Assembly (NCBI GenBank): GCA_944326615.1
Contig: CALVEO010000003.1
Coordinates: 1-64,000 of the forward strand
Source: Candidatus Gastranaerophilales bacterium
Lineage (GTDB): Bacteria; Cyanobacteriota; Vampirovibrionia; Gastranaerophilales; Gastranaerophilaceae
Reading direction: 5' to 3'
DNA length: 64,000 nt
The position numbers and the translations under genes were made by a program. Numbering within the stretch: the stretch's first letter is position 1; each line of letters begins with the position of its first letter. Shown in pieces: positions 1-64,000 of the stretch. The notes under the pieces are model-generated. The model did no database searches, had not been told where the DNA came from, and saw only the letters and a list, made by a program, of their open reading frames with translations.

Positions 1-675
<675 letters not shown>

Positions 676-697
676 TTTGTTAAAAAATTATAGTCGT

Positions 698-731
698 AAA
701 AAGAGTCTGATATTTTTCAGACTCTTTTTTA
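698..731 (+). terminator. Intrinsic terminator after gap
   Basis: AAAGAGTCTGA and TCAGACTCTTT form a perfect stem around a short T-rich loop and run into a T tract, 23 nt after the gap stop codon. Confidence 0.9.
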
Positions 732-799
732 TTGCTCTGTTTACCTATTTAAAAATTTCTACTTTCAGATGATGATAATTTGTGAAAGTGAGGTAAATT

Positions 800-1003
800 A
801 TGCAGGTTGTAAAAATTATCAGCTATATTTTGATTTTAATAGGGGCATTGAACTGGGGGCTTGTTGGATTTTTTAATATTGATCTTGTTGCCTTAATTTT
901 CGGCGATATGACATTTTGGGCTCGTGCTATATATGCTATTGTTGGTATAAGTGCAATTCTTTATGCGATTACTTCATATCGCGATGTGTTTGAGAATAAT
1001 TAG
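800..1003 (+). CDS. DUF378-family small membrane protein
   Basis: This is a 67-residue protein of two hydrophobic segments. The first contains the motif ALNWGLVG, which is characteristic of the DUF378 (YuzA-like) family. The start is ATG at 800 after a GTGAGG-type ribosome-binding site. It stands alone between two terminators. The function of the family is unknown; an inner-membrane location is inferred from hydrophobicity. Confidence 0.85.
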   Translation: MQVVKIISYILILIGALNWGLVGFFNIDLVALIFGDMTFWARAIYAIVGISAILYAITSYRDVFENN

Positions 1004-1020
1004 TTATTGGTTAAATTTGT

Positions 1021-1055
1021 GAAAAGACGGGCTTATATTTTAAGCTTGTCTTTTC
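1021..1055 (+). terminator. Intrinsic terminator after the DUF378 gene
   Basis: GAAAAGAC-GGGCTTA and TAAGC-TTGTCTTTTC form an imperfect stem that ends in a T-rich stretch, just after the stop at 1003. Confidence 0.75.
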
Positions 1056-1102
1056 TTGTGTAATATGTTATTATTAGTAATAGTTTTGTGAAAGGATTTT
1101 GT

Positions 1103-1480
1103 ATGAAAAAGAGTTTAGTATGTTTGTTTGCGTTGTTTGTAGTCTCAACTCCTGTTGCCTTTGCCCGTTCATATCTTGGAACAGATATTCCACTTACAGG
1201 TAATACTATGCTACCTACGAATATGCAGGCTGTGGTTCTTGGTAATGTTTATTCAAAAGTCGCGAAAAATGCAAAAGGCTGTAAGAAGATTATGCTTTCT
1301 AACACTAAAGTAACCAAAGAAAAGACAAATGTTGAATACAGCAGAAACGGGAAAGAAATCGGCGGAGTATGGTCAGAAGAGTGGACTGTTGATGCTTGCG
1401 GCTATTCTATGATTGTTCCTGTTAATTTCACTACGAAAGGGCATGGTGTGAAGTTTGAAGTTATGGAACCTAAATATTAA
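1103..1480 (+). CDS. Secreted protein of unknown function, tandem paralogue A
   Basis: This is a 125-residue protein. The ATG at 1103 is preferred over the GTG at 1088 because it follows AAAGGA and begins a clean signal peptide (MKKSLVCLFALF, cut near VAFA). The mature part contains a GC pair region and the block SEEWTVDACG followed by VPVNF. The next gene has the same order of motifs (IEEWTVNACG, VPVTF), so the two look like a tandem duplication. Two conserved cysteines could form a disulfide outside the cytoplasm. I do not recognise a named family. Confidence 0.8.
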   Translation: MKKSLVCLFALFVVSTPVAFARSYLGTDIPLTGNTMLPTNMQAVVLGNVYSKVAKNAKGCKKIMLSNTKVTKEKTNVEYSRNGKEIGGVWSEEWTVDACGYSMIVPVNFTTKGHGVKFEVMEPKY

Positions 1481-1516
1481 AAAGGTATATGGACTTAAGA
1501 TTTTGAGGTATATAAT

Positions 1517-1906
1517 ATGAAAAGATTTTTCTTGTCAGGTTTAATTTTAACCTTAATGTTTTTGACAGCTTATGATGTTTGTGCTGCTGATAATAATGGC
1601 AGATATCCGGGCACTTCTATCGCAAGCAAATTGTTACAAAAAGACGCAACACTGTCAGTATTTGCTGCTGTATCAGTCAAAGTTAACAATTGTACTGATT
1701 TGTCTGTAACAGATACAAAACTTGAAAAAATGCCGGAATTCAATAAAATATATAACGGACAAAGATATGCTAGTTCTCCATGGATAGAGGAATGGACTGT
1801 TAATGCATGCGGCAAAGAGGTTTATGTGCCTGTAACATTCATTCCTGACGATAACGGTACAGGAACTTCTTTTGCAGTCTCTCCAAATAATATCAGATTA
1901 AAATAA
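1517..1906 (+). CDS. Secreted protein of unknown function, tandem paralogue B
   Basis: This 129-residue protein starts with a signal peptide (MKRFFLSGLILTLMFL, likely cut after VCAA). The mature part shares with the preceding protein a Cys near residue 57, the block IEEWTVNACG, and VPVTF near the C-terminus. It is separated from that gene by 36 nt and is probably in the same transcript. No enzymatic motif is visible; a folded, disulfide-bonded exported domain is the simplest reading. Confidence 0.8.
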   Translation: MKRFFLSGLILTLMFLTAYDVCAADNNGRYPGTSIASKLLQKDATLSVFAAVSVKVNNCTDLSVTDTKLEKMPEFNKIYNGQRYASSPWIEEWTVNACGKEVYVPVTFIPDDNGTGTSFAVSPNNIRLK

Positions 1907-1915
1907 TTTTAGACA

Positions 1916-4711
1916 TCATTTTGGCAGCGAAGCTAAAAATTCTTTATTTGCATTCAGTGTGTCTTCTGTAGCAAGTATTGAGTAAGTCGGTTTGCCTGAG
2001 AAAATGTAGTTTGCAGTGTTATAGATGTCATCTGCGGTAATTTTGTCTATTTCATCGTACAATTGATTTTCTCTTGTTATTCCGTAAGGAGATTCCAGCC
2101 CTTGAATAAGGCTTACTGTTCTGCCGTAAGATGTATTATTTGAGTTTAGGAGAGTATTTTTAAGACTTAATTTAGCATTGTTTAATTCTTCTTGCGAGAC
2201 ATTTTCTTTTTTCAATTTTTCTATATGTTTATTAAACCCTTCAATAGCCTTTTGAACATTTTCAAAACTTTGTTCGCCTGTTTCTTTGTTGTCGGTTGTT
2301 GTTCCAATTTTTAATGTCAAAAGCCCGATATTATTGTATGTTTCAAGATTTGAGCTTACATGATAAGCGAGTTTTTGCTGTTCTCTGAGATCTCCAAATA
2401 GTCTTGACGAAGGATTCCCGCCTAAAATTGTGTTCAAAAGTTCAAGTGCTATACGGTCTTTAATATTCCCGTTTACCTGAAATTTGTATGCTTCAACAAT
2501 TTCAGCCTGATTTTTGAAATCAGTATCTGTTAAAACTTTTGTTTGTTCAACAGGTTTATATACTTCCTGCAGAACTTTAGGATTATATGGCAGAACTGAT
2601 TTAAAGCTTCCAATTGTGTTAAAGATTTGCTGGTTTAATTCAGGTTTTTTGTCAAACGGCGCCGAGATTGCAATCCCGCTTTTGCCGTTTTTCATAGTGT
2701 AATCATAAAGTTTTTTTACATCATCAAGTTTCAATGTCTCAAGATCTTTAAGGATTTCCTCTTTTGAACAGCCTGCTGGCAGCCCTTTATATATTTCGTT
2801 TTCAAGTTTATCAAATGCCGATTTATCCGAGGTCAGAATTGCGTCCTTGATATCAGCTTTGGCGTGTTCAAATTCAGAATCAGTAAATCTTGGATTTTCA
2901 ACAACTTCCCGCAGACTTTTCAGTGCTTTTACTAAATCATCGCAGTTACATGTTATAGTAGCTGATATTGAATCATAACCCGCGCAGATTGAACTTGTGA
3001 TACCGTTTTTAGCTAAGTCTGTTTGAAAATCTTGCTGATTTCTTGAGATCGAACCTTCATCAAGAATTTTGTTTAACACAAGCTCAGCAGAGGGTCTGCT
3101 GTTATATGTCTGGTCTGTTGATATGCGGAAATTTATTTTGACATTGTCTGTTTTTGAATTTATCGTTGCAATGCGGTAATTATTCGGCATATTGTACTCT
3201 TTGACATTTGCCATATTTATTGCTTCTTTTTTAGCCCCCGTAAAAGATACTTTTTTATAATTTTGCTGTATACTTTCTGCTGTAGCAGATGACGGATGTA
3301 CAACAGTTACAGCGGCTTTGTTTATGTCAAGATATTTTTTTGCAGTATTAACAAGATCCTGTGCAGTCATTGATTTTACTATTTGTTCAAAGTTATTAAG
3401 ATAATCTTCGTTATTCTCTAATATTGCAGTTCCGATTGCATTATTTGTTCCGAATGAATTTTCAAATAAAAGTGAAAAATTATTTAGCATTTTTTTCTTG
3501 ACTATGTGCATTTCATCATCAGATGGAGGGTTATTTGCGATATTGCCGATTTCATTGAAAATGTTTTTCAAGACTTTTTCAGAATTTTCATCCGAGCATG
3601 CAGACGTAATCATTATCAAACGCCCATCCCTCTGATTTGTGCTTATTTTTTCGTCATCTGCACGTGACCCTGCATTATACTGTTTAATCTTTTTATCTAT
3701 GCGGGAAGTTGGCGATGCAGAAAGCAAATATAATAGAGCTTTTGTATAAATTCTGTCTTTTGTGTTATCAGATGTCGGTCCGTTAAAGCCTACCACAATA
3801 GAAGATGCATTTGCTTTATCAGAGATTAAATCTTCTCTTACAGTTTTTTGTATGGGGTTAAATTTTTCAATATGCTTTTGTCCGGACGGCTGTTTTTTAG
3901 ATGTAAAATATTTTGATATAAGCTTCATTGTTTCATCTGGCTTTACGTCTCCGGTGATTACTGTTACCATATTGGCAGGGTAATAATTATTATTGAAGTA
4001 ATTTACAACATCTTCTCTTGTAAGATTGGTGATGTTATCGGTTGTTCCGCCTATCATGTCTGTTGATGTAGATTTAATCCCGTAAAGATTTTTTATCATT
4101 TTATTAACCGCAAGATTTTCCGGATCAGAGGTTATCATATTTATTTCTGAATTTACTATACCTTTTTCTTTTTCCAGTTTTTCCACCGCAAAAATAGGTG
4201 TTTCAAGCATAGATGAGTGAAGTTTTATTTTTGTTTCAAGATCACTCTCATTTAAAAGATTTGAGCTTATGTAGTAATTTGTTTCCGCAAAGCCTGTGGA
4301 CGCATTTGTAGAAGCTCCCATTTTATCAATCTGCTTAAAAAAGTCGCCGTTTTCAATGCCCTGTGAGCCGTTAAATAAATTATGTTCTATATAGTGGCTT
4401 ATCCCGCGTAATTTGTCAGGTTCATTCATTGACCCTGTATTAACGTAAGTGCGCAAAACAGTTTCGCCTTCCTGCGGAACAATAATAACCTTTTGACCGT
4501 TTGAAAGTTTGTAACAGTAAGCTTTCGTATCATAAGGGAAATTTATTTCGCCTGTTTTAATATACGAAATAGGCGTTTTAACAGAATAATCAGGCTGAAT
4601 ATCCGGCAATTGTCCAATCTGCGGATTTGTTTGAACTTCATTGCCTTTGAATAAAGGTTTGTTATTTATAAGATAATTATTTACACCATTAATTGAATTT
4701 ATTCTAACCAC
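1916..4711 (-). CDS. M16-family zinc metallopeptidase with two M16 domains
   Basis: This 931-residue protein belongs to the pitrilysin / processing-peptidase superfamily. The inverted zinc motif HYIEH is at residues 106-110 and the downstream zinc-ligand Glu is probably in VNSEI (about residue 189). A second, inactive M16 half fills the C-terminal part, ending with a region of the R-Y type (NPSSRLFGDLREQ). There is no signal peptide. Instead a polar N-terminus carries LFKGN at about 20-24, a motif that recurs in other unknown proteins here. The start is GTG at 4711 with no clear ribosome-binding site; an overlapping ATG is out of frame. A later start is possible. Confidence 0.88.
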   Translation of the reverse strand: MVRINSINGVNNYLINNKPLFKGNEVQTNPQIGQLPDIQPDYSVKTPISYIKTGEINFPYDTKAYCYKLSNGQKVIIVPQEGETVLRTYVNTGSMNEPDKLRGISHYIEHNLFNGSQGIENGDFFKQIDKMGASTNASTGFAETNYYISSNLLNESDLETKIKLHSSMLETPIFAVEKLEKEKGIVNSEINMITSDPENLAVNKMIKNLYGIKSTSTDMIGGTTDNITNLTREDVVNYFNNNYYPANMVTVITGDVKPDETMKLISKYFTSKKQPSGQKHIEKFNPIQKTVREDLISDKANASSIVVGFNGPTSDNTKDRIYTKALLYLLSASPTSRIDKKIKQYNAGSRADDEKISTNQRDGRLIMITSACSDENSEKVLKNIFNEIGNIANNPPSDDEMHIVKKKMLNNFSLLFENSFGTNNAIGTAILENNEDYLNNFEQIVKSMTAQDLVNTAKKYLDINKAAVTVVHPSSATAESIQQNYKKVSFTGAKKEAINMANVKEYNMPNNYRIATINSKTDNVKINFRISTDQTYNSRPSAELVLNKILDEGSISRNQQDFQTDLAKNGITSSICAGYDSISATITCNCDDLVKALKSLREVVENPRFTDSEFEHAKADIKDAILTSDKSAFDKLENEIYKGLPAGCSKEEILKDLETLKLDDVKKLYDYTMKNGKSGIAISAPFDKKPELNQQIFNTIGSFKSVLPYNPKVLQEVYKPVEQTKVLTDTDFKNQAEIVEAYKFQVNGNIKDRIALELLNTILGGNPSSRLFGDLREQQKLAYHVSSNLETYNNIGLLTLKIGTTTDNKETGEQSFENVQKAIEGFNKHIEKLKKENVSQEELNNAKLSLKNTLLNSNNTSYGRTVSLIQGLESPYGITRENQLYDEIDKITADDIYNTANYIFSGKPTYSILATEDTLNANKEFLASLPK

Positions 4712-5000
4712 ATGTATATTAAAACATGAAGAATAAAAAAATTGCTATCCAGTTTCATCTTCAGTTAAAATTTGATGCCATTCCTGATTCTCACCCCTTT
4801 GGGGAGCGTGCCATTCCAGCCGCCACATACTCCCCCCTTGGGGTAGGGTTATCAGAAGATAAGAGGGTTGGAGGATAGGAAGATAAGCTTTTTACCTAAT
4901 TGTTATTTTTAAACATCCTGATTTGTTTCTTTATCATTTACGATTTTTTAATTTTTGTCAATATTAATCTTAACTATTGTTTTTCTTTTTTGTTTGGGTT
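4712..5000. other. Intergenic stretch between the M16 gene and dnaX
   Basis: About 300 bp without a gene. It holds possible promoter elements for the leftward M16 gene (GCAATT on the minus strand near 4740-4745), a GC-richer repeat element (4772-4888) in otherwise AT-rich DNA, and the dnaX promoter at its right end. I see no coding frame worth calling. Confidence 0.6.
4772..4888 (-). repeat. Dispersed intergenic repeat, copy R1
   Basis: This GC-richer block on the minus strand reads GTGGCGGCTGGAATGGCACG followed by CTCC-rich sequence, matching the module near 54205 and the two copies near 58020 and 58090. Its plus strand also carries AGGGTTATCAGAAG and AAGAGGGTTGGAGG, which resemble 56318-56390. 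There is a CCCCCC-TT-GGGG run in the middle. No transposase or clear terminal repeats were seen. Confidence 0.6.
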
Positions 5001-5009
5001 TGCTATAAT
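5001..5009 (+). promoter_or_regulatory. Extended -10 promoter of dnaX (leaderless)
   Basis: TGCTATAAT is an extended -10 (TG-N-TATAAT). The dnaX ATG begins 6 nt after it, so the transcript should begin at or next to the start codon. No good -35 is visible, which fits an extended -10. Confidence 0.65.
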
Positions 5010-5015
5010 CAAATC

Positions 5016-6890
5016 ATGAATGAAAAGTATATACCTTTATACAGAAAATACCGTCCGCAAAAGTTAGAAGAAGTCGTCGGGCAGGAACATATTAAAAAAG
5101 CTTTGAAAAATGCAATTGAGCTTAATAAAATTTCTCATGCATATCTTTTTACTGGGCCAAGGGGGACAGGTAAAACTTCTACAGCCCGTATTTTTGCCAA
5201 ATCTTTGAACTGTAAAGAGGGTCCGACAATTAACCCCTGCGGAGTTTGCGAAAACTGTATTGATATAACAAATTCGACTCCGATGGATGTAATAGAAATC
5301 GATGCGGCCAGCAACAGAAAAGTCGAAGATGCGCAGAATATTCTTGAAAAAGTTATGTATGCGCCAGTAAACAGCAGGTATAAGATTTATATTATTGACG
5401 AAGTTCATATGCTTTCGACTACGGCATTTAACGCGCTATTAAAGACTCTTGAAGAACCTCCGAAAAATGTGATTTTTATTCTGGCGACAACTGAAGTGCA
5501 TAAAGTTCTTGATACAATAAAAAGCCGTTGCCAGAGATTTGATTTTAAGCGTATTACAACTGATGATATCGTAAAACATCTTCGTTATATTTCTGATAAA
5601 GAGAAAATTAATATAACTGATGATGCACTTTTTACTATTGCAAAAAATTCGGCAGGCGGAATGCGCGACAGTATTGCATTGCTTGATCAGTTAAGTGTTT
5701 TAGACGGTGAAGAAGCTATTTCAACAGATGATATAAACAATCTTTTAGGTCGTCTTTCATTTGACACGCTGAATTCTCTCGCGGATAAAATTGTTGATTC
5801 AAAGCCGCAGGAAGCTATTGAAGAATTGGAAAATATTTACAATTCCGGTAATGAACCTGTTCAAATTCTGACAAATTTGATGGATTATCTGAAAAATCTT
5901 TTGATTGTGAAGAATTGTAGAAAAGAAATTGTATTTGAGTTAACACAGGCAAATGATGCTCAGGTTAAATCACTTTCAGCTCAGGCAGAAAATGTTGAAA
6001 CTCATCAGATTGTTTTTTTGATAGATAAATGTTCAGAATACATAAAAGAATTGAAGCTTACGAACAATCCGCGTTTGTGGCTGGAAGTCGCAATAATTGA
6101 TCTTGCAAATTTGGCGGAAAACACATCTCTTGTTGAACTTCAAAACAGAATTGCAAGATTGGAAGGCGGTAATGTTCAGCCTGCTAAAATCTCGGCTTAT
6201 AAAACTGCTCCGGCTCCTGTTATGAAGCCTGAAATGCAAAGAGCGGAACATGCAAAACCTGATATAGTATTGCATAAAGATGAAGAAAGCATACAAGTTC
6301 AACAGAAAACTCCGGAAAAAGTGCCTGTTGAAGCAAAAATTGAAAATATTTCAAATGATAATGATTTTTCTCCTATGCCGAAATCAAAACATTCAGCCGG
6401 TGCTGATATTTCAGTTCTTTGGGGCAGATTGCTTGAAAATGTTCACAGCGCTCCGACCAGAGCTCTTTTAAATCAGTGGGCGAATCCTGTGAAAATTGCT
6501 ACTGATGAGACAATTTTAACTATGAAAAATGAAATTTTCTTAAATCAGGTGCAGTCAGGCTCTAAAAAACAGGCAATTGTTGATGCCGTAAATGCCCTGT
6601 TTGCACAGGAAAATTCAAATGTAATAATAAGGCTTCCGCACTCAGATGATGTTCAGGTTCAACCTGCTTCTATTCCAGAAGTACATCAAGAACAGCCAAA
6701 GCCTAAACCTTCTCCGGTCATGAAGCCTGTTCAAATGGAGCCTGAGGTCAAGCCTGAGGAAGTAGATGATTTGAAAGAGGAAGTGCATAAAAACGTAAAA
6801 TCTGAAAGTGCTTCTAAAATTGCTGACTCTTTGCATTCTGATAATGTGAATATGATAATGGAAATTTTTGAAGGAAAAGTTATAGATTAA
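5016..6890 (+). CDS. dnaX: DNA polymerase III subunit gamma/tau
   Basis: This is the clamp-loader ATPase of the replicative polymerase, 624 residues. The N-terminal AAA+ part shows Walker A GPRGTGKT at 47-54, four zinc-ligand cysteines (about 66, 75, 78, 81), and Walker B IDEVHML near 128. A sensor SRCQRF segment follows. The C-terminal third is Pro/Glu/Lys-rich and low-complexity, as expected for the tau tail. The ATG at 5016 is chosen because the family begins with Y-x-P-L-Y-R-K-Y-R-P, and the longer frame starts inside the promoter. Whether a shorter gamma form is made cannot be judged. Confidence 0.96.
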   Translation: MNEKYIPLYRKYRPQKLEEVVGQEHIKKALKNAIELNKISHAYLFTGPRGTGKTSTARIFAKSLNCKEGPTINPCGVCENCIDITNSTPMDVIEIDAASNRKVEDAQNILEKVMYAPVNSRYKIYIIDEVHMLSTTAFNALLKTLEEPPKNVIFILATTEVHKVLDTIKSRCQRFDFKRITTDDIVKHLRYISDKEKINITDDALFTIAKNSAGGMRDSIALLDQLSVLDGEEAISTDDINNLLGRLSFDTLNSLADKIVDSKPQEAIEELENIYNSGNEPVQILTNLMDYLKNLLIVKNCRKEIVFELTQANDAQVKSLSAQAENVETHQIVFLIDKCSEYIKELKLTNNPRLWLEVAIIDLANLAENTSLVELQNRIARLEGGNVQPAKISAYKTAPAPVMKPEMQRAEHAKPDIVLHKDEESIQVQQKTPEKVPVEAKIENISNDNDFSPMPKSKHSAGADISVLWGRLLENVHSAPTRALLNQWANPVKIATDETILTMKNEIFLNQVQSGSKKQAIVDAVNALFAQENSNVIIRLPHSDDVQVQPASIPEVHQEQPKPKPSPVMKPVQMEPEVKPEEVDDLKEEVHKNVKSESASKIADSLHSDNVNMIMEIFEGKVID

Positions 6891-6901
6891 AGGAGTAAAT
6901 T

Positions 6902-7264
6902 ATGAAAATCCAAAATATTAATCCTGTTAATTTTGGAAAACATTCTGTAACCAGGAAAGTTGAATCAGGCGAAGAGGATTTCATTTTTCTAAATCAGTCT
7001 GATAAGTTAACCGTTATTTATGATATGCTCTGCGAACAGAAAGATTCTTTGAAAAGTTTATCAGACCGTCAGTATGACAGACACAATGCGTTGAAAAGTG
7101 ATTTAAAAACTTTATCTTTAAATCAGAAAAAGATGCATGATTTTAACAAACATGCTTTTGATGTTATTGCAACAAATTGTTCGGGGCGTGAATATATTGC
7201 AAAAGATGCACTGGCTAATTTAGAATTTCAGTATAATCGTAATAAACTTAATGTTGTAGGTTAA
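6902..7264 (+). CDS. Unknown small protein with N-terminal NPVNFGK motif
   Basis: This 120-residue protein follows dnaX by 11 nt with a good AAAGGAG ribosome-binding site, so it is probably co-transcribed. It is mostly charged and probably helical after residue 35. The N-terminus (INPVNFGKHS) resembles that of several other unknown proteins in the window that have a short polar leader and then F-x-G. The 3' end overlaps the convergent MEMO1 gene by 4 nt. No function can be assigned. Confidence 0.75.
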   Translation: MKIQNINPVNFGKHSVTRKVESGEEDFIFLNQSDKLTVIYDMLCEQKDSLKSLSDRQYDRHNALKSDLKTLSLNQKKMHDFNKHAFDVIATNCSGREYIAKDALANLEFQYNRNKLNVVG

Positions 7265-8586
7265 GCAATTTTTACGGTATTAAATTTAAACGCTTCCAAA
7301 CTTTCAGAAAAATAATCTTTTGGTAAGCCGGCTTTGAGTTTTAGATGTCCTAAAAACTCATGTTTATCAGGAAGCTGTTCCCATACATCAGGTAAAAATA
7401 CTGATTGAAAATTCCCGTCGCGTATAATAAGTCCGTCAATGGCAGGTGTGAGTTCTTCAAGAAGCTCTTCTTCTGTTTCAAATTCAATTCTTTCAGGTTT
7501 TGAAAGAAGCGACACTCCTATTGTTATTCTGTTGTACTCATTTAGTGTCAGTGCTGGAAATCTCGGGTCAGAAAAAGCTGCGGCGTGTGCATTATGTATC
7601 AAATCTTTTATCAGGGGTCTGTGTGCAATAATTGAGCCGATACATCCGCGTAAAATTCCGTCTAATTCAAGTGTTACAAATGATGCCCCATATTCTTCAA
7701 ATACGCAGTCATAATTGCTTATTCGGGGTTGACCTAGCTGTAAACCTGACAGAATACTGTCTTTACAGACTTTTTTTACAAAATCTGAATAATATTCTTT
7801 TATATAATTATTTTTTTGACCTTCATACAAAAACCAGCTTCCGTAGCCTACAACGCGTGATGAATCTCCTGTTGCGGCGGAAGAGTTTGTAAGCCCTGTC
7901 CTTATCAGCGAAAAGTTTTTCTTTTTTGCAAATTCAATAAGCCCGCAAATTCCGACGGCACCGCATGCCTGCTCCTGCTCAAAGTTTGAAAAGTTATTTT
8001 CTTCAATCATTCTTGCAGTATAGCTGTCAATTTTAAAAGCTTCTTTTTCAGGATAAAAATGGCTCAAATCGCTTGATATAACAAATACATTATTTTCATC
8101 TGCCCAAAAATGTTCAAGAGTTTCGCATAAATTTTTAAAATTTTCACATCCGTATAAAACAGGTACAATTCTTGCAGAGGGAAGAAAATATTTTATTAAA
8201 GGAAGCTGAACCTCTATTGAATGTTCCTTTTCAAAAGCAAAATTTACTGTTGAGCAATCGCATAATTCTTTAACATTTTGTACAAGCTCTTTATTTATTT
8301 CAATATCTCCGAGTGGAGTTTCAAACGCGTCATAGTCGCATACCGTGCAGCCGAAAATCCTTTCGTAATGCGCAGGCGCAAATATAAATACATTTTTTGC
8401 ATCTCTTTTAAGATGCTGCACACCTTTTGCCGCGAGCTTTCCTGAATAAATATACCCCGCATGAGGAACAATTACGGCACGAGAAGTGTATACAGGAGGT
8501 TGTATTTCAAAACTCCCGATTAAATTTGTAAGTTCCTCTTTATCTGACGGATAAAATGTTCCTGCTGATGCTGATTTTTTCTTCAT
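7261..8586 (-). CDS. MEMO1-AMMECR1 fusion protein (AmmeMemoRadiSam B+A)
   Basis: This 441-residue protein joins two domains that are usually separate. Residues 1 to about 260 are MEMO-like: SASAGTFYP at the start, PHAGYIYSG, and SSDLSHF, the metal-site-like motifs of the extradiol-dioxygenase fold. Residues about 270 to 441 are AMMECR1-like, with TLELDGILRGCIGS and DPRFPAL. In many genomes these two occur with a radical SAM protein, but none is next to it here. The ATG at 8586 is chosen because a TATAAT box ends 6 nt upstream and the family starts at this point. Its biochemical role is not settled. Confidence 0.92.
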   Translation of the reverse strand: MKKKSASAGTFYPSDKEELTNLIGSFEIQPPVYTSRAVIVPHAGYIYSGKLAAKGVQHLKRDAKNVFIFAPAHYERIFGCTVCDYDAFETPLGDIEINKELVQNVKELCDCSTVNFAFEKEHSIEVQLPLIKYFLPSARIVPVLYGCENFKNLCETLEHFWADENNVFVISSDLSHFYPEKEAFKIDSYTARMIEENNFSNFEQEQACGAVGICGLIEFAKKKNFSLIRTGLTNSSAATGDSSRVVGYGSWFLYEGQKNNYIKEYYSDFVKKVCKDSILSGLQLGQPRISNYDCVFEEYGASFVTLELDGILRGCIGSIIAHRPLIKDLIHNAHAAAFSDPRFPALTLNEYNRITIGVSLLSKPERIEFETEEELLEELTPAIDGLIIRDGNFQSVFLPDVWEQLPDKHEFLGHLKLKAGLPKDYFSESLEAFKFNTVKIA

Positions 8587-8592
8587 AAGTTT

Positions 8593-8598
8593 ATTATA
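8593..8598 (-). promoter_or_regulatory. -10 box of the MEMO1-AMMECR1 gene (leaderless)
   Basis: TATAAT on the minus strand with exactly 6 nt (AAACTT) before the ATG at 8586. The -35 is weak. It lies in the short gap after ribD. Confidence 0.55.
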
Positions 8599-8609
8599 CA
8601 ACTTTTCTC

Positions 8610-9653
8610 TTATTTTGAAATAGGATAGTAAGTTAATAAAATATCAGGACCGAACATCTCTTGATTTATTATTTTGAAATTGTAGCTTTCGTTTATGTTT
8701 TCGATATGCCTGAAATCAAAACAGGATAAAGCATTGTTGTCTCCTGTAATTTTCGGCGCAAAGAAATGATAAATTTTATCAGTGTATTTTAAAATTTCTC
8801 CGTTCAAATGCCCTCCGCTTTCAACAAGAATACTTTTTATACCTAAATCAAATACTTTTTTTAAAATAAATCCAAGGTCAAGTTTTTCATTTATAACAGG
8901 TGTTTTTATAAAATTTATTCCGCCTTCGAACATATCAAGGGTAGCGTTAAAAAGATAAATTTCTCCTTCTTTATATATTGGCGCTTCAAGATTTGTTTTG
9001 AGCTGCCTGTCGAGAATAATTTTTTTTCTATGCGCCATTGTCGGGTTATCTGCAAGAATTGTTGAAGATGTTGTTAAAATTGCATCATATCTGTTTCTGA
9101 TTTTTTTTACTTCTTCGCGGGCTTTATCTGATGTTATCCATTTGGAAGACCCGTTTGAAGTCGCAATTTTTCCGTCAAGTGTTGTTGCAGTTTTTAGAGC
9201 AACAAATACCTCATTTTTTGTCATATTTTTTGTGAAGACTTCATTTAAAATTTTGCACTCATCTTCAAGCACATTTTCAACAACTTCAATTCCTGCATTT
9301 TTTAATTTTCGGATGCCGTTTCCTGCAACAATAGGGTTAACATCACGCATTCCGATAACCACTTTTTTTATCCCTCGCTCAATAATCAAATCAGCGCAAG
9401 GTGGAGTTTTTCCGTAATGAGAGCAAGGCTCAAGGTTTACAATTACTGTTCCGCCCTTTTCTTCTCCGTTGTGAAGTTTTAAAAGTGCATCGCGTTCGGC
9501 ATGATTATCTCCGTACCTGTGGTGATATCCTGTTGAAATTTCGTTTCCGTCTTTATCAAGTATTACACATCCGACAAGAGGATTAGGCGAAGTCTGTCCT
9601 TCTGCCTGTTTTGCAAGCTCTATACATTTTTGCATTAATAAGTTATATTGCAT
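8610..9653 (-). CDS. ribD: Bifunctional riboflavin biosynthesis deaminase/reductase
   Basis: RibD carries out the deaminase and side-chain reductase steps after GTP cyclohydrolase II in riboflavin synthesis. The 347 residues show the zinc deaminase motif NHAERDAL (about 48-55) with PCSHYGKTPPC, then the reductase domain with LKTATTLDGKIAT and SKWITSD. The C-terminal GGHLNGE segment also fits. The other rib genes are not adjacent. The ATG at 9653 sits 6 nt after a TAAAAT box, so this may also be a leaderless gene. Confidence 0.95.
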   Translation of the reverse strand: MQYNLLMQKCIELAKQAEGQTSPNPLVGCVILDKDGNEISTGYHHRYGDNHAERDALLKLHNGEEKGGTVIVNLEPCSHYGKTPPCADLIIERGIKKVVIGMRDVNPIVAGNGIRKLKNAGIEVVENVLEDECKILNEVFTKNMTKNEVFVALKTATTLDGKIATSNGSSKWITSDKAREEVKKIRNRYDAILTTSSTILADNPTMAHRKKIILDRQLKTNLEAPIYKEGEIYLFNATLDMFEGGINFIKTPVINEKLDLGFILKKVFDLGIKSILVESGGHLNGEILKYTDKIYHFFAPKITGDNNALSCFDFRHIENINESYNFKIINQEMFGPDILLTYYPISK

Positions 9654-9705
9654 ATTTGTATTTTACTATAAAATCTGATATATTAATAAAAAAGGAGAAA
9701 AGAAT

Positions 9706-10368
9706 ATGGATTTAAGGTATATCGGACACAGTGCTTTTGAATTTAAATTAAAAGATAATTCTATTATGGTTGACCCTTATGTTAGTGTTAATCCTAAATA
9801 TGACTGGCATAATTCAAACATTACAGACATATTTTTAACACATGCGCATGGAGATCATCTGGGCCAGGCAATAGAAATTGCTAAAGAAAAAGATGCAACA
9901 ATTACAGCCATTGTAGAACTTGCACAATACTGTAAAGAACAGGGATGCAAAGTCAGAGCTGTAAATTTTGGCGGATGGATTAATTACGATTGGGGAAGAG
10001 TTGTGTTTGTTCCTGCTTTCCATACAAGTTCTTTGCCTGACGGGCGTTATGCCGGAGAGCCGGCAGGTATCATTTTTGATATGGAAAAGGTAAGAATATA
10101 CCATGCCGGTGATACTGCGCTGACTAATGAGATGAAAAATATTAAAGAATTATATAGACCAAATATTGCGCTGTTACCGATCGGAGGACATTACACAATG
10201 GATGTTGAGCACGCTGCGGTTGCTGCTGACTGGATTGGCGCGCAGACAGTTATTCCGATGCATTATAATACATTCCCTGAAATTCAGGCAGATCTTGATA
10301 AATTTATAAAACTTATTCAGGTTAATAATTCAAATTGTGTAATTTTGAATCCTGAAAAAGTTGATTAG
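9706..10368 (+). CDS. UPF0173-type metal-dependent hydrolase (beta-lactamase fold)
   Basis: This 220-residue protein has the metallo-beta-lactamase fold signatures: THAHGDHLG at about 46-54, HAGDTAL near 134, and IPMHYNTFP near the C-terminus. The sequence begins with YIGHSAFEF, typical of the YtkL/UPF0173 group. The substrate is unknown. It has a strong AAAGGAG ribosome-binding site and is divergent from ribD. Confidence 0.93.
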   Translation: MDLRYIGHSAFEFKLKDNSIMVDPYVSVNPKYDWHNSNITDIFLTHAHGDHLGQAIEIAKEKDATITAIVELAQYCKEQGCKVRAVNFGGWINYDWGRVVFVPAFHTSSLPDGRYAGEPAGIIFDMEKVRIYHAGDTALTNEMKNIKELYRPNIALLPIGGHYTMDVEHAAVAADWIGAQTVIPMHYNTFPEIQADLDKFIKLIQVNNSNCVILNPEKVD

Positions 10369-10428
10369 CCTGATTTGCTATTGAAAATATCGGTAATCAG
10401 CTAAAATATTTTGATGTGGAGATAAATT

Positions 10429-11388
10429 ATGGATATCTTATTTGTTATTGACAGAATTGAACTCAAGTATTTTGAGTTCAATAATCTTGTTACAAATTTT
10501 TGGATGATAAGAGAATTTTTATTGTCAAACAAAAGAGTTTTTATTACAACAATTGATAATTTAAGTCTTGAAGCAGGTGTTCCTTACGCTCATTGTTATG
10601 AGGCTTATGAAAAGGACGGGAATATTTTTTATGATAAGTCATTGAAAAATATTAAAATAAATGATTTTTCACTTTGTATGTTCCGGCCTGACCCGCCTGT
10701 TGATCTTGATTATATCAATGCTACGTATATTTTTGATTTTGTCGACAGGGATAAAACTGTAATACTAAATGACCCGGGAGCAATCAGGAATTTTAACGAA
10801 AAAATGCATACGGTTAAATTTCTTGATTTGATGCCTGAAAATATTGTTACTGCGTCAAAGGCTGATATAATTCAATTTTTAAATATGCATGAAGAAATTG
10901 TTTTAAAGCCGCTGAATGCATGTTTTGGCTCCGGTGTTATGACGCTTAAAAAAGGTGATAAAAATACGGCTGTTATAATTAATACAATGACTAAAAACCA
11001 GACTCAGCTTATAATGGTACAAAAATATATTCCTAAAGCATGCTTTGGCGATAAGCGTGTAATGTTTCTCGGTGATGAAGTTCTTGATGTATGTGTGCGG
11101 AAACTCCCTTCTAATGATGATTTTAAATTTAATGAACACTGCGACAACAATATTGTAAAAGCGGAATTAACCCAAAGTGAAAAGGAAAAATTCGCTCCTG
11201 TTGCAAAAGAATTGAATAAGCTTGGGCTTCCCCTTGTCGGACTTGATGTAATTGATGAAAAAATTATCGAAATAAATGTAACAAGCCCATGTTATTTTAT
11301 AAAAGAAGTTAATTCGCATTTCAACTGTCATCTTGAAAAGAAAATTAATGATTTTATACTCTCAAGGATTTGTGCTGGAGTTATATAA
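10429..11388 (+). CDS. gshB: Glutathione synthase (ATP-grasp)
   Basis: GshB adds glycine to gamma-glutamylcysteine using ATP. The 319-residue protein follows the prokaryotic GshB pattern from end to end: RPDPPVDLDYINATYI, NDPGAIRNFNEK, IVLKPLNACFGSGVM, a GDKRV segment, VGLDVI and EINVTSP. The glycine-rich ATP loop is slightly altered (CFGSGV where many have GGxG). There is a GGAG ribosome-binding site. No gamma-glutamylcysteine ligase gene is in the window, so the pathway cannot be confirmed from here. Confidence 0.9.
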   Translation: MDILFVIDRIELKYFEFNNLVTNFWMIREFLLSNKRVFITTIDNLSLEAGVPYAHCYEAYEKDGNIFYDKSLKNIKINDFSLCMFRPDPPVDLDYINATYIFDFVDRDKTVILNDPGAIRNFNEKMHTVKFLDLMPENIVTASKADIIQFLNMHEEIVLKPLNACFGSGVMTLKKGDKNTAVIINTMTKNQTQLIMVQKYIPKACFGDKRVMFLGDEVLDVCVRKLPSNDDFKFNEHCDNNIVKAELTQSEKEKFAPVAKELNKLGLPLVGLDVIDEKIIEINVTSPCYFIKEVNSHFNCHLEKKINDFILSRICAGVI

Positions 11389-11397
11389 AATAATAAA

Positions 11398-11418
11398 GCG
11401 GAACTTATCAGGTTCCGC
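11398..11418. terminator. Hairpin between gshB and tsaD
   Basis: GCGGAAC and GTTCCGC pair around a 7-nt loop. The T-rich side is on the minus strand, so it best serves tsaD transcripts that run past 11524, although it could also affect gshB. Confidence 0.55.
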
Positions 11419-11523
11419 AAAAAGGTTTCATAGTATAGTTATTTTCCCAAGATGTTTTATCATAAATACTATACAAAAATTTTTTTGCTAATTTAATAGT
11501 GTAAAGTTTACAATTTTTAATGA

Positions 11524-12624
11524 TTATTTAACGCGTGAAAATACTTCAGTATTCACGTCATCAAAAGTATTAGTGTTAAAGTATGCACATGATGCAACCA
11601 TTGCGGCGTTATCCGTACAGTATTTCATTGGCGGAGCAAATACTTTATAGCCTTCGTTTGCCAGGTTAAATATTTTCTTTCGAATTTCAGAATTTGCGGC
11701 AACACCGCCTGCTATCACAACCTGTTTGTAACCGCTTGATTCAAGCGCTTTTTTGAGTTTGTGTAAAAGAGTGGAAGATACTGTTTCCTGAAAACTTGCA
11801 CAAATGTCTTTAACAGGTAAAACTTCCTCCGCCGCAATGTGCTCGCCATCATTTGGGCAAGGGAGGCTTTTGTCTTTAAAAGATTTTACAAGTCTGAGTA
11901 CTGCAGTTTTCAAACCGCTAAAGCTGAAATTATATCCGTCAACACGCGCCTCAGGAAGTTTGAATGCATGTGGATTACCTTCCTGAGCAAGTTTATCGAG
12001 TTTCGGTCCTCCCGGGTACGGCAGTCCTATTAGCCTTGCTACTTTATCATAAGCTTCACCGACAGCATCATCAACTGTTTCACCTATGATTGTTTGCTCT
12101 GAATAGGATTTAACATCAATTATCTGTGTGTGTCCTCCGCTGACCAAAAGTGCCATAAACGGAGGTTTTAAATCCGTATCAATATAATTCCCGCAAAGAT
12201 GCGCATTCAAATGATTTACCCCAATAAACGGTTTGTCATAGGTAAGCGCAAGAGTTTTTGCTGCGTTAAGCCCGACAAGCAGGCAGCCGACAAGGCCTGG
12301 GCCTACAGTTCCTGCAAATGCCGTTATATCTTCTGGATTAATGTTTGCATTTTCTTTTGCTTGTTTAAAGGCTTCTTCTATAACAATATTAATGGAATCA
12401 AGATGCTCCCTTGCGGCAATTTCAGGAATAACGCCGCCGAATTGCGCATGGGTTTTTATTTGTGATGCTACTACATTTGCAATAACTTCACGACCGTTTT
12501 TTACTATTGCACAGGCTGTTTCATCGCAGCTTGATTCTATTGCCATTATATAATTGTCGTAGCCGCTTTCCGGTCCTATTGTTACAGGTTCTTTAGAGAA
12601 TAATTTATTTTTTATATTTTTCAT
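11524..12624 (-). CDS. tsaD: tRNA N6-threonylcarbamoyladenosine transferase
   Basis: TsaD transfers the threonylcarbamoyl group to A37 of ANN-decoding tRNAs. The 366-residue protein shows AIESSCDETACAIV, the metal-binding HLNAH motif, LLVSGGHTQI, and GGVAANSEIRKK near the C-terminus. The ATG at 12624 is chosen because 7 extra upstream codons lie in the promoter, where a TATAAT box ends 9 nt before the ATG. The usual family N-terminus begins about 25 residues in, so there is a short extra N-terminal tail. Divergent from obgE. Confidence 0.95.
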   Translation of the reverse strand: MKNIKNKLFSKEPVTIGPESGYDNYIMAIESSCDETACAIVKNGREVIANVVASQIKTHAQFGGVIPEIAAREHLDSINIVIEEAFKQAKENANINPEDITAFAGTVGPGLVGCLLVGLNAAKTLALTYDKPFIGVNHLNAHLCGNYIDTDLKPPFMALLVSGGHTQIIDVKSYSEQTIIGETVDDAVGEAYDKVARLIGLPYPGGPKLDKLAQEGNPHAFKLPEARVDGYNFSFSGLKTAVLRLVKSFKDKSLPCPNDGEHIAAEEVLPVKDICASFQETVSSTLLHKLKKALESSGYKQVVIAGGVAANSEIRKKIFNLANEGYKVFAPPMKYCTDNAAMVASCAYFNTNTFDDVNTEVFSRVK

Positions 12625-12633
12625 AGTAGTATT

Positions 12634-12661
12634 ATTATAGTACAAAGAGATTCTGAAACAA
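12634..12661 (-). promoter_or_regulatory. tsaD promoter
   Basis: Minus-strand TTGTTT and TATAAT boxes are separated by 16 nt. The predicted transcript start is only about 3 nt before the tsaD ATG. Confidence 0.5.
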
Positions 12662-12689
12662 GTTCAGAATGGCATAAACCGATATAAAT

Positions 12690-13973
12690 ATGAAATTTAT
12701 TGATAAGACAAAAATACGTGTAGTTTCAGGGCGCGGCGGCAACGGAATGGTTGCCTGGCGCAGAGAAAAATATGTGGATAAAGGAGGCCCCGCCGGCGGA
12801 GACGGAGGCAGAGGCGGTGATGTATATTTAGTCGCCGATGAAAATATGTCTACATTGATGGATTTTAAGCACAAATCCGTATTCAAGGCAGAAGCAGGCG
12901 AGAATGGCGGAATTAAAAATATGCATGGAGCCTGCGCAAAAGATTTGTATATAAAAGTTCCTGCCGGTACTGTTGTAAAAGATATTAAAACAGGTAATGT
13001 CATTGCGGATTTAACCTATCATGAACAGAAAGTCCTTGTTGCAAAAGGCGGGCGAGGCGGACGGGGAAATGCCCGTTTTGCAACAGCTCAAAAAAGAGCT
13101 CCTCAGTTTTGCGAACCAGGCGAGCCCTCAATTGAAAGAGAATTATTGCTTGAATTAAAACTTATTGCAGATGTCGGGCTGCTTGGAATGCCTAATGCAG
13201 GAAAATCTACACTGATAAGCAGAATTAGTTCAGCAAAACCAAAAATTGCGGATTATCCTTTTACCACATTAATACCAAATCTTGGCGTTGTTAGAAAACA
13301 TTCGGGCGACGGGTATGTTGTTGCTGATATCCCTGGTCTTATTGAAGGCGCTTCAGAAGGTGTCGGACTTGGATTTGACTTTCTGCGTCATATAGAAAGA
13401 TGCAGATTTCTTGTACATTTAATTGATGCAACAGAAGAAAATCCGTTTGAAAATTATAAGAAAATTAATCTTGAACTTGAAAAACACTCAACAAATCTTG
13501 CAAATCGCTATCAGATTATTGCATTGAATAAAATTGATGCTGTTTCTGATGAAAAGAAAATAGAGCTTCTCAAGCAGTTTAAAGAAGTTTCAGCAGATGT
13601 TTTTGAAATTTCTGCTGTTACAGGTGAAAATGTCGATAAACTGATCGATTTTATGGGGCAGAAGGTTGATGAAATTCCAAAACCTGAAACAGAAATTACC
13701 GTTGAGGAAGATTTAGGCGCTTATTATAATGACGACAGTGCTTTTGAAATATTTAAAGTCGCTAAAGACACATTTATAATAGAGGGCGGAAAAATTGAGA
13801 GAATTGCCGCTGTTACAGATGAGAGAAATTCAGAGCAGGTAATACGCTTTCAAAACATCATGAAAGGTATGGGAGTTTTTGATGCGCTTTCTCAAAAAGG
13901 TATTAAAGACGGTGATACAATTATCATCGGACATCTGGAATTTGTTTTTTATGCTGATGAAATGTATGGTTAA
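12690..13973 (+). CDS. obgE: GTPase Obg (CgtA)
   Basis: Obg is an essential ribosome-associated GTPase. The 427 residues contain the glycine-rich Obg fold (about 1-155, with GGNGMVAWRREK and GGPAGGDGGRGG), the G domain (GMPNAGKST about 167-175, DIPGLIEGA, NKID), and a C-terminal OCT domain of about 70 residues. The length is normal. It is followed after 9 nt by the YjbQ gene and is probably co-transcribed. Confidence 0.97.
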   Translation: MKFIDKTKIRVVSGRGGNGMVAWRREKYVDKGGPAGGDGGRGGDVYLVADENMSTLMDFKHKSVFKAEAGENGGIKNMHGACAKDLYIKVPAGTVVKDIKTGNVIADLTYHEQKVLVAKGGRGGRGNARFATAQKRAPQFCEPGEPSIERELLLELKLIADVGLLGMPNAGKSTLISRISSAKPKIADYPFTTLIPNLGVVRKHSGDGYVVADIPGLIEGASEGVGLGFDFLRHIERCRFLVHLIDATEENPFENYKKINLELEKHSTNLANRYQIIALNKIDAVSDEKKIELLKQFKEVSADVFEISAVTGENVDKLIDFMGQKVDEIPKPETEITVEEDLGAYYNDDSAFEIFKVAKDTFIIEGGKIERIAAVTDERNSEQVIRFQNIMKGMGVFDALSQKGIKDGDTIIIGHLEFVFYADEMYG

Positions 13974-13982
13974 GGAGTTAAT

Positions 13983-14399
13983 ATGACAGTAATAAATGAT
14001 AAATTTACAGTAAATACACAGGGATTTTCAGATATTATTGATATAACCCAGCAGGTAAAACATGCAGTTTACAGCCATTCGCTTCAGTCTGCAGTCGTTC
14101 ATGTTTATGTTGCTGGAAGCACTGTATCCGTTACAAATATTGAATATGAACCCGGATTACTGGTTGATTTGCCGGAAGCATTAGAAAAATTTGCACCTGC
14201 AGATGCGCAATATCATCATGACGAAACCTGGCATGACGGCAACGGATATGCTCATGTTAGAGCATCAATTATAGGTAATTCTACAATGGTTCCTCTAATT
14301 GACGGTGCACTTCAGTTAGGCCAGTGGCAGCAGATTGTTCTGGTTGATTTTGACAACAAAGCAAGAACAAGAACAGTGTATATACAAATAGTTTATTAA
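13983..14399 (+). CDS. YjbQ-family protein (secondary thiamine-phosphate synthase type)
   Basis: This 138-residue protein matches the UPF0047/YjbQ family: GSTVSVTNIEYEPGL early, HHDETWHDGNGYAH in the middle, and GTWQ-like LGQWQQI followed by DFDNKARTR. Family members can have weak thiamine-phosphate synthase activity, but the main role is unclear. It is downstream of obgE with a GGAG ribosome-binding site. Confidence 0.9.
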   Translation: MTVINDKFTVNTQGFSDIIDITQQVKHAVYSHSLQSAVVHVYVAGSTVSVTNIEYEPGLLVDLPEALEKFAPADAQYHHDETWHDGNGYAHVRASIIGNSTMVPLIDGALQLGQWQQIVLVDFDNKARTRTVYIQIVY

Positions 14400-14403
14400 T
14401 GCT

Positions 14404-15096
14404 TTAGTTATTTTGCAGACATGGTGTTTCAAATATATTTCGGTCTATCTCATCAAAATTTTTGATTATTTGTGAAACTGCTGGAATATTTTTATATAAA
14501 TCTACGCTTTCCATAGATGCTATTGCAATAATTTTTCCAATTCCTGCATTTTTAGCAGATTCAATTCCGGATATGGCATCTTCTACAACAACGCAGTCCT
14601 CTGGTAAAAGATTTAATTTTTCTGCCGCTTTTATGTAGATATCAGGAGCAGGTTTCCCTGGTATTGTGCCGTCTGAGTATACAATATTTTCAATATCAAA
14701 CCATTTGGCAAGTTCAAATTCTTTTATATAAAAATCAACGTTGTCTTTTTCAGACATTGTTGCAATTGTACGGGGTATGTTATTTTTTTTCAGGTAATCT
14801 AAAAATTTAACGGCTCCCGGAGCAAGAATTGTATTTTTGGCATCTTTTCTGCACATATCTCTATAGACGGCTTCTTTCTCTTTTGCAAATTTTTCTACCA
14901 GGCCTGGATCAGGTTTTTTGCCAATAAGGTAAGCGATTATATCTTCATTAGTTCTTCCAAACATGTAATTTCTCATCTCATCATCTGTGAATGCATTATC
15001 TCTAAGACGCTTTGAAAATTCTCTCCAGGCTTCTTGATGTTTTTGAGAATCCCAAAATAGTGTACCGTTAAAATCAAAAATTATTCCTTTGTACAT
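14404..15096 (-). CDS. HAD-superfamily phosphatase (beta-phosphoglucomutase-like)
   Basis: This 230-residue HAD subfamily IA protein shows motif I IFDFNGTLFWDS, a helical cap domain, motif II in IATMSEK, and motif IV VVEDAISGIESAKNAG. The second acidic residue of motif I is Asn (DFNGT instead of DxDGT). This is seen in some HAD branches and may affect the general acid/base step. The substrate is unknown. It lies 3 nt after the TPR gene and is probably co-transcribed with it. Confidence 0.88.
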   Translation of the reverse strand: MYKGIIFDFNGTLFWDSQKHQEAWREFSKRLRDNAFTDDEMRNYMFGRTNEDIIAYLIGKKPDPGLVEKFAKEKEAVYRDMCRKDAKNTILAPGAVKFLDYLKKNNIPRTIATMSEKDNVDFYIKEFELAKWFDIENIVYSDGTIPGKPAPDIYIKAAEKLNLLPEDCVVVEDAISGIESAKNAGIGKIIAIASMESVDLYKNIPAVSQIIKNFDEIDRNIFETPCLQNN

Positions 15097-15099
15097 AAC

Positions 15100-15723
15100 C
15101 TACATTTGCTCCTGAATTAATTTGTTATAGTATTCGATATATGTTTTTGCGTTTTTCTCTTTATTAAGCTGTTTATAGACGTATGCAAGGTTGTAATGAA
15201 AATCAGGAATTGTATTTTTTAAATCTATTGCAGTTAAAAGTTCATACTTGGCTTTACCATATTTACCGAGTTTAATGTATGCACAGGCAAGATTATAGTG
15301 TGCATAAGGATATTCAGGATTTATATTTATAACCTTTTTGTACTGTTCTATAGCCATATTCGGCCGTCCGTCGTTTAGGTAAATATTGCCGAGATTGTAA
15401 TACGCTTTGTAATATTTGCTGTCAACTTCAATTGCCTTATTATACATAAATACTGCTTCATCAAGTTTTCCCTGATCCTGTAGAATATTTCCGAGTAAAA
15501 GCCAGTTCTGGGCGGAGCGTTCTTCATCAGGAATTGTCAAAAGTATATTGAATGAACTTTTAATGTCATTTTGTGCATAATAAACATTTGCCTGTTCACT
15601 GACAGTCTGGTATTGGTCAGACTGAATAAATTTATTTTCTTCTTTTTTGAAATTAAATGGTAGTGCAAATGAGCAGTTTGCGCTTAATATCAGTAATATT
15701 AAAATAAAGCAAAATTGTTTCAT
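15100..15723 (-). CDS. Exported TPR-repeat protein
   Basis: This 207-residue protein starts at ATG 15723 with a signal peptide (MKQFCFILILLILSANCSFA). At least four TPR units follow, for example NWLLLGNILQDQGKLDEAVF, YYKAYYNLGNIYLNDG and YAHYNLACAYIKLG. TPRs are protein-interaction repeats, so a periplasmic or cell-envelope scaffold is likely. The start is supported by a TATAAT box exactly 6 nt upstream; the longer frame begins upstream of that promoter. Confidence 0.85.
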   Translation of the reverse strand: MKQFCFILILLILSANCSFALPFNFKKEENKFIQSDQYQTVSEQANVYYAQNDIKSSFNILLTIPDEERSAQNWLLLGNILQDQGKLDEAVFMYNKAIEVDSKYYKAYYNLGNIYLNDGRPNMAIEQYKKVININPEYPYAHYNLACAYIKLGKYGKAKYELLTAIDLKNTIPDFHYNLAYVYKQLNKEKNAKTYIEYYNKLIQEQM

Positions 15724-15729
15724 AAGAGG

Positions 15730-15735
15730 ATTATA
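15730..15735 (-). promoter_or_regulatory. -10 box of the exported TPR gene (leaderless)
   Basis: Minus-strand TATAAT followed by 6 nt and then the ATG at 15723; the -35 is not clear. Confidence 0.5.
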
Positions 15736-15765
15736 AAATAAATTGAAAAATTTTTCCACAAAAAT

Positions 15766-15793
15766 TTGACTTAATTTTTACATGTTTCATAAT
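15766..15793 (+). promoter_or_regulatory. Promoter of a candidate small RNA
   Basis: TTGACT and CATAAT are separated by 16 nt on the plus strand. There is no plus-strand coding frame downstream, only a hairpin terminator about 30 nt after the predicted start. Confidence 0.55.
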
Positions 15794-15799
15794 GTAGGT

Positions 15800-15861
15800 G
15801 ATGTCTCTTTTACTGATTTAATGCCCGCATCTTAACTCCTTGGTGCGGGTGTTCTTTTTTT
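15800..15861 (+). ncRNA. Candidate small regulatory RNA, about 62 nt
   Basis: A plus-strand promoter (TTGACT-16-CATAAT) is followed by a short non-coding stretch and a strong terminator. The stem UGCCCGCA / UGCGGGUG (about 15822-15829 and 15844-15851) has a 14-nt loop containing ACUCCUU and is followed by a T tract. The genes on both sides are on the minus strand, so this plus-strand terminator has no coding gene to serve. The CUCCUU loop is complementary to a Shine-Dalgarno sequence, a feature of some antisense-acting small RNAs; that role is inference. Confidence 0.5.
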
Positions 15862-15868
15862 GATTTCA

Positions 15869-17890
15869 TTAATTATTTAGAAAACCTGCCATCGTCGGTT
15901 TATTGTTTGGGATGTAGGTTGATGTTTGAATTGTAGTTGCTGTTTTTGACTGTTGATTTTGCTCATTTGTCTGATTTGCAGCTTGTGCAGCTTTTTCAGC
16001 TTTTTCTTTTTCAACAGCCTTTTTAGTCATATTTTCACAGTAACGCGCAAGCCACATCATGAATGCTGGTACAAGTATAATTGTCGATGCAAATCCAAAT
16101 GCGCTATTAAATGTTTTTGCTCTGTTAATAAATTTATTTTCTTTTGAATGGAATACATTGTAAATTTTTTCAAGAGCTTCTGTTCCTTTGGCTTTGCGGA
16201 ATGCTTCATGGATTTCTTCCATTGTAGCTTCTTTAATTGATTTGCCATTAAATTTCTTCATTATTGCTTCAGATTGTTCTCTTACTGTTTTGTCAATATT
16301 TAACAGAACTTTTTTGACATTTCCTCCATTTTCTTCCAAAAATTTGAAAAATCCGTTGATACCGTCTTTATATTCATCAATACGGCTGTATTTAGAAACT
16401 ATCTGCTCACTTGAAAGAACATCTACACCAGAACCTGCTGTGAAATAATTTTTCAACTTATGGAAGAAACTTTTATTGTGGTCTTCCGGTTTAACATTGA
16501 GTGTTAGCCCGGACATTTTGGCAAACGCATCAGAGAACCCCCTTGAAAGTGCTTTTGCACCAAACAATATTGCGGTGAAGCTTGCAATATCTCTTACCAA
16601 AATTTCTTTTCGCTCCTTATCGCTTTTTGCATTTTTATATCTCGGAGGCAGACAAAATCCGAATAATAGTGTAAGCATGGCGGGAACAGACATTGATGCA
16701 CCGTTAAATTCAAAATTCTTTAACAATTTGCTTATTCCGCCTTCTTTCATTGCTGTTTTACCCACTTGAGATGCAAAACCGCCGGTGAATGGAACATTTT
16801 TATCCTTTCCAGAACTGTTGTTTTCAGCTTTTTTATCTTTGGCATTTTCTTCCTTAGCCGGTTGTGATGCAGTATTGGCGGTATTTTCATCTACCAGTCC
16901 GGTTAAGCCCGGGTCATGTTTTAAGCCGAGATTATATAATTTAGGAATATATGTATAAAAAGCTACAACAGCTGCCCACATGCCAAGATTTGAAATTACT
17001 CTGGTTCCGGCTCTATGAATATTGAATTTTTTGATGTATTCATCAAGATTGCCGTTTGCATGAGCTTTAAGATGTTTATTTACTTTTTCCAGAGCATCGC
17101 CTGTATAGTCTGTTAAACTTTGTGTTAAACGTTTTATATCAGTAAAAAGCGGTTCTTTTTTGCCTTCTACTTTTATTGATACTCCGAATTCATTTACAGA
17201 AGGTTCTGCAAACTGTTTCCTTATTTTCATGTATTCATCAATAATTTCGGCTTGCAGAGTTTTACCGGCTTTTTTAGTATTTTTGTCTTTACTTGCACGT
17301 TTTTCTTCAGACTCTACCAGTTTATTGGCAAATTTTTGCGCTGTTTCTGAGATTCTGTCTTTAAAAGTGTCATCAGTAGAATTTTTCAATGCGTTTTCAA
17401 ATACTCTTGTGTAATAACCTTGTTTAAATTCTTTCGCATTGTTGAGCTTTTCAGGACTTTTGGCAGCATAATCTGCGAAATTTTGTCCGAGCATTTCAAT
17501 ATGGTCAACATAAACATTATTTGCCGTCCCTGATGTTTTCTTAATTACACTAAGTATGCCAAGAGGTATTAAAAATGCACTTGGACCGCTTAATATTTCA
17601 CGAATACCTTCTCGTCTTGCAAATTCCCAGTTCAGGGGACCTGTTTTTTTCCCGTTTTCGTCTTTTTTCCTATTTCTATTTAACCCCTCGTAAATTCTCG
17701 GGGCAACCATGCCAATTCCATCCTGAGTGATAAATGATGCTGCAAATCCACCTTTATCAATACCATCCATTAGTGCCACAACTGGGTTAAATGAACCTGT
17801 AAATGTTTGTTGTTTTTTTAAGTTTTTTTCGGCTTTAATATTATTGTGTTTATCTACACTGCCTGATGAATTTATTGCTTTTACTGACAT
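15869..17890 (-). CDS. Large unknown membrane protein with N-terminal FTG motif
   Basis: This 673-residue protein starts with a Lys/Asn-rich leader ending in QTFTGSFNP (about residues 28-36). Hydrophobic segments lie near 95-112 (PSAFLIPLGILSVI), 305-320, 405-420 and 600-620, and long charged helical regions separate them. The C-terminus is Gln/Asn/Thr-rich. I do not recognise a family. The start ATG has GGGAC just upstream. Two upstream promoter candidates are visible: a GCAATA-18-TATATA element shared with other unknown genes and a standard TTGCAA-17-TATAAT at 18019-18047. Confidence 0.8.
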   Translation of the reverse strand: MSVKAINSSGSVDKHNNIKAEKNLKKQQTFTGSFNPVVALMDGIDKGGFAASFITQDGIGMVAPRIYEGLNRNRKKDENGKKTGPLNWEFARREGIREILSGPSAFLIPLGILSVIKKTSGTANNVYVDHIEMLGQNFADYAAKSPEKLNNAKEFKQGYYTRVFENALKNSTDDTFKDRISETAQKFANKLVESEEKRASKDKNTKKAGKTLQAEIIDEYMKIRKQFAEPSVNEFGVSIKVEGKKEPLFTDIKRLTQSLTDYTGDALEKVNKHLKAHANGNLDEYIKKFNIHRAGTRVISNLGMWAAVVAFYTYIPKLYNLGLKHDPGLTGLVDENTANTASQPAKEENAKDKKAENNSSGKDKNVPFTGGFASQVGKTAMKEGGISKLLKNFEFNGASMSVPAMLTLLFGFCLPPRYKNAKSDKERKEILVRDIASFTAILFGAKALSRGFSDAFAKMSGLTLNVKPEDHNKSFFHKLKNYFTAGSGVDVLSSEQIVSKYSRIDEYKDGINGFFKFLEENGGNVKKVLLNIDKTVREQSEAIMKKFNGKSIKEATMEEIHEAFRKAKGTEALEKIYNVFHSKENKFINRAKTFNSAFGFASTIILVPAFMMWLARYCENMTKKAVEKEKAEKAAQAANQTNEQNQQSKTATTIQTSTYIPNNKPTMAGFLNN

Positions 17891-17923
17891 GTCCCTACTT
17901 TAAATTTTCATAACTACACACAT

Positions 17924-17956
17924 ATTTATATAAAACTTATGATTTACACTTATTGC
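17924..17956 (-). promoter_or_regulatory. Shared-type element GCAATA-18-TATATAAAT
   Basis: Minus-strand GCAATA (17956 to 17951) and TATATAAAT (17932 to 17924) with 18 nt between. The same arrangement is found upstream of four other unknown genes in the window. Confidence 0.4.
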
Positions 17957-18018
17957 TTTTTTCTGTTGCAATTTTTAAGAAAAGTTAAGAAAAGGTCATA
18001 AATGTATTAAGTGTATTT

Positions 18019-18047
18019 ATTATACTTAATTTAAATTTAGATTGCAA
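18019..18047 (-). promoter_or_regulatory. Standard-type promoter upstream of the 673-residue protein
   Basis: Minus-strand TTGCAA and TATAAT with 17 nt between them, about 125 nt upstream of the ATG at 17890. Confidence 0.5.
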
Positions 18048-18133
18048 GTTATTTACTACAATTATAATAATTATTTTACAAATTTGTAATAAACTCTAAT
18101 GATAGATAAAAAATCACCCATCCGGCTATAAAA

Positions 18134-18160
18134 TTGACACTATTTTTTGTCCGGTATAAA
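18134..18160 (+). promoter_or_regulatory. trmFO promoter
   Basis: TTGACA and TATAAA are separated by 15 nt. The ATG is 8 nt after the -10, so the mRNA leader would be 0-2 nt. Confidence 0.5.
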
Positions 18161-18168
18161 CTCTACTT

Positions 18169-19470
18169 ATGGAAGTTAATGTTATAGGTGCAGGGCTTGC
18201 AGGCAGTGAAGCTTCTATGCAGCTTGCAAAGCGCGGGATAAAAGTTAATTTATACGAAATGCGTCCGCAAAAATCTACAGGCGCGCATAAAACAGATAAA
18301 TTTGCGGAGTTTGTCTGCTCAAATAGCCTAGGAGCCGCTGATTGCTCAAATGCATCTGGATTGCTAAAAAAAGAAATGGAGCTACTGGGCGGAGAACTCA
18401 TAAAGATTGCTAAAGATTGTGCTGTTCCGGCTGGTAATGCTCTCGCTGTTGACAGGGAACTTTTTTCCCGAACTGTTACCGAGCGTATTGAGGAAGATGA
18501 AAATATAAATATTATAAGAGAAGAAGTTAAAAACATTCCTGATGGTTTTACAATTTTGGCATCTGGTCCTTTAACATCTGACAGTCTTGCAAATTCTATA
18601 AAAGATTTTACACAAAATGATTATCTTTATTTTTTTGATGCTATAGCCCCCATTGTTGAAAAGGATAGTATTAATTTTGATAAAGCTTTTTGGGCAAGCA
18701 GATATGACAAAGGCGAAGCTTCGTATATTAATTGCCCTATGAACAAGCAAGAATATGAAAATTTTTATAATATTTTAATTAACGCCCCCAGAATTGAATT
18801 AAAAGAATTTGAAAAAAATGCAAAATTTTTTGAAAGTTGTCTGCCTATAGAAATTCTTGCATCCCGCGGGTTTGATACACTTAGATTTGGTCCTATGAAA
18901 CCAGTCGGGTTAGTAGATAAAAGAACAGGAATTCAAAATTATGCTGTTGTTCAATTAAGACAGGATAATTCTGCAAAAACATTGTTTAATCTTGTTGGCT
19001 TTCAGACAAATTTGAAATGGGGTGCACAAAAAGAACTTTTACAATCAATTCCAGGGCTTGAGAATGTTAATATAGTAAGATACGGTGTGATGCACAGAAA
19101 TACATTTATTAATTCTCCTAAACTTCTCAATGCATCGCTGCAAGCTAAAAAACGGCAGAATTTATTTTTTGCAGGTCAGCTAACAGGAACTGAAGGCTAT
19201 ACTGAATCCATTGCAACCGGCATGCTTGCAGGAATAAATATGGCGCGTTTAATAAATGGAGAGGAACTCTTAATTCTACCTAAGATTACTATGCTTGGTG
19301 CTTTAACGCACTATATATCTGATGAAGAACATACAAAATTCCAGCCGATAAATTCTAATTGGGGAATTGTTGACCCAGTAGAATTACCCAAAAAAGAGCG
19401 TAAAAATAAAAGGTTAAAGGCAGAAATGATTTCTGAGCGTTCAATTGAATATTTAAACAATGTATGTTAA
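18169..19470 (+). CDS. trmFO: tRNA (uracil-54-C5) methyltransferase, folate-dependent
   Basis: TrmFO makes ribothymidine at position 54 of tRNA using methylenetetrahydrofolate and FADH2. The 433-residue protein begins with the FAD-binding GAGLAGSEAS motif (7-16). It then shows YEMRP, FAEFVCSNSLGA, the GFDTLRFGPMKPVGL block and, late, FFAGQLTGTEGYTESIATG, all typical of the family. It is a single gene with its own promoter. Confidence 0.96.
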   Translation: MEVNVIGAGLAGSEASMQLAKRGIKVNLYEMRPQKSTGAHKTDKFAEFVCSNSLGAADCSNASGLLKKEMELLGGELIKIAKDCAVPAGNALAVDRELFSRTVTERIEEDENINIIREEVKNIPDGFTILASGPLTSDSLANSIKDFTQNDYLYFFDAIAPIVEKDSINFDKAFWASRYDKGEASYINCPMNKQEYENFYNILINAPRIELKEFEKNAKFFESCLPIEILASRGFDTLRFGPMKPVGLVDKRTGIQNYAVVQLRQDNSAKTLFNLVGFQTNLKWGAQKELLQSIPGLENVNIVRYGVMHRNTFINSPKLLNASLQAKKRQNLFFAGQLTGTEGYTESIATGMLAGINMARLINGEELLILPKITMLGALTHYISDEEHTKFQPINSNWGIVDPVELPKKERKNKRLKAEMISERSIEYLNNVC

Positions 19471-19491
19471 TTTTTTATTTTTGAAATTTTA

Positions 19492-19520
19492 TTGCCACTT
19501 TACGGGAGATATGCTACAAT
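19492..19520 (+). promoter_or_regulatory. Promoter of the CpaE-like gene (leaderless)
   Basis: TTGCCA and TACAAT are separated by 17 nt, with TG one base before the -10. The ATG starts exactly 6 nt after the -10 box. Confidence 0.65.
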
Positions 19521-19526
19521 TGCTTT

Positions 19527-20687
19527 ATGAATATGTCAATTCCTATACTTGTTGTTTCAGGGCAGGTTTATACCGTTGAACTTTTAAAACGGTATATTCA
19601 GGAATGCGAAAATTTTTATTTCTTTGCTGATACTCATGATTTTTCAAAGGCATATAATGCTATTAAAGAACTTGAAAAAGTTTTTGTTATTGTTGATATT
19701 TCTGATTATCAGGAACAGGCTTTGAATTTTATTTCAAAAATTACATCTGAATTTCAACATTGCAGGGCTGCTGCTCTATCTGACAGACCTGATGTTGATG
19801 TTTTAATAAGAACTATGCGTGTCGGTGCTTCTGATTTTCTGTCTGTGCCGTTAATCAAAGAAGAAGTTTTTGAAGTTTTGAAAAAAATTAATAATGATTT
19901 AACAGATTCCCGTCCTAAAAAGTCAAAATGTCGTATTATTACTGTATATTCAAATAAGGGCGGTGTTGGTAAAACTTCTATTGCAACAAATTTAGCTTTA
20001 GAGCTTTCAAAAATAACAAAAGAGAATGTTGCTTTGATTGATTTAAATTTTCAACTTGGTGATGTTACTACTTTTTTGGATTTGAATCCTTCTTTTAATA
20101 TTTCATATATGCTGCAGAATTTGGATAAGATAAATGAAAATTTTCTTCTTTCTACATTAGAGAGATATAAGGATACCAGTTTGTATGTATTAGCTGATCC
20201 ACCCTATTTTAAACAGATAGATAACATTTCTTCAAAGGATATTACCAGATTATTTAATATTTTAAGAGATACGTTTTCTTATGTTGTTGTCGATACTTCT
20301 GGAGGTTTTGATAACAGTGCAATGACTGCTCTGGAAAATTCTGATCTGATATTTCTCGTTACAATAGTTAATTTACCGGCTATCAGAAACTGTCAGCGCT
20401 GTCTAGAATTGTTTGATAAACTCGGTTTCAGCTCTGATAAGGTTCAAATTTTAATTAATCGTTACATGGAAAATGACGAGATAAAAGCAGAAGATGTTGA
20501 AGAAGTTTTAGGCAAACCTTTGTACTGGAAAATTCCAAATAATTATTTCACAATGATGTCGGCCATTAATAAAGGTGTTCCAGTATGTGAAATTAATCAC
20601 GATTCGAATGTAGCTCTGAGTTATAAAAATCTTGCTTTAATGGTATCTGACAGTGTATTTAGACAAAAATTTAATAACAGATCCTGA
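19527..20687 (+). CDS. CpaE-like ParA/MinD-family ATPase with receiver-like domain
   Basis: This 386-residue protein has a receiver-like N-terminal domain (about 1-120, ending in VGASDFLSVPL) and a MinD/ParA ATPase domain with the deviant Walker A SNKGGVGKTS near 152-161. DLNFQLGDVTTFLDL and YVVVDTSGGFDN follow. This is the layout of CpaE/TadZ, which positions Tad-type pilus machines at the membrane or pole. The next gene is a CpaF-like ATPase 11 nt downstream, supporting a Tad-related pair. No other Tad gene (TadB, TadC, secretin, Flp) is beside them. Confidence 0.88.
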   Translation: MNMSIPILVVSGQVYTVELLKRYIQECENFYFFADTHDFSKAYNAIKELEKVFVIVDISDYQEQALNFISKITSEFQHCRAAALSDRPDVDVLIRTMRVGASDFLSVPLIKEEVFEVLKKINNDLTDSRPKKSKCRIITVYSNKGGVGKTSIATNLALELSKITKENVALIDLNFQLGDVTTFLDLNPSFNISYMLQNLDKINENFLLSTLERYKDTSLYVLADPPYFKQIDNISSKDITRLFNILRDTFSYVVVDTSGGFDNSAMTALENSDLIFLVTIVNLPAIRNCQRCLELFDKLGFSSDKVQILINRYMENDEIKAEDVEEVLGKPLYWKIPNNYFTMMSAINKGVPVCEINHDSNVALSYKNLALMVSDSVFRQKFNNRS

Positions 20688-20698
20688 AAGGTATAATT

Positions 20699-22072
20699 AT
20701 GGCAGACAACAGCAAGTTAAGCAGTAGATTTAAACAAAATGATAGCGATATAGAAAAGCCGAAGACTTTACAGAAAAAATTTGTTCTGGCTAAAAATGCA
20801 GTGCAAAGTGAATTAAACTCTCCTTCTGCGAAACATGTGTCCGATAAAGAAGTACAATCTGTAAATATTGAAAAATTTTCGCCTGAATTTGAAAATTTTG
20901 ATGAAGAAGAATTGAAAAAGTCTTTGTTAGATAAAGTAGATTCTATACCGGTCTGGTTTGAATATACTGCTGACAGACAAAAAAGTTTAATAAAAAGTTT
21001 TGTAGAAAAGAAAATAATTTCTGAAAATCTTACTTTATCAGATGAACAAAAAGAGACATTGATAGATAAGCTTTTTACGTCGATTATGGGATTTGGTCCT
21101 CTTGATTATCTTATTGCGAGGGAAAATGTCGATGCTGTTTTTGTAAATGGTACCAATAGTGTTCATATTGAAATCGGCGGAAAAATTTTAAATACTGAGA
21201 TGAATATTAATGAAAAACAAATGAAGTTTATCATTAATAATATTTCAAGTATGTCAGGTACTAATATTGATAATTCTCAAAATATCTGGAATTTAACTGT
21301 AAATAATTTACGTATTACTGTAATTATGCCTTCGATATCTCAATGTGGTTTTAATATCACAATAAGAAAATTCTGCCAATCTTCTATGGAAGTTTTGTTA
21401 AAGAAAAATATGATGACTAAAGAAATATTTGATTTTCTTGTTTCCATTGTTGCTTCCGGAAAAAATATTGTTATATCAGGGGATATAAATACAGGTAAAT
21501 CTTCATTATTAGAAGCTTTAATTTTTTCTTGCCTTTTAAATAAACGTGTAGCATTGTTTGAGGAATTTCAGGCTATTTCTGTATGTGGAAATTTTTTGAT
21601 GAAATTTGTAACCGGCAGAACCTCTGATGATTATCATTTGTTGACATCTGATGTTTTAAAAATGATGCCAGAGTATATTATTGTTGATTTTAATTCAGCA
21701 GTACCTGAATTATCTGAGGTTAGCGGCGGCATTTTTACACTGAGGGCTGCATCTGTTGAGTCTGCTTTATCAAAGTTGATGTCAGGTTTTATTGCTTATG
21801 AACATTTACCTGATAAAGCAGCCAAAATGAGAGTTTATACAAATTACGATTATATTGTGCAAATTAATACATGTAAAGATGGTGTAAAACGGGTTACATC
21901 AATTGTTGAATTAACTCCTGCAAGAACATCTGCTCTGTCTGTAAAAGTGATTGCAAAATTTGTTGATGGTGATTATGTTACTGAGATACCGCAGCCTTTG
22001 ACTTCAATTCGTGCTGAATCTTTAATCGCGCAAGAAGGTTCGATGTCAGGCCGTTTTGCTGGACAGAATTAA
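20699..22072 (+). CDS. CpaF/TadA-like ATPase with degenerate catalytic motifs
   Basis: This 457-residue protein follows the secretion-ATPase plan: a disordered N-terminus (1-60), the region FGPLDYLIARENVDAVFVNG, and Walker A GDINTGKSS near 260. In normal CpaF the Walker B segment reads as IIVGEVRG and is followed by a T-x-HANS His box. Here these positions read IIVDFNS and TLRAAS, so the glutamate and the histidine are lost. ATP binding may remain but hydrolysis is doubtful (inference). Its last 95 nt overlap the convergent gene on the other strand. Confidence 0.82.
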   Translation: MADNSKLSSRFKQNDSDIEKPKTLQKKFVLAKNAVQSELNSPSAKHVSDKEVQSVNIEKFSPEFENFDEEELKKSLLDKVDSIPVWFEYTADRQKSLIKSFVEKKIISENLTLSDEQKETLIDKLFTSIMGFGPLDYLIARENVDAVFVNGTNSVHIEIGGKILNTEMNINEKQMKFIINNISSMSGTNIDNSQNIWNLTVNNLRITVIMPSISQCGFNITIRKFCQSSMEVLLKKNMMTKEIFDFLVSIVASGKNIVISGDINTGKSSLLEALIFSCLLNKRVALFEEFQAISVCGNFLMKFVTGRTSDDYHLLTSDVLKMMPEYIIVDFNSAVPELSEVSGGIFTLRAASVESALSKLMSGFIAYEHLPDKAAKMRVYTNYDYIVQINTCKDGVKRVTSIVELTPARTSALSVKVIAKFVDGDYVTEIPQPLTSIRAESLIAQEGSMSGRFAGQN

Positions 22073-23036
22073 CTTTTGTCATGTGCATTGTGTTGAAAAT
22101 ATTTTTAATTTTCGATTGGTTTACAAAACCGGAACTTATCTGATCAATTCCCGGATTAATGTATTTTTTCATAATTTGTTTTTCTACAAAATTATTAACA
22201 GGGTTGGTAAGAAGAATAAGTGCACCAAAACCGCCTAAGGTCTTTAGAAGTTTATTCCTGAATATAAGTGAGTTTTGATACTCTTTAAGTGCATTTCTTG
22301 TTGCTAGATATGAGTAGTCTCCTTCTTTATACATTTCATTCATAGCAGGCAAAAGAGTAGTGTATTTCCGGTAGATTTTGCGTGGTACATGTTTTTCATC
22401 CCCTTCTTTTAAAGATTTCATTATTTCAAATGTTCTTTTCGCATTTTTTTTAGCAAAAATATCAATTTTATTTTTATCGTTGTTTAAAAGCACGTATCTT
22501 TTCGTAAAAATTTTGTTATAGATGTATTTAAATATATTTATAGTATGTTTTTCATTTTTTCTTGTGTTTATTTTATTGTTAAGGGTTGCAATAATTGTGT
22601 CTTTAAAATGTTCATAGCTGTCAAGAGATGTCCCATGCGCCTGCTCAATAACATTTTTAGTATGTCTGTAAATTGCATCCTTGGCATTCCCGCTAATCCC
22701 TGATTTATCAATCCTGCCAAGCGGAGAGACGACACATTGTCCTGCAAAGATTATGGCAGGCATGGCAATAAGTGATGTCAGCCCTTGAAATACTGCACGT
22801 TTTAGAGCCCTTTTTGCGCTTGGATTGTAGTTATCTTTATCATTTTTGTATTTGTCATATATATCTGCGCCAAGATACATAAACGTAGGCGCCCACAGCG
22901 CAGCTCCGAGTTTTGGCGCAATTTCTGATATTGCAGTGCCTATTTCACTTGAGTAAGACATTAATACAGGAATTGGTCTGTTTAGAGGGTCATGGTATTT
23001 ATATTTTTGTTTATCTGAATTTACTGTATTTATCAA
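21978..23036 (-). CDS. Unknown membrane protein
   Basis: This 352-residue protein has hydrophobic segments near 30-55 ([19 protein letters not shown]), 85-110 ([19 protein letters not shown]) and 285-302 ([18 protein letters not shown]), with a Lys-rich basic middle part. The start is a TTG at 23036 without a convincing ribosome-binding site, so the true start is uncertain. The 3' end overlaps the CpaF-like gene by 95 nt, tail to tail. It shares general style with the 673-residue protein (KNIF/NKI-rich linkers) but no family is recognised. Confidence 0.65.
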
Positions 23037-23090
23037 TCGCTTATTTCCGGTTGTATTGTTATTATATTATAATCCTCTAAAAAATTTTTT

Positions 23091-23118
23091 TTGCTACTCT
23101 TTATTCTTCAGGTATAAT
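23091..23118 (+). promoter_or_regulatory. uvrB promoter (leaderless)
   Basis: TTGCTA and TATAAT are separated by 16 nt; the uvrB ATG follows 6 nt after the -10. Confidence 0.65.
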
Positions 23119-23124
23119 TTTGTT

Positions 23125-25113
23125 ATGGAAAAGAAATTTAAAATATGTTCAAAATACAAACCCGCAGGAGATCAGCCAAAAGCTATAGATGAGCTTGTTA
23201 AAGGGATTGAAGAAGGTGATGATGCTCAGACACTTCTTGGAATTACAGGTTCCGGCAAAACATTTACTATTGCAAATGTTATAGAAAGAGTGCAGAAACC
23301 GACATTAATTATTGCTCATAACAAAACTCTTGCGGCGCAGTTATATAACGAATTTAAAGAACTTTTCCCAGAAAATGCCGTTGAATATTTTATAAGCTAC
23401 TATGACTATTACCAGCCTGAAGCATATATTCCGAGAACAGATACTTTTATTGAAAAATCTGCATCTATTAACGAAGAAATAGATAGATTAAGGCACAATG
23501 CTACAAGGTGTCTTTATGAGCGTAATGATGTAATTATTGTTGCATCTGTAAGCTGTATTTACGGTTTAGGCCTTCCGGAAAATTATTTTAAAGGTTCTGT
23601 TGAGCTCAACGTTGGAGATGAAGTTGCAAGAGATGATTTATTGAAACATCTTATAAGTGTTCAATACAGCAGAAATGATCTTGTTCTTGAACGTTCAACA
23701 TTCAGAGCAAGAGGCGATATTGTTGAAATTATGCCTGCTTATGAAAAAATTATTACACGCATTTATTTTTTCGGTGATGAAATTGAAAAAATAGTGAGAA
23801 TAGATAATGTAACAGGTGAAATAATAGAAACCCCTCAAAAAGTTGTTATTTATCCTGCTGTTCATTATCTTTCCTATGATGAAAACGTTGATGAAACGAT
23901 TAAATTGATAAAAGAGGAACTTGATCGAAGGCTTGTTGAACTTCATAATGAAAATAAACTTGTTGAGGCACAAAGGCTTGAACAGCGTGTTAAATACGAT
24001 ATTGAAATGATTAAAGAAATGGGGTATTGTTCCGGAATTGAAAATTATTCAAGAATAATAGAGCGCAGACCGCAAGGCTCTGCTCCGGCTACGCTTTTGG
24101 ATTATTTCAGAGGTGATTTTTTGACAGTGATTGATGAATCTCATGTTACGCTTCCGCAGCTCAAAGGTATGTACCATGGAGATTCTTCAAGAAAAAATAC
24201 ATTAATAGAGTATGGCTTCAGACTTCCTTGTGCACGCGACAACAGACCTTTGAAAAATGAAGAATTTTTTAAAAAGGTTCATCAAAAAATTTATATTTCG
24301 GCAACTCCTGGTGATTTTGAACGAAAAACATCCGCTCAGCTTGTTGAGCAGATTATCAGACCTACAGGGCTTGTTGATCCGAAAATTTCTGTACGCCCTA
24401 TCGAATCACAGATTAATGATCTTAAAGTGGAAATTAAAAAACGTGCTGAAAAAGATGAACGTGTATTGATTACTACTCTGACAAAACGCATGGCTGAAGA
24501 TTTAACTGACTTCTTTGTTCAGGAAGGAATTAAGGTAAGATATCTGCATAGTGAAATTCAGTCTCTTGAACGTGTTGAAATATTGAGGGATTTGCGGCTT
24601 GGTGAATTTGATGTTTTAATTGGTGTAAACCTTTTGAGAGAAGGACTTGATATCCCTGAAGTTTCACTTGTTGCGATTATGGATGCTGATAAGGAAGGCT
24701 TTTTGCGCTCGGAAACCAGTTTAATACAAACAATAGGGCGTGCTGCAAGAAATGCCTGCGGAGAAGTTATTATGTATGCAGATAGAATTACTGAATCAAT
24801 GCAAAAAGCAATTTCAGAAACCGAGCGCCGCCGAAAAATTCAGCTTGAATATAATAAAAAATACGGTATTATTCCGCAGACTATTAAAAAACCGATAGAA
24901 AATAATCTTCTTTCACTTGTCGCAAGTTACAGAGATTTAGAAGATATTGTCGCTGAAGAAATGGTTGATATGGGAATTGATAAAAAAGATTTGCCAAAAC
25001 TTATCGACAAGCTTGAAAAAGATATGCATAAAGCAGCTAAAATTCTTGACTTTGAACGTGCCGCAGAAATTCGGGATAAATTGAAAAAAATGCGCGAAAT
25101 GTTAAATAATTAA
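23125..25113 (+). CDS. uvrB: Excinuclease ABC subunit B
   Basis: UvrB is the DNA-damage-verifying helicase-like subunit of nucleotide excision repair. The 662-residue protein shows [10 protein letters not shown], Walker [11 protein letters not shown], the beta-hairpin region [19 protein letters not shown], and the helicase motifs IGRAARN and [10 protein letters not shown]. It ends with a UVR motif ([20 protein letters not shown]) that contacts UvrC. The ATG at 23125 is chosen because it matches the family N-terminus and the promoter; the longer frame would start inside the promoter. Confidence 0.97.
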
Positions 25114-25116
25114 TGT

Positions 25117-25836
25117 TTAAATAATTTTGTTATCGTTGTCTTTTGTCGCAATTGCTTCATAATCAATCTGTGCAAGATAATGTCCGCACATCGCAAGATT
25201 AAATATTAAAACCATACTCCAGAAAAATGTAGCAATCGGATGCGGTATTCCGAAAAATACCCATATAATGTATGTGATTGGAACTAAAATAATTGCATCA
25301 GCAATCAAAACCTGCGGTATCATAAATATAACGGCAATTAGTATATCCATACTTGAATCGGATATGGTTTTAAAATTATATGCATCAATAATTTTGAAAG
25401 TTTTTGCATAACAGAGGTATCCGGTCAGCATTATAGCTCCAAATACACCCCATATCATATATTTGAAAACAGTTATTGTGTTTGGATCTGGTATGTAATT
25501 GCCAAGAAAATTAATAATTGTTATTGCAAGCCAGCAATTAACTGCAATCAAAGGTCCAAGAGCAACAGAGCCTTTAATTCCCGCCCACATGATTGAAAAT
25601 ACGTTGAACGAAGGTAAAACATACTCCTTGCCGTTCCTTACATTTTTTGTGCATTCTATCAAGAAACCGAACAGTAGAAGAAATGTTACAATACTTGCAG
25701 TCCAAAATGCAGACAGCGTGTTTTTATTTGTGTACAAAACAGTGCATATAAAAACAGGTATTGCAAATACAAAATACTTTATTATTGAATTATCGTCCTG
25801 AATAGCTTCTTCAAAAGCATCTTTAATGGATGGCAT
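25117..25836 (-). CDS. Multi-pass membrane protein (DUF4013-like)
   Basis: This 239-residue protein has about six hydrophobic segments and a short cytoplasmic N-terminus (SIKDAFEEAIQDD). The pattern, with G-x-K-G near 90 and paired glycine-rich helices, recalls the DUF4013 group, but I hold this loosely. The start has GAGGGAACAG upstream. It ends 4 nt from the convergent uvrB stop. Confidence 0.7.
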   Translation of the reverse strand: MPSIKDAFEEAIQDDNSIIKYFVFAIPVFICTVLYTNKNTLSAFWTASIVTFLLLFGFLIECTKNVRNGKEYVLPSFNVFSIMWAGIKGSVALGPLIAVNCWLAITIINFLGNYIPDPNTITVFKYMIWGVFGAIMLTGYLCYAKTFKIIDAYNFKTISDSSMDILIAVIFMIPQVLIADAIILVPITYIIWVFFGIPHPIATFFWSMVLIFNLAMCGHYLAQIDYEAIATKDNDNKII

Positions 25837-25896
25837 ACTGTTCCCTCTCTTCTTACTTTTTTAATATAGCATACCATGTACAAAAAAACAATAAGA

Positions 25897-26988
25897 TTAA
25901 TTTAGCGGTATAACAACTGTGAATTTACTGCCTTTTCCTATTTCACTTTCTGCAGTTATTGTTCCGTTATGCATTTTTACAAACTCCTTGGCTATCGCTA
26001 GCCCTAAACCGGTTGAATTAGCTTTTGCATCTGCTTGTTCATATTTTTTAAATATTTTTTTTAAATCTTTTTTTTCAATGCCCACTCCGTTATCTTCAAC
26101 AGTGATAATTGTTTTATCGTCTTTTTTTGTACATTCAAGGATAATCTGCCCATTTACAGGAGTATATTTAACTGCATTGCTCAAAAGATTTAAAAGTATT
26201 TGCTGAAATTTCTGATAATCTGCTGTAATTTCAAAATTACCGATATTCTTTTTAAAATTTAAATTTTTTCTTATCAATAATGGATTTATAAGATTAACTA
26301 CTTCTTGAATGCACACTGAAGTAGAGAATTTTTGCAGGTTTAATTTCATAGATTTTGCTTCAATCTTGGATATATCCAAAATTTCATTTACCATTTCAAG
26401 AAGCTTTAATGATGAAATTTTTATATCATCTATGTATTCTTTTTGTTTACTGTTTAACTTTCCTGTAAAGCCGCTGCCTAATATCTCTGAAAAACCGAGA
26501 ATCGAATTTATCGGAGTGCGGAGTTCATGTGATATATGCGAAATGAATTTAGTTTTAGCTTCCTGTGAATTTTTGATTTTTTTTGTGTTTTTGTGAATTT
26601 TTAAATACCCCTGCTGAATTGCTTCTATCTGCATTTTAGTAATTTGAGAGATTTCAAAGTCTTTTATAATATCTGAAATTACGCATGCGCAGGTTTTGAA
26701 TATTTTTTTCTCATTTGAACTGTAGTGCTTGCCTGTTATAACAATTTCACCGTAGACTGTATTTTTAAAGTATAAATTTTCTCTGAGACATGACTCAAAA
26801 GATTTTATATCTGATGTATCTGTATTAAAAAGATATTCAGGTCTTTCAGAGTTTGTCAGATTTATATACCCTGCATCGAATTCTATAATTTGTTTCAATA
26901 CCTCGAAAATGTTCTTTTCAAAGTATTCATCTGTTTTAATTTTATAAAATTCACGTATTTTTTCAACGGCATTTTCAAAACAATTCAA
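25897..26988 (-). CDS. Cytoplasmic sensor histidine kinase, orphan
   Basis: This 363-residue protein has no membrane segment. An N-terminal GAF-like region (about 1-130) precedes a HisKA domain with the phosphorylated His in SHISHELRTPINS. The HATPase domain follows with LNLLSNAVKYTP (N box), VEDNGVGI (G1) and GLGLAIAKEFVKMHNG (G2). There is no response regulator in the neighbourhood. It follows hpt by 4 nt and is probably in the same transcript. The signal is unknown. Confidence 0.92.
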   Translation of the reverse strand: MNCFENAVEKIREFYKIKTDEYFEKNIFEVLKQIIEFDAGYINLTNSERPEYLFNTDTSDIKSFESCLRENLYFKNTVYGEIVITGKHYSSNEKKIFKTCACVISDIIKDFEISQITKMQIEAIQQGYLKIHKNTKKIKNSQEAKTKFISHISHELRTPINSILGFSEILGSGFTGKLNSKQKEYIDDIKISSLKLLEMVNEILDISKIEAKSMKLNLQKFSTSVCIQEVVNLINPLLIRKNLNFKKNIGNFEITADYQKFQQILLNLLSNAVKYTPVNGQIILECTKKDDKTIITVEDNGVGIEKKDLKKIFKKYEQADAKANSTGLGLAIAKEFVKMHNGTITAESEIGKGSKFTVVIPLN

Positions 26989-26991
26989 TTT

Positions 26992-27531
26992 CTACTCCAG
27001 ATCTGATTTTTCCATATAGCCTATATATTTTAAATTTCTATAAAGGCCGTCGTAATCAAGACCATAGCCGATAAGAAATTTGTCATCAACCTCAAATCCG
27101 TAATAATCAGGGTCAACATCTGTTAATCTTGTCGCTTTTTTGTCCAACAGCGAACAAAATTTTGTTGACTTTGTGTGGAAATTACAATTAATAAAATCAA
27201 GAAGGAATTTAGCAGTTAAGCCTGTATCTACAATATCTTCTATAATAAGAAGGTTTTTCCCGTTTAAATCCGGCAAATCAATGTTTACAGCATTAACTTT
27301 TCCTGAAGTTGTTGTTCCTCCATTGTAGCTTGACAGTCTTATAAATTCCATTTTTAAAGGCATATTAAGATGTTTTACAAGATCAACCGCAAACATTACA
27401 GCGCCTTTCAATACACAGACCGCAATAACTTCTTCCTGTCCGTAAAATTTATTTAATTCGTCTGCTATTTCTTTAATTCTTTCTTGAATTTGTTTTTCAT
27501 CAAATAGAATTTTTAATTTATTAATATCCAT
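26992..27531 (-). CDS. hpt: Hypoxanthine phosphoribosyltransferase
   Basis: This purine-salvage enzyme makes IMP/GMP from hypoxanthine or guanine and PRPP. The 179-residue protein shows VCVLKGAVMFAVDL, the flexible loop serine-tyrosine RLSSYNGG, and the PRPP-binding LLIIEDIVDTGLT. It lies 4 nt after tilS, an arrangement (tilS-hpt) that is known from many bacteria. Confidence 0.95.
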   Translation of the reverse strand: MDINKLKILFDEKQIQERIKEIADELNKFYGQEEVIAVCVLKGAVMFAVDLVKHLNMPLKMEFIRLSSYNGGTTTSGKVNAVNIDLPDLNGKNLLIIEDIVDTGLTAKFLLDFINCNFHTKSTKFCSLLDKKATRLTDVDPDYYGFEVDDKFLIGYGLDYDGLYRNLKYIGYMEKSDLE

Positions 27532-27534
27532 AAC

Positions 27535-28800
27535 CTAACCTCTCTTTAATGTTAGCACATGTGTTGGCTTATTTACAACTTTAATTTTGTCATTCAATCC
27601 CACACCTGCAATCCACAAAATTTCATTATCTTCACACAGAAGTATAAGTTTATCTTTATTGTGGGCGGGAATTTTTTTTTCGTTGAGATATTTTTTTAGT
27701 TTTTGGGTGCCGGGCATACCTAGCGGCTGAATTTTATCGCCGTTTGAACGATGTCTGAGTGTAAAGTCAATTTTAGACAAACTTACATAAGCTTTAAATT
27801 CTTTATCCTCTGGGAATGAGTTTATTTCTCCGGCAAATGGTTCTATTGTGAAGATAAAATCTTCAAATTTATATTCACCGCAGTGCTTAATTTCAAGCTT
27901 TAACGTGTTTTTCTCTTCTTTCGTAATAATTTCAGCTTTTGAATTATTAACAAAAAGCCATAGATTTGTGTTTAAGGAAATTTTCTTCCCTGATTTTGAG
28001 GTTTTATTTATTTCTATAAAGTTTTGAATATTTTCAATTTTTTTGTGGTCGTATTCAATATTGTATTTGCAAAGCGTTTTATAAATTAGTCTTTTTTGCT
28101 CCTGCGGCGCGGCATTTAGAAGATTTTCAGGAAGATATGAATTAATCAGACAGTTGTCGTCAACAGCCAGCTCCGAAAGTGAATTAATTGCTCCTGTTAC
28201 GTTTGGATTAATTTCTTTTAAGAGCGGTATTATTTTATTTCTTATAAGATTTCTTTTATATTTTGTATTAAAGTTTGAACTGTCAACATTGGGAGTAAGT
28301 TTGTTTTCCTTTATATATTCTTCAATTTCGCATCTTGTTGTTTTCAAAAGCGGTCTGTAAAAAATTCCCCGCTGTTCGTTTATCCCCTGTAGACCAATTG
28401 TCCCTGTACCCTTGATAATTCTATAAAGTACAGTTTCCGCGTTATCGTCAAAATTATGAGCGGTAAAAACAACATTTGAATTGAATTTTTCAGCACATCT
28501 TTTAAAAAATTCATATCTTGCTTCCCTTGCTGCAGTTTCTGTTTTTTCAACGCTGTCAGGCAGAATTTCAGAATAATATTTTATATTTCGAGATTTTGCA
28601 AAATTTTCGCAATTTTGTGCATCTTTTAAACTTTCTTCACCCCGCCAATTATGGTTGAGATGAACCGCAACAATATCAGCTTTAAGTTTGTGCAGAATAT
28701 CTAAAAGGCACATTGAATCATATCCGCCAGAAAATGCTATAATAAATGTGCCTGATAAATTATATTTTTCTATAAAATTTTTAACTCTGTCAATAATCAA
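27535..28800 (-). CDS. tilS: tRNA(Ile) lysidine synthetase
   Basis: TilS converts C34 of the CAU-anticodon tRNA(Ile) to lysidine. The 421-residue protein has the N-type ATP-pyrophosphatase PP-loop FSGGYDSM (about 24-31), HLNHNWRGEES, and AHNFDDNAETVLYRIIKGTG. A C-terminal TilS domain is marked by RHRSNGDKIQPLG. The start overlaps the stop of the Clp_N gene by 4 nt, indicating translational coupling. Confidence 0.95.
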   Translation of the reverse strand: MIIDRVKNFIEKYNLSGTFIIAFSGGYDSMCLLDILHKLKADIVAVHLNHNWRGEESLKDAQNCENFAKSRNIKYYSEILPDSVEKTETAAREARYEFFKRCAEKFNSNVVFTAHNFDDNAETVLYRIIKGTGTIGLQGINEQRGIFYRPLLKTTRCEIEEYIKENKLTPNVDSSNFNTKYKRNLIRNKIIPLLKEINPNVTGAINSLSELAVDDNCLINSYLPENLLNAAPQEQKRLIYKTLCKYNIEYDHKKIENIQNFIEINKTSKSGKKISLNTNLWLFVNNSKAEIITKEEKNTLKLEIKHCGEYKFEDFIFTIEPFAGEINSFPEDKEFKAYVSLSKIDFTLRHRSNGDKIQPLGMPGTQKLKKYLNEKKIPAHNKDKLILLCEDNEILWIAGVGLNDKIKVVNKPTHVLTLKRG

Positions 28801-30161
28801 GCCTGTTGGAATTTTTTTACTCCTTCTTTAATTTCTACGGCATCAACTCCGAGCTGTTCAAGAGCTTTCATAGCAAGAGAATCAGGTTCTGTTGTCAGGG
28901 CAAGGAGCATATGTGCAGATTCTATTTTTTCTTTGTTGTCTTTTTTGGCAAGTTCCCAGGCTGTTTCAAGAACTCGTTTTGCTCTTTCTGTAAAAACAAT
29001 TTCTCTGTCATAATATTCATTGCCGAATCCTATCATATTTTCAACGACGGCTCTTGCATCTTTCATTGTAATTTCAAGTTCTGCAAGCACCTGTCCGCCG
29101 ATGCCTGTTCCTTCTCCGATAATTCCGAGCAGAAACATTTCTGTACCTACAATGTTGCGTCCGAGTCTTCTTGCCTCTTCTTTTGCAAGTCTTAGAATTG
29201 TGAGAGTTTCGGGCATCTGCTTTTCTATCGGTTTTATTATGCTGTGTGCAAGGTCATCATCCTGTACTTTCAATTCTTTGAGTATTTCATAAGCAATTCC
29301 TCGTTTGGTTTTTAAAAGCCCGAGAACTATGTGTTCCGGCAGTACAACAGATGAACCGAGTTCTTTTGCCGTTTGCAGCGCCATATTCATTGTGGTAAAA
29401 GCATTCGGCGTAAATATAATCTGCCGGCCTTCGTATTCTGCCTGTCTGGACTGAATATTGCCGAGTTTTTCTTCAAAGTTTTCGCTTGTAACACCATATT
29501 GGGCAAATATTTTTGTTAATTCAGACTCTTTATCTTCGAGTATAGAAGATAAAATTTGCTCTGTTCCGAGAATTTCGTAGTTTGAAGTCGAAAGCTTTGC
29601 AACTGCACGTTCAAAAACTTTTGCAGATTCTTTGTTGTTAAATATGTTGTCTGTTTCCTGCGCTTTGTTTTCAGGAATTTTGCTGCTTTCGTCTATCTCC
29701 GGATGATAAAGGCGTTTAATCTTTTTCTGGACGAGTTTTTCAAGCAGTGATTTTGATTTGTAGATATCAAATCCGAGATCTTCCAGAATTTTTACGTTAT
29801 TGGATTTTTTGTCTGAAATTACGGAAAGGAATAAATGTTCGTAAAGAATTGTCTGATGCCCCGATTTGTTAGCAAGATCAAGTGTCTTTTTTAATATTTC
29901 CTTATATTCAATATCAAACGGCAAAGCAACAGGCGTTGCGTTGTTTATGCCACTTACAGGAACATATTTTTGAATTTCTTTTTCAAGTTTTTCATGTGTA
30001 ATATCGTAAGATTTAAAAATTTTCAGGGAAATTCCTTTTGCTTCATCAAAAAGAGCAAGCAAAAGATATTCAGGAGCAACTTTTGAGGCTCCTGTATCTT
30101 TTGCCAGTTTTTGCGATGTGCTTACGACATTTATTGCTTTTTCCGTAAATCTTTCAAACAA
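28797..30161 (-). CDS. Clp_N-repeat protein without AAA+ motor
   Basis: This 454-residue protein consists of about six Clp_N-type four-helix repeats and ends before any Walker motif. The first repeat (FERFTEKAINVVSTSQKLA ... VAPEYLLLAL) and the later ones (ARRLGRNIVGTEMFLLGI, GEGTGIGGQVL) closely resemble the N-domain of ClpC. ClpC itself would continue with two AAA+ modules; here there are none and the stop is natural. A role as a substrate or adaptor docking protein for ClpCP is inference. It lies between a DUF1292 gene and tilS in a tight leftward cluster. Confidence 0.87.
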   Translation of the reverse strand: MFERFTEKAINVVSTSQKLAKDTGASKVAPEYLLLALFDEAKGISLKIFKSYDITHEKLEKEIQKYVPVSGINNATPVALPFDIEYKEILKKTLDLANKSGHQTILYEHLFLSVISDKKSNNVKILEDLGFDIYKSKSLLEKLVQKKIKRLYHPEIDESSKIPENKAQETDNIFNNKESAKVFERAVAKLSTSNYEILGTEQILSSILEDKESELTKIFAQYGVTSENFEEKLGNIQSRQAEYEGRQIIFTPNAFTTMNMALQTAKELGSSVVLPEHIVLGLLKTKRGIAYEILKELKVQDDDLAHSIIKPIEKQMPETLTILRLAKEEARRLGRNIVGTEMFLLGIIGEGTGIGGQVLAELEITMKDARAVVENMIGFGNEYYDREIVFTERAKRVLETAWELAKKDNKEKIESAHMLLALTTEPDSLAMKALEQLGVDAVEIKEGVKKFQQA

Positions 30162-30164
30162 AAT

Positions 30165-30419
30165 TTATTCCTCGTCTTCCATGTTTTCAACATATTCTGC
30201 GACTTTTTCAAATTCTTCATCATCGTCAATTGTCTCAAATAGATATTCATCGCCATCTTTTGATAATCTCATAAGAACAACTTCATCTCCCTCTTCTTCC
30301 TCTACAGGTAAGAGAAGTGCGTATTCCTGTTCGTCAACTTCAACAATGTCGAACAATTCAAATTTAATAACGTTGCCGTTTTCATCAATCGTTTCAATTA
30401 TTTGATCTTCATCTGCCAT
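30165..30419 (-). CDS. DUF1292-family acidic small protein
   Basis: This 84-residue, highly acidic protein has the DUF1292 (YrzB-like) layout: ETIDENGN-x-I-KFELFDIVEVDEQEYALLLP. In Firmicutes the same family lies next to the yqgF/ruvX gene, and that is also the case here. The molecular function is unknown. Confidence 0.88.
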   Translation of the reverse strand: MADEDQIIETIDENGNVIKFELFDIVEVDEQEYALLLPVEEEEGDEVVLMRLSKDGDEYLFETIDDDEEFEKVAEYVENMEDEE

Positions 30420-30451
30420 TTTTAATTTTCCTTTCTTTTTATAAATTTATT

Positions 30452-30853
30452 CTAGCATTTTGCAAGGTACTGTTCAAGTATAATACAAGCACTTTCAATA
30501 TCAACCAGTCCTTTGTTTTTTCTGAAGTCTATTTTTTTTGCACGCAAATTCTCTTCTGCTGTGTTTGAAGTGAGTCTTTCGTCTTCAAAAATTATTTCCA
30601 CACCTTGAATTTTTGATGCAAAATTTTTACAATCATCAGCCTGAGCACCTTGAGTTCCGTCCATATTGTAAGGAATTCCGGCTACTAATTTTTTTACGTT
30701 ATTTTCTTTTATAATTTTTTGAATTTCTTCTATAGCTTTTTCTTCAGGCTGTCTTTGTATGCAGGAATGACCGTTTGCGAGTATCAAAAGATAGTCGCTT
30801 AATGCAACTCCTATTCTTTTTGTTCCGATATCAATTGCCATTACTTTGTACAT
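30452..30853 (-). CDS. ruvX: YqgF/RuvX-family Holliday-junction-resolvase-like nuclease
   Basis: This 133-residue RNase H-fold protein shows [42 protein letters not shown] and the final acidic DIESACIILEQYL. The family acts in pre-16S rRNA 5' end processing and was first proposed as a Holliday-junction resolvase. The ATG at 30853 is chosen; a GTG at 30862 is possible. It overlaps the end of the preceding gene. Confidence 0.92.
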   Translation of the reverse strand: MYKVMAIDIGTKRIGVALSDYLLILANGHSCIQRQPEEKAIEEIQKIIKENNVKKLVAGIPYNMDGTQGAQADDCKNFASKIQGVEIIFEDERLTSNTAEENLRAKKIDFRKNKGLVDIESACIILEQYLAKC

Positions 30854-32364
30854 TTTACCCACATATCTTCTATATCTTTTATACGTTTATTATTTTTCTG
30901 TGCAAAATAATATTCGTATAAACTTTTTCGCAAAATATTTTTGAACAATTCTCTTATGAGTTTTTTATCATTATATAAGGAATATAAATTTTGTGCAGAG
31001 TTTTCATCGCCTGAAAGATGTTTTAGAAGCGCACAGTTCAAAATCCTTTCTTTCCAAACGCTGTATTCTTCAGGGAAAAACACTTTTTCAACATTTTCAT
31101 CAATAAATTTATCAAATTTATCTGACGGAAGTTCGTTAATATTCTTTAAGAAATCTTCAAATTCATCGCTGTATGTACTGTTTAAAAACCAGTAATCCGT
31201 AAAATCGTATTTTAAAATATCTTCAAATTCTTTTTTTGATAGTTCTTTCACTTTATATTCAAGTTTCAAAGGCAGAGATTCAATGTCCGCAAGAAGCGTG
31301 CGCCAGCAGATGTATTCATAAGGAATATTGTGCTTTGACAATTTTTCAGCTTTTTCAAGTATGGATTTTAAAATACCAGGCTCAAGCTCAAGCGCTCTTT
31401 GGCCTCTGTAAAATCTTTCAATTATTGCATTGCATTCAAATTGTGTTATTTCGTTAAAGCCAAAGCAGTCTCTTATGCCTTTATAGTCATCAATAACAAC
31501 TGCAACAAACTGGATTTTCCCTGATTTATTTATTCTTGATATTATTACAGCCTGATTTCCATGACCGTCAGGATAAGTTATACAGAATTTATAAGGCTTT
31601 GAATTCTTTAAAAGGTTTTTATAAAATTCGTGGGAATTATCTTCTCTAATTCCTGCAAGTTTTAAAATAGAGAGATTTTTCTTAATTGCCGGAACAAGGT
31701 TCTCTTGTGCAAACTCAAGCGCACTGTTTAAAGCATGGTATGCAAGCTGTGATTTTGAGTTTCCAAGAATTTCAAGTGCTGTTTTGCCTGTTTGCGTATA
31801 CGGCATTGACAAAAAGACCGGAACAAGAAGATTTGCAAGTTCATCTTTATCATAATCATTCCCCAGCGACTTTAGTAAAACGATTCTGTCATCTTCGCTA
31901 AGTGAGCTTAAAAAATCAAGAAAATCAATCTGAACTTCCGGATTTACTATGGCATTATCCAGAATTCTTTTTGTATCTGAATCAATAAGTTCGTCAGGGT
32001 TATCAAGATATTTGCCGCATTCTTCGTAAGACCAGTTTGTGTCAATGTCTCTAAGCAAATCCAGTGCAAAAATTTTTGCCTGATTTGATGTCATACTGCT
32101 TTTTATGATATTCCATAAGTGTTCGCTCAGCTCATCTTTAGTGCAGTATCTTAACAGCATAAATTTTAGAAGAGCAGGGTTATGATTTGTATTGTTTATT
32201 TCTTTAAAAAGCAGTTTTGCAATAATTTTTTTATCATTTTGTGAATCAAGTGTACGAAAATGCACAGCATAATTCTCAAAATCGACAACCCCTTTTAAAG
32301 TCTCAAATATTTTAGCTATTTCTGACTTAATTTCAAAAGGATTAAGCCCTTGAGAGTCAATCAT
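30841..32364 (-). CDS. Unknown alpha-helical protein
   Basis: This 507-residue protein has no signal peptide and no membrane segment. The first half looks like helical repeats (HEAT-like pairs such as [33 protein letters not shown]). The middle has a beta-rich stretch ([19 protein letters not shown]) that recalls conserved proteins of unknown function. Its ATG overlaps the stop of the zinc-finger gene (4 nt) and its end overlaps ruvX, so it is translationally coupled on both sides. No function assigned. Confidence 0.75.
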
Positions 32365-32627
32365 TTACGAGCCTTTCCCCAGAAAGCATCCAGTATTGCC
32401 TGTGCTTCGGCAGACGGCATTCTGTCGTTTAGAATTAAATATTGTACTGCAATCATAGCGCATTCTGAACAGATATTTACTCCCGGGCCCTGTACCATTT
32501 TTAAAACCTGCGTATTGGGCCTTCCGCAAAAACTGCAGTATACAAGGTCATCTTCTTTGCGTTCATTATTATGTTCTGATGACTTTTCACGTTTTGCCCC
32601 TAATTTAATAACTTTGTCTTCTGACAT
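32361..32627 (-). CDS. Stand-alone ClpX-type C4 zinc-finger protein
   Basis: This 88-residue protein contains a C4 zinc finger, CSFCGRPN then [13 protein letters not shown], with spacing and flanks like the N-terminal zinc-binding domain of ClpX. It ends about 30 residues later without an AAA+ domain. In ClpX this domain dimerises and binds substrates and adaptors. A free-standing copy could compete for or recruit these (inference). First gene of the leftward cluster; the start follows an AGAGGTT ribosome-binding site. Confidence 0.88.
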
Positions 32628-32739
32628 ATTTTAACCTCTCATGTTCATATTTGTAACTTTTATTTATACAAATTTGCCAAAAATTAATGCTTATTTTATA
32701 ATAAAAATCACAAATAATTTTTATGAGGTTGATTATAAC

Positions 32740-33336
32740 ATGAAAAAAGCTTTTTTACTAGCAAGTATCTTGTTTATTTCTGTAATTTCAACAGCATGCA
32801 TTAATAATTTTGCAATACAGGAACTTAACAACAGAGCAAAAGATTTTATGGACAAAGGCGATTATGCATCTGCAATTGAACGTTTAAAATCGAGTGCAGA
32901 CTTGGATGGAAGTGTATTTGAAACGCAGTATAATCTTGCAGTTGCTTATACAAAAGCAGAAGATTATGCAAATGCCATTCAGGCTTATAATAATGCGATA
33001 AAGTTAAATCCTGATTTCCCTGATGCATATTATTCTCTGGCTGTTTGTGAAGAAAATCTTGCAAAAGATATTATTTCCGGCGGGGTTATCGTAAATGAAG
33101 ATGGTACTATTCAAAAGGCTAGCCAAACTTCAGATACAGCTTCTGTTTCTGAGCAGGAAACTGCTGAAAGTGAACTTTCCGGGAACAGTAAAAAAATGCT
33201 CACTACTCTTTTAGGTAATTCTATATCTGATTACAGAATTTATCTTGATAAGAGTGAAACAGCCGATGACAGACAATTCGTTGAAGATAAAGTTAAAGAG
33301 CTTGAATATCTCCTTGCTAAATATACGGTGAAGTAA
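32740..33336 (+). CDS. TPR-repeat lipoprotein
   Basis: This 198-residue protein begins with a lipoprotein-like signal (MKKAFLLASILFISVISTAC); the -3 residue is Ser, so the lipobox is not ideal. Two TPR units follow (YNLAVAYTKAEDYANAIQAY, FPDAYYSLAVCEENLAK). The ATG at 32740 is chosen for the signal peptide. A TTGCCA-17-TATAAT promoter lies upstream, and the stop is 2 nt before lgt, the enzyme that lipidates such proteins. Confidence 0.85.
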   Translation: MKKAFLLASILFISVISTACINNFAIQELNNRAKDFMDKGDYASAIERLKSSADLDGSVFETQYNLAVAYTKAEDYANAIQAYNNAIKLNPDFPDAYYSLAVCEENLAKDIISGGVIVNEDGTIQKASQTSDTASVSEQETAESELSGNSKKMLTTLLGNSISDYRIYLDKSETADDRQFVEDKVKELEYLLAKYTVK

Positions 33337-33338
33337 TT

Positions 33339-34127
33339 ATGTTTCAGTCTCCGGGCGATATTGCATTTAGAATTTTTAATTTTCCTGTCTATTATTATGG
33401 AATTATTCTCGCATTTGCTATTTTAACCGGAGTTTACACTGCATATTTGCTTTATAAAAATTTTTATGATGAAGTAAACGCAAAAAAAATAATTGATTTT
33501 TCTCCGTTTATTATAATTATTGGTATTATTGGAGCAAGATTGTATTACTGTTGTGTGAATTTTTCTTATTATATAAATCATCCATTTGAGATGTTTAATA
33601 TAAGGCAGGGCGGATTATCTATTCATGGAATGATTATTGTCGGAATTCTGTCTTTATTTGTCTTTTCAAAAATTTATAAAATGTCTTTTATGAAACTTAT
33701 GGATGTTTTTTTGTGTGGTACGGCACTGGGGCAATGTATTGGACGCTGGGGAAATTTCTTTAATTCGGAAGCTTTCGGCACTCCGACAAATTTACCTTGG
33801 AAATTATACATTCCTGTCTCTGACAGGCCTATTCAATATATTGGTTATGAATATTTTCATCCGGCTTTTTTGTATGAAAGTATTTTGGATTTAGTTATAT
33901 TTGTTATTCTTTTGCTTTTATTTAAGAAAGTTTCAAAGCGCCCCGGGGTGCTGGCATGTATATATTTAATTTTATATTCTATGGCAAGAATTTTGGTGGA
34001 ACATTTGAGAATTGACAGCGTGCTGAATATTTCAGGAATTCCTGTAGCGCAGATAATGTCTTTTGCTTTAATTCTTGTTGCTTCACTGGCCATGATTGTT
34101 ATTATTTCGAAAGATAAGACCGCTTGA
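33339..34127 (+). CDS. lgt: Prolipoprotein diacylglyceryl transferase
   Basis: Lgt attaches diacylglycerol to the lipobox cysteine in the inner membrane. The 262-residue, multi-pass protein shows YYGIILAFAI, GGLSIHGMI, the signature GRWGNFFNSEAFG, and HPAFLYES. It follows the TPR lipoprotein gene by 2 nt and is probably translationally coupled. Confidence 0.95.
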   Translation: MFQSPGDIAFRIFNFPVYYYGIILAFAILTGVYTAYLLYKNFYDEVNAKKIIDFSPFIIIIGIIGARLYYCCVNFSYYINHPFEMFNIRQGGLSIHGMIIVGILSLFVFSKIYKMSFMKLMDVFLCGTALGQCIGRWGNFFNSEAFGTPTNLPWKLYIPVSDRPIQYIGYEYFHPAFLYESILDLVIFVILLLLFKKVSKRPGVLACIYLILYSMARILVEHLRIDSVLNISGIPVAQIMSFALILVASLAMIVIISKDKTA

Positions 34128-34164
34128 TATTGATTTTTATATCTTTTTATCATTAAATAATTTT

Positions 34165-35340
34165 ATGATGAATGGATTACCCCAAAATAAAAAAGCTCTT
34201 TTCTGGTTAAGCGGAGGGCATTTCATAAATGATATCTATACAGGCGTGCTTAATCCTATCATGCCTTTTATTGCTGCAAAAATAGGGATTTCAATGGCCT
34301 TTGCTACTATTATATTAACTATTTCCCATATTTTTTCATCACTCTTGCAGCCTTTATTCGGATATTTCGCTGATAACATTGTAAAACGTTCTTTTATTTT
34401 CTGGGGATTGATACTTTCATCAATTTTCATACCGCTCTCAGCGCTTGCGCATAAACCTTTTATCCTTATTTTATTTATAATTATAGGAAGTATAGGTTCC
34501 AGCCTTTTTCATCCGCAGGCTCTTGGTTTTGCTTCAAGATTTGCAGATAAAGAGACGGCGGGGAAATCTATGGCGGTTTTTGTTGCTATGGGTACTTTAG
34601 GCTACTCTTTTGGACCTGTTGTATCATCTGCAATAACCCAGTTTTTAGGTATGCCTAAAATGCCTGTGATGACTGTTTTAGGTATTTTATGGGCGTTTTT
34701 AATGTTTAAATTTGTGCCGAAATTATCTTTATCAGAGCCTGTAATGTCAAAAATTGATTTTAAGACCGCGTTTAAACGAATTTTAACTAACAGAAAATTG
34801 AATATTTTAAATGTAATAGCAATGCTTAAAACCATGATTATGTCTGCAAGTTTTATTCTTTTGCCTTTTCTGTGGAAAAATATGGGATATAAACCTTTTT
34901 ACATAGGAACAGCATTATTTTTATTTATATTTGCCGGCGGTATCGGTTCTTTAGTCAGCAGTCATATTGAAAAGAAAATTGGAGCGAAGAATGTTTTTTA
35001 CATTTCTATGATATCTACACTGCCTTTGATGATATTGTTTATTATTCTTTGTTCTTCTTATCCTTTGTTGTCGCTAGTGATTTTTGTAATCACCGGATTT
35101 GTAACAATGATGGCAACACCTGTTACAATGATTATGGCTCAGAATGTTTTACCTGAATATAAAAGTATAATTTCCGGTTTTATAAACGGATTTTCATGGG
35201 GAATTGTTGCAATCGTTATGTCAATGCTGGGATTTGTAGCAGAAAAATTCGGTATAACAAATGTTCTTATATTTGTTTCGATAATTCCGGCGGTATGTGC
35301 TGTTCTTGTAAAAGAGTTATTTAAAAAAGAAAACGATTAA
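34165..35340 (+). CDS. MFS transporter, fosmidomycin-resistance (Fsr)-like
   Basis: This 391-residue protein has about 12 membrane segments. GGHFINDIYTGVLNPIMPF near the start and LFGYFADNIVKR between helices 2 and 3 match the Fsr-type branch of the major facilitator superfamily. SSLFHPQALGFA is also typical. An efflux role is likely, but the substrate is unknown. The ATG at 34165 is chosen because the longer frame starts inside lgt. It overlaps the convergent small gene by 4 nt. Confidence 0.88.
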   Translation: MMNGLPQNKKALFWLSGGHFINDIYTGVLNPIMPFIAAKIGISMAFATIILTISHIFSSLLQPLFGYFADNIVKRSFIFWGLILSSIFIPLSALAHKPFILILFIIIGSIGSSLFHPQALGFASRFADKETAGKSMAVFVAMGTLGYSFGPVVSSAITQFLGMPKMPVMTVLGILWAFLMFKFVPKLSLSEPVMSKIDFKTAFKRILTNRKLNILNVIAMLKTMIMSASFILLPFLWKNMGYKPFYIGTALFLFIFAGGIGSLVSSHIEKKIGAKNVFYISMISTLPLMILFIILCSSYPLLSLVIFVITGFVTMMATPVTMIMAQNVLPEYKSIISGFINGFSWGIVAIVMSMLGFVAEKFGITNVLIFVSIIPAVCAVLVKELFKKEND

Positions 35341-35615
35341 GCTAAAATATTTAAAGATTTATTTATTTTGTTATTTTGATGTTTAGAAGTCATTTTTTCT
35401 TGCAGATAAGCGACATTATAGAGCAATTTGTTAGTCAAAAGATCAAGACTCAGTTGTTTATCCATTTTATTAAGCATACTCAAATCATGCTCCCCGCCGA
35501 ATGTATGCTTATTATTTGCAGCATTCATCATTGAATTTTGCATCTGCATTGATGATAATACTGTATTATTCATTGTATTTACGGCATTTAAACGTGCGAT
35601 GGATGAAACTAACAT
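35337..35615 (-). CDS. Unknown small protein with TFGGE motif
   Basis: This 92-residue Met/Asn-rich protein has the motif KHTFGGEHDLS (about 37-47), similar to the F-x-G motifs of other unknown proteins here. No membrane segment. The minus-strand leader shows TAAGGTAGG, also found before the genes at 42923 and 59779. The ribosome-binding site is AGGAGTTAGGA. No function assigned. Confidence 0.7.
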   Translation of the reverse strand: MLVSSIARLNAVNTMNNTVLSSMQMQNSMMNAANNKHTFGGEHDLSMLNKMDKQLSLDLLTNKLLYNVAYLQEKMTSKHQNNKINKSLNILA

Positions 35616-35700
35616 TCCTAACTCCTATCTCCTACCTTATTAAGTATAGAACAATATAAAAATAAAATCAAGTATTAATTTTTGTAACAAATAGGATAAT

Positions 35701-35728
35701 TTGTGAATTTCTACAATTATTATATACT
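35701..35728 (+). promoter_or_regulatory. Promoter of a second candidate small RNA
   Basis: TTGTGA and TATACT are separated by 16 nt on the plus strand, followed by a non-coding region with a terminator-like hairpin. Confidence 0.4.
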
Positions 35729-35734
35729 TTATAT

Positions 35735-35851
35735 ATATACCGGTTAAATAAAACGAGCGATATTAAAAGAGAGAGTATTCAAATAAGAGAGAGAAAATTT
35801 CCTATACCTTCCTAAAAACAAAATTTTTACCCCGTATAAGGGGTATTTTTA
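35735..35851 (+). ncRNA. Candidate small RNA with GA-rich repeats
   Basis: About 117 nt between a plausible plus-strand promoter and the hairpin ACCCC-GTATAA-GGGGT followed by ATTTTTA. The body has two GA-rich tracts (AAGAGAGAG and AAGAGAGAGA) about 20 nt apart. The flanking genes are both on the minus strand. No open frame of note was seen. The start and extent are approximate. Confidence 0.35.
35828..35851 (+). terminator. Terminator-like hairpin of the candidate RNA
   Basis: ACCCC / GGGGT stem with a GTATAA loop and ATTTTTA tail on the plus strand. Confidence 0.5.
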
Positions 35852-35856
35852 TGAAC

Positions 35857-35889
35857 AAAAAAGCCATCCTGTTTATGGATGGCTTTTTT
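35857..35889. terminator. Bidirectional terminator after pyk
   Basis: AAAAAAGCCATCC and GGATGGCTTTTTT pair around a TGTTTAT loop, 8 nt beyond the pyk stop codon (minus strand). Confidence 0.9.
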
Positions 35890-35897
35890 ATGTAGTT

Positions 35898-37340
35898 TTA
35901 TTCACCAAGCAATCCGATTTTGTGGATTTTGATGAAGTTTGTACCGCCGACAAGAAGTTCGGGGACTGAGCCTGTAATTACTACGTAATCTCCCTTTTCA
36001 AGTCCTAAACCATTCATAAGAAATTTATCAAGTTCTAATAATGATTTTTTATCAATAGATGCCTGAAAATCTACAGGAATAGGATAAACTCCTCTGTATA
36101 ATTTGATATCGCGGCAGATATGTTTGTGCGGGCAGCAGGCAAAAATTGGTACGCTTAATTTTGCCTCGGCCAGCATTGATGCCGTAAATCCGCTGCCTGT
36201 TAATGCAATTGCCGCTTTAACGTCCATTTTTCTGGTCATATCAGCAATTGACATTCCTATTGCCATTGCCTGTGAATCTTTTTCTTCTTCAATCATTTTT
36301 CTCGGGAATTTATTCTTTCTCATAAAAGGAGAAGATTCAACGTTATCAGCAATTTTCTTCATCATTGCAACAGCTTCAACAGGATAAGCTCCTGCTGCAG
36401 TTTCGCCTGAAAGCATAATTGCATCTGTTCCGTCTAAAATCGCATTTGCAACGTCTGATGTTTCCGCACGTGTCGGTATAGGATTTTCAATCATGCTGTC
36501 TAACATTTGTGTAGCAACGATTACAACTTTTCTTTTTGCATTTGCTTTTCTGATAATCGTTTTTTGTACAATAGGTACTTTTTCATTTGAAATTTCAATA
36601 CCTAAATCACCTCTGGCAACCATTATTCCGTCTGAAACTTCAATAATGGAGTCAATATTTTCTACAGCCTGGGGTTTTTCTATTTTTGAAATAATTCTTG
36701 CAGTGGTATTGCCGTTTTCATGTAATAATTCTCTTAATTTAACAACATCTGATGCTTGTCTGACAAAAGATAAACCAAGATAATCAATATCATTTTTTGC
36801 GGCAAATTCTACAAATTTGATATCTCTTTCTGTTAAAACATCAAGACTTCCTTGAGAACCCGGAATATTAATGCCTTTTCTCTGTTTCAAAAGTCCATCA
36901 GTCAAAACTTCCGCGAAGATAACTCTGTCTTCAACTTTTCTAACTTCAAGCTGAATTTTTCCGTCGTCAATCATAATTTTTTCGCCAGGTGTAACGTCAT
37001 CAGCCATGCCTTTATAATCAACAGGCAGAATATCTCCTGTAACTTCAGGCTGGTGGCGGAATTTTAGAATTTCTCCTTTGTGAATTTCAATTGATTCAGG
37101 AAGGTTGCCAATTCTGATTTTTGGGCCTTGAAGATCCAAAAGTACTGGAATAAGTGTCCTTTCTTCTTTTTCAATTTCTCTGATGTAGGACAAATTTGTT
37201 TTGTGCATTTCAACATCGCCATGTGATGAATTTAATCTGAACATGGTAACGCCGGCTTTAAAAAGCTCTCTGATTTTTTCTTTTGTTGACGTTGCAGGTC
37301 CCAGTGTTGCAACGATTTTGGTCATAGTGTAATTATCCAT
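35898..37340 (-). CDS. pyk: Pyruvate kinase
   Basis: Pyruvate kinase makes pyruvate and ATP from phosphoenolpyruvate. The 480-residue protein has TKIVATLGPATS, MFRLNSSHGD, the catalytic ISKIEKPQAVENID, MVARGDLGIE and the active-site loop ANAILDGTDAIMLSGETAAG. The C-terminal allosteric-type domain is present. The ATG at 37340 is chosen because it follows AAAGGAAG and matches the usual N-terminus. Confidence 0.97.
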   Translation of the reverse strand: MDNYTMTKIVATLGPATSTKEKIRELFKAGVTMFRLNSSHGDVEMHKTNLSYIREIEKEERTLIPVLLDLQGPKIRIGNLPESIEIHKGEILKFRHQPEVTGDILPVDYKGMADDVTPGEKIMIDDGKIQLEVRKVEDRVIFAEVLTDGLLKQRKGINIPGSQGSLDVLTERDIKFVEFAAKNDIDYLGLSFVRQASDVVKLRELLHENGNTTARIISKIEKPQAVENIDSIIEVSDGIMVARGDLGIEISNEKVPIVQKTIIRKANAKRKVVIVATQMLDSMIENPIPTRAETSDVANAILDGTDAIMLSGETAAGAYPVEAVAMMKKIADNVESSPFMRKNKFPRKMIEEEKDSQAMAIGMSIADMTRKMDVKAAIALTGSGFTASMLAEAKLSVPIFACCPHKHICRDIKLYRGVYPIPVDFQASIDKKSLLELDKFLMNGLGLEKGDYVVITGSVPELLVGGTNFIKIHKIGLLGE

Positions 37341-37385
37341 ATTCTTCCTTTCTATATTGGGTAAATTTATTTTTATAATTACATG

Positions 37386-37414
37386 TTTACAAAAAATAAT
37401 AATTACGATATAAT
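37386..37414 (+). promoter_or_regulatory. Promoter of the SLH protein gene
   Basis: TTTACA and TATAAT with 17 nt between, about 40 nt before the ATG at 37457, which has a GAGG ribosome-binding site. Confidence 0.65.
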
Positions 37415-37456
37415 CATACACGAAAAAGGTTTACTAGTAAATATGAGGAATTAAAG

Positions 37457-38731
37457 ATGAAAAAATTTATTGCGGGATTGATGACATTATGTTTATTGTC
37501 ATTTAATGCAATTCCTGCGTTGGCTGCATCAATTGCTGATGTTGGACAGAATTACTGGGCCAGCAAAGAAATCAATATTGTTGTAGACGACAACATTATG
37601 TCTCTTTCAGGCAACCGTTTTAATCCGGAAGGAGACATGACAAGAGTAGAATTTGTTAATGCTTTGTTAAAAGTTTTATCTGATGAAAATTTGAACGTAA
37701 ATATTTCAAATAAATTCTCAGATGTTTCAAAGTCTAACCCGAACTATGATAATATTTTGCGTTCACAGCAATTAGGTCTGGTTTACGGTTATCCGGATGG
37801 AACTTTTAAACCAAACAAAACTGTTTTAAGATCTGAAGCTCAATCTGTTATCAGCCATATTACAAAAGATATGGATGCTGACAAATCAGTTTTAAATCAA
37901 TTTAAAGATGCTTCAGCTGTTCCTGCTTGGGCAAAAAATGTTTACGCTAAAACTATTAATTACGGAATTTACGTAAACTATCCTGATTCAAGAGAATTAA
38001 GACCTAATGATAATCTTTCAAGAGCTGAGGCTGCTGTACTTCTTGCAAGACTTAAAGAGAAACTTGATTTAGTAAAACAGCAGTATCTAGGTACAACAAG
38101 AGTTGAACACCTTGACGTTAAAAGAAACGCTCCAAATGATGAAGTTAAAGTTAACAATGTTCAAAGCGTTATCGGACAAGGAAATGTTCTGGTTGTAGCT
38201 TTTGACGAAAAATTCAAATCAGAAGAGCACAAAGCCGGTGATATTGTAAATTTTGTTGCTGATGAAGACATTTATACTGAGGAAGGAACACTTATAATTC
38301 CTATAGGTACTAAATTTATTGCTCAAATCAATGAAATTAAAGATCCAAAATGGTTTAATAAAAATGCAAGAGTTTATCCTCAATTGCAGAAAATTATTTT
38401 GCCTAACGGAAAAGAAGCTGCATTTAACGCAAAACCTTTTTCTAAAGACTATTCTTTAAAAGAAGGCCCATGGATGACTACAGGTAAATTAGTCCTTTGC
38501 ACATTAACCGGAGGTGCTGTTGGTACCGGCGCCGGTGTTGGCTTTGCATTTATTCCGAGCCCTGATTTAATCGGAACAGGTGTTGCAATCGGTCTTCCTG
38601 TAGGTGCTGCTGTTGGTCTTGCTACCGGCTTGATTACAAAAGGGCTTCAGTATCATGCTAAAGATGGTGAAACAATTTATGTTATCCTTCTTGATGATGC
38701 TGCTGTAGACAGAGTAAATCTGGATATATAA
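37457..38731 (+). CDS. SLH-domain envelope protein
   Basis: This 424-residue exported protein has a signal peptide (cut near ALAA, residue 24) and three S-layer-homology repeats at about 25-90, 95-155 and 160-220. Each carries the R-x-E-x-V/A type motif (TRVEFVNALL, LRSEAQSVI, SRAEAAVLL). A beta-rich part follows and then a glycine-rich hydrophobic region (about 350-400, GGAVGTGAGVGFAFIP). SLH repeats bind cell-wall polymers, so this probably links peptidoglycan with the outer envelope. It is not a full OprB-type porin, as the C-terminal barrel is too short. Confidence 0.9.
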   Translation: MKKFIAGLMTLCLLSFNAIPALAASIADVGQNYWASKEINIVVDDNIMSLSGNRFNPEGDMTRVEFVNALLKVLSDENLNVNISNKFSDVSKSNPNYDNILRSQQLGLVYGYPDGTFKPNKTVLRSEAQSVISHITKDMDADKSVLNQFKDASAVPAWAKNVYAKTINYGIYVNYPDSRELRPNDNLSRAEAAVLLARLKEKLDLVKQQYLGTTRVEHLDVKRNAPNDEVKVNNVQSVIGQGNVLVVAFDEKFKSEEHKAGDIVNFVADEDIYTEEGTLIIPIGTKFIAQINEIKDPKWFNKNARVYPQLQKIILPNGKEAAFNAKPFSKDYSLKEGPWMTTGKLVLCTLTGGAVGTGAGVGFAFIPSPDLIGTGVAIGLPVGAAVGLATGLITKGLQYHAKDGETIYVILLDDAAVDRVNLDI

Positions 38732-38756
38732 TAATTATTTTATAAAATTATACTTT

Positions 38757-38784
38757 AAGAGAACTGCTTTCGGGCAGTTCTCTT
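38757..38784 (+). terminator. Terminator after the SLH gene
   Basis: AAGAGAACTGC and GCAGTTCTCTT form an 11-bp stem with a 6-nt loop; the T tract is broken (GTTATAT). Confidence 0.75.
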
Positions 38785-38882
38785 GTTATATATGCTATGG
38801 TAAAGTGTTGTGAAAAGGTTTATTATAAATGTGTAAACAAAGTTTATATATGTTTAATTTAGAAAACGGGAGTATGCTTATT

Positions 38883-39242
38883 ATGAAAAATTTATGTATT
38901 ACACTGGCTTTAATTGGTGCTGTAACTTTATCTACTCAGAGTGCTTTTGCTGCATGGGAGGGGGCGCAATCACTAAATCCTCTGCCTTATTTGTCTTATC
39001 TTAATCCGCTTCCTTATATTGGAATAGGTGAAAATAAAACAAATTTCAGTCTTAATCCATTCACAGGTTTTAAAAACTGTAACAAGTGCAAAGTTAAAAA
39101 AATGAAATGTGATGAATGTACAAGGATTAAAATGCAGCCTTGTCCGACCTGTAGAAAAGCATTTACGGAAGAAAACTGCAATACCTGTGATAGAATTTAT
39201 ATAGAAACAATACAACCCAGATGCACTTCATGCGGACACTAA
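38883..39242 (+). CDS. Exported cysteine-rich protein with repeated CxxC pairs
   Basis: This 119-residue protein has a signal peptide (MKNLCITLALIG ... SAFA). The mature part starts with a repeated LNPLPY motif and then has five CxxC pairs in about 55 residues (CNKC, CDEC, CPTC, CNTC, CTSC). This looks like metal-binding ribbons or many disulfides outside the cytoplasm. The ATG at 38883 is chosen for the signal peptide; a start at 38874 would add three residues. I do not recognise a family. Confidence 0.75.
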   Translation: MKNLCITLALIGAVTLSTQSAFAAWEGAQSLNPLPYLSYLNPLPYIGIGENKTNFSLNPFTGFKNCNKCKVKKMKCDECTRIKMQPCPTCRKAFTEENCNTCDRIYIETIQPRCTSCGH

Positions 39243-39269
39243 AAAAAAGAGCCTTAAGGCTCTTTTTTT
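39242..39269. terminator. Bidirectional terminator
   Basis: A near-perfect palindrome (A-run, GAGCC-TTAA-GGCTC, T-run) between two convergent genes; it overlaps both stop codons. Confidence 0.9.
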
Positions 39270-40104
39270 AATATTCAACAATATTTTGCAGGGTATAAAA
39301 TATTTTATCTGTTATTTCCTGTATGTATTCCTGTGATACCATACCGTTTATAACTGCATCAGAAATTTGATAAGCAGGTCTGATGTATTGTTGTGCTGTT
39401 TTATTTACATCCTGAAACTGTAAATCGGCAGCTTTACCGGTTTTGCCTCTTAGAGCGGCTCTTCTGTACCATCTGTCTTTTATAACTTCAAGAGGAGTAA
39501 AGACATAAACTTTTACATCCATAATGTCTCTTAAACCTTCATTAAGTACATAAAGCCCTTCGGTGAGAACTACTTTAGCAGGTTTTTTGATATCTCCGTT
39601 TGGATCAGAAACGCAGGTTACAAAATCATATTTTGGTGATGTAATTTCTTTCCCTGTTTTAAGTTTCATGAGGTGTTTTTTCATTAAATCTAAATCAATT
39701 GCATCAGGAGTGTCAAAGCTGAAACCTGTTTTAAACAATGCTTCATAACTACCGGCTTCAAGTAGCTCTTTAGATGTATCCTTATAATAATCATCGCATC
39801 TGATTACAGTATAAATTCCCTCTTTTTTTTCTTTTACACAGGCTTTAATTGTGTTATCAACGAAAACCGTTTTCCCGGATGCGCTTTCGCCGGTAATCCC
39901 TATAAGGAATGTCTTTTTCTTTTCTTGAACAACTTTTCTTGCGATATTCAATATGAGATTTTCAGATGTTTTTAAGAATAACGGCTGTGTTTGAAGTTTA
40001 TCTTCCTCCAAAATTTTTTTCAGTGATTCAACAATCTGTGATATAACTTCCATATCACGTCTGCTTGAATAATAGTCGTAACTTGTTAAAAAATCTGTTG
40101 CCAT
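39268..40104 (-). CDS. Uridine kinase-like P-loop kinase
   Basis: This 278-residue protein carries the P-loop GITGESASGKT (about 72-82) and the substrate-binding region IRCDDYYKD, followed by GFSFDTPDAIDLD, as in uridine kinase and related phosphoribulokinase-like enzymes. It is longer at the N-terminus than standard Udk by about 60 residues. The nucleoside substrate is not certain. It has its own transcript ending in the shared terminator. Confidence 0.8.
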   Translation of the reverse strand: MATDFLTSYDYYSSRRDMEVISQIVESLKKILEEDKLQTQPLFLKTSENLILNIARKVVQEKKKTFLIGITGESASGKTVFVDNTIKACVKEKKEGIYTVIRCDDYYKDTSKELLEAGSYEALFKTGFSFDTPDAIDLDLMKKHLMKLKTGKEITSPKYDFVTCVSDPNGDIKKPAKVVLTEGLYVLNEGLRDIMDVKVYVFTPLEVIKDRWYRRAALRGKTGKAADLQFQDVNKTAQQYIRPAYQISDAVINGMVSQEYIQEITDKIFYTLQNIVEY

Positions 40105-40309
40105 TCTACTTCCCCTGTAATATTCTAATATTTTACCTTAAACTTTTTTTATTTTGTAGGAATAATAAATTTTGTAACAATATTCTTATTTTTATTAAAG
40201 AATGTTCAAATTTTTGCCGTTATGGGAATAAGTGAAGTAGTCTTTGCCGGTAATTGATTTAATTGCAGCAATAAAGTCTACGGGAGTATATTAATAAAAG
40301 GAGATAGGC

Positions 40310-40483
40310 ATGTATCATGACGAAATTTTTGAAACCGCTCTAAAAGATGTACGTGAAGAAAGTTACAAGGCATTGAAAGAAGAAATTTGTTCAATGGAAT
40401 CTGCTATAGAGAGATTTTTCAAAAATGTTTTAGAGTGTACAACTTGCAAGTCTGAGAGAGATTACAATATTTCTTCATTTTAA
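40310..40483 (+). CDS. Unknown 57-residue acidic protein
   Basis: This short frame has an excellent AAAAGGAG ribosome-binding site and ends at TAA 40481-40483, just before a strong terminator. The protein is helical and charged (MYHDEIFETALKDVREE...) and has a C-terminal CTTC motif. Both the initiation site and the terminator argue that it is real. Function unknown. Confidence 0.65.
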   Translation: MYHDEIFETALKDVREESYKALKEEICSMESAIERFFKNVLECTTCKSERDYNISSF

Positions 40484-40486
40484 AGT

Positions 40487-40518
40487 AAAAAAAGACCGTT
40501 TTTAACCGGTCTTTTTTT
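40487..40518. terminator. Bidirectional terminator
   Basis: AAAGACCG / CGGTCTTT stem flanked by A-run and T-run, between the 57-residue gene and the convergent glycine-zipper gene. Confidence 0.88.
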
Positions 40519-41896
40519 ATGCACAATAGTTAAGATTTGCGATTGCTTCCAATTGATTTATTACAGGTTCGTATTCTGAATTTTGGGCTAGAGAATTTTC
40601 ATATTCCGGTGTATTAGTGCTTTGTGATTCATTTAAATTTGATTCTTTTTGTGCTACAAGTTCTTCAAATGCCTTTAAAGTTTCTTCATCATCAAAGCCG
40701 CCTTCTTCTTTAGCCTTCTGTGCTGCAGCCAAAATCAATTCTTCTTGTTTTTCCGGTGATTTGTCAGCTTGTTCAGCTAACTGTTTTGCTTGTTCTTTTT
40801 GGGTTTTATTTTGTTCTTCAGCGTAAAGCTGTGCTTCTGTTTTATTTAAAGAATCTTTTTCATTGAGCGCAGCATCCATAACTTTTCCGGCACCCCAGCT
40901 TGCTATTGCACCGCCGATAAGACCGCCGACAAAACCGACAACAGCGCCTGCCACATTTCCTATACCTGGAACTACCGAGCCTGCTACAGCTCCTGCCGCA
41001 GCAGCGCCGGCTGCGTAACCTAGAACACTTGCTCCGACTTTTGTTGCAGATTTTGCAAGCTGTTTGTTGCCTCTGTTATTATTTATTCCCTGTTGTTTTT
41101 CAACTTTATCAATTTTGTAAGCTTGGACAACGGATGGAATTTCCATTAATCCTTCTATTGCAGCCATTATCCAGCTTCCCTTTACTCCTTTTTTTGCTAA
41201 TCTTAGTGCTGATGCGCCTTTTGATGTTTTTAGCATTTTGCTTTCGGCTTTATAGACTCCTGTTTTTGTTTTTAGCCAGTGAGATGCTTTCCCTGTTGTG
41301 GAAGCAGGCTTTATAAGCCCGCGTTGAATCGCCTGATTTACTTTCATATCGCCCTTTTGTAGTGCTGCTCTTATTTTTTTCAGCTGCTCTTTTAATTCAG
41401 CGCCTGTCATTTTTTTATCTTTTGCTTCCTGTATAAGCTTTTTAGCTTCACTGTAATATCTGCTTTTTCTTTGTGTATTTTCTAATTTTACAAGCTGTTT
41501 ATTATTTAATTTTGAAATATCTGTATTAACATTGTATGCAGGTAATTCCTTTTCAATATTTATAAGATTGTTATATTGATGCTTATTTTTCATTGTCTGC
41601 CACAAGCTTTTATCATCTTTTAGATGTGCTGTAGCATTTTTATTTTTTTCTGAAAGATTTTTCCAGGCTTGAAAATAATTTGTTCCCCCTGCAGTTTTCA
41701 TTTCCTGATATACCTTAAAAGGTTTTGCACCGTATTTTAAAAGTGCCGGGCCGCCAATCATTAATGGAAGTCCGAAAGCAAGGTTTGTTCCTAAATCAGT
41801 GATTAATCTATTCTGTTGTGTCTGTTCCGGTTGTACTCCATATAGCCAGTTAGCAAGCGCTAAATTCTGGCTTTGAACCGAATTAACATCTGCCAT
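40517..41896 (-). CDS. Glycine-zipper protein of unknown function
   Basis: This 459-residue protein has a long basic, helical N-terminal half and then a glycine/alanine zipper (about 275-345, with AGAAAAGAVAGSVVPG and VVGFVGGLIGGAIASWG). An acidic, Gln/Glu-rich tail follows. No signal peptide. Before the zipper it has GLMEIPSVVQAYK, which matches GITEIPNILSAFK in the next gene upstream, so the two are paralogues. Such zippers can insert into membranes or pack in oligomers. A toxin-like or effector role is only a guess. Confidence 0.75.
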   Translation of the reverse strand: MADVNSVQSQNLALANWLYGVQPEQTQQNRLITDLGTNLAFGLPLMIGGPALLKYGAKPFKVYQEMKTAGGTNYFQAWKNLSEKNKNATAHLKDDKSLWQTMKNKHQYNNLINIEKELPAYNVNTDISKLNNKQLVKLENTQRKSRYYSEAKKLIQEAKDKKMTGAELKEQLKKIRAALQKGDMKVNQAIQRGLIKPASTTGKASHWLKTKTGVYKAESKMLKTSKGASALRLAKKGVKGSWIMAAIEGLMEIPSVVQAYKIDKVEKQQGINNNRGNKQLAKSATKVGASVLGYAAGAAAAGAVAGSVVPGIGNVAGAVVGFVGGLIGGAIASWGAGKVMDAALNEKDSLNKTEAQLYAEEQNKTQKEQAKQLAEQADKSPEKQEELILAAAQKAKEEGGFDDEETLKAFEELVAQKESNLNESQSTNTPEYENSLAQNSEYEPVINQLEAIANLNYCA

Positions 41897-41937
41897 TTTA
41901 GTTTTTCCTCAAATGTTTATAATTTCCCCGTATAATA

Positions 41938-41967
41938 TATATAAAAAATTTGCTTTATAAAAATTGC
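41938..41967 (-). promoter_or_regulatory. Shared-type element GCAATT-18-TATATA
   Basis: Minus-strand GCAATT (41967 to 41962) and TATATA (41943 to 41938) with 18 nt between. Confidence 0.4.
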
Positions 41968-41987
41968 CTTTTTGTAAAGATATGTAA

Positions 41988-42018
41988 AATGGCGGTTAAA
42001 TAAACTTAGCCGCCATAA
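41988..42018 (-). terminator. Terminator of the 300-residue glycine-zipper gene
   Basis: GGCGG and CCGCC arms pair immediately after the stop codon at 42021; on the minus strand an ATTTTA tail follows. Confidence 0.6.
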
Positions 42019-42020
42019 TT

Positions 42021-42923
42021 TTAACATTGAAAGTTTAGTCTGTTCATACCTGATGTCATAGCCATGAAGTCCTGATCCATAGGATTTGCCGCTGCACCTG
42101 AGTATAACATCTGCTGTAAAGCCATTAACTGCTGTGGAGACATTGCTGGCTTCGGAATATTCATCTGCTGCGGTATTCCTTCGGGCATATCTGTTCCGAA
42201 AGGATTCATACCATATTGTTGAAGCATAGCCTGTTGTTGTTTTAGTGCTTCTTCAGCTTCAGCTTTTTTCTCAGAATGACTTTTGCCTGTAAATTTACTC
42301 ATCAGCCAGTCGCCTGCGACATAACCTACGATACTTCCAAGTATAGGACCCACAACAGGTATTGGCGCTAATAGTGCTGCACCTATGGCTCCTGCAGTCA
42401 TACCTGCACCTAGTCTTAATCCTGCTTTAACAGTTTCTGTAACACCTCCGAATATTCCTTCATCTTTAAAAGCTGACAATATATTAGGTATTTCTGTTAT
42501 GCCTATTAAAAGTGTACCTATAAGAGGCATTCTTTTTCCGATTCCGCTCATTGCACCTTTAAACTGAGACCAGAATTTTGAAGCGCCTGTTTTGCCTTTC
42601 CTCTCTGCAAGTTTGCCCCCAACTCTCCAGCCTTGAGCGACTTTAGCAGGGAATGATTTTAATGAAGCCCATGTACCTTTCCAGAAGCCGCCATGTTTTT
42701 GTGTCATAGATTTATTATGTTTTTCTGCTGCATGTGCACCATTTTTGATACCAGACCATACAGATTCCATATATGATTGTCCGTTTGCTTTACGGTTTTT
42801 AATTGTTTCGCGCATTGCATTTGTAAATTTCTCGTTGCCTGTTCCAAGTACAAAATCAGGATACAGCTTGCCTGCGCGTTTAAAATATTGCAAACCTTTT
42901 GATGCAATAGAACCTATTCCCAT
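42021..42923 (-). CDS. Glycine-zipper protein, paralogue of the neighbour
   Basis: This 300-residue protein has a basic N-terminal half, GITEIPNILSAFK (about 150-162), a glycine/alanine zipper (about 175-215, LGAGMTAGAIGAAL and GPILGSIVGYVAG), and a Gln/Met/Pro-rich tail. No signal peptide. The gene has its own terminator and a leader with TAAGGTAGGTTA. It appears to be a duplicate of the 459-residue protein with a shorter tail. Function unknown. Confidence 0.75.
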   Translation of the reverse strand: MGIGSIASKGLQYFKRAGKLYPDFVLGTGNEKFTNAMRETIKNRKANGQSYMESVWSGIKNGAHAAEKHNKSMTQKHGGFWKGTWASLKSFPAKVAQGWRVGGKLAERKGKTGASKFWSQFKGAMSGIGKRMPLIGTLLIGITEIPNILSAFKDEGIFGGVTETVKAGLRLGAGMTAGAIGAALLAPIPVVGPILGSIVGYVAGDWLMSKFTGKSHSEKKAEAEEALKQQQAMLQQYGMNPFGTDMPEGIPQQMNIPKPAMSPQQLMALQQMLYSGAAANPMDQDFMAMTSGMNRLNFQC

Positions 42924-42955
42924 TTTTACCTACCTAATTTTTATAACCTACCTTA

Positions 42956-42988
42956 ATTACATAAAAAAAATTTTTTTGCATAAATTGC
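42956..42988 (-). promoter_or_regulatory. Shared-type element GCAATT-19-TATGTAAT
   Basis: Minus-strand GCAATT (42988 to 42983) and TATGTAAT (42963 to 42956) with 19 nt between; TAAGGTAGGTTA follows at once. Confidence 0.4.
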
Positions 42989-43021
42989 TTAAAATTATAA
43001 TTTTGTTAAGTTTTGTTAATA

Positions 43022-43050
43022 TTTACAAACATAGCAATCAGGTGTATAAT
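43022..43050 (+). promoter_or_regulatory. Promoter of the CxxC small protein and icd (leaderless)
   Basis: TTTACA and TATAAT separated by 17 nt; the ATG at 43057 follows the -10 by exactly 6 nt. Confidence 0.65.
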
Positions 43051-43056
43051 AGGTCT

Positions 43057-43275
43057 ATGTATTGTGAAAACGGCAAAATTTTTATTGAAAATGATGATCA
43101 ATGCATGGATTGCAAAAATTATGCAGAAGGTGTTTCATGTCCTTTGCTTACCGCACTCGGACTTGGTGTTGTTTATCTTGAAGATAGTTTGACTGTTACT
43201 AACTGCGGTTTTTTTGAAAAATTTGAGAGAAAGTTACATATTGTGAGGAATAATGACACGAATAACATTGATTAA
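43057..43275 (+). CDS. Small cysteine-containing protein upstream of icd
   Basis: This 72-residue protein has CMDCKNYAEGVSC, a possible small metal site, and a hydrophobic stretch (LLTALGLGVVYL). Its end overlaps the icd start by 23 nt in another frame, so translation is coupled. The ATG is set by the promoter; the longer upstream frame would begin inside the divergent gene. No family recognised. Confidence 0.65.
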   Translation: MYCENGKIFIENDDQCMDCKNYAEGVSCPLLTALGLGVVYLEDSLTVTNCGFFEKFERKLHIVRNNDTNNID

Positions 43276-44248
43276 CGGAGACGGTATTGGACCGGAAATT
43301 TCAGATGCTGTTGTAAAAATAATAGAAGCTGCAGGATTAAAAATAGATTGGGATATTCAAAGTGCTGGTGCTGATGTTATTGAAAAAGAAGGTACCCCGC
43401 TTCCTGACAGAGTATTAGAATCGATTAAACGTAACAAAATAGCGCTGAAAGCTCCTGTCACAACTCCTATTGGAAAGGGCTTCAGATCTGTCAATGTTCA
43501 GCTTCGTAAAACTCTTGATTTATATGCAAATCTGCGTCCATGTAAGAATTTGCCTAATGTAAAGACAAGATTTGATAATGTTGATATTATTGTTGTCCGA
43601 GAAAATACAGAGGATTTATATGCAGGTATAGAGCGCCAGATTGATGAAAATACTGCAGAGAGTATAAAAGTTATAACTAAAAAAGCATCAGAGAGAATTT
43701 GTAAATTCGCATTTGATTACGCAGTAAAAAATAACAGAAAAGAGGTTTGTGTCGTTACTAAAGCAAATATTATGAAACTTTCTGACGGCCTTTTCCTTGA
43801 GTGTTACAGAAATGTCGCTGAAAATTATCCTCAAATTAATAGGCGTGAAATTCTTGTTGATAATTTATGTATGCAGTTAGTGCAAAATCCTTCTCAGTTT
43901 GATGTGCTTGTACTTCCAAATCTTTATGGCGATATTGTTTCTGATTTATGTGCAGGGCTGATTGGCGGTCTTGGTGTCGCTCAGGGCGCAAATATCGGCG
44001 ATAACTATGCTGTGTTTGAGCCTGTTCATGGTTCTGCTCCGGACATAAAAGGTCAAAATAAGGCAAATCCGACTGCTCTTTTGCTTTCGGCTGTTGAAAT
44101 GCTCAAATATATCGGTGAAAATTATTATGCAGAAAAGATTAATAATGCCTTATATAAAACTTTATCTGGAGGGAAGTTTACACCTGATCTCGGCGGAAAT
44201 TTAACCAGTATTGAATTTACTGAAGAAATAATCAGGCATTTAAATTAG
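43253..44248 (+). CDS. icd: NAD-type isocitrate dehydrogenase
   Basis: This 331-residue enzyme of the isocitrate/isopropylmalate dehydrogenase family has INGDGIGPEI, FRSVNVQLRK (substrate serine and arginine region), VRENTEDLYAGIE, NLYGDIVSDLCAGLIGGLG and VFEPVHGSAPDI. The VRENTEDLYAG form and the short length favour a NAD-dependent isocitrate dehydrogenase over LeuB. It would supply 2-oxoglutarate. No other TCA gene is in the window. Confidence 0.9.
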   Translation: MTRITLINGDGIGPEISDAVVKIIEAAGLKIDWDIQSAGADVIEKEGTPLPDRVLESIKRNKIALKAPVTTPIGKGFRSVNVQLRKTLDLYANLRPCKNLPNVKTRFDNVDIIVVRENTEDLYAGIERQIDENTAESIKVITKKASERICKFAFDYAVKNNRKEVCVVTKANIMKLSDGLFLECYRNVAENYPQINRREILVDNLCMQLVQNPSQFDVLVLPNLYGDIVSDLCAGLIGGLGVAQGANIGDNYAVFEPVHGSAPDIKGQNKANPTALLLSAVEMLKYIGENYYAEKINNALYKTLSGGKFTPDLGGNLTSIEFTEEIIRHLN

Positions 44249-45288
44249 ATTTCAGGTTATATTTTGTTTGTTGCCTTTGCAGCAATTTCAAAACTATAAA
44301 TATGACTAAAACTGCCCCTAAAAGTGTAAATAATGCTGATATTGGTCTTACAGTTGCACTTGTTACTGCCGTAATCAACATAGAAATAGCAAGTGTTAAT
44401 AATAAGATAAAAAATACTGGTATATTTATAATTTGTAGGTTATCAAACATTGGCAGGCATGAAAGAATATTTGAAAGTTTTTCTTTTATAAGATATAACC
44501 CTGATGCCAAAAATATAAAGCATAGAATTCTTATAAAAATTGCCAATAAGGCTGCATTATCTTTGAAATTTTTAAGCATTTCGTAAGTAGAAATTCGTCC
44601 GTTTGACACAAGAATAATAGAATAATTGTTATTTTTAAATTCATATAATAAATTGTTGTACTGAGCAGCAATTACAGATATTTCTGTGTTAACAGGTAAA
44701 TATTTGTAAGAAATTCTATAATCTCCTACCTTCGGGTTTTTAAAATCCTTTCCGCTGAAATAATAGTTATCAACAATTTGATATCCATCTCTTGGAGGTA
44801 ATTTATATACCCGGGAAGATGGTTTTAGCTTGTTTATTATAGATTTATCAAGTATAAAGTCTTCAATAGTAACATTAGTTGCCCTGAATTCAGCATCTTT
44901 TATTGTCATCGGCGGGTTATAATGCCCGAGCGAATTGGGATCCAGTTCTTTGTCTGACCATATTTTTGTAAATTTATTCCGTCCGCTTCTGCTGTTGCTT
45001 CTGTTGCGCAGTCTTTTCCACTGGTACATTTCTACTTTTCTTATTAATACAGGTGTATTTACTGTTAGACTTTCATCTTGCAATACGTCTTTTGTTTCAA
45101 TCATTCCTGAATAATGTACAAGTTTTTTGTTATTTTGAGGTGAATAATTATAAATGTCGACAATATTTTTTTTAATAAAATTAGTTTTATCAATATCTTT
45201 AGTATAATTTAATTCAGACCAGCCCAGTACAACAGTTGAAGCTATAGTGAAAATAACTCCAAATATCTAAGTTTTTATTGTTAATCAT
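44232..45288 (-). pseudogene. TMEM43-family membrane protein gene with a frameshift near its start
   Basis: The open frame from 44232 to 45104 encodes 290 residues with VEMYQWKR, a GHYNPP motif, KVGDYRISY and four C-terminal membrane helices, as in the TMEM43 (LUMA) family. The same frame stays open upstream to 45266 and encodes the missing N-terminus: a membrane helix (IFGVIFTIASTVVLGWSE) and NNKKLVHYSG. It is blocked there by TAG. A well-placed ATG (45288, AGGAAG upstream) starts MINNKNLDI in another frame and runs into it with a one-base offset. Either the gene is broken by a recent indel or the assembly has an error. The 3' end overlaps icd by 17 nt. Confidence 0.78.
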
Positions 45289-45313
45289 TCCCATACTTCC
45301 TATCAGATTCTTT

Positions 45314-45640
45314 TTAATCAATAAGTCCCAGATCTTTTAAGAAACGTGTATTATCTGAAAGTTCAAGGAGTTTTTCATCGTCTGTCGGGTCAATAACTCC
45401 TTTTGAAAAAAGCTCATCCATAATCTTGTTGTGTGAATCATTTTCAGGATTAGAAAGCGCAAGTTTGGTAAAATTTTTAATGTCACATTTACGTTCATAC
45501 ATATTAACGGCGGTTCTTGTTAATTTGTCAAAAAATACACTTTTTCTTCCCTCAAAATCTACATCTAAAGGATTTATTGCTGCACACTGCCGTTTCGTTT
45601 TTTCTAAATTAAGTTTTTGCGCTAATTTTTTAAACATCAT
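45314..45640 (-). CDS. Unknown 108-residue protein
   Basis: This soluble, mixed-charge protein (MMFKKLAQKLNLEKTKR...) ends 25 nt before the ATG of the TMEM43-like gene and is probably co-transcribed with it. A TTGACA box lies upstream on the minus strand. Two start ATGs are adjacent. No family recognised. Confidence 0.65.
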   Translation of the reverse strand: MMFKKLAQKLNLEKTKRQCAAINPLDVDFEGRKSVFFDKLTRTAVNMYERKCDIKNFTKLALSNPENDSHNKIMDELFSKGVIDPTDDEKLLELSDNTRFLKDLGLID

Positions 45641-45729
45641 ATCTACACATTATCCCCTTATTATATATTATACACTATTTGTCAAGAATGTCTACAATTC
45701 TTAACAAATATAAAGTATTAATTTTTCCC

Positions 45730-45758
45730 TTGATTATAACTTATATTTAAATTAGAAT
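45730..45758 (+). promoter_or_regulatory. serS promoter
   Basis: TTGATT and TAGAAT separated by 17 nt, about 55 nt before serS, whose ATG has an AAAGGTGG ribosome-binding site. Confidence 0.5.
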
Positions 45759-45813
45759 TAACTTGAAATTTGTTGAATAGAGGCCTATGGCAAAAATTTA
45801 AAGGTGGTAAAAT

Positions 45814-47079
45814 ATGCTTGATATCAAAATGATTAGAGAATGTCCGGATAAGGTTAATGAACTTTTAAAAAGAAGAAATCCGGAGCTTTCAATAGATGAA
45901 GTTTTAGAAATTGATTCGGAAAGAAGAAAAATACAAACACAGGCTGATGAATTGCGCGCAAAAAGAAAAAATGATTCACAAAAAATCGGGCTAATGAAAA
46001 AAAACGGTGAAAATACCGATGCTGTCCAAGAAGAAGTGAGAAAGCTCGGTGATGATATTAAAGCATTGGAAGAAAAGCTTACTGAACTTGATAATAAACA
46101 GCGTGATATTTTGCTTCATACACCTAATATCCCTGATGAAACAACTCCTATAGGGCTTTCTGAGGATGATAATGTTGAGGTTTACAAGTGGGGTGAGCCG
46201 AGAAAATTTGATTTTGATTTTAAAGCTCACTGGGATTTGTGCGAAGAGAAAGGGCTTGTTGATTTTGAGCGCGGAGTTAAAATTTCTCAGAGCAGATTTA
46301 TATTATACAGAGGTAAAGGCGCAAAACTGGAAAGAGCTATAATAAACTTCTTCCTTGATTATCATACTCAGGAACAGGGATATGAAGAAGTTTTGCCGCC
46401 GTTTATGGCAAATGCTGCAACTATGACCGGTACAGGTCAGCTTCCCAAATTTAAAGAAGACATGTATAAATGTGTTGATGAGGATTTATATTTAATCCCG
46501 ACAGCAGAAGTTCCTGTCACAAATATTTATTCGGGAGAAATTTTGTCAGAAGACGATCTGCCAAAATATATGACAGCTTATACACCTTGTTTCAGACGTG
46601 AATCAGGGTCTGCAGGCAAAGATACAAGGGGGCTGATAAGAGTTCACCAGTTTAATAAAGTTGAGCTTGTCAAACTTTGTACTCCTGAAACCAGCAAAGA
46701 TGAACATGAAAAATTAACAGAAGATGCCGAAAAGATGCTTCAATTGCTCGAACTTCCATATCGCAGAGAAGCTTTATCTACAGGTGATATAGGTTTTTCA
46801 GCTAACAAATGCTGGGATTTAGAGGTTTGGATGCCTTCATACGGAACTTATAAAGAAATTTCAAGCTGTTCAAATTTTGGTGATTATCAGGCAAGACGTG
46901 CGAATATAAGATACCGCGAAAAATCTACAGGAAAAACAAGATTTGTTCATACTATAAATGGTTCAGGACTTGCAGTAGGCAGAACATTTGCCGCTATTGT
47001 TGAAAATTACCAGCAAAAAGACGGAACAATTATTATTCCGGATGTTCTTAGAAAATATACTGGTTTTGATAAAATTTAG
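45814..47079 (+). CDS. serS: Seryl-tRNA synthetase
   Basis: SerRS charges tRNA(Ser). The 421-residue protein begins with [14 protein letters not shown], has the long N-terminal coiled-coil arm (about 30-100) and the class II core: TAEVPVTN, motif 2 [15 protein letters not shown], and motif 3 [17 protein letters not shown]. Length and order are normal. It is monocistronic with its own terminator. Confidence 0.98.
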
Positions 47080-47084
47080 TAAGT

Positions 47085-47114
47085 AAAAAAAAACTCCCTT
47101 AAGGGAGTTTTTTT
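47085..47114. terminator. Bidirectional terminator after serS
   Basis: A-run, ACTCCCTT-AAGGGAGT palindrome and T-run between two convergent genes. Confidence 0.92.
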
Positions 47115-47520
47115 ATTGCATTTTGTTGAAAATATCTTCATATGTGTCAGCTTCAATCTCTCTCATTTTTGCAGCTTGTTTTTCTGCTGTTTTAGCAGCT
47201 TTTTCAATAAAACCTACAGGTCCTTTAAATAATTTTGTAAATATATTTTCTGTGTAATTTTTAAAGAATTTAAATCCCAAATAATCATCATTGTCTATTG
47301 AATAGACATTTGCCGATAAAGTTTTGCCGTCAGGCATAATCATAAGATTTATATCTACCTTATCATTTTTTGCCTGCTGTTCAACGATTTTATTAAGTTT
47401 TTCTAATTCTGAAGGCTTTTTTATTCTTGCTCTGAGAGTTTTATTAACAACTTCGTTTGAATGAATAGCCATTCCAAAATTTACACTGCCTGGTGTTTGT
47501 GTGTTTAAATTGATTTCCAT
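47113..47520 (-). CDS. Unknown small protein with N-terminal VNFG motif
   Basis: This 135-residue protein starts MEINLNTQTPGSVNFGMAI, another case of a short polar leader and F-G motif. The rest is alpha/beta with a Lys/Ala-rich C-terminal helix (EKAAKTAEKQAAKMREIEA). No membrane segment. The ribosome-binding site is GAGGAG. Function unknown. Confidence 0.75.
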   Translation of the reverse strand: MEINLNTQTPGSVNFGMAIHSNEVVNKTLRARIKKPSELEKLNKIVEQQAKNDKVDINLMIMPDGKTLSANVYSIDNDDYLGFKFFKNYTENIFTKLFKGPVGFIEKAAKTAEKQAAKMREIEADTYEDIFNKMQ

Positions 47521-47572
47521 GTTTTTCTCCTCTAATTAGTCATGTTGCTTTAAAATACGTGATAAATTTTTT

Positions 47573-47601
47573 TTGCTATCTATATGTTTTTATGCTATAT
47601 A
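47573..47601 (+). promoter_or_regulatory. Promoter of the 192-residue membrane protein
   Basis: TTGCTA and TATATA separated by 17 nt, with TG just before the -10 (TGCTATATA). The ATG starts 7 nt after the -10. Confidence 0.5.
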
Positions 47602-47608
47602 GTTTAAC

Positions 47609-48187
47609 ATGGACAACTTTAATCCAAATAAATGTTATATAGAAAAAGCATCTAATAATGTAGAAGACGCCCAAAACGTCCAAAACTGGACTAATATAAC
47701 TTATAATTTTCAATGGATTTCATCTTTGGCATACACTATTATAATTATCTACCTTTTTTTTATTTCAAAAGATTATTTTAAATCAACAGTTGGTGGTGAT
47801 GGATTGAGGTATTTTTTATTGTATTTTTTAGGTTTGCCAAATTTAAAAATTTTTCTTAATACTTTTTTTGCTCCAAAGTTACGGATTGATTATCATAATG
47901 GTTTATTGTCTGTGAATAATAAAAATTTTTCAATAGAACGTGCACAACAAATTACTATTGTAGAAATTTGTCCTTACCATTATACATGGAGGTGGGGGCG
48001 CACTCCTGCTTTTAATTTGTCTGGATACAAAAAATCTGTTATTACAATAAATACGGCATACGGGGATGTAAGTTTTTATGTATGTTCCAAAAAAGCTGTG
48101 AAAATGTTGTGTTCTTTTTTTGATAAATTTAAAAAAGATTATTCAAATGTTTATGATGAACGTATGTTATGGTTCACCTTTTATTAA
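47609..48187 (+). CDS. Unknown membrane protein
   Basis: This 192-residue protein has two membrane segments (about 37-52 and 65-85) and a C-terminal soluble part (LRIDYHNGLLSVNNKNFSI...) that looks beta-rich, similar in style to PH-like membrane-associated domains. No named family recognised. It starts at ATG 47609 right behind its promoter. Confidence 0.65.
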   Translation: MDNFNPNKCYIEKASNNVEDAQNVQNWTNITYNFQWISSLAYTIIIIYLFFISKDYFKSTVGGDGLRYFLLYFLGLPNLKIFLNTFFAPKLRIDYHNGLLSVNNKNFSIERAQQITIVEICPYHYTWRWGRTPAFNLSGYKKSVITINTAYGDVSFYVCSKKAVKMLCSFFDKFKKDYSNVYDERMLWFTFY

Positions 48188-48256
48188 AAGTTTTTACAAA
48201 ATTTTTAAATTTTTATATTTTGTGGAATAATATGATTAAGAATAATGGGAGTATAA

Positions 48257-50542
48257 ATGAGCGAATTTCCGTTTGAGCTGGATGATTTTCAAAAAGAAGC
48301 CTGTCAATATATTGATGATGGTAAAAGTGTTGTTGTGTGTGCACCTACAGGTGCCGGAAAAACTGTTATTGCAGAGCATGCAATTTATCGTGCCTTAAAT
48401 GAAGGTACAAGAATATTTTATACAACTCCTTTAAAAGCGCTTTCAAATCAAAAATATTATGATTTTGGGGAAAAGTATGGTAATGATAAGGTCGGTCTTT
48501 TAACAGGAGATACTTCAATTAATCGTAATGCGCAAATTGTCGTTATGACAACGGAAGTTTTTAGAAATATGCTTTACGGCACAAATTTTGGTTCTGTAAA
48601 AGATAATTTAAAAGATGTAAAATATGTTGTTTTGGATGAAGTGCATTATATGAATGATGAGCAAAGGGGCACTGTCTGGGAGGAAAGCATTATATACTGC
48701 CCGACAAATATTCAGATTATTGCGCTTTCAGCTACTGTTGCTAATGCTCAGGAGCTTACTGACTGGATTAATACTGTTCATTCAAAGACAGAGCTTGTTA
48801 ATACTGATTTCAGACCTGTTCCGTTAAGATTTTATTACTTTGACAGTTCACAGCCGACAAAGCTTTTGCCGCTCTTGACTCCAAGCGGTCAGCTAAATAA
48901 AAAAATCAAACCTGAAAAGCGCGTATTCGGCCGTAAACTTCAAAATAAAAAATCTTATGTAAAAGAAATTATAAGAAATTTACAGGAAAATGATATGCTT
49001 CCTGCAATATATTTTACTTTTTCCCGTAAAAAGTGTGATGAACAAATGGAAAAATGTGCGTCTTTAGAACTGGTTACAAAAGGCGTGCGTGCACAAATTC
49101 AGCAGTTTATAGATGAATATATAGCAGAAAACCCTCATCTTTATAATAATAAACATATTGAATATCTGCTTTGCGGTGTAGCTTCTCATCATGCCGGGCT
49201 TTTGCCTGCATGGAAAAATCTGGTTGAGAAACTTTTTCAAAAAGGGCTTATAAAAGTTGTATTTGCGACAGAAACACTTGCTGCCGGAATAAATATGCCT
49301 GCCCGCTCAACAATTATTAGTTCGACAAGCAAGCGCACTGACAGCGGTCATAGAATGCTTACTGCAAGTGAATTTTTACAGATGTCGGGTCGTGCAGGAA
49401 GACGTGGAATGGATGAAGTGGGATATGTTACAATTGTCGGAACACAATTCCAGTCACCCGAAGAAGTTGCAGAACTTGTCTTGAGCGATGCAAATCCTCT
49501 GGAAAGCCGTTTCTCTCCGAGCTATTCAATGGTTTTAAATCTTTTACAGAGATTTTCTCTTGATGAAGCTAAAGAGCTTATTTTGAAAAGTTTTGGCTAT
49601 TTCTCTTCTGGTACAAGACTTCAGCCTCTTTTGAAATCAAAAGAACATTTAGAAAGTGAAATTAAATCACGTGAATTTGTTTGTCCGTATAAATTATGTG
49701 ATGAAAAACTTCATGAATATGACAAGATAAGACATATTTATGTTCAAAACAGGCAGACTTATAAAAAAATATGCAAGCAGGAACATTCTAAAAACAGGCC
49801 GTTGTCGCCTGAAGCCGTAAAATTCGGCAGAGAAACAAAAGCAATGCTTGAAAATATGCATTCTTTTAAATGCGATACATGCAAGCTTTATAAAAAACAT
49901 TCTAAAAACATTGAAGTTCTTGCTCGTTTTTCTGTACGAATGAACAAAATCGATAAAGAAATTGAAAAACAGAGAGATATATTTTGGAATAAATTCTTAG
50001 CACATAGAAGCGTGTTAATTGATATGGGATACCTGAGAGATGATTATCCGACCGAACAGGGTATAACGACTTCACAAATACGCTCAGAAAACGAATTATT
50101 TATTGCGGAGATAATATTTTCTCATATACTTGAAAATTTGACTCCTTCGCAGCTTGCATCTGTAACATGTGCAATTACTACAGAAGATCTGCGTATTGAT
50201 ATTCCTTATCTGCCTGTATCTCAGCCTGTTAGAAAAACTTTGAATTTGATAAGAAATATAAGACGCAAAGTTGAAAAAGTCCAAAATCGTTACTCTGTAG
50301 AAGCACCTATGTATATTAACCCTTATTTTAGTCCGCTGATTGAATTATGGGTTGATGGAGCCGAATGGGAAACGATTACAGAGCAGATAGATATGGGTGA
50401 GGGCGATATTGTTCGTTCATTTAAACGCGTTGTTGATGTTTTAAGACAATTCACCACAATTGATAATGTTCCTGAATCTCTTGTATTTACTGCACGTGAA
50501 GCTATTGATAAAATTCAGCGTGAACCTGTAAATATTGATTAG
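48257..50542 (+). CDS. Ski2-like DExH-box RNA helicase
   Basis: This 761-residue superfamily 2 helicase has APTGAGKT (motif I, 33-40), TTPLKALSNQ (Ia), LDEVHYMND (DExH box, motif II), SAT (III), the Ski2-type ASHHAGLLPAWK, FATETLAAGINMPA and QMSGRAGRRGMD (VI). A C-terminal part of about 300 residues has a cysteine cluster (CPYKLCDEK, CDTCKLYKKH). Such proteins act in RNA processing or decay. The cyanobacterial type is similar, but exact targets are unknown. The start has GGGAG upstream. Confidence 0.9.
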   Translation: MSEFPFELDDFQKEACQYIDDGKSVVVCAPTGAGKTVIAEHAIYRALNEGTRIFYTTPLKALSNQKYYDFGEKYGNDKVGLLTGDTSINRNAQIVVMTTEVFRNMLYGTNFGSVKDNLKDVKYVVLDEVHYMNDEQRGTVWEESIIYCPTNIQIIALSATVANAQELTDWINTVHSKTELVNTDFRPVPLRFYYFDSSQPTKLLPLLTPSGQLNKKIKPEKRVFGRKLQNKKSYVKEIIRNLQENDMLPAIYFTFSRKKCDEQMEKCASLELVTKGVRAQIQQFIDEYIAENPHLYNNKHIEYLLCGVASHHAGLLPAWKNLVEKLFQKGLIKVVFATETLAAGINMPARSTIISSTSKRTDSGHRMLTASEFLQMSGRAGRRGMDEVGYVTIVGTQFQSPEEVAELVLSDANPLESRFSPSYSMVLNLLQRFSLDEAKELILKSFGYFSSGTRLQPLLKSKEHLESEIKSREFVCPYKLCDEKLHEYDKIRHIYVQNRQTYKKICKQEHSKNRPLSPEAVKFGRETKAMLENMHSFKCDTCKLYKKHSKNIEVLARFSVRMNKIDKEIEKQRDIFWNKFLAHRSVLIDMGYLRDDYPTEQGITTSQIRSENELFIAEIIFSHILENLTPSQLASVTCAITTEDLRIDIPYLPVSQPVRKTLNLIRNIRRKVEKVQNRYSVEAPMYINPYFSPLIELWVDGAEWETITEQIDMGEGDIVRSFKRVVDVLRQFTTIDNVPESLVFTAREAIDKIQREPVNID

Positions 50543-50586
50543 AATTTTTATTAATAAGTGTAATTTTACCTATATTAAGTTTTGTA

Positions 50587-50609
50587 AATCCCTTGAGTGA
50601 TAAGGGATT
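50587..50609 (+). terminator. Weak terminator-like hairpin after the helicase gene
   Basis: AATCCCTT and AAGGGATT pair around a 7-nt loop 45 nt after the stop. There is no T tract, so termination is doubtful. Confidence 0.4.
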
Positions 50610-50636
50610 GAAGTATTTGTTAAAATATGTTACAAT
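50608..50636 (+). promoter_or_regulatory. Promoter of the phosphodiester glycosidase leader
   Basis: TTGAAG and TACAAT separated by 17 nt. The predicted start is near 50643, about 155 nt before the ATG. Confidence 0.55.
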
Positions 50637-50642
50637 AGTAGT

Positions 50643-50798
50643 AGGAAGATCCTGAAAATGGTAAACTCTAAGAGAAAATAGAAAAAAATATACTGAAATT
50701 TTCAAACAGGGCAAAATCAGGTTTCCGATGAGTGTTATTCCCCGCCCCACTCTTAAATCAAAAAGGTATCCGGTTACTCAAGCCTTAGAGGTGATTTT
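50643..50798 (+). promoter_or_regulatory. Long structured 5' leader, possible riboswitch
   Basis: Most genes in this window have no or short leaders, but this one is about 155 nt. Possible pairings include CCTGA with TCAGG, CTC-TAA-GAG, TGAAA-TT-TTCA, and GAGTG with CACTC around TTATTCCCCGCCC. AAGG with CCTT encloses TATCCGGTTACTCAAG close to the ribosome-binding site AGAGGTG. The TTCCCCG and TCCGG parts only distantly recall the c-di-AMP riboswitch. I cannot assign a class. Confidence 0.4.
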
Positions 50799-52058
50799 AT
50801 GGATACGTTGATTTATAATGCAGAAAATTACGAGCTGAAAAAATTAGCAGAAATAGCTGTTAATGTTTCAATAATTGGGGTTTTAAGTTTGTGTCAGGTG
50901 CTGATGCCAATTCACGCAAGCAATATAAAAGTTGCTCAGGTTACAGCACCTGACTTTGATACAGGTCAGTTAAAAGCAAGAATTCTTAATGAAATTTCTC
51001 CAGAAGTGCGGCAGAAAAATTTTGATAAAATGATAAAAGATAAATACCCTAAAGCGCTTATAACTGATGTAACCAGCGGGGTAAAGCACATTAAACTTAC
51101 AAAATATTACAGCGGGAGACCAGTAAGAATAAATGTTGTAGAAGCTGATTTAAAACTTGCAGATGATTTTGAGTTAACTCCCGCGCTCTCATCAGACACT
51201 ACACTTAAAAGTAGAAGAACAATTTCAACAATAGCAAAAAATAGTAATGCAATAATTGCTTTAAACGGTACATATTTTAAGCCTCAAACAGGCGTTCCGC
51301 TCGGAACTTTAATGATTAATGAAAAAATGTACACAGGCCCTGTATATGACAGGGTCGCTCTTGGAATTTTTGATGATGGTTTTGATGTTGCAAGAATAAG
51401 CCTTGATGCATCTGTAAAAGGAAGCGGTAAGACAATTAAAGTTGATAATATTAACCAGCCTAGAATGCTTTCGACTCATGTTCTTATTTATACTCCTGAA
51501 TGGGGAAAATATTCACCTGCAGCTCCTAAATACGGTGTAGGATTACAGGTTTCAGACGGCAAAATTACAAAAGCATCTGCTAACATTGTTGAAATTCCTG
51601 AAAACGGTTATGTAATTTCTGGTCCGAAAAGCATGTTATATGGTTTGCTTGATAAAAAAGATGTTAAGCTTGATATAAGTACAAAACCTGAATGGAAAGG
51701 TGTTAAGCATATTATAAGCGGCGGTCCTTATCTTGTTAAAGACGGTGAAGTTTTTGTTGATATGACAGCGCAAAAACTTCAGGCAATAGGCGGCCGTAAT
51801 CCAAGGAGTGCTATCGGTTACACTTCAAATAACAACATTATCCTTGTCGCTGTTGACGGACGTGAAGGAAGCTCTATTGGTATGACATTAATGGAACTTG
51901 CAAACTTTATGCAGTCAATCGGGTGTGTCGGATCAATTAATCTTGACGGAGGCGGTTCAACAGTTATGTATGTGAACGGAAAAGTCGTAAACAAACCTCA
52001 AATGTCAGGCGGTATCCCTCTTTCTAATGCAATAGTTTTATCTAAAACAGACTCATAA
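50799..52058 (+). CDS. Exported phosphodiester glycosidase-family protein (NAGPA/DUF2233)
   Basis: This 419-residue protein has a hydrophobic segment at about 20-38 (signal or anchor) and the phosphodiester glycosidase domain. The family motifs are ALNGTYFKPQTGVPLG, VALGIFDDG, GGPYLVKDG, and near the C-terminus NPRSAIGYTSNN, VAVDGREGSS and INLDGGGSTVMYVNG. These proteins act on sugar phosphodiesters, and bacterial ones are thought to act in the envelope. The long leader suggests regulation at the RNA level. Confidence 0.9.
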   Translation: MDTLIYNAENYELKKLAEIAVNVSIIGVLSLCQVLMPIHASNIKVAQVTAPDFDTGQLKARILNEISPEVRQKNFDKMIKDKYPKALITDVTSGVKHIKLTKYYSGRPVRINVVEADLKLADDFELTPALSSDTTLKSRRTISTIAKNSNAIIALNGTYFKPQTGVPLGTLMINEKMYTGPVYDRVALGIFDDGFDVARISLDASVKGSGKTIKVDNINQPRMLSTHVLIYTPEWGKYSPAAPKYGVGLQVSDGKITKASANIVEIPENGYVISGPKSMLYGLLDKKDVKLDISTKPEWKGVKHIISGGPYLVKDGEVFVDMTAQKLQAIGGRNPRSAIGYTSNNNIILVAVDGREGSSIGMTLMELANFMQSIGCVGSINLDGGGSTVMYVNGKVVNKPQMSGGIPLSNAIVLSKTDS

Positions 52059-52092
52059 ACTTCTTCTCATAATCTTTTCATGTATTGCACGT

Positions 52093-52118
52093 AACCCGCA
52101 ATGGCGGGTTTTCTTTTA
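52093..52118 (+). terminator. Terminator after the phosphodiester glycosidase gene
   Basis: AACCCGC and GCGGGTT pair around AATG and run into TTCTTTTA. Confidence 0.85.
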
Positions 52119-52523
52119 TCTGCTTATATTCTGGTCAATAATATCTGAAACCCATGGAATATAGCTGTATTTCCCGATAAATGAAGTTATTGCAAGATAA
52201 ATTAAGAACAGATAAATTAAAGCTTGTATCAGTGAGTAATCGAAAATTAGCGGCATATTGAGCCAGAATGTAATCTGTGCTACAATTTGATTGATTACGG
52301 GAATAAAGCTTAAAAGATTTGAAAGCCAGCCTATAAGTATTGAAAGCAAGGCAAAACCCAATGAAATAAATATTGATTGGAATATGTGATACTGCAGAAA
52401 GGGTTTAAGTCTTGCTTTTGTAAATAAACCGATTATCAGCCATATAAACCCTACCATACCCATTGTAAGATATGTTAAAGCCGCAACAATTCTTTCTATC
52501 ATAAAAGGGGCATCTTCACGCAT
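52116..52523 (-). CDS. Tic20-like membrane protein
   Basis: This 135-residue protein has about four hydrophobic segments. ERIVAALTYL near the start and FLQYHIFQSIFISLGFALL after the first pair of helices resemble the Tic20/Ycf60 family of Cyanobacteria. A DUF4870-type protein is the alternative. It lies 1 nt after the TPR gene and is probably co-transcribed. Confidence 0.6.
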   Translation of the reverse strand: MREDAPFMIERIVAALTYLTMGMVGFIWLIIGLFTKARLKPFLQYHIFQSIFISLGFALLSILIGWLSNLLSFIPVINQIVAQITFWLNMPLIFDYSLIQALIYLFLIYLAITSFIGKYSYIPWVSDIIDQNISR

Positions 52524-52524
52524 T

Positions 52525-53586
52525 TTATACTTGCTCTCCGCTGCGTTTTTTATCTATATATTCATCAAGCACCTGAGTATAAACAAGTCTGTACTCATCA
52601 TTTTCAGGAGCAATATTAATAGAAGCCCTGTATGAAGCTATTGCCTGCTCTATTTCTCCGTTCAAATAGTGGGCATTACCGAGAAGCATGTAAGTTTGAG
52701 CGCTGTTAGGCTTAATACGGAGAGATTCTTTATACAAATCCATAGCTTTATCAAGATGATTAAAGTTTGTATAAAGGTTTGCAAGAAGTATCTGAGCGTC
52801 TATTTCTTTTGGTTTAATTTGTTCAGCTCTCTTGTACATTTCAACAGCCATATCGTATTCGCCAAATTCCGAAAGCGCAATAGCATAACAAATGTAAGCC
52901 TTATAATTATCGCCTTCCATCTGTAGAGCTTTTTCAAAGTAATTATAAGCTTTTTCGCGTTCTCTCATCAGTGTAAGTGTGTTGCCTATGCAAATACAAA
53001 CGATTTTGTTATCAGGATTAAGCACAAACACTTTTTTATAAAGTTCAAGTGCTGTTTCATAATCAAAGAGTTTAAAGCAGACATTACCCATATCAACAAG
53101 TGCTGTAATGTTTTCCGGATCAAGTGAAAGAGCTTTTTCATAGTATGCTTTTGATTCTACATAATCTTCATTATCCTGATATAAAAGTGCTATGGCATTA
53201 TAAATTTCCGGATTTGTAGAATTCAAGTCAATTGCTCTGTTGTAATAGAAAAGAGCTTTAGGAAAGTTTTTCCATTCCGCAAAAACATTCCCCATGTTAT
53301 AATAAATCAGGAAGTTTTTAGGGTTAACTGTTAATGCGCGGTTGTAGTATGAAAGAGATTTTCTGAAATCTTTTTCATAAAACCACATTGTTCCCATACC
53401 GACAAGAGCCTGTACATCATCTGGTTTTATTGCAAGAAGGCTGTCCAGAACTGACATTACTTTGTCGTAATCCTCTAACTGCAAATAAAGTTCTGATAAT
53501 CTGTGGTAATTATCTATATTCTGCGGGTCTTTAGCCATTGCTAAGACTAATTCATTAATTTTTTTATCTATCTCTTCTCTGTTCAT
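52525..53586 (-). CDS. TPR-repeat protein
   Basis: This 353-residue soluble protein is a continuous array of about nine TPR units. Examples are NFLIYYNMGNVFAEWKNFPK, PEIYNAIALLYQDNEDYVES and AQTYMLLGNAHYLNGEIEQA. There is no signal peptide, so it is a cytoplasmic interaction scaffold. It is followed by the Tic20-like gene. Confidence 0.93.
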   Translation of the reverse strand: MNREEIDKKINELVLAMAKDPQNIDNYHRLSELYLQLEDYDKVMSVLDSLLAIKPDDVQALVGMGTMWFYEKDFRKSLSYYNRALTVNPKNFLIYYNMGNVFAEWKNFPKALFYYNRAIDLNSTNPEIYNAIALLYQDNEDYVESKAYYEKALSLDPENITALVDMGNVCFKLFDYETALELYKKVFVLNPDNKIVCICIGNTLTLMREREKAYNYFEKALQMEGDNYKAYICYAIALSEFGEYDMAVEMYKRAEQIKPKEIDAQILLANLYTNFNHLDKAMDLYKESLRIKPNSAQTYMLLGNAHYLNGEIEQAIASYRASINIAPENDEYRLVYTQVLDEYIDKKRSGEQV

Positions 53587-53650
53587 AATACTTTTATTCT
53601 ACACGATTTTTAATATTTTGCAATAGTATTTAGAATTGTAACAGCTTTAT

Positions 53651-54043
53651 TTAATACTGTTTGTAATCTTCAGATAATTTTTTCCATTCGTCTTCCGGAA
53701 TGCTGAATGCGTTGCTCCAGAATTTTTCAATTGCATACATTTCGCGTTCTTCTTTATGTAAAATATGGACGACAACATCGCCGTAATCAAGTAAATTCCA
53801 GCGATTTTTTGCATCATTTTCCATTCTGGAAGGGGAGCGTGAAAAAAGCTCTTTAATTCTGTCTTTTGTGTTATTCATCAATGCTTTAACCTGCGGAGTT
53901 GAATCGCCTGTTACAATTACAAAGTAATCTGCAAGTGATGAAACATTGCTTATATTTAAAATAGTAATATCTTTCCCGAGTTTTTCATCAAGTGTGCGTG
54001 CAATAACGCATGCTAATTTTTTTGAATCAAGTTCGTCTGTCAT
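53651..54043 (-). CDS. rsfS: Ribosome silencing factor
   Basis: RsfS binds ribosomal protein uL14 and blocks subunit joining in poor conditions. The 130-residue protein shows ADYFVIVTGDSTPQVKAL, then WNLLDYGDVVVHILHKEERE, the conserved core. The start has GAGGAAAATTTT upstream. It stands alone, with no nadD next to it. Confidence 0.93.
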   Translation of the reverse strand: MTDELDSKKLACVIARTLDEKLGKDITILNISNVSSLADYFVIVTGDSTPQVKALMNNTKDRIKELFSRSPSRMENDAKNRWNLLDYGDVVVHILHKEEREMYAIEKFWSNAFSIPEDEWKKLSEDYKQY

Positions 54044-54135
54044 AAAATTTTCCTCATTAGTTTTTCTTTAGCATAGCATATAAAACACGTTATGCAAGAA
54101 GTTCTCCTGTCTTCTGAACTTATATTTCCTATAAT

Positions 54136-54312
54136 CCAGCCCCTCTCTCTAACTCTCTGCCCAAAGGGGCAGGAGGAATTGATCATCTAACAAAAAAGTT
54201 CATGCAAGCCTCAGTTGTTGGATGGAACGGCCACGTTCTCCCTCTCCTGTGGAAGAGGGGGAGGGCTTATTAAAAGGCAAACAGATGTCAGAAAGTCCGA
54301 AGGTCAAGCCTG
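54136..54312 (+). repeat. Dispersed intergenic repeat, copy R2
   Basis: This element fills the gap between rsfS and rpiB. It holds TTCATGCAAGCCTCA, GGATGGAACGGCCACG and a CTCC/GGAG hairpin, all shared with 58001-58128. It also has GTCAGAAAGTCCGAAGG, shared with 57783-57805. Its G+C is clearly above the surroundings. No coding frame of note. Confidence 0.6.
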
Positions 54313-54314
54313 TA

Positions 54315-54767
54315 TCAGCAATAAGGATTTCCTACTTCTTCTATTTGGTCAACTCTGCGCTGGTGTCTTCCGCCTTCAAATTCTGATTTTAACCATACAT
54401 CAACTATATCAAGTGCAATGCATTCTCCTGTAATGCGTTCACCAAGACATAAAATATTCGCATTGTTGTGCGCCCTTGAGGCTTTTGCGCTGAATGTATC
54501 TGTACAATGTGCGGCTCTTATCCCTTTAACTTTATTTGCAGCAATCGACATTCCGATTCCGGTTCCACAGATTAAAATACCTCTTTCAGCTTCGCCGCTA
54601 ACAATTTTTTCTGCAGCTTTTCGGGCAATAATTGGATAATCACAGGAATCTTCACTGTATGTTCCTACATCAATATATTCATAGTTATTTTCTTTTAAGT
54701 ATTCTATAATTTTTGCTTTATAATTAAAGCCGCCATGATCTGAGCCTACTACAATTTTCTCTGTCAT
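54315..54767 (-). CDS. rpiB: Ribose-5-phosphate isomerase B
   Basis: RpiB interconverts ribose 5-phosphate and ribulose 5-phosphate. The 150-residue protein shows VGSDHGGFNYK, the active-site ILICGTGIGMSIAANK and AHNNANILCLGER, with the usual length. The ribosome-binding site is AGAGG. Its stop codon lies at the edge of repeat R2. Confidence 0.95.
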   Translation of the reverse strand: MTEKIVVGSDHGGFNYKAKIIEYLKENNYEYIDVGTYSEDSCDYPIIARKAAEKIVSGEAERGILICGTGIGMSIAANKVKGIRAAHCTDTFSAKASRAHNNANILCLGERITGECIALDIVDVWLKSEFEGGRHQRRVDQIEEVGNPYC

Positions 54768-54829
54768 ATATAACCTCTTTTGTTATATATTATATAATTT
54801 AATTCTTCAATTTCAATATTGCGTTTAAT

Positions 54830-54862
54830 AATAAAATACAGGGATGTTATTTTTCCCTGCAT
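54830..54862 (-). terminator. Terminator of the 414-residue protein gene
   Basis: CAGGGA and TCCCTG arms; on the minus strand a TATTTTATTATT tail follows. Confidence 0.7.
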
Positions 54863-54876
54863 TTCTGTTTTCGGAA

Positions 54877-56121
54877 TTAGTGGCGTATCATGCCGCCTAA
54901 GCCTGAATATCCTCCTGTACTATATTTATTAGTACTATTATTTACAGAATTTATATACTCATTTACAAGAGTTTTCAGCTCGTCAAAACTGTTTGCAGTA
55001 ATTGTCTTGCCAACTTTGCCTCTTGTCGTTGAAATAGTGGAAACTTGTGTGGAATATTTACCGTTTGCATATGTAACTTGTTTATCAGGGTGTTGTTTAT
55101 TCCAGTTTTGGACTTCTTTTTGGGCTTGATATTTACTTGCTACTTTGCTCCCTGTTGTGCCGGTTTGTTTATTAAAAGTTTGGGCATCAATTTCTTGATT
55201 TTTACTATTGAAATAGTGATATTTACCGTCCTTGTCTACTTTGACTGCAAATTTATTGCCGCTTGGAGTTGTTACACTGTATGCAGCAGTATATTGTACA
55301 TTATTATAGCCTGTCTTTTTACTTGATGAAGCTGTACTTTGAGTTTTTTGAGTACCTGCACTTGAAGCTGTATTCTTTAAAATACTGCCTGTACCAAGAC
55401 CTGCAAGTTCTGAACAATCAGATGGCTGTACCAGCTCACCGTTCATAAGTATATATTCCTGTGTAGTTGTCGGAACTTCTTTCCCTGTTGTATTGTTTGT
55501 TGCTCCGGTAAGTGTATATACAGGATATTCAGTTCCTTTATAATTTACAGTTCGGCCTGTTTTTTGATAAGTATATGTATTCTGCTGATCTTTGATGCTT
55601 ACCTCGCCGTTTTCTCCAACGGTAACAGTACCTGAAATATCTGCTTTTGAACCAAGTACGTTGTCTTTTGCCTTTGTGATTTGTCCGTTAATAAAATCTG
55701 CAGCTTTTGCTTTTTGCTCTGCGATTTCTGCGTTTTCTTTTTGCTGTTTTTCGCTAATCTGTGGTTTTGCATCAGGTTTTGGCTCAGTTTTTTCTTCTAC
55801 GGTATCTTCTGCCTTTTGGCCGCTATCACCTGCACCTTCAGCGGAACCGCCTCCCAAAATTGCACCTAAAATTGTTCCGAGTGCACCAAGTCCGGTGCCA
55901 ATACCAAGTGTCCATTTTTCAAAGCCTGATAAGCTGTTGTCGCAGTGGTGATGTACATCATACATGTCTATTCCGCGGGGCATTGCTCCAAAATTGTTAA
56001 TTACAATATTGTTTGAAACAATATTCGCACGTCCCATGCCTCGCTTTTGGCCTGCTTTTAAACTATATGTTAATGATTGTCTGTCACCACCGGGTGTCCA
56101 TCCGGTTATACCATAACTCAT
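54877..56121 (-). CDS. Unknown protein with short glycine zipper
   Basis: This 414-residue protein begins MSYGITGWTPGGDRQ, has NNFGAMPRG (about 42-50), a glycine-rich hydrophobic stretch (about 72-92, GIGTGLGALGTILGAILGGG), and an acidic Pro/Lys/Ala-rich linker. A beta-rich, Thr/Ser/Asn-rich C-terminal half contains two parallel segments (NTYTYQKTGRTVNYKGTEY, KYHYFNSKNQEI). No signal peptide. The composition is that of an exported or surface protein, but the route is unknown. Confidence 0.75.
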   Translation of the reverse strand: MSYGITGWTPGGDRQSLTYSLKAGQKRGMGRANIVSNNIVINNFGAMPRGIDMYDVHHHCDNSLSGFEKWTLGIGTGLGALGTILGAILGGGSAEGAGDSGQKAEDTVEEKTEPKPDAKPQISEKQQKENAEIAEQKAKAADFINGQITKAKDNVLGSKADISGTVTVGENGEVSIKDQQNTYTYQKTGRTVNYKGTEYPVYTLTGATNNTTGKEVPTTTQEYILMNGELVQPSDCSELAGLGTGSILKNTASSAGTQKTQSTASSSKKTGYNNVQYTAAYSVTTPSGNKFAVKVDKDGKYHYFNSKNQEIDAQTFNKQTGTTGSKVASKYQAQKEVQNWNKQHPDKQVTYANGKYSTQVSTISTTRGKVGKTITANSFDELKTLVNEYINSVNNSTNKYSTGGYSGLGGMIRH

Positions 56122-56147
56122 AATGGGTCTCCGTTTTTTTATACTCT

Positions 56148-56184
56148 CTTATATATATAAAGTATATATATAATTATATATTGC
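56148..56184 (-). promoter_or_regulatory. Shared-type element GCAATA-19-TATATATATAAG
   Basis: Minus-strand GCAATA (56184 to 56179) and TATATATATAAG (56159 to 56148) with 19 nt between. Confidence 0.4.
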
Positions 56185-56278
56185 TATTTTTGTTATATAT
56201 AATTTACAAAAGTTTACAATTAATATATCTGTTATATATATACCCCAAAATAAGGCATATTTATCATAAAGTTTAATT

Positions 56279-56400
56279 GGGGGGGGGCTTTGGGGCATAC
56301 GGATAGCCTGATGCTAGAGGGTTTTATCGGAAGCCAGGAAGGCGCAAGAGGGTAGGCGGGTTTAGAAGGTAAGAAAATATGAAGGTAGGCTATTTCATTA
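56279..56400 (+). repeat. Dispersed intergenic repeat, copy R3, with G9 tract
   Basis: Starts with nine G and contains AGGGTTTTATCGGAAG and AAGAGGGTAGGCGGG, related to AGGGTTATCAGAAG and AAGAGGGTTGGAGG at 4846-4874. Confidence 0.5.
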
Positions 56401-56506
56401 AAAGGCTTATCCTCCTTGAATATAAAGTGTTCTCGCATGACGGCATGAAAAATAGCATTGATAATGATGGCATTTTGTTTTATGAAAAGGGTTCAAAATA
56501 GTTCGT

Positions 56507-56974
56507 CTATAATACATTTTTGGTTGTGTATTCATGTTCAATTTGTAGTAACTTATTTTTTACAGTAAGTCCGCCGGCATAGCCTGTAAGACTGCCATTT
56601 GAACCAATTACCCTGTGACATGGAATAATTATTGCTATAGGATTTTTGTTATTAGCCATGCCGACTGCTCTGCATGCTTTTTCATTATCTATACCTTTTG
56701 CAATTTCTTTGTATGTTGCTGTTTGACCGTAAGGAATTTTTTTCAGCTCTTCCCAAACTTTTTTTTGAAACGGTGTTCCTTCCGGCGATAACGGAACATT
56801 AAAAATTTGTCTTTTACCATTAAAATATTCTGCTAATTCTAAGTATGTCTTTTTTATTAAAGCAGTTTCTTTTTTTTCAGCAGAAATCTCTTTAAAAGAA
56901 ACTTGCGCTATAAAGCCATTTTTTTCTGCGATGAAAATTTTTCCTATAATTGTGTCATAAGAATATTGAAACAA
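56507..56974 (-). CDS. ogt: Methylated-DNA-[protein]-cysteine S-methyltransferase
   Basis: This suicide repair protein removes alkyl groups from O6-alkylguanine. The 155-residue protein has TPFQKKVWEELKKIPYG, the helix-turn-helix region with AVGMANNKNP, and the active-site IIPCHRVIGSNGSLTGYAGG. The length fits Ogt rather than the larger Ada. It lies 1 nt after the DedA gene. Confidence 0.95.
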   Translation of the reverse strand: MFQYSYDTIIGKIFIAEKNGFIAQVSFKEISAEKKETALIKKTYLELAEYFNGKRQIFNVPLSPEGTPFQKKVWEELKKIPYGQTATYKEIAKGIDNEKACRAVGMANNKNPIAIIIPCHRVIGSNGSLTGYAGGLTVKNKLLQIEHEYTTKNVL

Positions 56975-56975
56975 T

Positions 56976-57602
56976 CTAAGATTCCTTTAAATGTTTAACA
57001 TGTTTGTAGATGTATAAAGCACCTAATATCGCAAAAATTGCTACTATTGCAATGTCAAATTTGTGCCATATGTGTTTGAAAGCTTCCATATTCTGTCCCA
57101 TTTTTACACCCACATAAACAAGGACATAGCTCCATACAAGCGAGCCTAAAAATGTAAGTGTAAAGAAAATTCGTTTTTTGGCTTTTAAAATTCCTGCAGG
57201 CAGTGATATAAAAGTTCTTACAACAGGAAGCATTCTGCATAAGAAAAATGCCCAGTCTCCATATTTTTCTACCCATTTGTCGGCTTCTTCAAGGTCTTTG
57301 TGTGATATAAGAAAATATTTTCCGTATTTTTCAACGAATTTTCTGCCTCCGAAATAGCCGAGATAATATGATGGGATAGACCCAAGCACACAGCCAAAAG
57401 CTCCTGCAAAAGCAGCTACGTGAAAATTCATTTCGCCTTTACTTACAATATAACCTGCAAATGGCAAGATTGCTTCGCTAGGCAGGGGAATATTACATGA
57501 TTCAATTGCCATAAGAAGGCTTATACCCCAAGGTCCCATAAGTGTGATTATATGTTCAATAAAGCTTACCAAATATCCTAAAATTGAATTTATAACTTCC
57601 AT
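56976..57602 (-). CDS. DedA-family membrane protein
   Basis: This 208-residue protein belongs to the DedA/SNARE-associated family, which includes undecaprenyl-phosphate and phospholipid transport proteins. It shows CNIPLPSEAILPFAG, GCVLGSIPSYYLGYFGGR and FLCRMLPVVRTFISLPAG, all conserved. About five hydrophobic segments. The ribosome-binding site is AGAGGG. Probably co-transcribed with ogt. Confidence 0.94.
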   Translation of the reverse strand: MEVINSILGYLVSFIEHIITLMGPWGISLLMAIESCNIPLPSEAILPFAGYIVSKGEMNFHVAAFAGAFGCVLGSIPSYYLGYFGGRKFVEKYGKYFLISHKDLEEADKWVEKYGDWAFFLCRMLPVVRTFISLPAGILKAKKRIFFTLTFLGSLVWSYVLVYVGVKMGQNMEAFKHIWHKFDIAIVAIFAILGALYIYKHVKHLKES

Positions 57603-57660
57603 AATCCCTCTCTTTTTATCTATAATAATTTTACCAAAAATACTATTTTTTTGTATTATA

Positions 57661-57689
57661 TTGATAATTTTATTTACATCTGTTATAAT
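57661..57689 (+). promoter_or_regulatory. Strong promoter of the pilin-like locus
   Basis: TTGATA and TATAAT separated by 17 nt, with TG one base before the -10. It leads to AAAGGAG and the ATG at 57721. Confidence 0.7.
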
Positions 57690-57720
57690 TAAGTACGTAT
57701 AGTATTAAAGGAGTAAAGTT

Positions 57721-57777
57721 ATGAAAAGATTATTTAAATTTGTATTGTCCGAGACATCGGGGGGGGGGCACTTTTAG
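57721..57777 (+). CDS. Short frame ended after a G10 tract (possible OFF state of the pilin-like gene)
   Basis: This 18-codon frame has a near-consensus promoter and an AAAGGAG ribosome-binding site. It reads MKRLFKFVLSETSGGGHF and stops at TAG 57775. The three glycines are encoded by a run of ten G (57759-57768). One G more, or two fewer, would place the ATG in the frame that is open from here through the pilin-like protein to 58901. I interpret it as the true start of that gene in an out-of-frame state. An assembly error in the G run would give the same picture. Confidence 0.6.
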   Translation: MKRLFKFVLSETSGGGHF

Positions 57778-58230
57778 CTGACAGAGGTCAGGAAGTCCGG
57801 AAGGCAGTCGTTTACAGAAATGTCATTGCGCATTTATTGCGCAATCTTGGATTTGTCCTAAAAAGATCGCGCAACATGTGCGCGATGACAGGTCTTAATA
57901 TTCAATTTCTTCCTCTTTTTGAATATGGTGTCATTATATGGCAGGTTTTTATTCGGATACTAAGATACTATGGCGCTAAGGCAGTAGGAAGTATTGTAAA
58001 AAAATTATGCAAAACTCAGGTGGCGGATGGAACGGCTACGTCCTCTCACAATAACCTACAAAGTTCATGCAACACTCAATGTGTCGGGTGGAGCGGCACG
58101 CTCCCCCTAGCCCGCAAGGGGAGAGGGAAATACACTTCACGCTTCACTCTTCATTCTTCACTAAAAAAACACGCCGCGTTCACATTAGCAGAAGGTGCTA
58201 CGCACGTAGCCACTTCCAACAAAATTCGTC
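57777..58230 (+). repeat. Mosaic of repeats in the 5' part of the pilin-like frame (R4)
   Basis: Contains in order: GTCAGGAAGTCCGGAAGGCA (shared with R2); a 28-bp imperfect hairpin at 57821-57890 (TGTCATTGCGC ... GCGCGATGACA); and two copies, 58001-58048 and 58060-58106, of the ATGCAA...CTCA...GGATGGAACGGC module. A duplicated AAFTLAE-coding piece follows at 58173-58255. All of it is open in one frame. Confidence 0.65.
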
Positions 58231-58901
58231 GCGCTGCCTTCACTCTGGCAGAGGTTTTGATTACATTAGGAATTATAGGTGTTGTGGCTGCAATGACTTT
58301 GCCTTCATTAATTGCTAATTACAGGGCTCAGCAGCTAAGGACTGCTTTTCTTAAAGGCTACTCAATTATTACACAAGCATTTGAAATGTATCATAATGAT
58401 TCGCAGTGTTCTACTAGGAGCTGTATACCTGGGAATTTTTACCAAACAATGAAACAGTATTTTAAAATTGTAAAATTGTGTGACAATAATGATACTTTAA
58501 AATCTGAAGAATGTATACCAAAGCATACAACAGATTCAAGATATAAAAATTTTTCAAAAAAAACTACAGGTATTAGATCTGCGATGTTTGATGACGGGCA
58601 GTTTGTTACAACAGACGGTATGCTTATAACTTTTGAACAGCAGCAAGCGGGAAATCAAAGTATTTTTATCGGACTGGATACAAATGGACGTAATAAGCTG
58701 CCAAATGTTCTTGGTCAGGATTTGTTTTTGTTTCAGCTTGTAGATAGAGACGGCAGAGGATTTATTGTTCCTGTAGGCCGCGATGATACTGATTATCCTT
58801 CTGATGAATTTTGTAATTTTGAATCAACAAGTCGTGAGAATGGTTACGGCTGTGCTTCAAGAGCGCTTTCGGAACCTGATTTCTTTAAAAAATTAAAATA
58901 A
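57837..58901 (+). CDS. Type IV pilin-like (pseudopilin) protein with repeat-derived N-terminus
   Basis: This 354-residue frame has a pilin-type N-terminus late in it: RRAAFTLAEVLITLGIIG (about 131-148), a class III signal with Glu at +5 and a hydrophobic helix. The C-terminal domain has cysteines at several places and the group-typical DTNGRNKLPNVLGQDLF. A second AAFTLAE without a helix stands 20 residues before. The TTG at 57837 is only formal; there is no good ribosome-binding site, and ATGs at 57876 and 57885 lie in a repeat hairpin. The best start is the ATG at 57721 if the G10 tract changes length. Likely exported by the type IV pilus/type II secretion route. Confidence 0.75.
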   Translation: MRNLGFVLKRSRNMCAMTGLNIQFLPLFEYGVIIWQVFIRILRYYGAKAVGSIVKKLCKTQVADGTATSSHNNLQSSCNTQCVGWSGTLPLARKGRGKYTSRFTLHSSLKKHAAFTLAEGATHVATSNKIRRAAFTLAEVLITLGIIGVVAAMTLPSLIANYRAQQLRTAFLKGYSIITQAFEMYHNDSQCSTRSCIPGNFYQTMKQYFKIVKLCDNNDTLKSEECIPKHTTDSRYKNFSKKTTGIRSAMFDDGQFVTTDGMLITFEQQQAGNQSIFIGLDTNGRNKLPNVLGQDLFLFQLVDRDGRGFIVPVGRDDTDYPSDEFCNFESTSRENGYGCASRALSEPDFFKKLK

Positions 58902-58909
58902 AAGAAAAG

Positions 58910-58932
58910 AGGCTGAATTTATTTCAGCCTCA
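58910..58932 (-). terminator. Terminator between pilin-like and glycine-zipper genes
   Basis: GAGGCTGAA and TTCAGCCTC pair around a 5-nt loop. The T-rich tail is on the minus strand, so it mainly serves the leftward gene, although it may also act on the pilin transcript. Confidence 0.75.
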
Positions 58933-58957
58933 TCACACACACTTAACACACTTAATA

Positions 58958-59779
58958 TTAATTTGCTTTGAAAGCTCCTATCAAACCTCCGGCAAGTGCT
59001 GCACCGCCGCCTACTAATGCTGCGACTAACGGTTTGTTTTTTAGTCCTTTCCAGAAACCTTTAAACAGATATTTAGCTGATACTATTGCAGCTCCGCCAA
59101 ATACTGCACCACCTGCTGCGTTACCTGCAATTTTCTTGGCTTGTTCGCTTCTGCCCACCGGCTGTCCTGTTAATTCTGAAATATTTTCTTCTGCTGTTTT
59201 CTTATCAGCAAATCCGAGGGTTATAGTCTGTAAGAAGCCCTGAGTAAATGAGCCTCTGCCGTATTTTCTTATATCATCTGTTACTGAAGCACCTATGAGT
59301 TGTTTATACATAGTTGAAGCTCTGTTTGCGACTTCTTCGTCAGATGCTGTCGGATACATACTTTTTACACTATTTTTAAAGTTTTGGTATGCATTTTGTA
59401 TCTGCTGCTGTTCGTTTCTCATAATTTTTTCATGGAGATATGAAGCCTGTTTTGCAATGCCTTCCTGTGGGGAATTTAATCTTAAATCAGCTTCGCGCCA
59501 TTTTTGCTGTTGTTTTACCTGAGTATCAATCATGAAGTCCTGATATTTTTCATAGTTTTTATAATAATCTTCATAATTTCCGGTACCCATACCCATTGGA
59601 GGCATCATCGGATACATTCCTGCTCCAAATATGCTGCCATTCATGCTCATCATCGGATTAGTATACATACCGAGCGGTGAATACATATCCAGACCTGTCA
59701 AATCGTTAAATGCTACCTGGTTATTATATATATTCGGAAACATTCCGTACATATTTGCAGCCATGTTGAAGTCTGCCAT
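58958..59779 (-). CDS. Unknown protein with C-terminal glycine zipper
   Basis: This 273-residue protein has a Met/Asn/Gly/Tyr-rich N-terminus (about 1-70), a charged helical middle, and two hydrophobic glycine/alanine segments at the C-terminus (GNAAGGAVFGGAAIVSA, ALVGGGAALAGGLIGAF). No signal peptide. The leader shares TAAGGTAGGTTA and the upstream GCAATT element with other glycine-zipper genes of the window. Function unknown; membrane insertion is plausible. Confidence 0.75.
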   Translation of the reverse strand: MADFNMAANMYGMFPNIYNNQVAFNDLTGLDMYSPLGMYTNPMMSMNGSIFGAGMYPMMPPMGMGTGNYEDYYKNYEKYQDFMIDTQVKQQQKWREADLRLNSPQEGIAKQASYLHEKIMRNEQQQIQNAYQNFKNSVKSMYPTASDEEVANRASTMYKQLIGASVTDDIRKYGRGSFTQGFLQTITLGFADKKTAEENISELTGQPVGRSEQAKKIAGNAAGGAVFGGAAIVSAKYLFKGFWKGLKNKPLVAALVGGGAALAGGLIGAFKAN

Positions 59780-59815
59780 AACCTAACCTCCAAATTTGTT
59801 TTTTAACCTACCTTA

Positions 59816-59848
59816 CTTATATAAACAATTTTGTTTATTAAAAATTGC
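59816..59848 (-). promoter_or_regulatory. Shared-type element GCAATT-19-TATATAAG
   Basis: Minus-strand GCAATT (59848 to 59843) and TATATAAG (59823 to 59816) with 19 nt between; TAAGGTAGGTTA follows. Confidence 0.4.
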
Positions 59849-59943
59849 TTTTTGAGAATATTTTATGTTACAATTTCGTAACAATAGAGTATTGATTAAC
59901 TTTATTAAAGTGTGTAAAATTGCTTTATAATGAGGTATAGCAG

Positions 59944-61062
59944 GTGAAAAAGTTTTTTTCGGCACTATTTACAATATTAATGATAGCCGGGATAGGGTTC
60001 CTGATATATTTACATCCTGCTTTTTTTGATAGACAGCTTGATAAAGTTCGTTCGGTTTATTATGTGCATAAAGGGGACAAAGCTTTAAAAAAAATGAAAC
60101 TTCAAAAGGCTATCAACTATTATACAAAAGCCGTAAATCTTTTTCCCGGTCACTATGGAGCCTGGTATAACCTTGGCAATCTGTATGTTGTTTATGAAGA
60201 CTATTATTCAGCAGTGGATGCTTATGAAAAAGCTTTTGAATATAATCCCAAAATGATAGTTGCAAGAATGAATTACGGTATAGTTTCTGCAGAAAAGCTT
60301 GGAGATTTCGACGGTGCAATTGATCAGTATGATGAAATAATAAAAACTAAAAGACATCTTTTATCTATACCATTTGTTTACAGCAATAGAAAAAGTTATA
60401 AGGTTAACAAAGGGCTTGCTTATTATAATAAAGGTGTTGCATATAAGCAAAAATCTATTTATCTTGAAGATGAGTGGGAATACCGTCATCAGTATTTATT
60501 AAAAGCTCTTGAGGCATATAAAGAAGCATGCAAAATTTTGAAAAAAGATTATGATGCACGTTACAATCTGGCGCTGACTTATCATCTTTTAGGCGATTAT
60601 AGAGAGGCCGGACTTGCTTATTGCAAAGCTATTGAGCTTAATCCGATGAATTACGAAGCTCATTATAATCTTGCAATTCTTCTGCGTCATCTTAAATACT
60701 ATAAAGAATCTCTTGATGAGCTTGAAAAAGCTACTACTTTAATTACAAGTTCGGGCGGTTATAATATGGCCTCAAGGCAGCGTTATGTATTTGATGTTAT
60801 GAATGATGTTACAAGGACAATTCTTGCAAATACTAACAATGATTTAATAGAAAAAATATCTGATGAAGAAAAAACGTCAGATATGCCGACTGTAACCTAT
60901 GTTAATGGAAAACTTGTGCTGACCGAAGAACTTGATAATGCAATTATTAAAAATTTGAAAATTTGTTCTGCTAAAAAGATTTTTGAAGAAGATTTTGAGG
61001 ATGAGGATTATTCTGAATTTGATAATGCACGCTATAATGTTCATGTCCCGGGAGTTGAATAA
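59944..61062 (+). CDS. Membrane-anchored TPR-repeat protein
   Basis: This 372-residue protein begins with an uncleaved-looking membrane segment (FFSALFTILMIAGIGFLIYL), then about six TPR units (for example HYGAWYNLGNLYVVYEDYYS, YDARYNLALTYHLLGDYREA and YEAHYNLAILLRHL) and an acidic tail. The start is GTG at 59944, with GAGG 7 nt upstream and a TATAAT box at 59926-59931. It probably scaffolds a complex at the outer face of the inner membrane. Confidence 0.87.
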   Translation: MKKFFSALFTILMIAGIGFLIYLHPAFFDRQLDKVRSVYYVHKGDKALKKMKLQKAINYYTKAVNLFPGHYGAWYNLGNLYVVYEDYYSAVDAYEKAFEYNPKMIVARMNYGIVSAEKLGDFDGAIDQYDEIIKTKRHLLSIPFVYSNRKSYKVNKGLAYYNKGVAYKQKSIYLEDEWEYRHQYLLKALEAYKEACKILKKDYDARYNLALTYHLLGDYREAGLAYCKAIELNPMNYEAHYNLAILLRHLKYYKESLDELEKATTLITSSGGYNMASRQRYVFDVMNDVTRTILANTNNDLIEKISDEEKTSDMPTVTYVNGKLVLTEELDNAIIKNLKICSAKKIFEEDFEDEDYSEFDNARYNVHVPGVE

Positions 61063-61063
61063 T

Positions 61064-62437
61064 TTATATCTGATAATTCATGTACGGGAATATATCATAA
61101 AACCTTATTAACAAAGATATTGCGCCGGAGCTTAAAATTAAAAATACTGATATTAGAATGAGTTTTTGTGCGTATATTTTAAAATGCTGTAGTTTTTTCG
61201 GGGGTGGGGCAGTTATAAGCGTAAACAGCGGACAGAGTAAAAGTGTATAATATTTCCCGTTTAGCCCTTGTATAATATTTCCACCGACTTTAGTCCAGGC
61301 TAGATATAAGTATGTAGTAATAATTATGTAGGAAAATATTACCGTTAAACATATCAAATATTTTTGCCATTTTTGCAAAATAAAATTTTTTGCACCGCTG
61401 TAAATTAATGAAAGCCATATTAATATTGGATAAATTATATATGTAAGGTTATCGAGTCTCGTATCCTGCCATCCAAGAACTCCGATTGACGTTATATATA
61501 GCCTGAATATTTTAACTATTGTTGAAATAACCAGAATTATAATGTATTTCAGCGGGTTATGTATTATAAAATCAATCTGTTTATACATATCAGCATCAGG
61601 ATTAAGAGGTACATAAAGTCCTGATATTAGATAACTCCATAATAGACAAAGGGTAAGCGGTATAAGTATTATTAATCCAGCCTTTGCAAGGTATTTGCCC
61701 CCGAATTTTTCTTTTGGTATTAAAAATACAAGAGGAAACAAATAAAAATTGTGTTTTGTCAGCGCTGTAATTATAAGCAGCGTGCAAAGTAAAATATAAT
61801 TTTTTACGGATAATTTTTCTTTTTCAAAAGTATATTGAAGGATTTTTGCAAAGAAAAGAATTCCAGCACCGATAAGTGCAGCGTCTGTTGAGCATGATGC
61901 TGCAAGTGAAATATTCATAGGACATAAAAGTATTAAAAATATAGCAAGTTTTAAGTAAGGTGTACTTTTTATTGCGTAATAGCCAAGTATACAATACAAT
62001 ATAAGATTGAAGATTCGTGCAATATAAAGCAATAATAATGGAGGTGCATTAAAAATTCGTCCTGCAATTATGCCTGTTGTCTGGGCAATATAAGGTATTG
62101 GTGAATAAAGTGCAGTATTTGGATATGTTGTAAATATTTTGTCATTATTTTTAATAGAAAAACTTTTTTTAATTTCTTTAAAAGATGTCTTGCTTGTAAT
62201 ATTTTTTTCAAGACTGCTGTATGTTTGTATAAGTTCGCTTAGAGATTTTGGTAAAATACTCCCTACTGACTGTTCATGTTTTGCACTGATAAACTGCCCT
62301 TTTGAAATTGCACAGCTTCTTAAAAAGTGATTGCCTTCATCCACAGATTGAAACGGAGGCGTAATCAGTGCGTATATAAGTCCAAAGAATAATGCAAAAA
62401 TCAAAAATATGTTTTCAATTCTACCCCTTAACTGCAC
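61064..62437 (-). CDS. DUF2142-like polytopic membrane protein
   Basis: This 457-residue protein has about 11-12 hydrophobic segments. It begins with a helix and then ITPPFQSVDEGNHFLRS, the typical motif of DUF2142 proteins, which resemble GT-C glycosyltransferases (acidic DE just after helix 1). LCPMNISLAASCSTDAALIG also fits. Its role may be in polysaccharide or glycan assembly. The start overlaps the end of the sugar permease by 17 nt, so it belongs to that transcript. Confidence 0.8.
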   Translation of the reverse strand: MQLRGRIENIFLIFALFFGLIYALITPPFQSVDEGNHFLRSCAISKGQFISAKHEQSVGSILPKSLSELIQTYSSLEKNITSKTSFKEIKKSFSIKNNDKIFTTYPNTALYSPIPYIAQTTGIIAGRIFNAPPLLLLYIARIFNLILYCILGYYAIKSTPYLKLAIFLILLCPMNISLAASCSTDAALIGAGILFFAKILQYTFEKEKLSVKNYILLCTLLIITALTKHNFYLFPLVFLIPKEKFGGKYLAKAGLIILIPLTLCLLWSYLISGLYVPLNPDADMYKQIDFIIHNPLKYIIILVISTIVKIFRLYITSIGVLGWQDTRLDNLTYIIYPILIWLSLIYSGAKNFILQKWQKYLICLTVIFSYIIITTYLYLAWTKVGGNIIQGLNGKYYTLLLCPLFTLITAPPPKKLQHFKIYAQKLILISVFLILSSGAISLLIRFYDIFPYMNYQI

Positions 62438-63275
62438 CCTCGTTTTCTCCTGATATAAAGTATCTTTGCATACATAAGAAAAATATTAAAATCGGTATAG
62501 TTGAAAGAATTGATCCTGCCGCAATAAAACGCCAGTTAGAACTGAACATTCCCTGTAGATTGTTTACTCCGACAGGAAGCGTGTACATAGATTCTTTTGT
62601 TAAAACAATGCTCGGCCACAAAAATTCTCCCCATGAACCTATGAATGTAAATATTGCAAGAACAGCAAGCGAAGGTTTTACCATAGGCAAAAGAACTTTC
62701 CAGAATACCTGCCATACATTACATCCGTCAACAATTGCTGCTTCTTCCATTTCTTTAGGCACCCCCAAAAATGCCTGACGCATCAAAAATATTCCAAATG
62801 CATTGACAGCAAACGGCATAATTAATCCTATAAAACCTGCCAGATTATTTACACTGTCTACAAGATGCAACTTTAAAGTTATTAAATATACCGGAAGCAT
62901 AATTGCCTGAAAAGGTATCATAATGGTTGCAAGAACGGCAAAAAATGTTATCTTTTTACCTCTAAATTCCATTCTTGCAAGCGGATATCCGGCCATGGCA
63001 GAAAGAATTAAATTTAAAATAACAGTACCGCCGGCAACAATCATACTGTTTACAAAATAACCGATAAAATCGACTTTATCCCAGACTCCTATATAATTAG
63101 CCCAAGTAAAATCGGTTGGAATAATTTCGGGCGGGTATGCGAAAATGTTTTCACTGCTCCCCTTTAATGATGTTGAAATCAGCCATATAAAAGGAAATAT
63201 TGATAGCAGTGACACTATAATCAATATTATATGTGCATATAAATTTTTAAACTTTATCCCTTTCAAATTTTTCAA
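62421..63275 (-). CDS. Carbohydrate ABC transporter permease, MalG type
   Basis: This 284-residue protein has six hydrophobic segments. Its start region matches MalG-type permeases (FPFIWLISTSLKG). The EAA-type loop is present as EEAAIVDGCNVWQVFWKVLLPMVKP. It pairs with the MalF-type permease just upstream. The substrate cannot be told without the binding protein, which is outside the window. Confidence 0.94.
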   Translation of the reverse strand: MKNLKGIKFKNLYAHIILIIVSLLSIFPFIWLISTSLKGSSENIFAYPPEIIPTDFTWANYIGVWDKVDFIGYFVNSMIVAGGTVILNLILSAMAGYPLARMEFRGKKITFFAVLATIMIPFQAIMLPVYLITLKLHLVDSVNNLAGFIGLIMPFAVNAFGIFLMRQAFLGVPKEMEEAAIVDGCNVWQVFWKVLLPMVKPSLAVLAIFTFIGSWGEFLWPSIVLTKESMYTLPVGVNNLQGMFSSNWRFIAAGSILSTIPILIFFLCMQRYFISGENEGAVKG

Positions 63276-63284
63276 CCTTTCAAT

Positions 63285-64000
63285 TTATATTTGATATTTG
63301 TTTCTTTCAAAAAATAATATATTTATTAATGAAAATATCATTACAATCACAAGCAGCACAACCGCCATTGCCGATGCAAATCCTAAATCAAGATTTTCAA
63401 ATGCTCTTTCATAGATATAATAAACAATTGTTTTGCTGGAATTTAAAGGTCCGCCCTTTGTCATTACATAGATTTCCGCAAAAACTTTCATCGCAGATAT
63501 TGCGCTGATTGTTGTGACAAGAGCAATTGTCGGCATAATGTGAGGTATTGTAACAGTTAAATGTTTTGTTAGAAAATTTGCTCCGTCAATATCGCAGGCT
63601 TCATATAATTCTTTGGGAACACTCATTAAAGAAGCCAGATAAATTATCATGTAATATCCGATGCCTTTCCAGATTGTAACGATAATGACCGAATACAGTG
63701 CAAAATTCGGGTCCGTAAGCCACCCTATAGGTTCTAATCCGAGTTTTGTTACAATGTAATTTAAAATTCCCTGATCAGCATAAAGCCACTTGAATGCAAT
63801 TGCTGCAACTACAATTGAGACAATTACCGGAAGATAAATTAAAATTTTATATAAAGTTACCCCCTTTATTTTCTGATTAATCAGAATTGCCAGAAATAAT
63901 GGAAATACTGCAAGAACAGGCACTGCAACTATAAGATATAAAAAAGTATTCCACATTACTTTGTAAAAAACAGGGTTGTTAAACAGAGTAATATAGTTTT
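63285..64000 (-). CDS. Carbohydrate ABC transporter permease, MalF type, 5' truncated
   Basis: The frame is open to the window edge. The codons before the internal ATG at 63956 encode NYITLFNNPVFYKV, a typical pre-helix segment, so the gene continues outside. The visible part has the EAA-type loop YEACDIDGANFLTKHLTVTIPH and four or more hydrophobic segments. It is followed by the MalG-type permease after 9 nt. Confidence 0.94.
   Translation of the reverse strand, partial: NYITLFNNPVFYKVMWNTFLYLIVAVPVLAVFPLFLAILINQKIKGVTLYKILIYLPVIVSIVVAAIAFKWLYADQGILNYIVTKLGLEPIGWLTDPNFALYSVIIVTIWKGIGYYMIIYLASLMSVPKELYEACDIDGANFLTKHLTVTIPHIMPTIALVTTISAISAMKVFAEIYVMTKGGPLNSSKTIVYYIYERAFENLDLGFASAMAVVLLVIVMIFSLINILFFERNKYQI

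What the first reader, a model, noticed from the sequence alone, without database searches (positions are those of the whole stretch)
59816..59848. A second promoter class shared by five unknown membrane or glycine-zipper genes
GCAATT or GCAATA followed after 18-19 nt by TATATA-like boxes precedes the genes ending at 17890, 41896, 42923, 56121 and 59779 (elements at 17924-17956, 41938-41967, 42956-42988, 56148-56184, 59816-59848). Clear housekeeping promoters in the window use TTGNNN or TTTACA-16/17-TATAAT. The five genes are of one kind: no known function, no signal peptide, hydrophobic Gly/Ala segments. This suggests a regulon under another sigma factor or activator.
Basis: partly seen in the sequence, partly recalled or inferred. 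Interest (0 to 1): 0.65.

Follow-up and report, generated by a model that had tools for sequence, protein, structure and literature searches.

The report
New promoter class in gut bacteria
A distinct two-part gene switch, GCAATT then TTTATATA at a fixed distance, sits in front of about 25-36 mostly unknown, export-like genes in this genome and in every related gut bacterium tested of the order Gastranaerophilales, but not in the sister order or other cyanobacteria, so this lineage probably has its own RNA-polymerase specificity factor and regulon.

Summary
GCAATT-N17-TTTATATA occurs 25 times in this ~1.96 Mb Gastranaerophilales genome, against 0 for the reversed pattern. It occurs in all 146 order genomes searched (2-54 sites each, control 0-3) but is at chance level in three sister-order genomes and in Cyanobacteria. 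Spacing is sharp (27 of 100 listed sites at one spacing). A matrix trained without the window finds four of the five sites as its four best hits; the fifth (17890) is a weaker but conserved variant. Footprints of 59779, 42923, 17890 and a ribbon-helix-helix gene keep both boxes while the spacer drifts.

Downstream proteins lack N-terminal hydrophobic segments (0/66 vs 88/429). They are mostly unknown, often begin Asn/Met/Pro/Gly-rich, and sometimes carry CHAP, GH108 or LysM-like wall domains.

Best explanation: promoters read by an order-restricted sigma70-family factor. Three such subfamilies exist. "s301" leads because its -35 helix is altered yet invariant and sites cluster near its gene (13 in 36 loci vs 0 in 46 for other sigmas). 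A -35-binding activator is not excluded, and no transcription was measured. Export of the products through a conserved flagellar-type apparatus is a hypothesis.

The parts
59818..59848 (-). GCAATT-N17-TTTATATA promoter element of gene 58958-59779
   Evidence: GCAATTT and TTTATATAAGTAAGGTAGGTTA conserved in 11 sequences
59780..59817 (-). conserved 5' leader (AAGGTAGGTTA ... GGAGGTTAGGTT) downstream of the -10 box
   Evidence: 11 sequences; the same leader in 42923 relatives and the L046/L238 family
58958..59779 (-). 273-aa protein of unknown function: Asn/Met/Pro/Gly-rich N-terminus, helical middle, Gly/Ala-rich hydrophobic C-terminus
   Evidence: (no Pfam match)
59866..59883 (.). palindrome TGTTAC-GAAATT-GTAACA upstream of the -35 box, conserved in most orthologs (possible extra regulator site)
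56154..56184 (-). promoter element, palindromic -10 subtype (TATATACTTTATATATATAAGAGAGTATA)
54877..56121 (-). 414-aa protein of unknown function; sub-threshold DUF6033 match
42958..42988 (-). promoter element of gene 42021-42923 (TTTATGTA -10 variant)
   Evidence: matrix score >20 in 22 of 24 loci (own included), incl. other families
42021..42923 (-). 300-aa glycine-rich hydrophobic protein of unknown function
41938..41967 (-). promoter element (spacing one shorter), GGGGAAA leader subtype
40517..41896 (-). 459-aa protein, Gly/Ala hydrophobic segment, C-terminal NYCA; no Pfam match
17927..17956 (-). divergent promoter variant GCAATAAGTGTAA ... TTTTATATA of gene 15869-17890
   Evidence: GCAATAA-type box conserved in genus, GCAATTTTTT-type before three distant homologs
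15869..17890 (-). 673-aa protein of unknown function
4715..4745 (-). further, weaker candidate site of the same class (GCAATTTTTTTATTCTTCATGTTTTAATATA)
1916..4711 (-). M16 peptidase without a signal peptide downstream of that site

Best explanation
The elements are promoters. GCAATT(TTT) is a -35 box and TTTATATAWATA a -10 region. They are read by an alternative sigma70-family factor restricted to Gastranaerophilales, most likely the ~300-aa factor called s301 here (locus L034 in this genome). They drive a scattered regulon of roughly 25-36 units. Its products are mostly lineage-specific proteins without Sec signals, with Asn/Met/Pro/Gly-rich N-termini and wall-active, glycine-zipper or unknown C-terminal parts, plus RHH regulators. 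Shown: the sequence class, fixed spacing, position and orientation before genes, order-wide conservation, footprinting, distinct protein set, and presence of three order-restricted sigma subfamilies.
For: Enrichment and sharp spacing with about +/-1 nt tolerance, as for a two-box sigma promoter. Start codons mostly 18-60 nt downstream, same orientation. All 146 order genomes positive, 2-54 sites each against 0-3 for the control; three sister-order genomes 0, 0 and 2; other Cyanobacteriota 0-2. Footprints with drifting spacer and fixed boxes: RHH genes, 59779, 42923 and 17890. Eight sigma genes in the genome. s301, s355 and s357 form 100%-supported clades found only in the order, while RpoD, s276, s280 and ecf224 are shared with the sister order. 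s301 has an invariant TKEC[IV]RQ recognition helix where RpoD has TRERIRQ, and replaces the region-2.4 Thr. Sites within about 1.5 kb of s301 in 13 of 36 loci (132.7 kb) against 0 in 46 loci of other sigmas (136 kb). No further conserved upstream half-site beyond a weak A-run.
Against: No transcript data. The site-s301 linkage reduces to about four independent genomic contexts, and in no genome checked does a site clearly drive s301 itself. The low-site clade shares a changed s301 helix, but this is probably one evolutionary event and its remaining sites look the same. s355 also has altered 2.4 and 4.2 regions and cannot be excluded. Some promoters carry extra palindromes, so other DNA-binding proteins probably act there too.
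Confidence: 0.6

Rival explanations
1. A transcription activator, possibly one of the order's RHH proteins, binds GCAATT at the -35 position and recruits the ordinary RpoD polymerase to a TATATA -10 box.
For: RHH genes are among the most conserved carriers of the element; some sites have a palindromic -10 region and 59779 an upstream palindrome; the -10 is close to a RpoD -10.
Against: One short asymmetric half-site, fixed spacing, no conserved second half-site. RHH homologs exist in the sister order without the element.
Confidence: 0.2
2. Another order-restricted sigma, s355 (or s357), rather than s301, reads the class.
For: Same phyletic range; s355 has an invariant SKERIRQ helix and Thr-to-Ile in region 2.4.
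Against: No sites near s355 or s357 genes in 17 loci; s357 looks RpoD-like in both recognition regions; s355 is strongly diverged in G113, the genome with the most sites.
Confidence: 0.2
3. The FliA-type sigma (s280), freed from flagellar duty in the non-flagellated family, has been retuned to this promoter.
For: The canonical sigma28 promoter TAAA-N13/17-GCCGATA is not enriched in the genome (15 vs 14 control), and the regulon resembles export substrates.
Against: s280 keeps the residues aligned with E. coli FliA R74, D81 and R91, which are, from general knowledge, determinants for the GCCGATAA -10; it is shared with the sister order, which lacks the class.
Confidence: 0.06
4. Chance pairs of AT-rich words, or a general housekeeping promoter of the order.
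For: The genome is 34% GC and TATATA is common.
Against: 25 vs 0, 146 of 146 genomes, footprints and spacing peak. Downstream genes are a special set. TTGACA-17-TATAAT-like sites exist separately (37 vs 20 expected).
Confidence: 0.02

Closest known systems
sigma70 group 1/2 promoters (TTGACA-N17-TATAAT)
   Same: two boxes near -35/-10 with spacing varying by about 1 nt; AT-rich -10 region
   Different: -35 is GCAATT(TTT), which does not match TTGACA; -10 is TTTATATAWATA; restricted to one gene class and one bacterial order
FliA/sigma28 late-flagellar regulons
   Same: an alternative sigma70-family factor driving scattered operons; export-type products would be functionally analogous
   Different: boxes TAAA/GCCGATAA are absent here and the FliA-type sigma keeps residues for its own -10
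ECF sigma regulons (-35 of GGAAC type)
   Same: GCAAT resembles the AAC/AAT core of ECF -35 boxes (general knowledge)
   Different: -10 is TATA-like, not CGTC/TCTRA; s301 aligns over its length with primary sigma factors, not ECF

Membership tests
Alternative-sigma regulon (sigma70 family, group 2/3) | two promoter boxes at near-fixed spacing, distinct from housekeeping boxes | tested here: met
Alternative-sigma regulon (sigma70 family, group 2/3) | elements directly upstream of coherent target genes, same strand | tested here: met
Alternative-sigma regulon (sigma70 family, group 2/3) | cognate sigma with matching phyletic range | tested here: inconclusive
   three candidates; s301 favoured
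Alternative-sigma regulon (sigma70 family, group 2/3) | sigma-dependent transcription from the element | not testable with these tools
   needs RNA or biochemistry
Housekeeping sigma70 promoter | -35 TTGACA | tested here: not met
sigma28 (FliA) promoter | TAAA and GCCGATAA boxes | tested here: not met
Phage or mobile-element genes | majority of products match phage families | tested here: not met
   19 families in 52 proteins, mostly endolysin-type and RHH
Type III / flagellar export substrates | no Sec signal | tested here: met
   crude hydrophobicity test, 0/66 vs 88/429
Type III / flagellar export substrates | secretion depends on FlhA/SctV | not testable with these tools
   apparatus genes present

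The most novel reading that the evidence does not exclude
An order-specific sigma factor with a new -35 specificity runs a dedicated regulon of substrates for a non-flagellar, flagellum-derived export machine kept even by non-motile gut Gastranaerophilales. The Asn/Met/Pro/Gly-rich N-termini act as the export signal for wall hydrolases and membrane-inserting proteins.
Probability: 0.22. Interest if true: 0.85.

Novelty: new variant of a known kind. Interest (0 to 1): 0.62.

Why it matters
Gastranaerophilales are widespread uncultured gut relatives of cyanobacteria, and the library searched holds no paper naming both a sigma factor and this order. A promoter class that can be read straight from sequence gives a handle on dozens of lineage-specific unknown genes per genome, predicts which genes act together, and names three sigma factors to test. 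If the products are exported, it also gives a first list of candidate effectors for this order.

Tried and rejected
Canonical sigma28 promoters: not enriched. Autoregulation of any sigma by the element: no site in the 400 bases upstream of sigma genes in the sense orientation, apart from one weak hit before RpoD in G004. A changed consensus in the low-site genus g17: no variant box found in 400 kb, the sites are simply fewer. An N-terminal F-x-G short motif in many proteins of the order: only weakly above shuffles (16 vs 4.2) and not enriched in the regulon. Structure of the 59779 protein: mean pLDDT 46.5, so no fold search was run. Rfam: nothing in the window. Phage origin of the regulon: rejected.

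Full report
What was checked. Aligning the hits shows a longer consensus: A-run, GCAATTTTT, about 8 free bases, AAAATAC or TTGTT, TTTATATA, WATA, then purines. Columns fixed by the search pattern carry forced information; the flanking columns do not. With spacing left free between 4 and 34, 27 of 100 listed sites fall at a single spacing, 5 and 3 at the neighbouring ones, and at most 9 at any other. A matrix trained on sites outside the window finds four of the five as its four best distinct window hits, and the fifth lower. Markov simulations give none at score 22 or more.

Range. The strict form GCAATT-N17-TTTATATA gives 25 sites here and 2-54 in every one of 146 genomes of the order (40 genera, 7 families), with 0-3 for the control. 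In the same phylum outside the order it is at chance level: three genomes of a sister order have 0, 0 and 2, and the rest have 0-2. Named relatives of the 59779 protein are mostly Candidatus Gastranaerophilales or Melainabacteria MAGs, plus uncultured bins and one entry labelled Fusobacterium sp. CAG:439, probably a mislabel.

Footprints. A ribbon-helix-helix gene (up to about 3 copies per genome) keeps the element in nearly all order genomes examined, from families f1, f2, f3, f4, f6 and f7, with spacers that share little. Upstream of 59779, 11 sequences keep GCAATTT, TTTATATAAGTAAGGTAGGTTA and AATTTGGAGGTTAGGTTATG unchanged or nearly so while the spacer varies; a palindrome TGTTAC-GAAATT-GTAACA lies further upstream in most. 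For 42923 the element scores above 20 in 22 of 24 loci (own included), some from distant families, often followed by the same AAGGTAGGTTA leader. 17890 is a genus-conserved variant (GCAATAAGTGTAA ... TTTAAATA or TTTATATA) whose homologs in three genomes of two other families carry GCAATTTTTT.

What is downstream. Matrix hits in the fetched loci give 36 units in this genome and 72 in others. Products: RHH regulators, a small coiled-coil family, LysM-like, CHAP and GH108 domain proteins, a beta-barrel-like protein, EF-hand, HEAT and FolE2 proteins, and many with no match. Compared with 429 control genes, 66 regulon proteins have no hydrophobic N-terminus (0 vs 88, p about 1e-6), a small second residue (47 vs 107, p 5e-13), a C-terminal alanine (22 vs 21, p 2e-10), and more GxxxG (p 1e-4). 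Their first 60 residues are rich in N, M, P, G and related residues (p 6e-8; own genome alone p 2e-6). These tests treat orthologs as independent, the controls come from two genomes, and gene calls and the signal test are crude.

Who reads it. The genome has eight sigma genes. Comparing 12 genomes inside and outside the order, three RpoD-like subfamilies (s301, s355, s357) are 100%-supported clades confined to the order. s301 has TKEC[IV]RQ in the -35 recognition helix in all 36 genomes read. PDB comparison places it nearest to primary sigma factors. The FliA-type s280 retains the residues that align with E. coli FliA R74, D81 and R91. Sites lie within about 1.5 kb of s301 in 13 of 36 loci and never in 46 loci of other sigmas; allowing for shared ancestry this is about four independent contexts. 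Genomes with few sites (genera g17, g18, g22, g24) share an Ile/Met and a Lys just after the invariant part of that helix, but this is likely one event. I therefore hold: real promoter class about 0.97, alternative sigma about 0.75, s301 about 0.45.

Possible function. All 20 genomes tested, including ones without the flagellar-class FlhA, have a full-length FlhA-type export gate. In this genome it lies in a FliE-FliF-x-FliH-FlhA cluster. [quoted passage not shown] Wall hydrolases without Sec signals under one promoter class make an export regulon plausible, but the sister order has the gate without the promoter class, and nothing here tests export.

Literature. No paper in the held library names both a sigma factor and Gastranaerophilales; the search for the box with 'sigma factor' and 'promoter' returned no paper whose title or abstract start deals with this order (full texts not read).

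Noticed in passing
L206 (G000:C4:65.8-72 kb) and genomes: A FliE-FliF-unknown-FliH-FlhA cluster in this genome. All 20 order and sister-order genomes tested have a full-length FlhA-type gate, and families f2, f3, f4, f6, f7 and genus g14 have a second, higher-scoring FlhA: a possible non-flagellar export machine.
   Followed up: partly
L207:8921-10396 (G000:C18): A 492-aa protein with only the FlhA cytoplasmic domain (PF00771, 1.1e-47). Similar C-terminal-only hits occur in nearly all order genomes searched (not G134) and in neither of the two sister-order genomes.
   Followed up: partly
window 59866-59883: Perfect palindrome TGTTAC-N6-GTAACA upstream of the 59779 promoter, conserved in most orthologs; likely an additional regulator site.
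   Followed up: partly
window 59780-59817 and 42924-42957: Shared 5' leader AAGGTAGGTTA ... GGTAGGT, nearly invariant across orthologs of two unrelated genes; possible translation-level or RNA element.
   Followed up: partly
window 35705-35735 (+): A good TATATACTTTATATATATA -10 region with a poor -35 box, no downstream ORF, followed by two hairpins with T-runs; candidate small RNA.
   Followed up: no
regulon proteins: One third of the regulon proteins end in alanine (e.g. NLFA, DLYA, PKYA, EIAWA) against 5% of controls; in the own-genome subset alone it is weaker (4 proteins of at most 21).
   Followed up: partly
L283-L285 (genus g17): s357 and s301 are adjacent, with a GCAATT promoter between them pointing against the 3' end of s357: antisense RNA or a tiny gene.
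   Followed up: no
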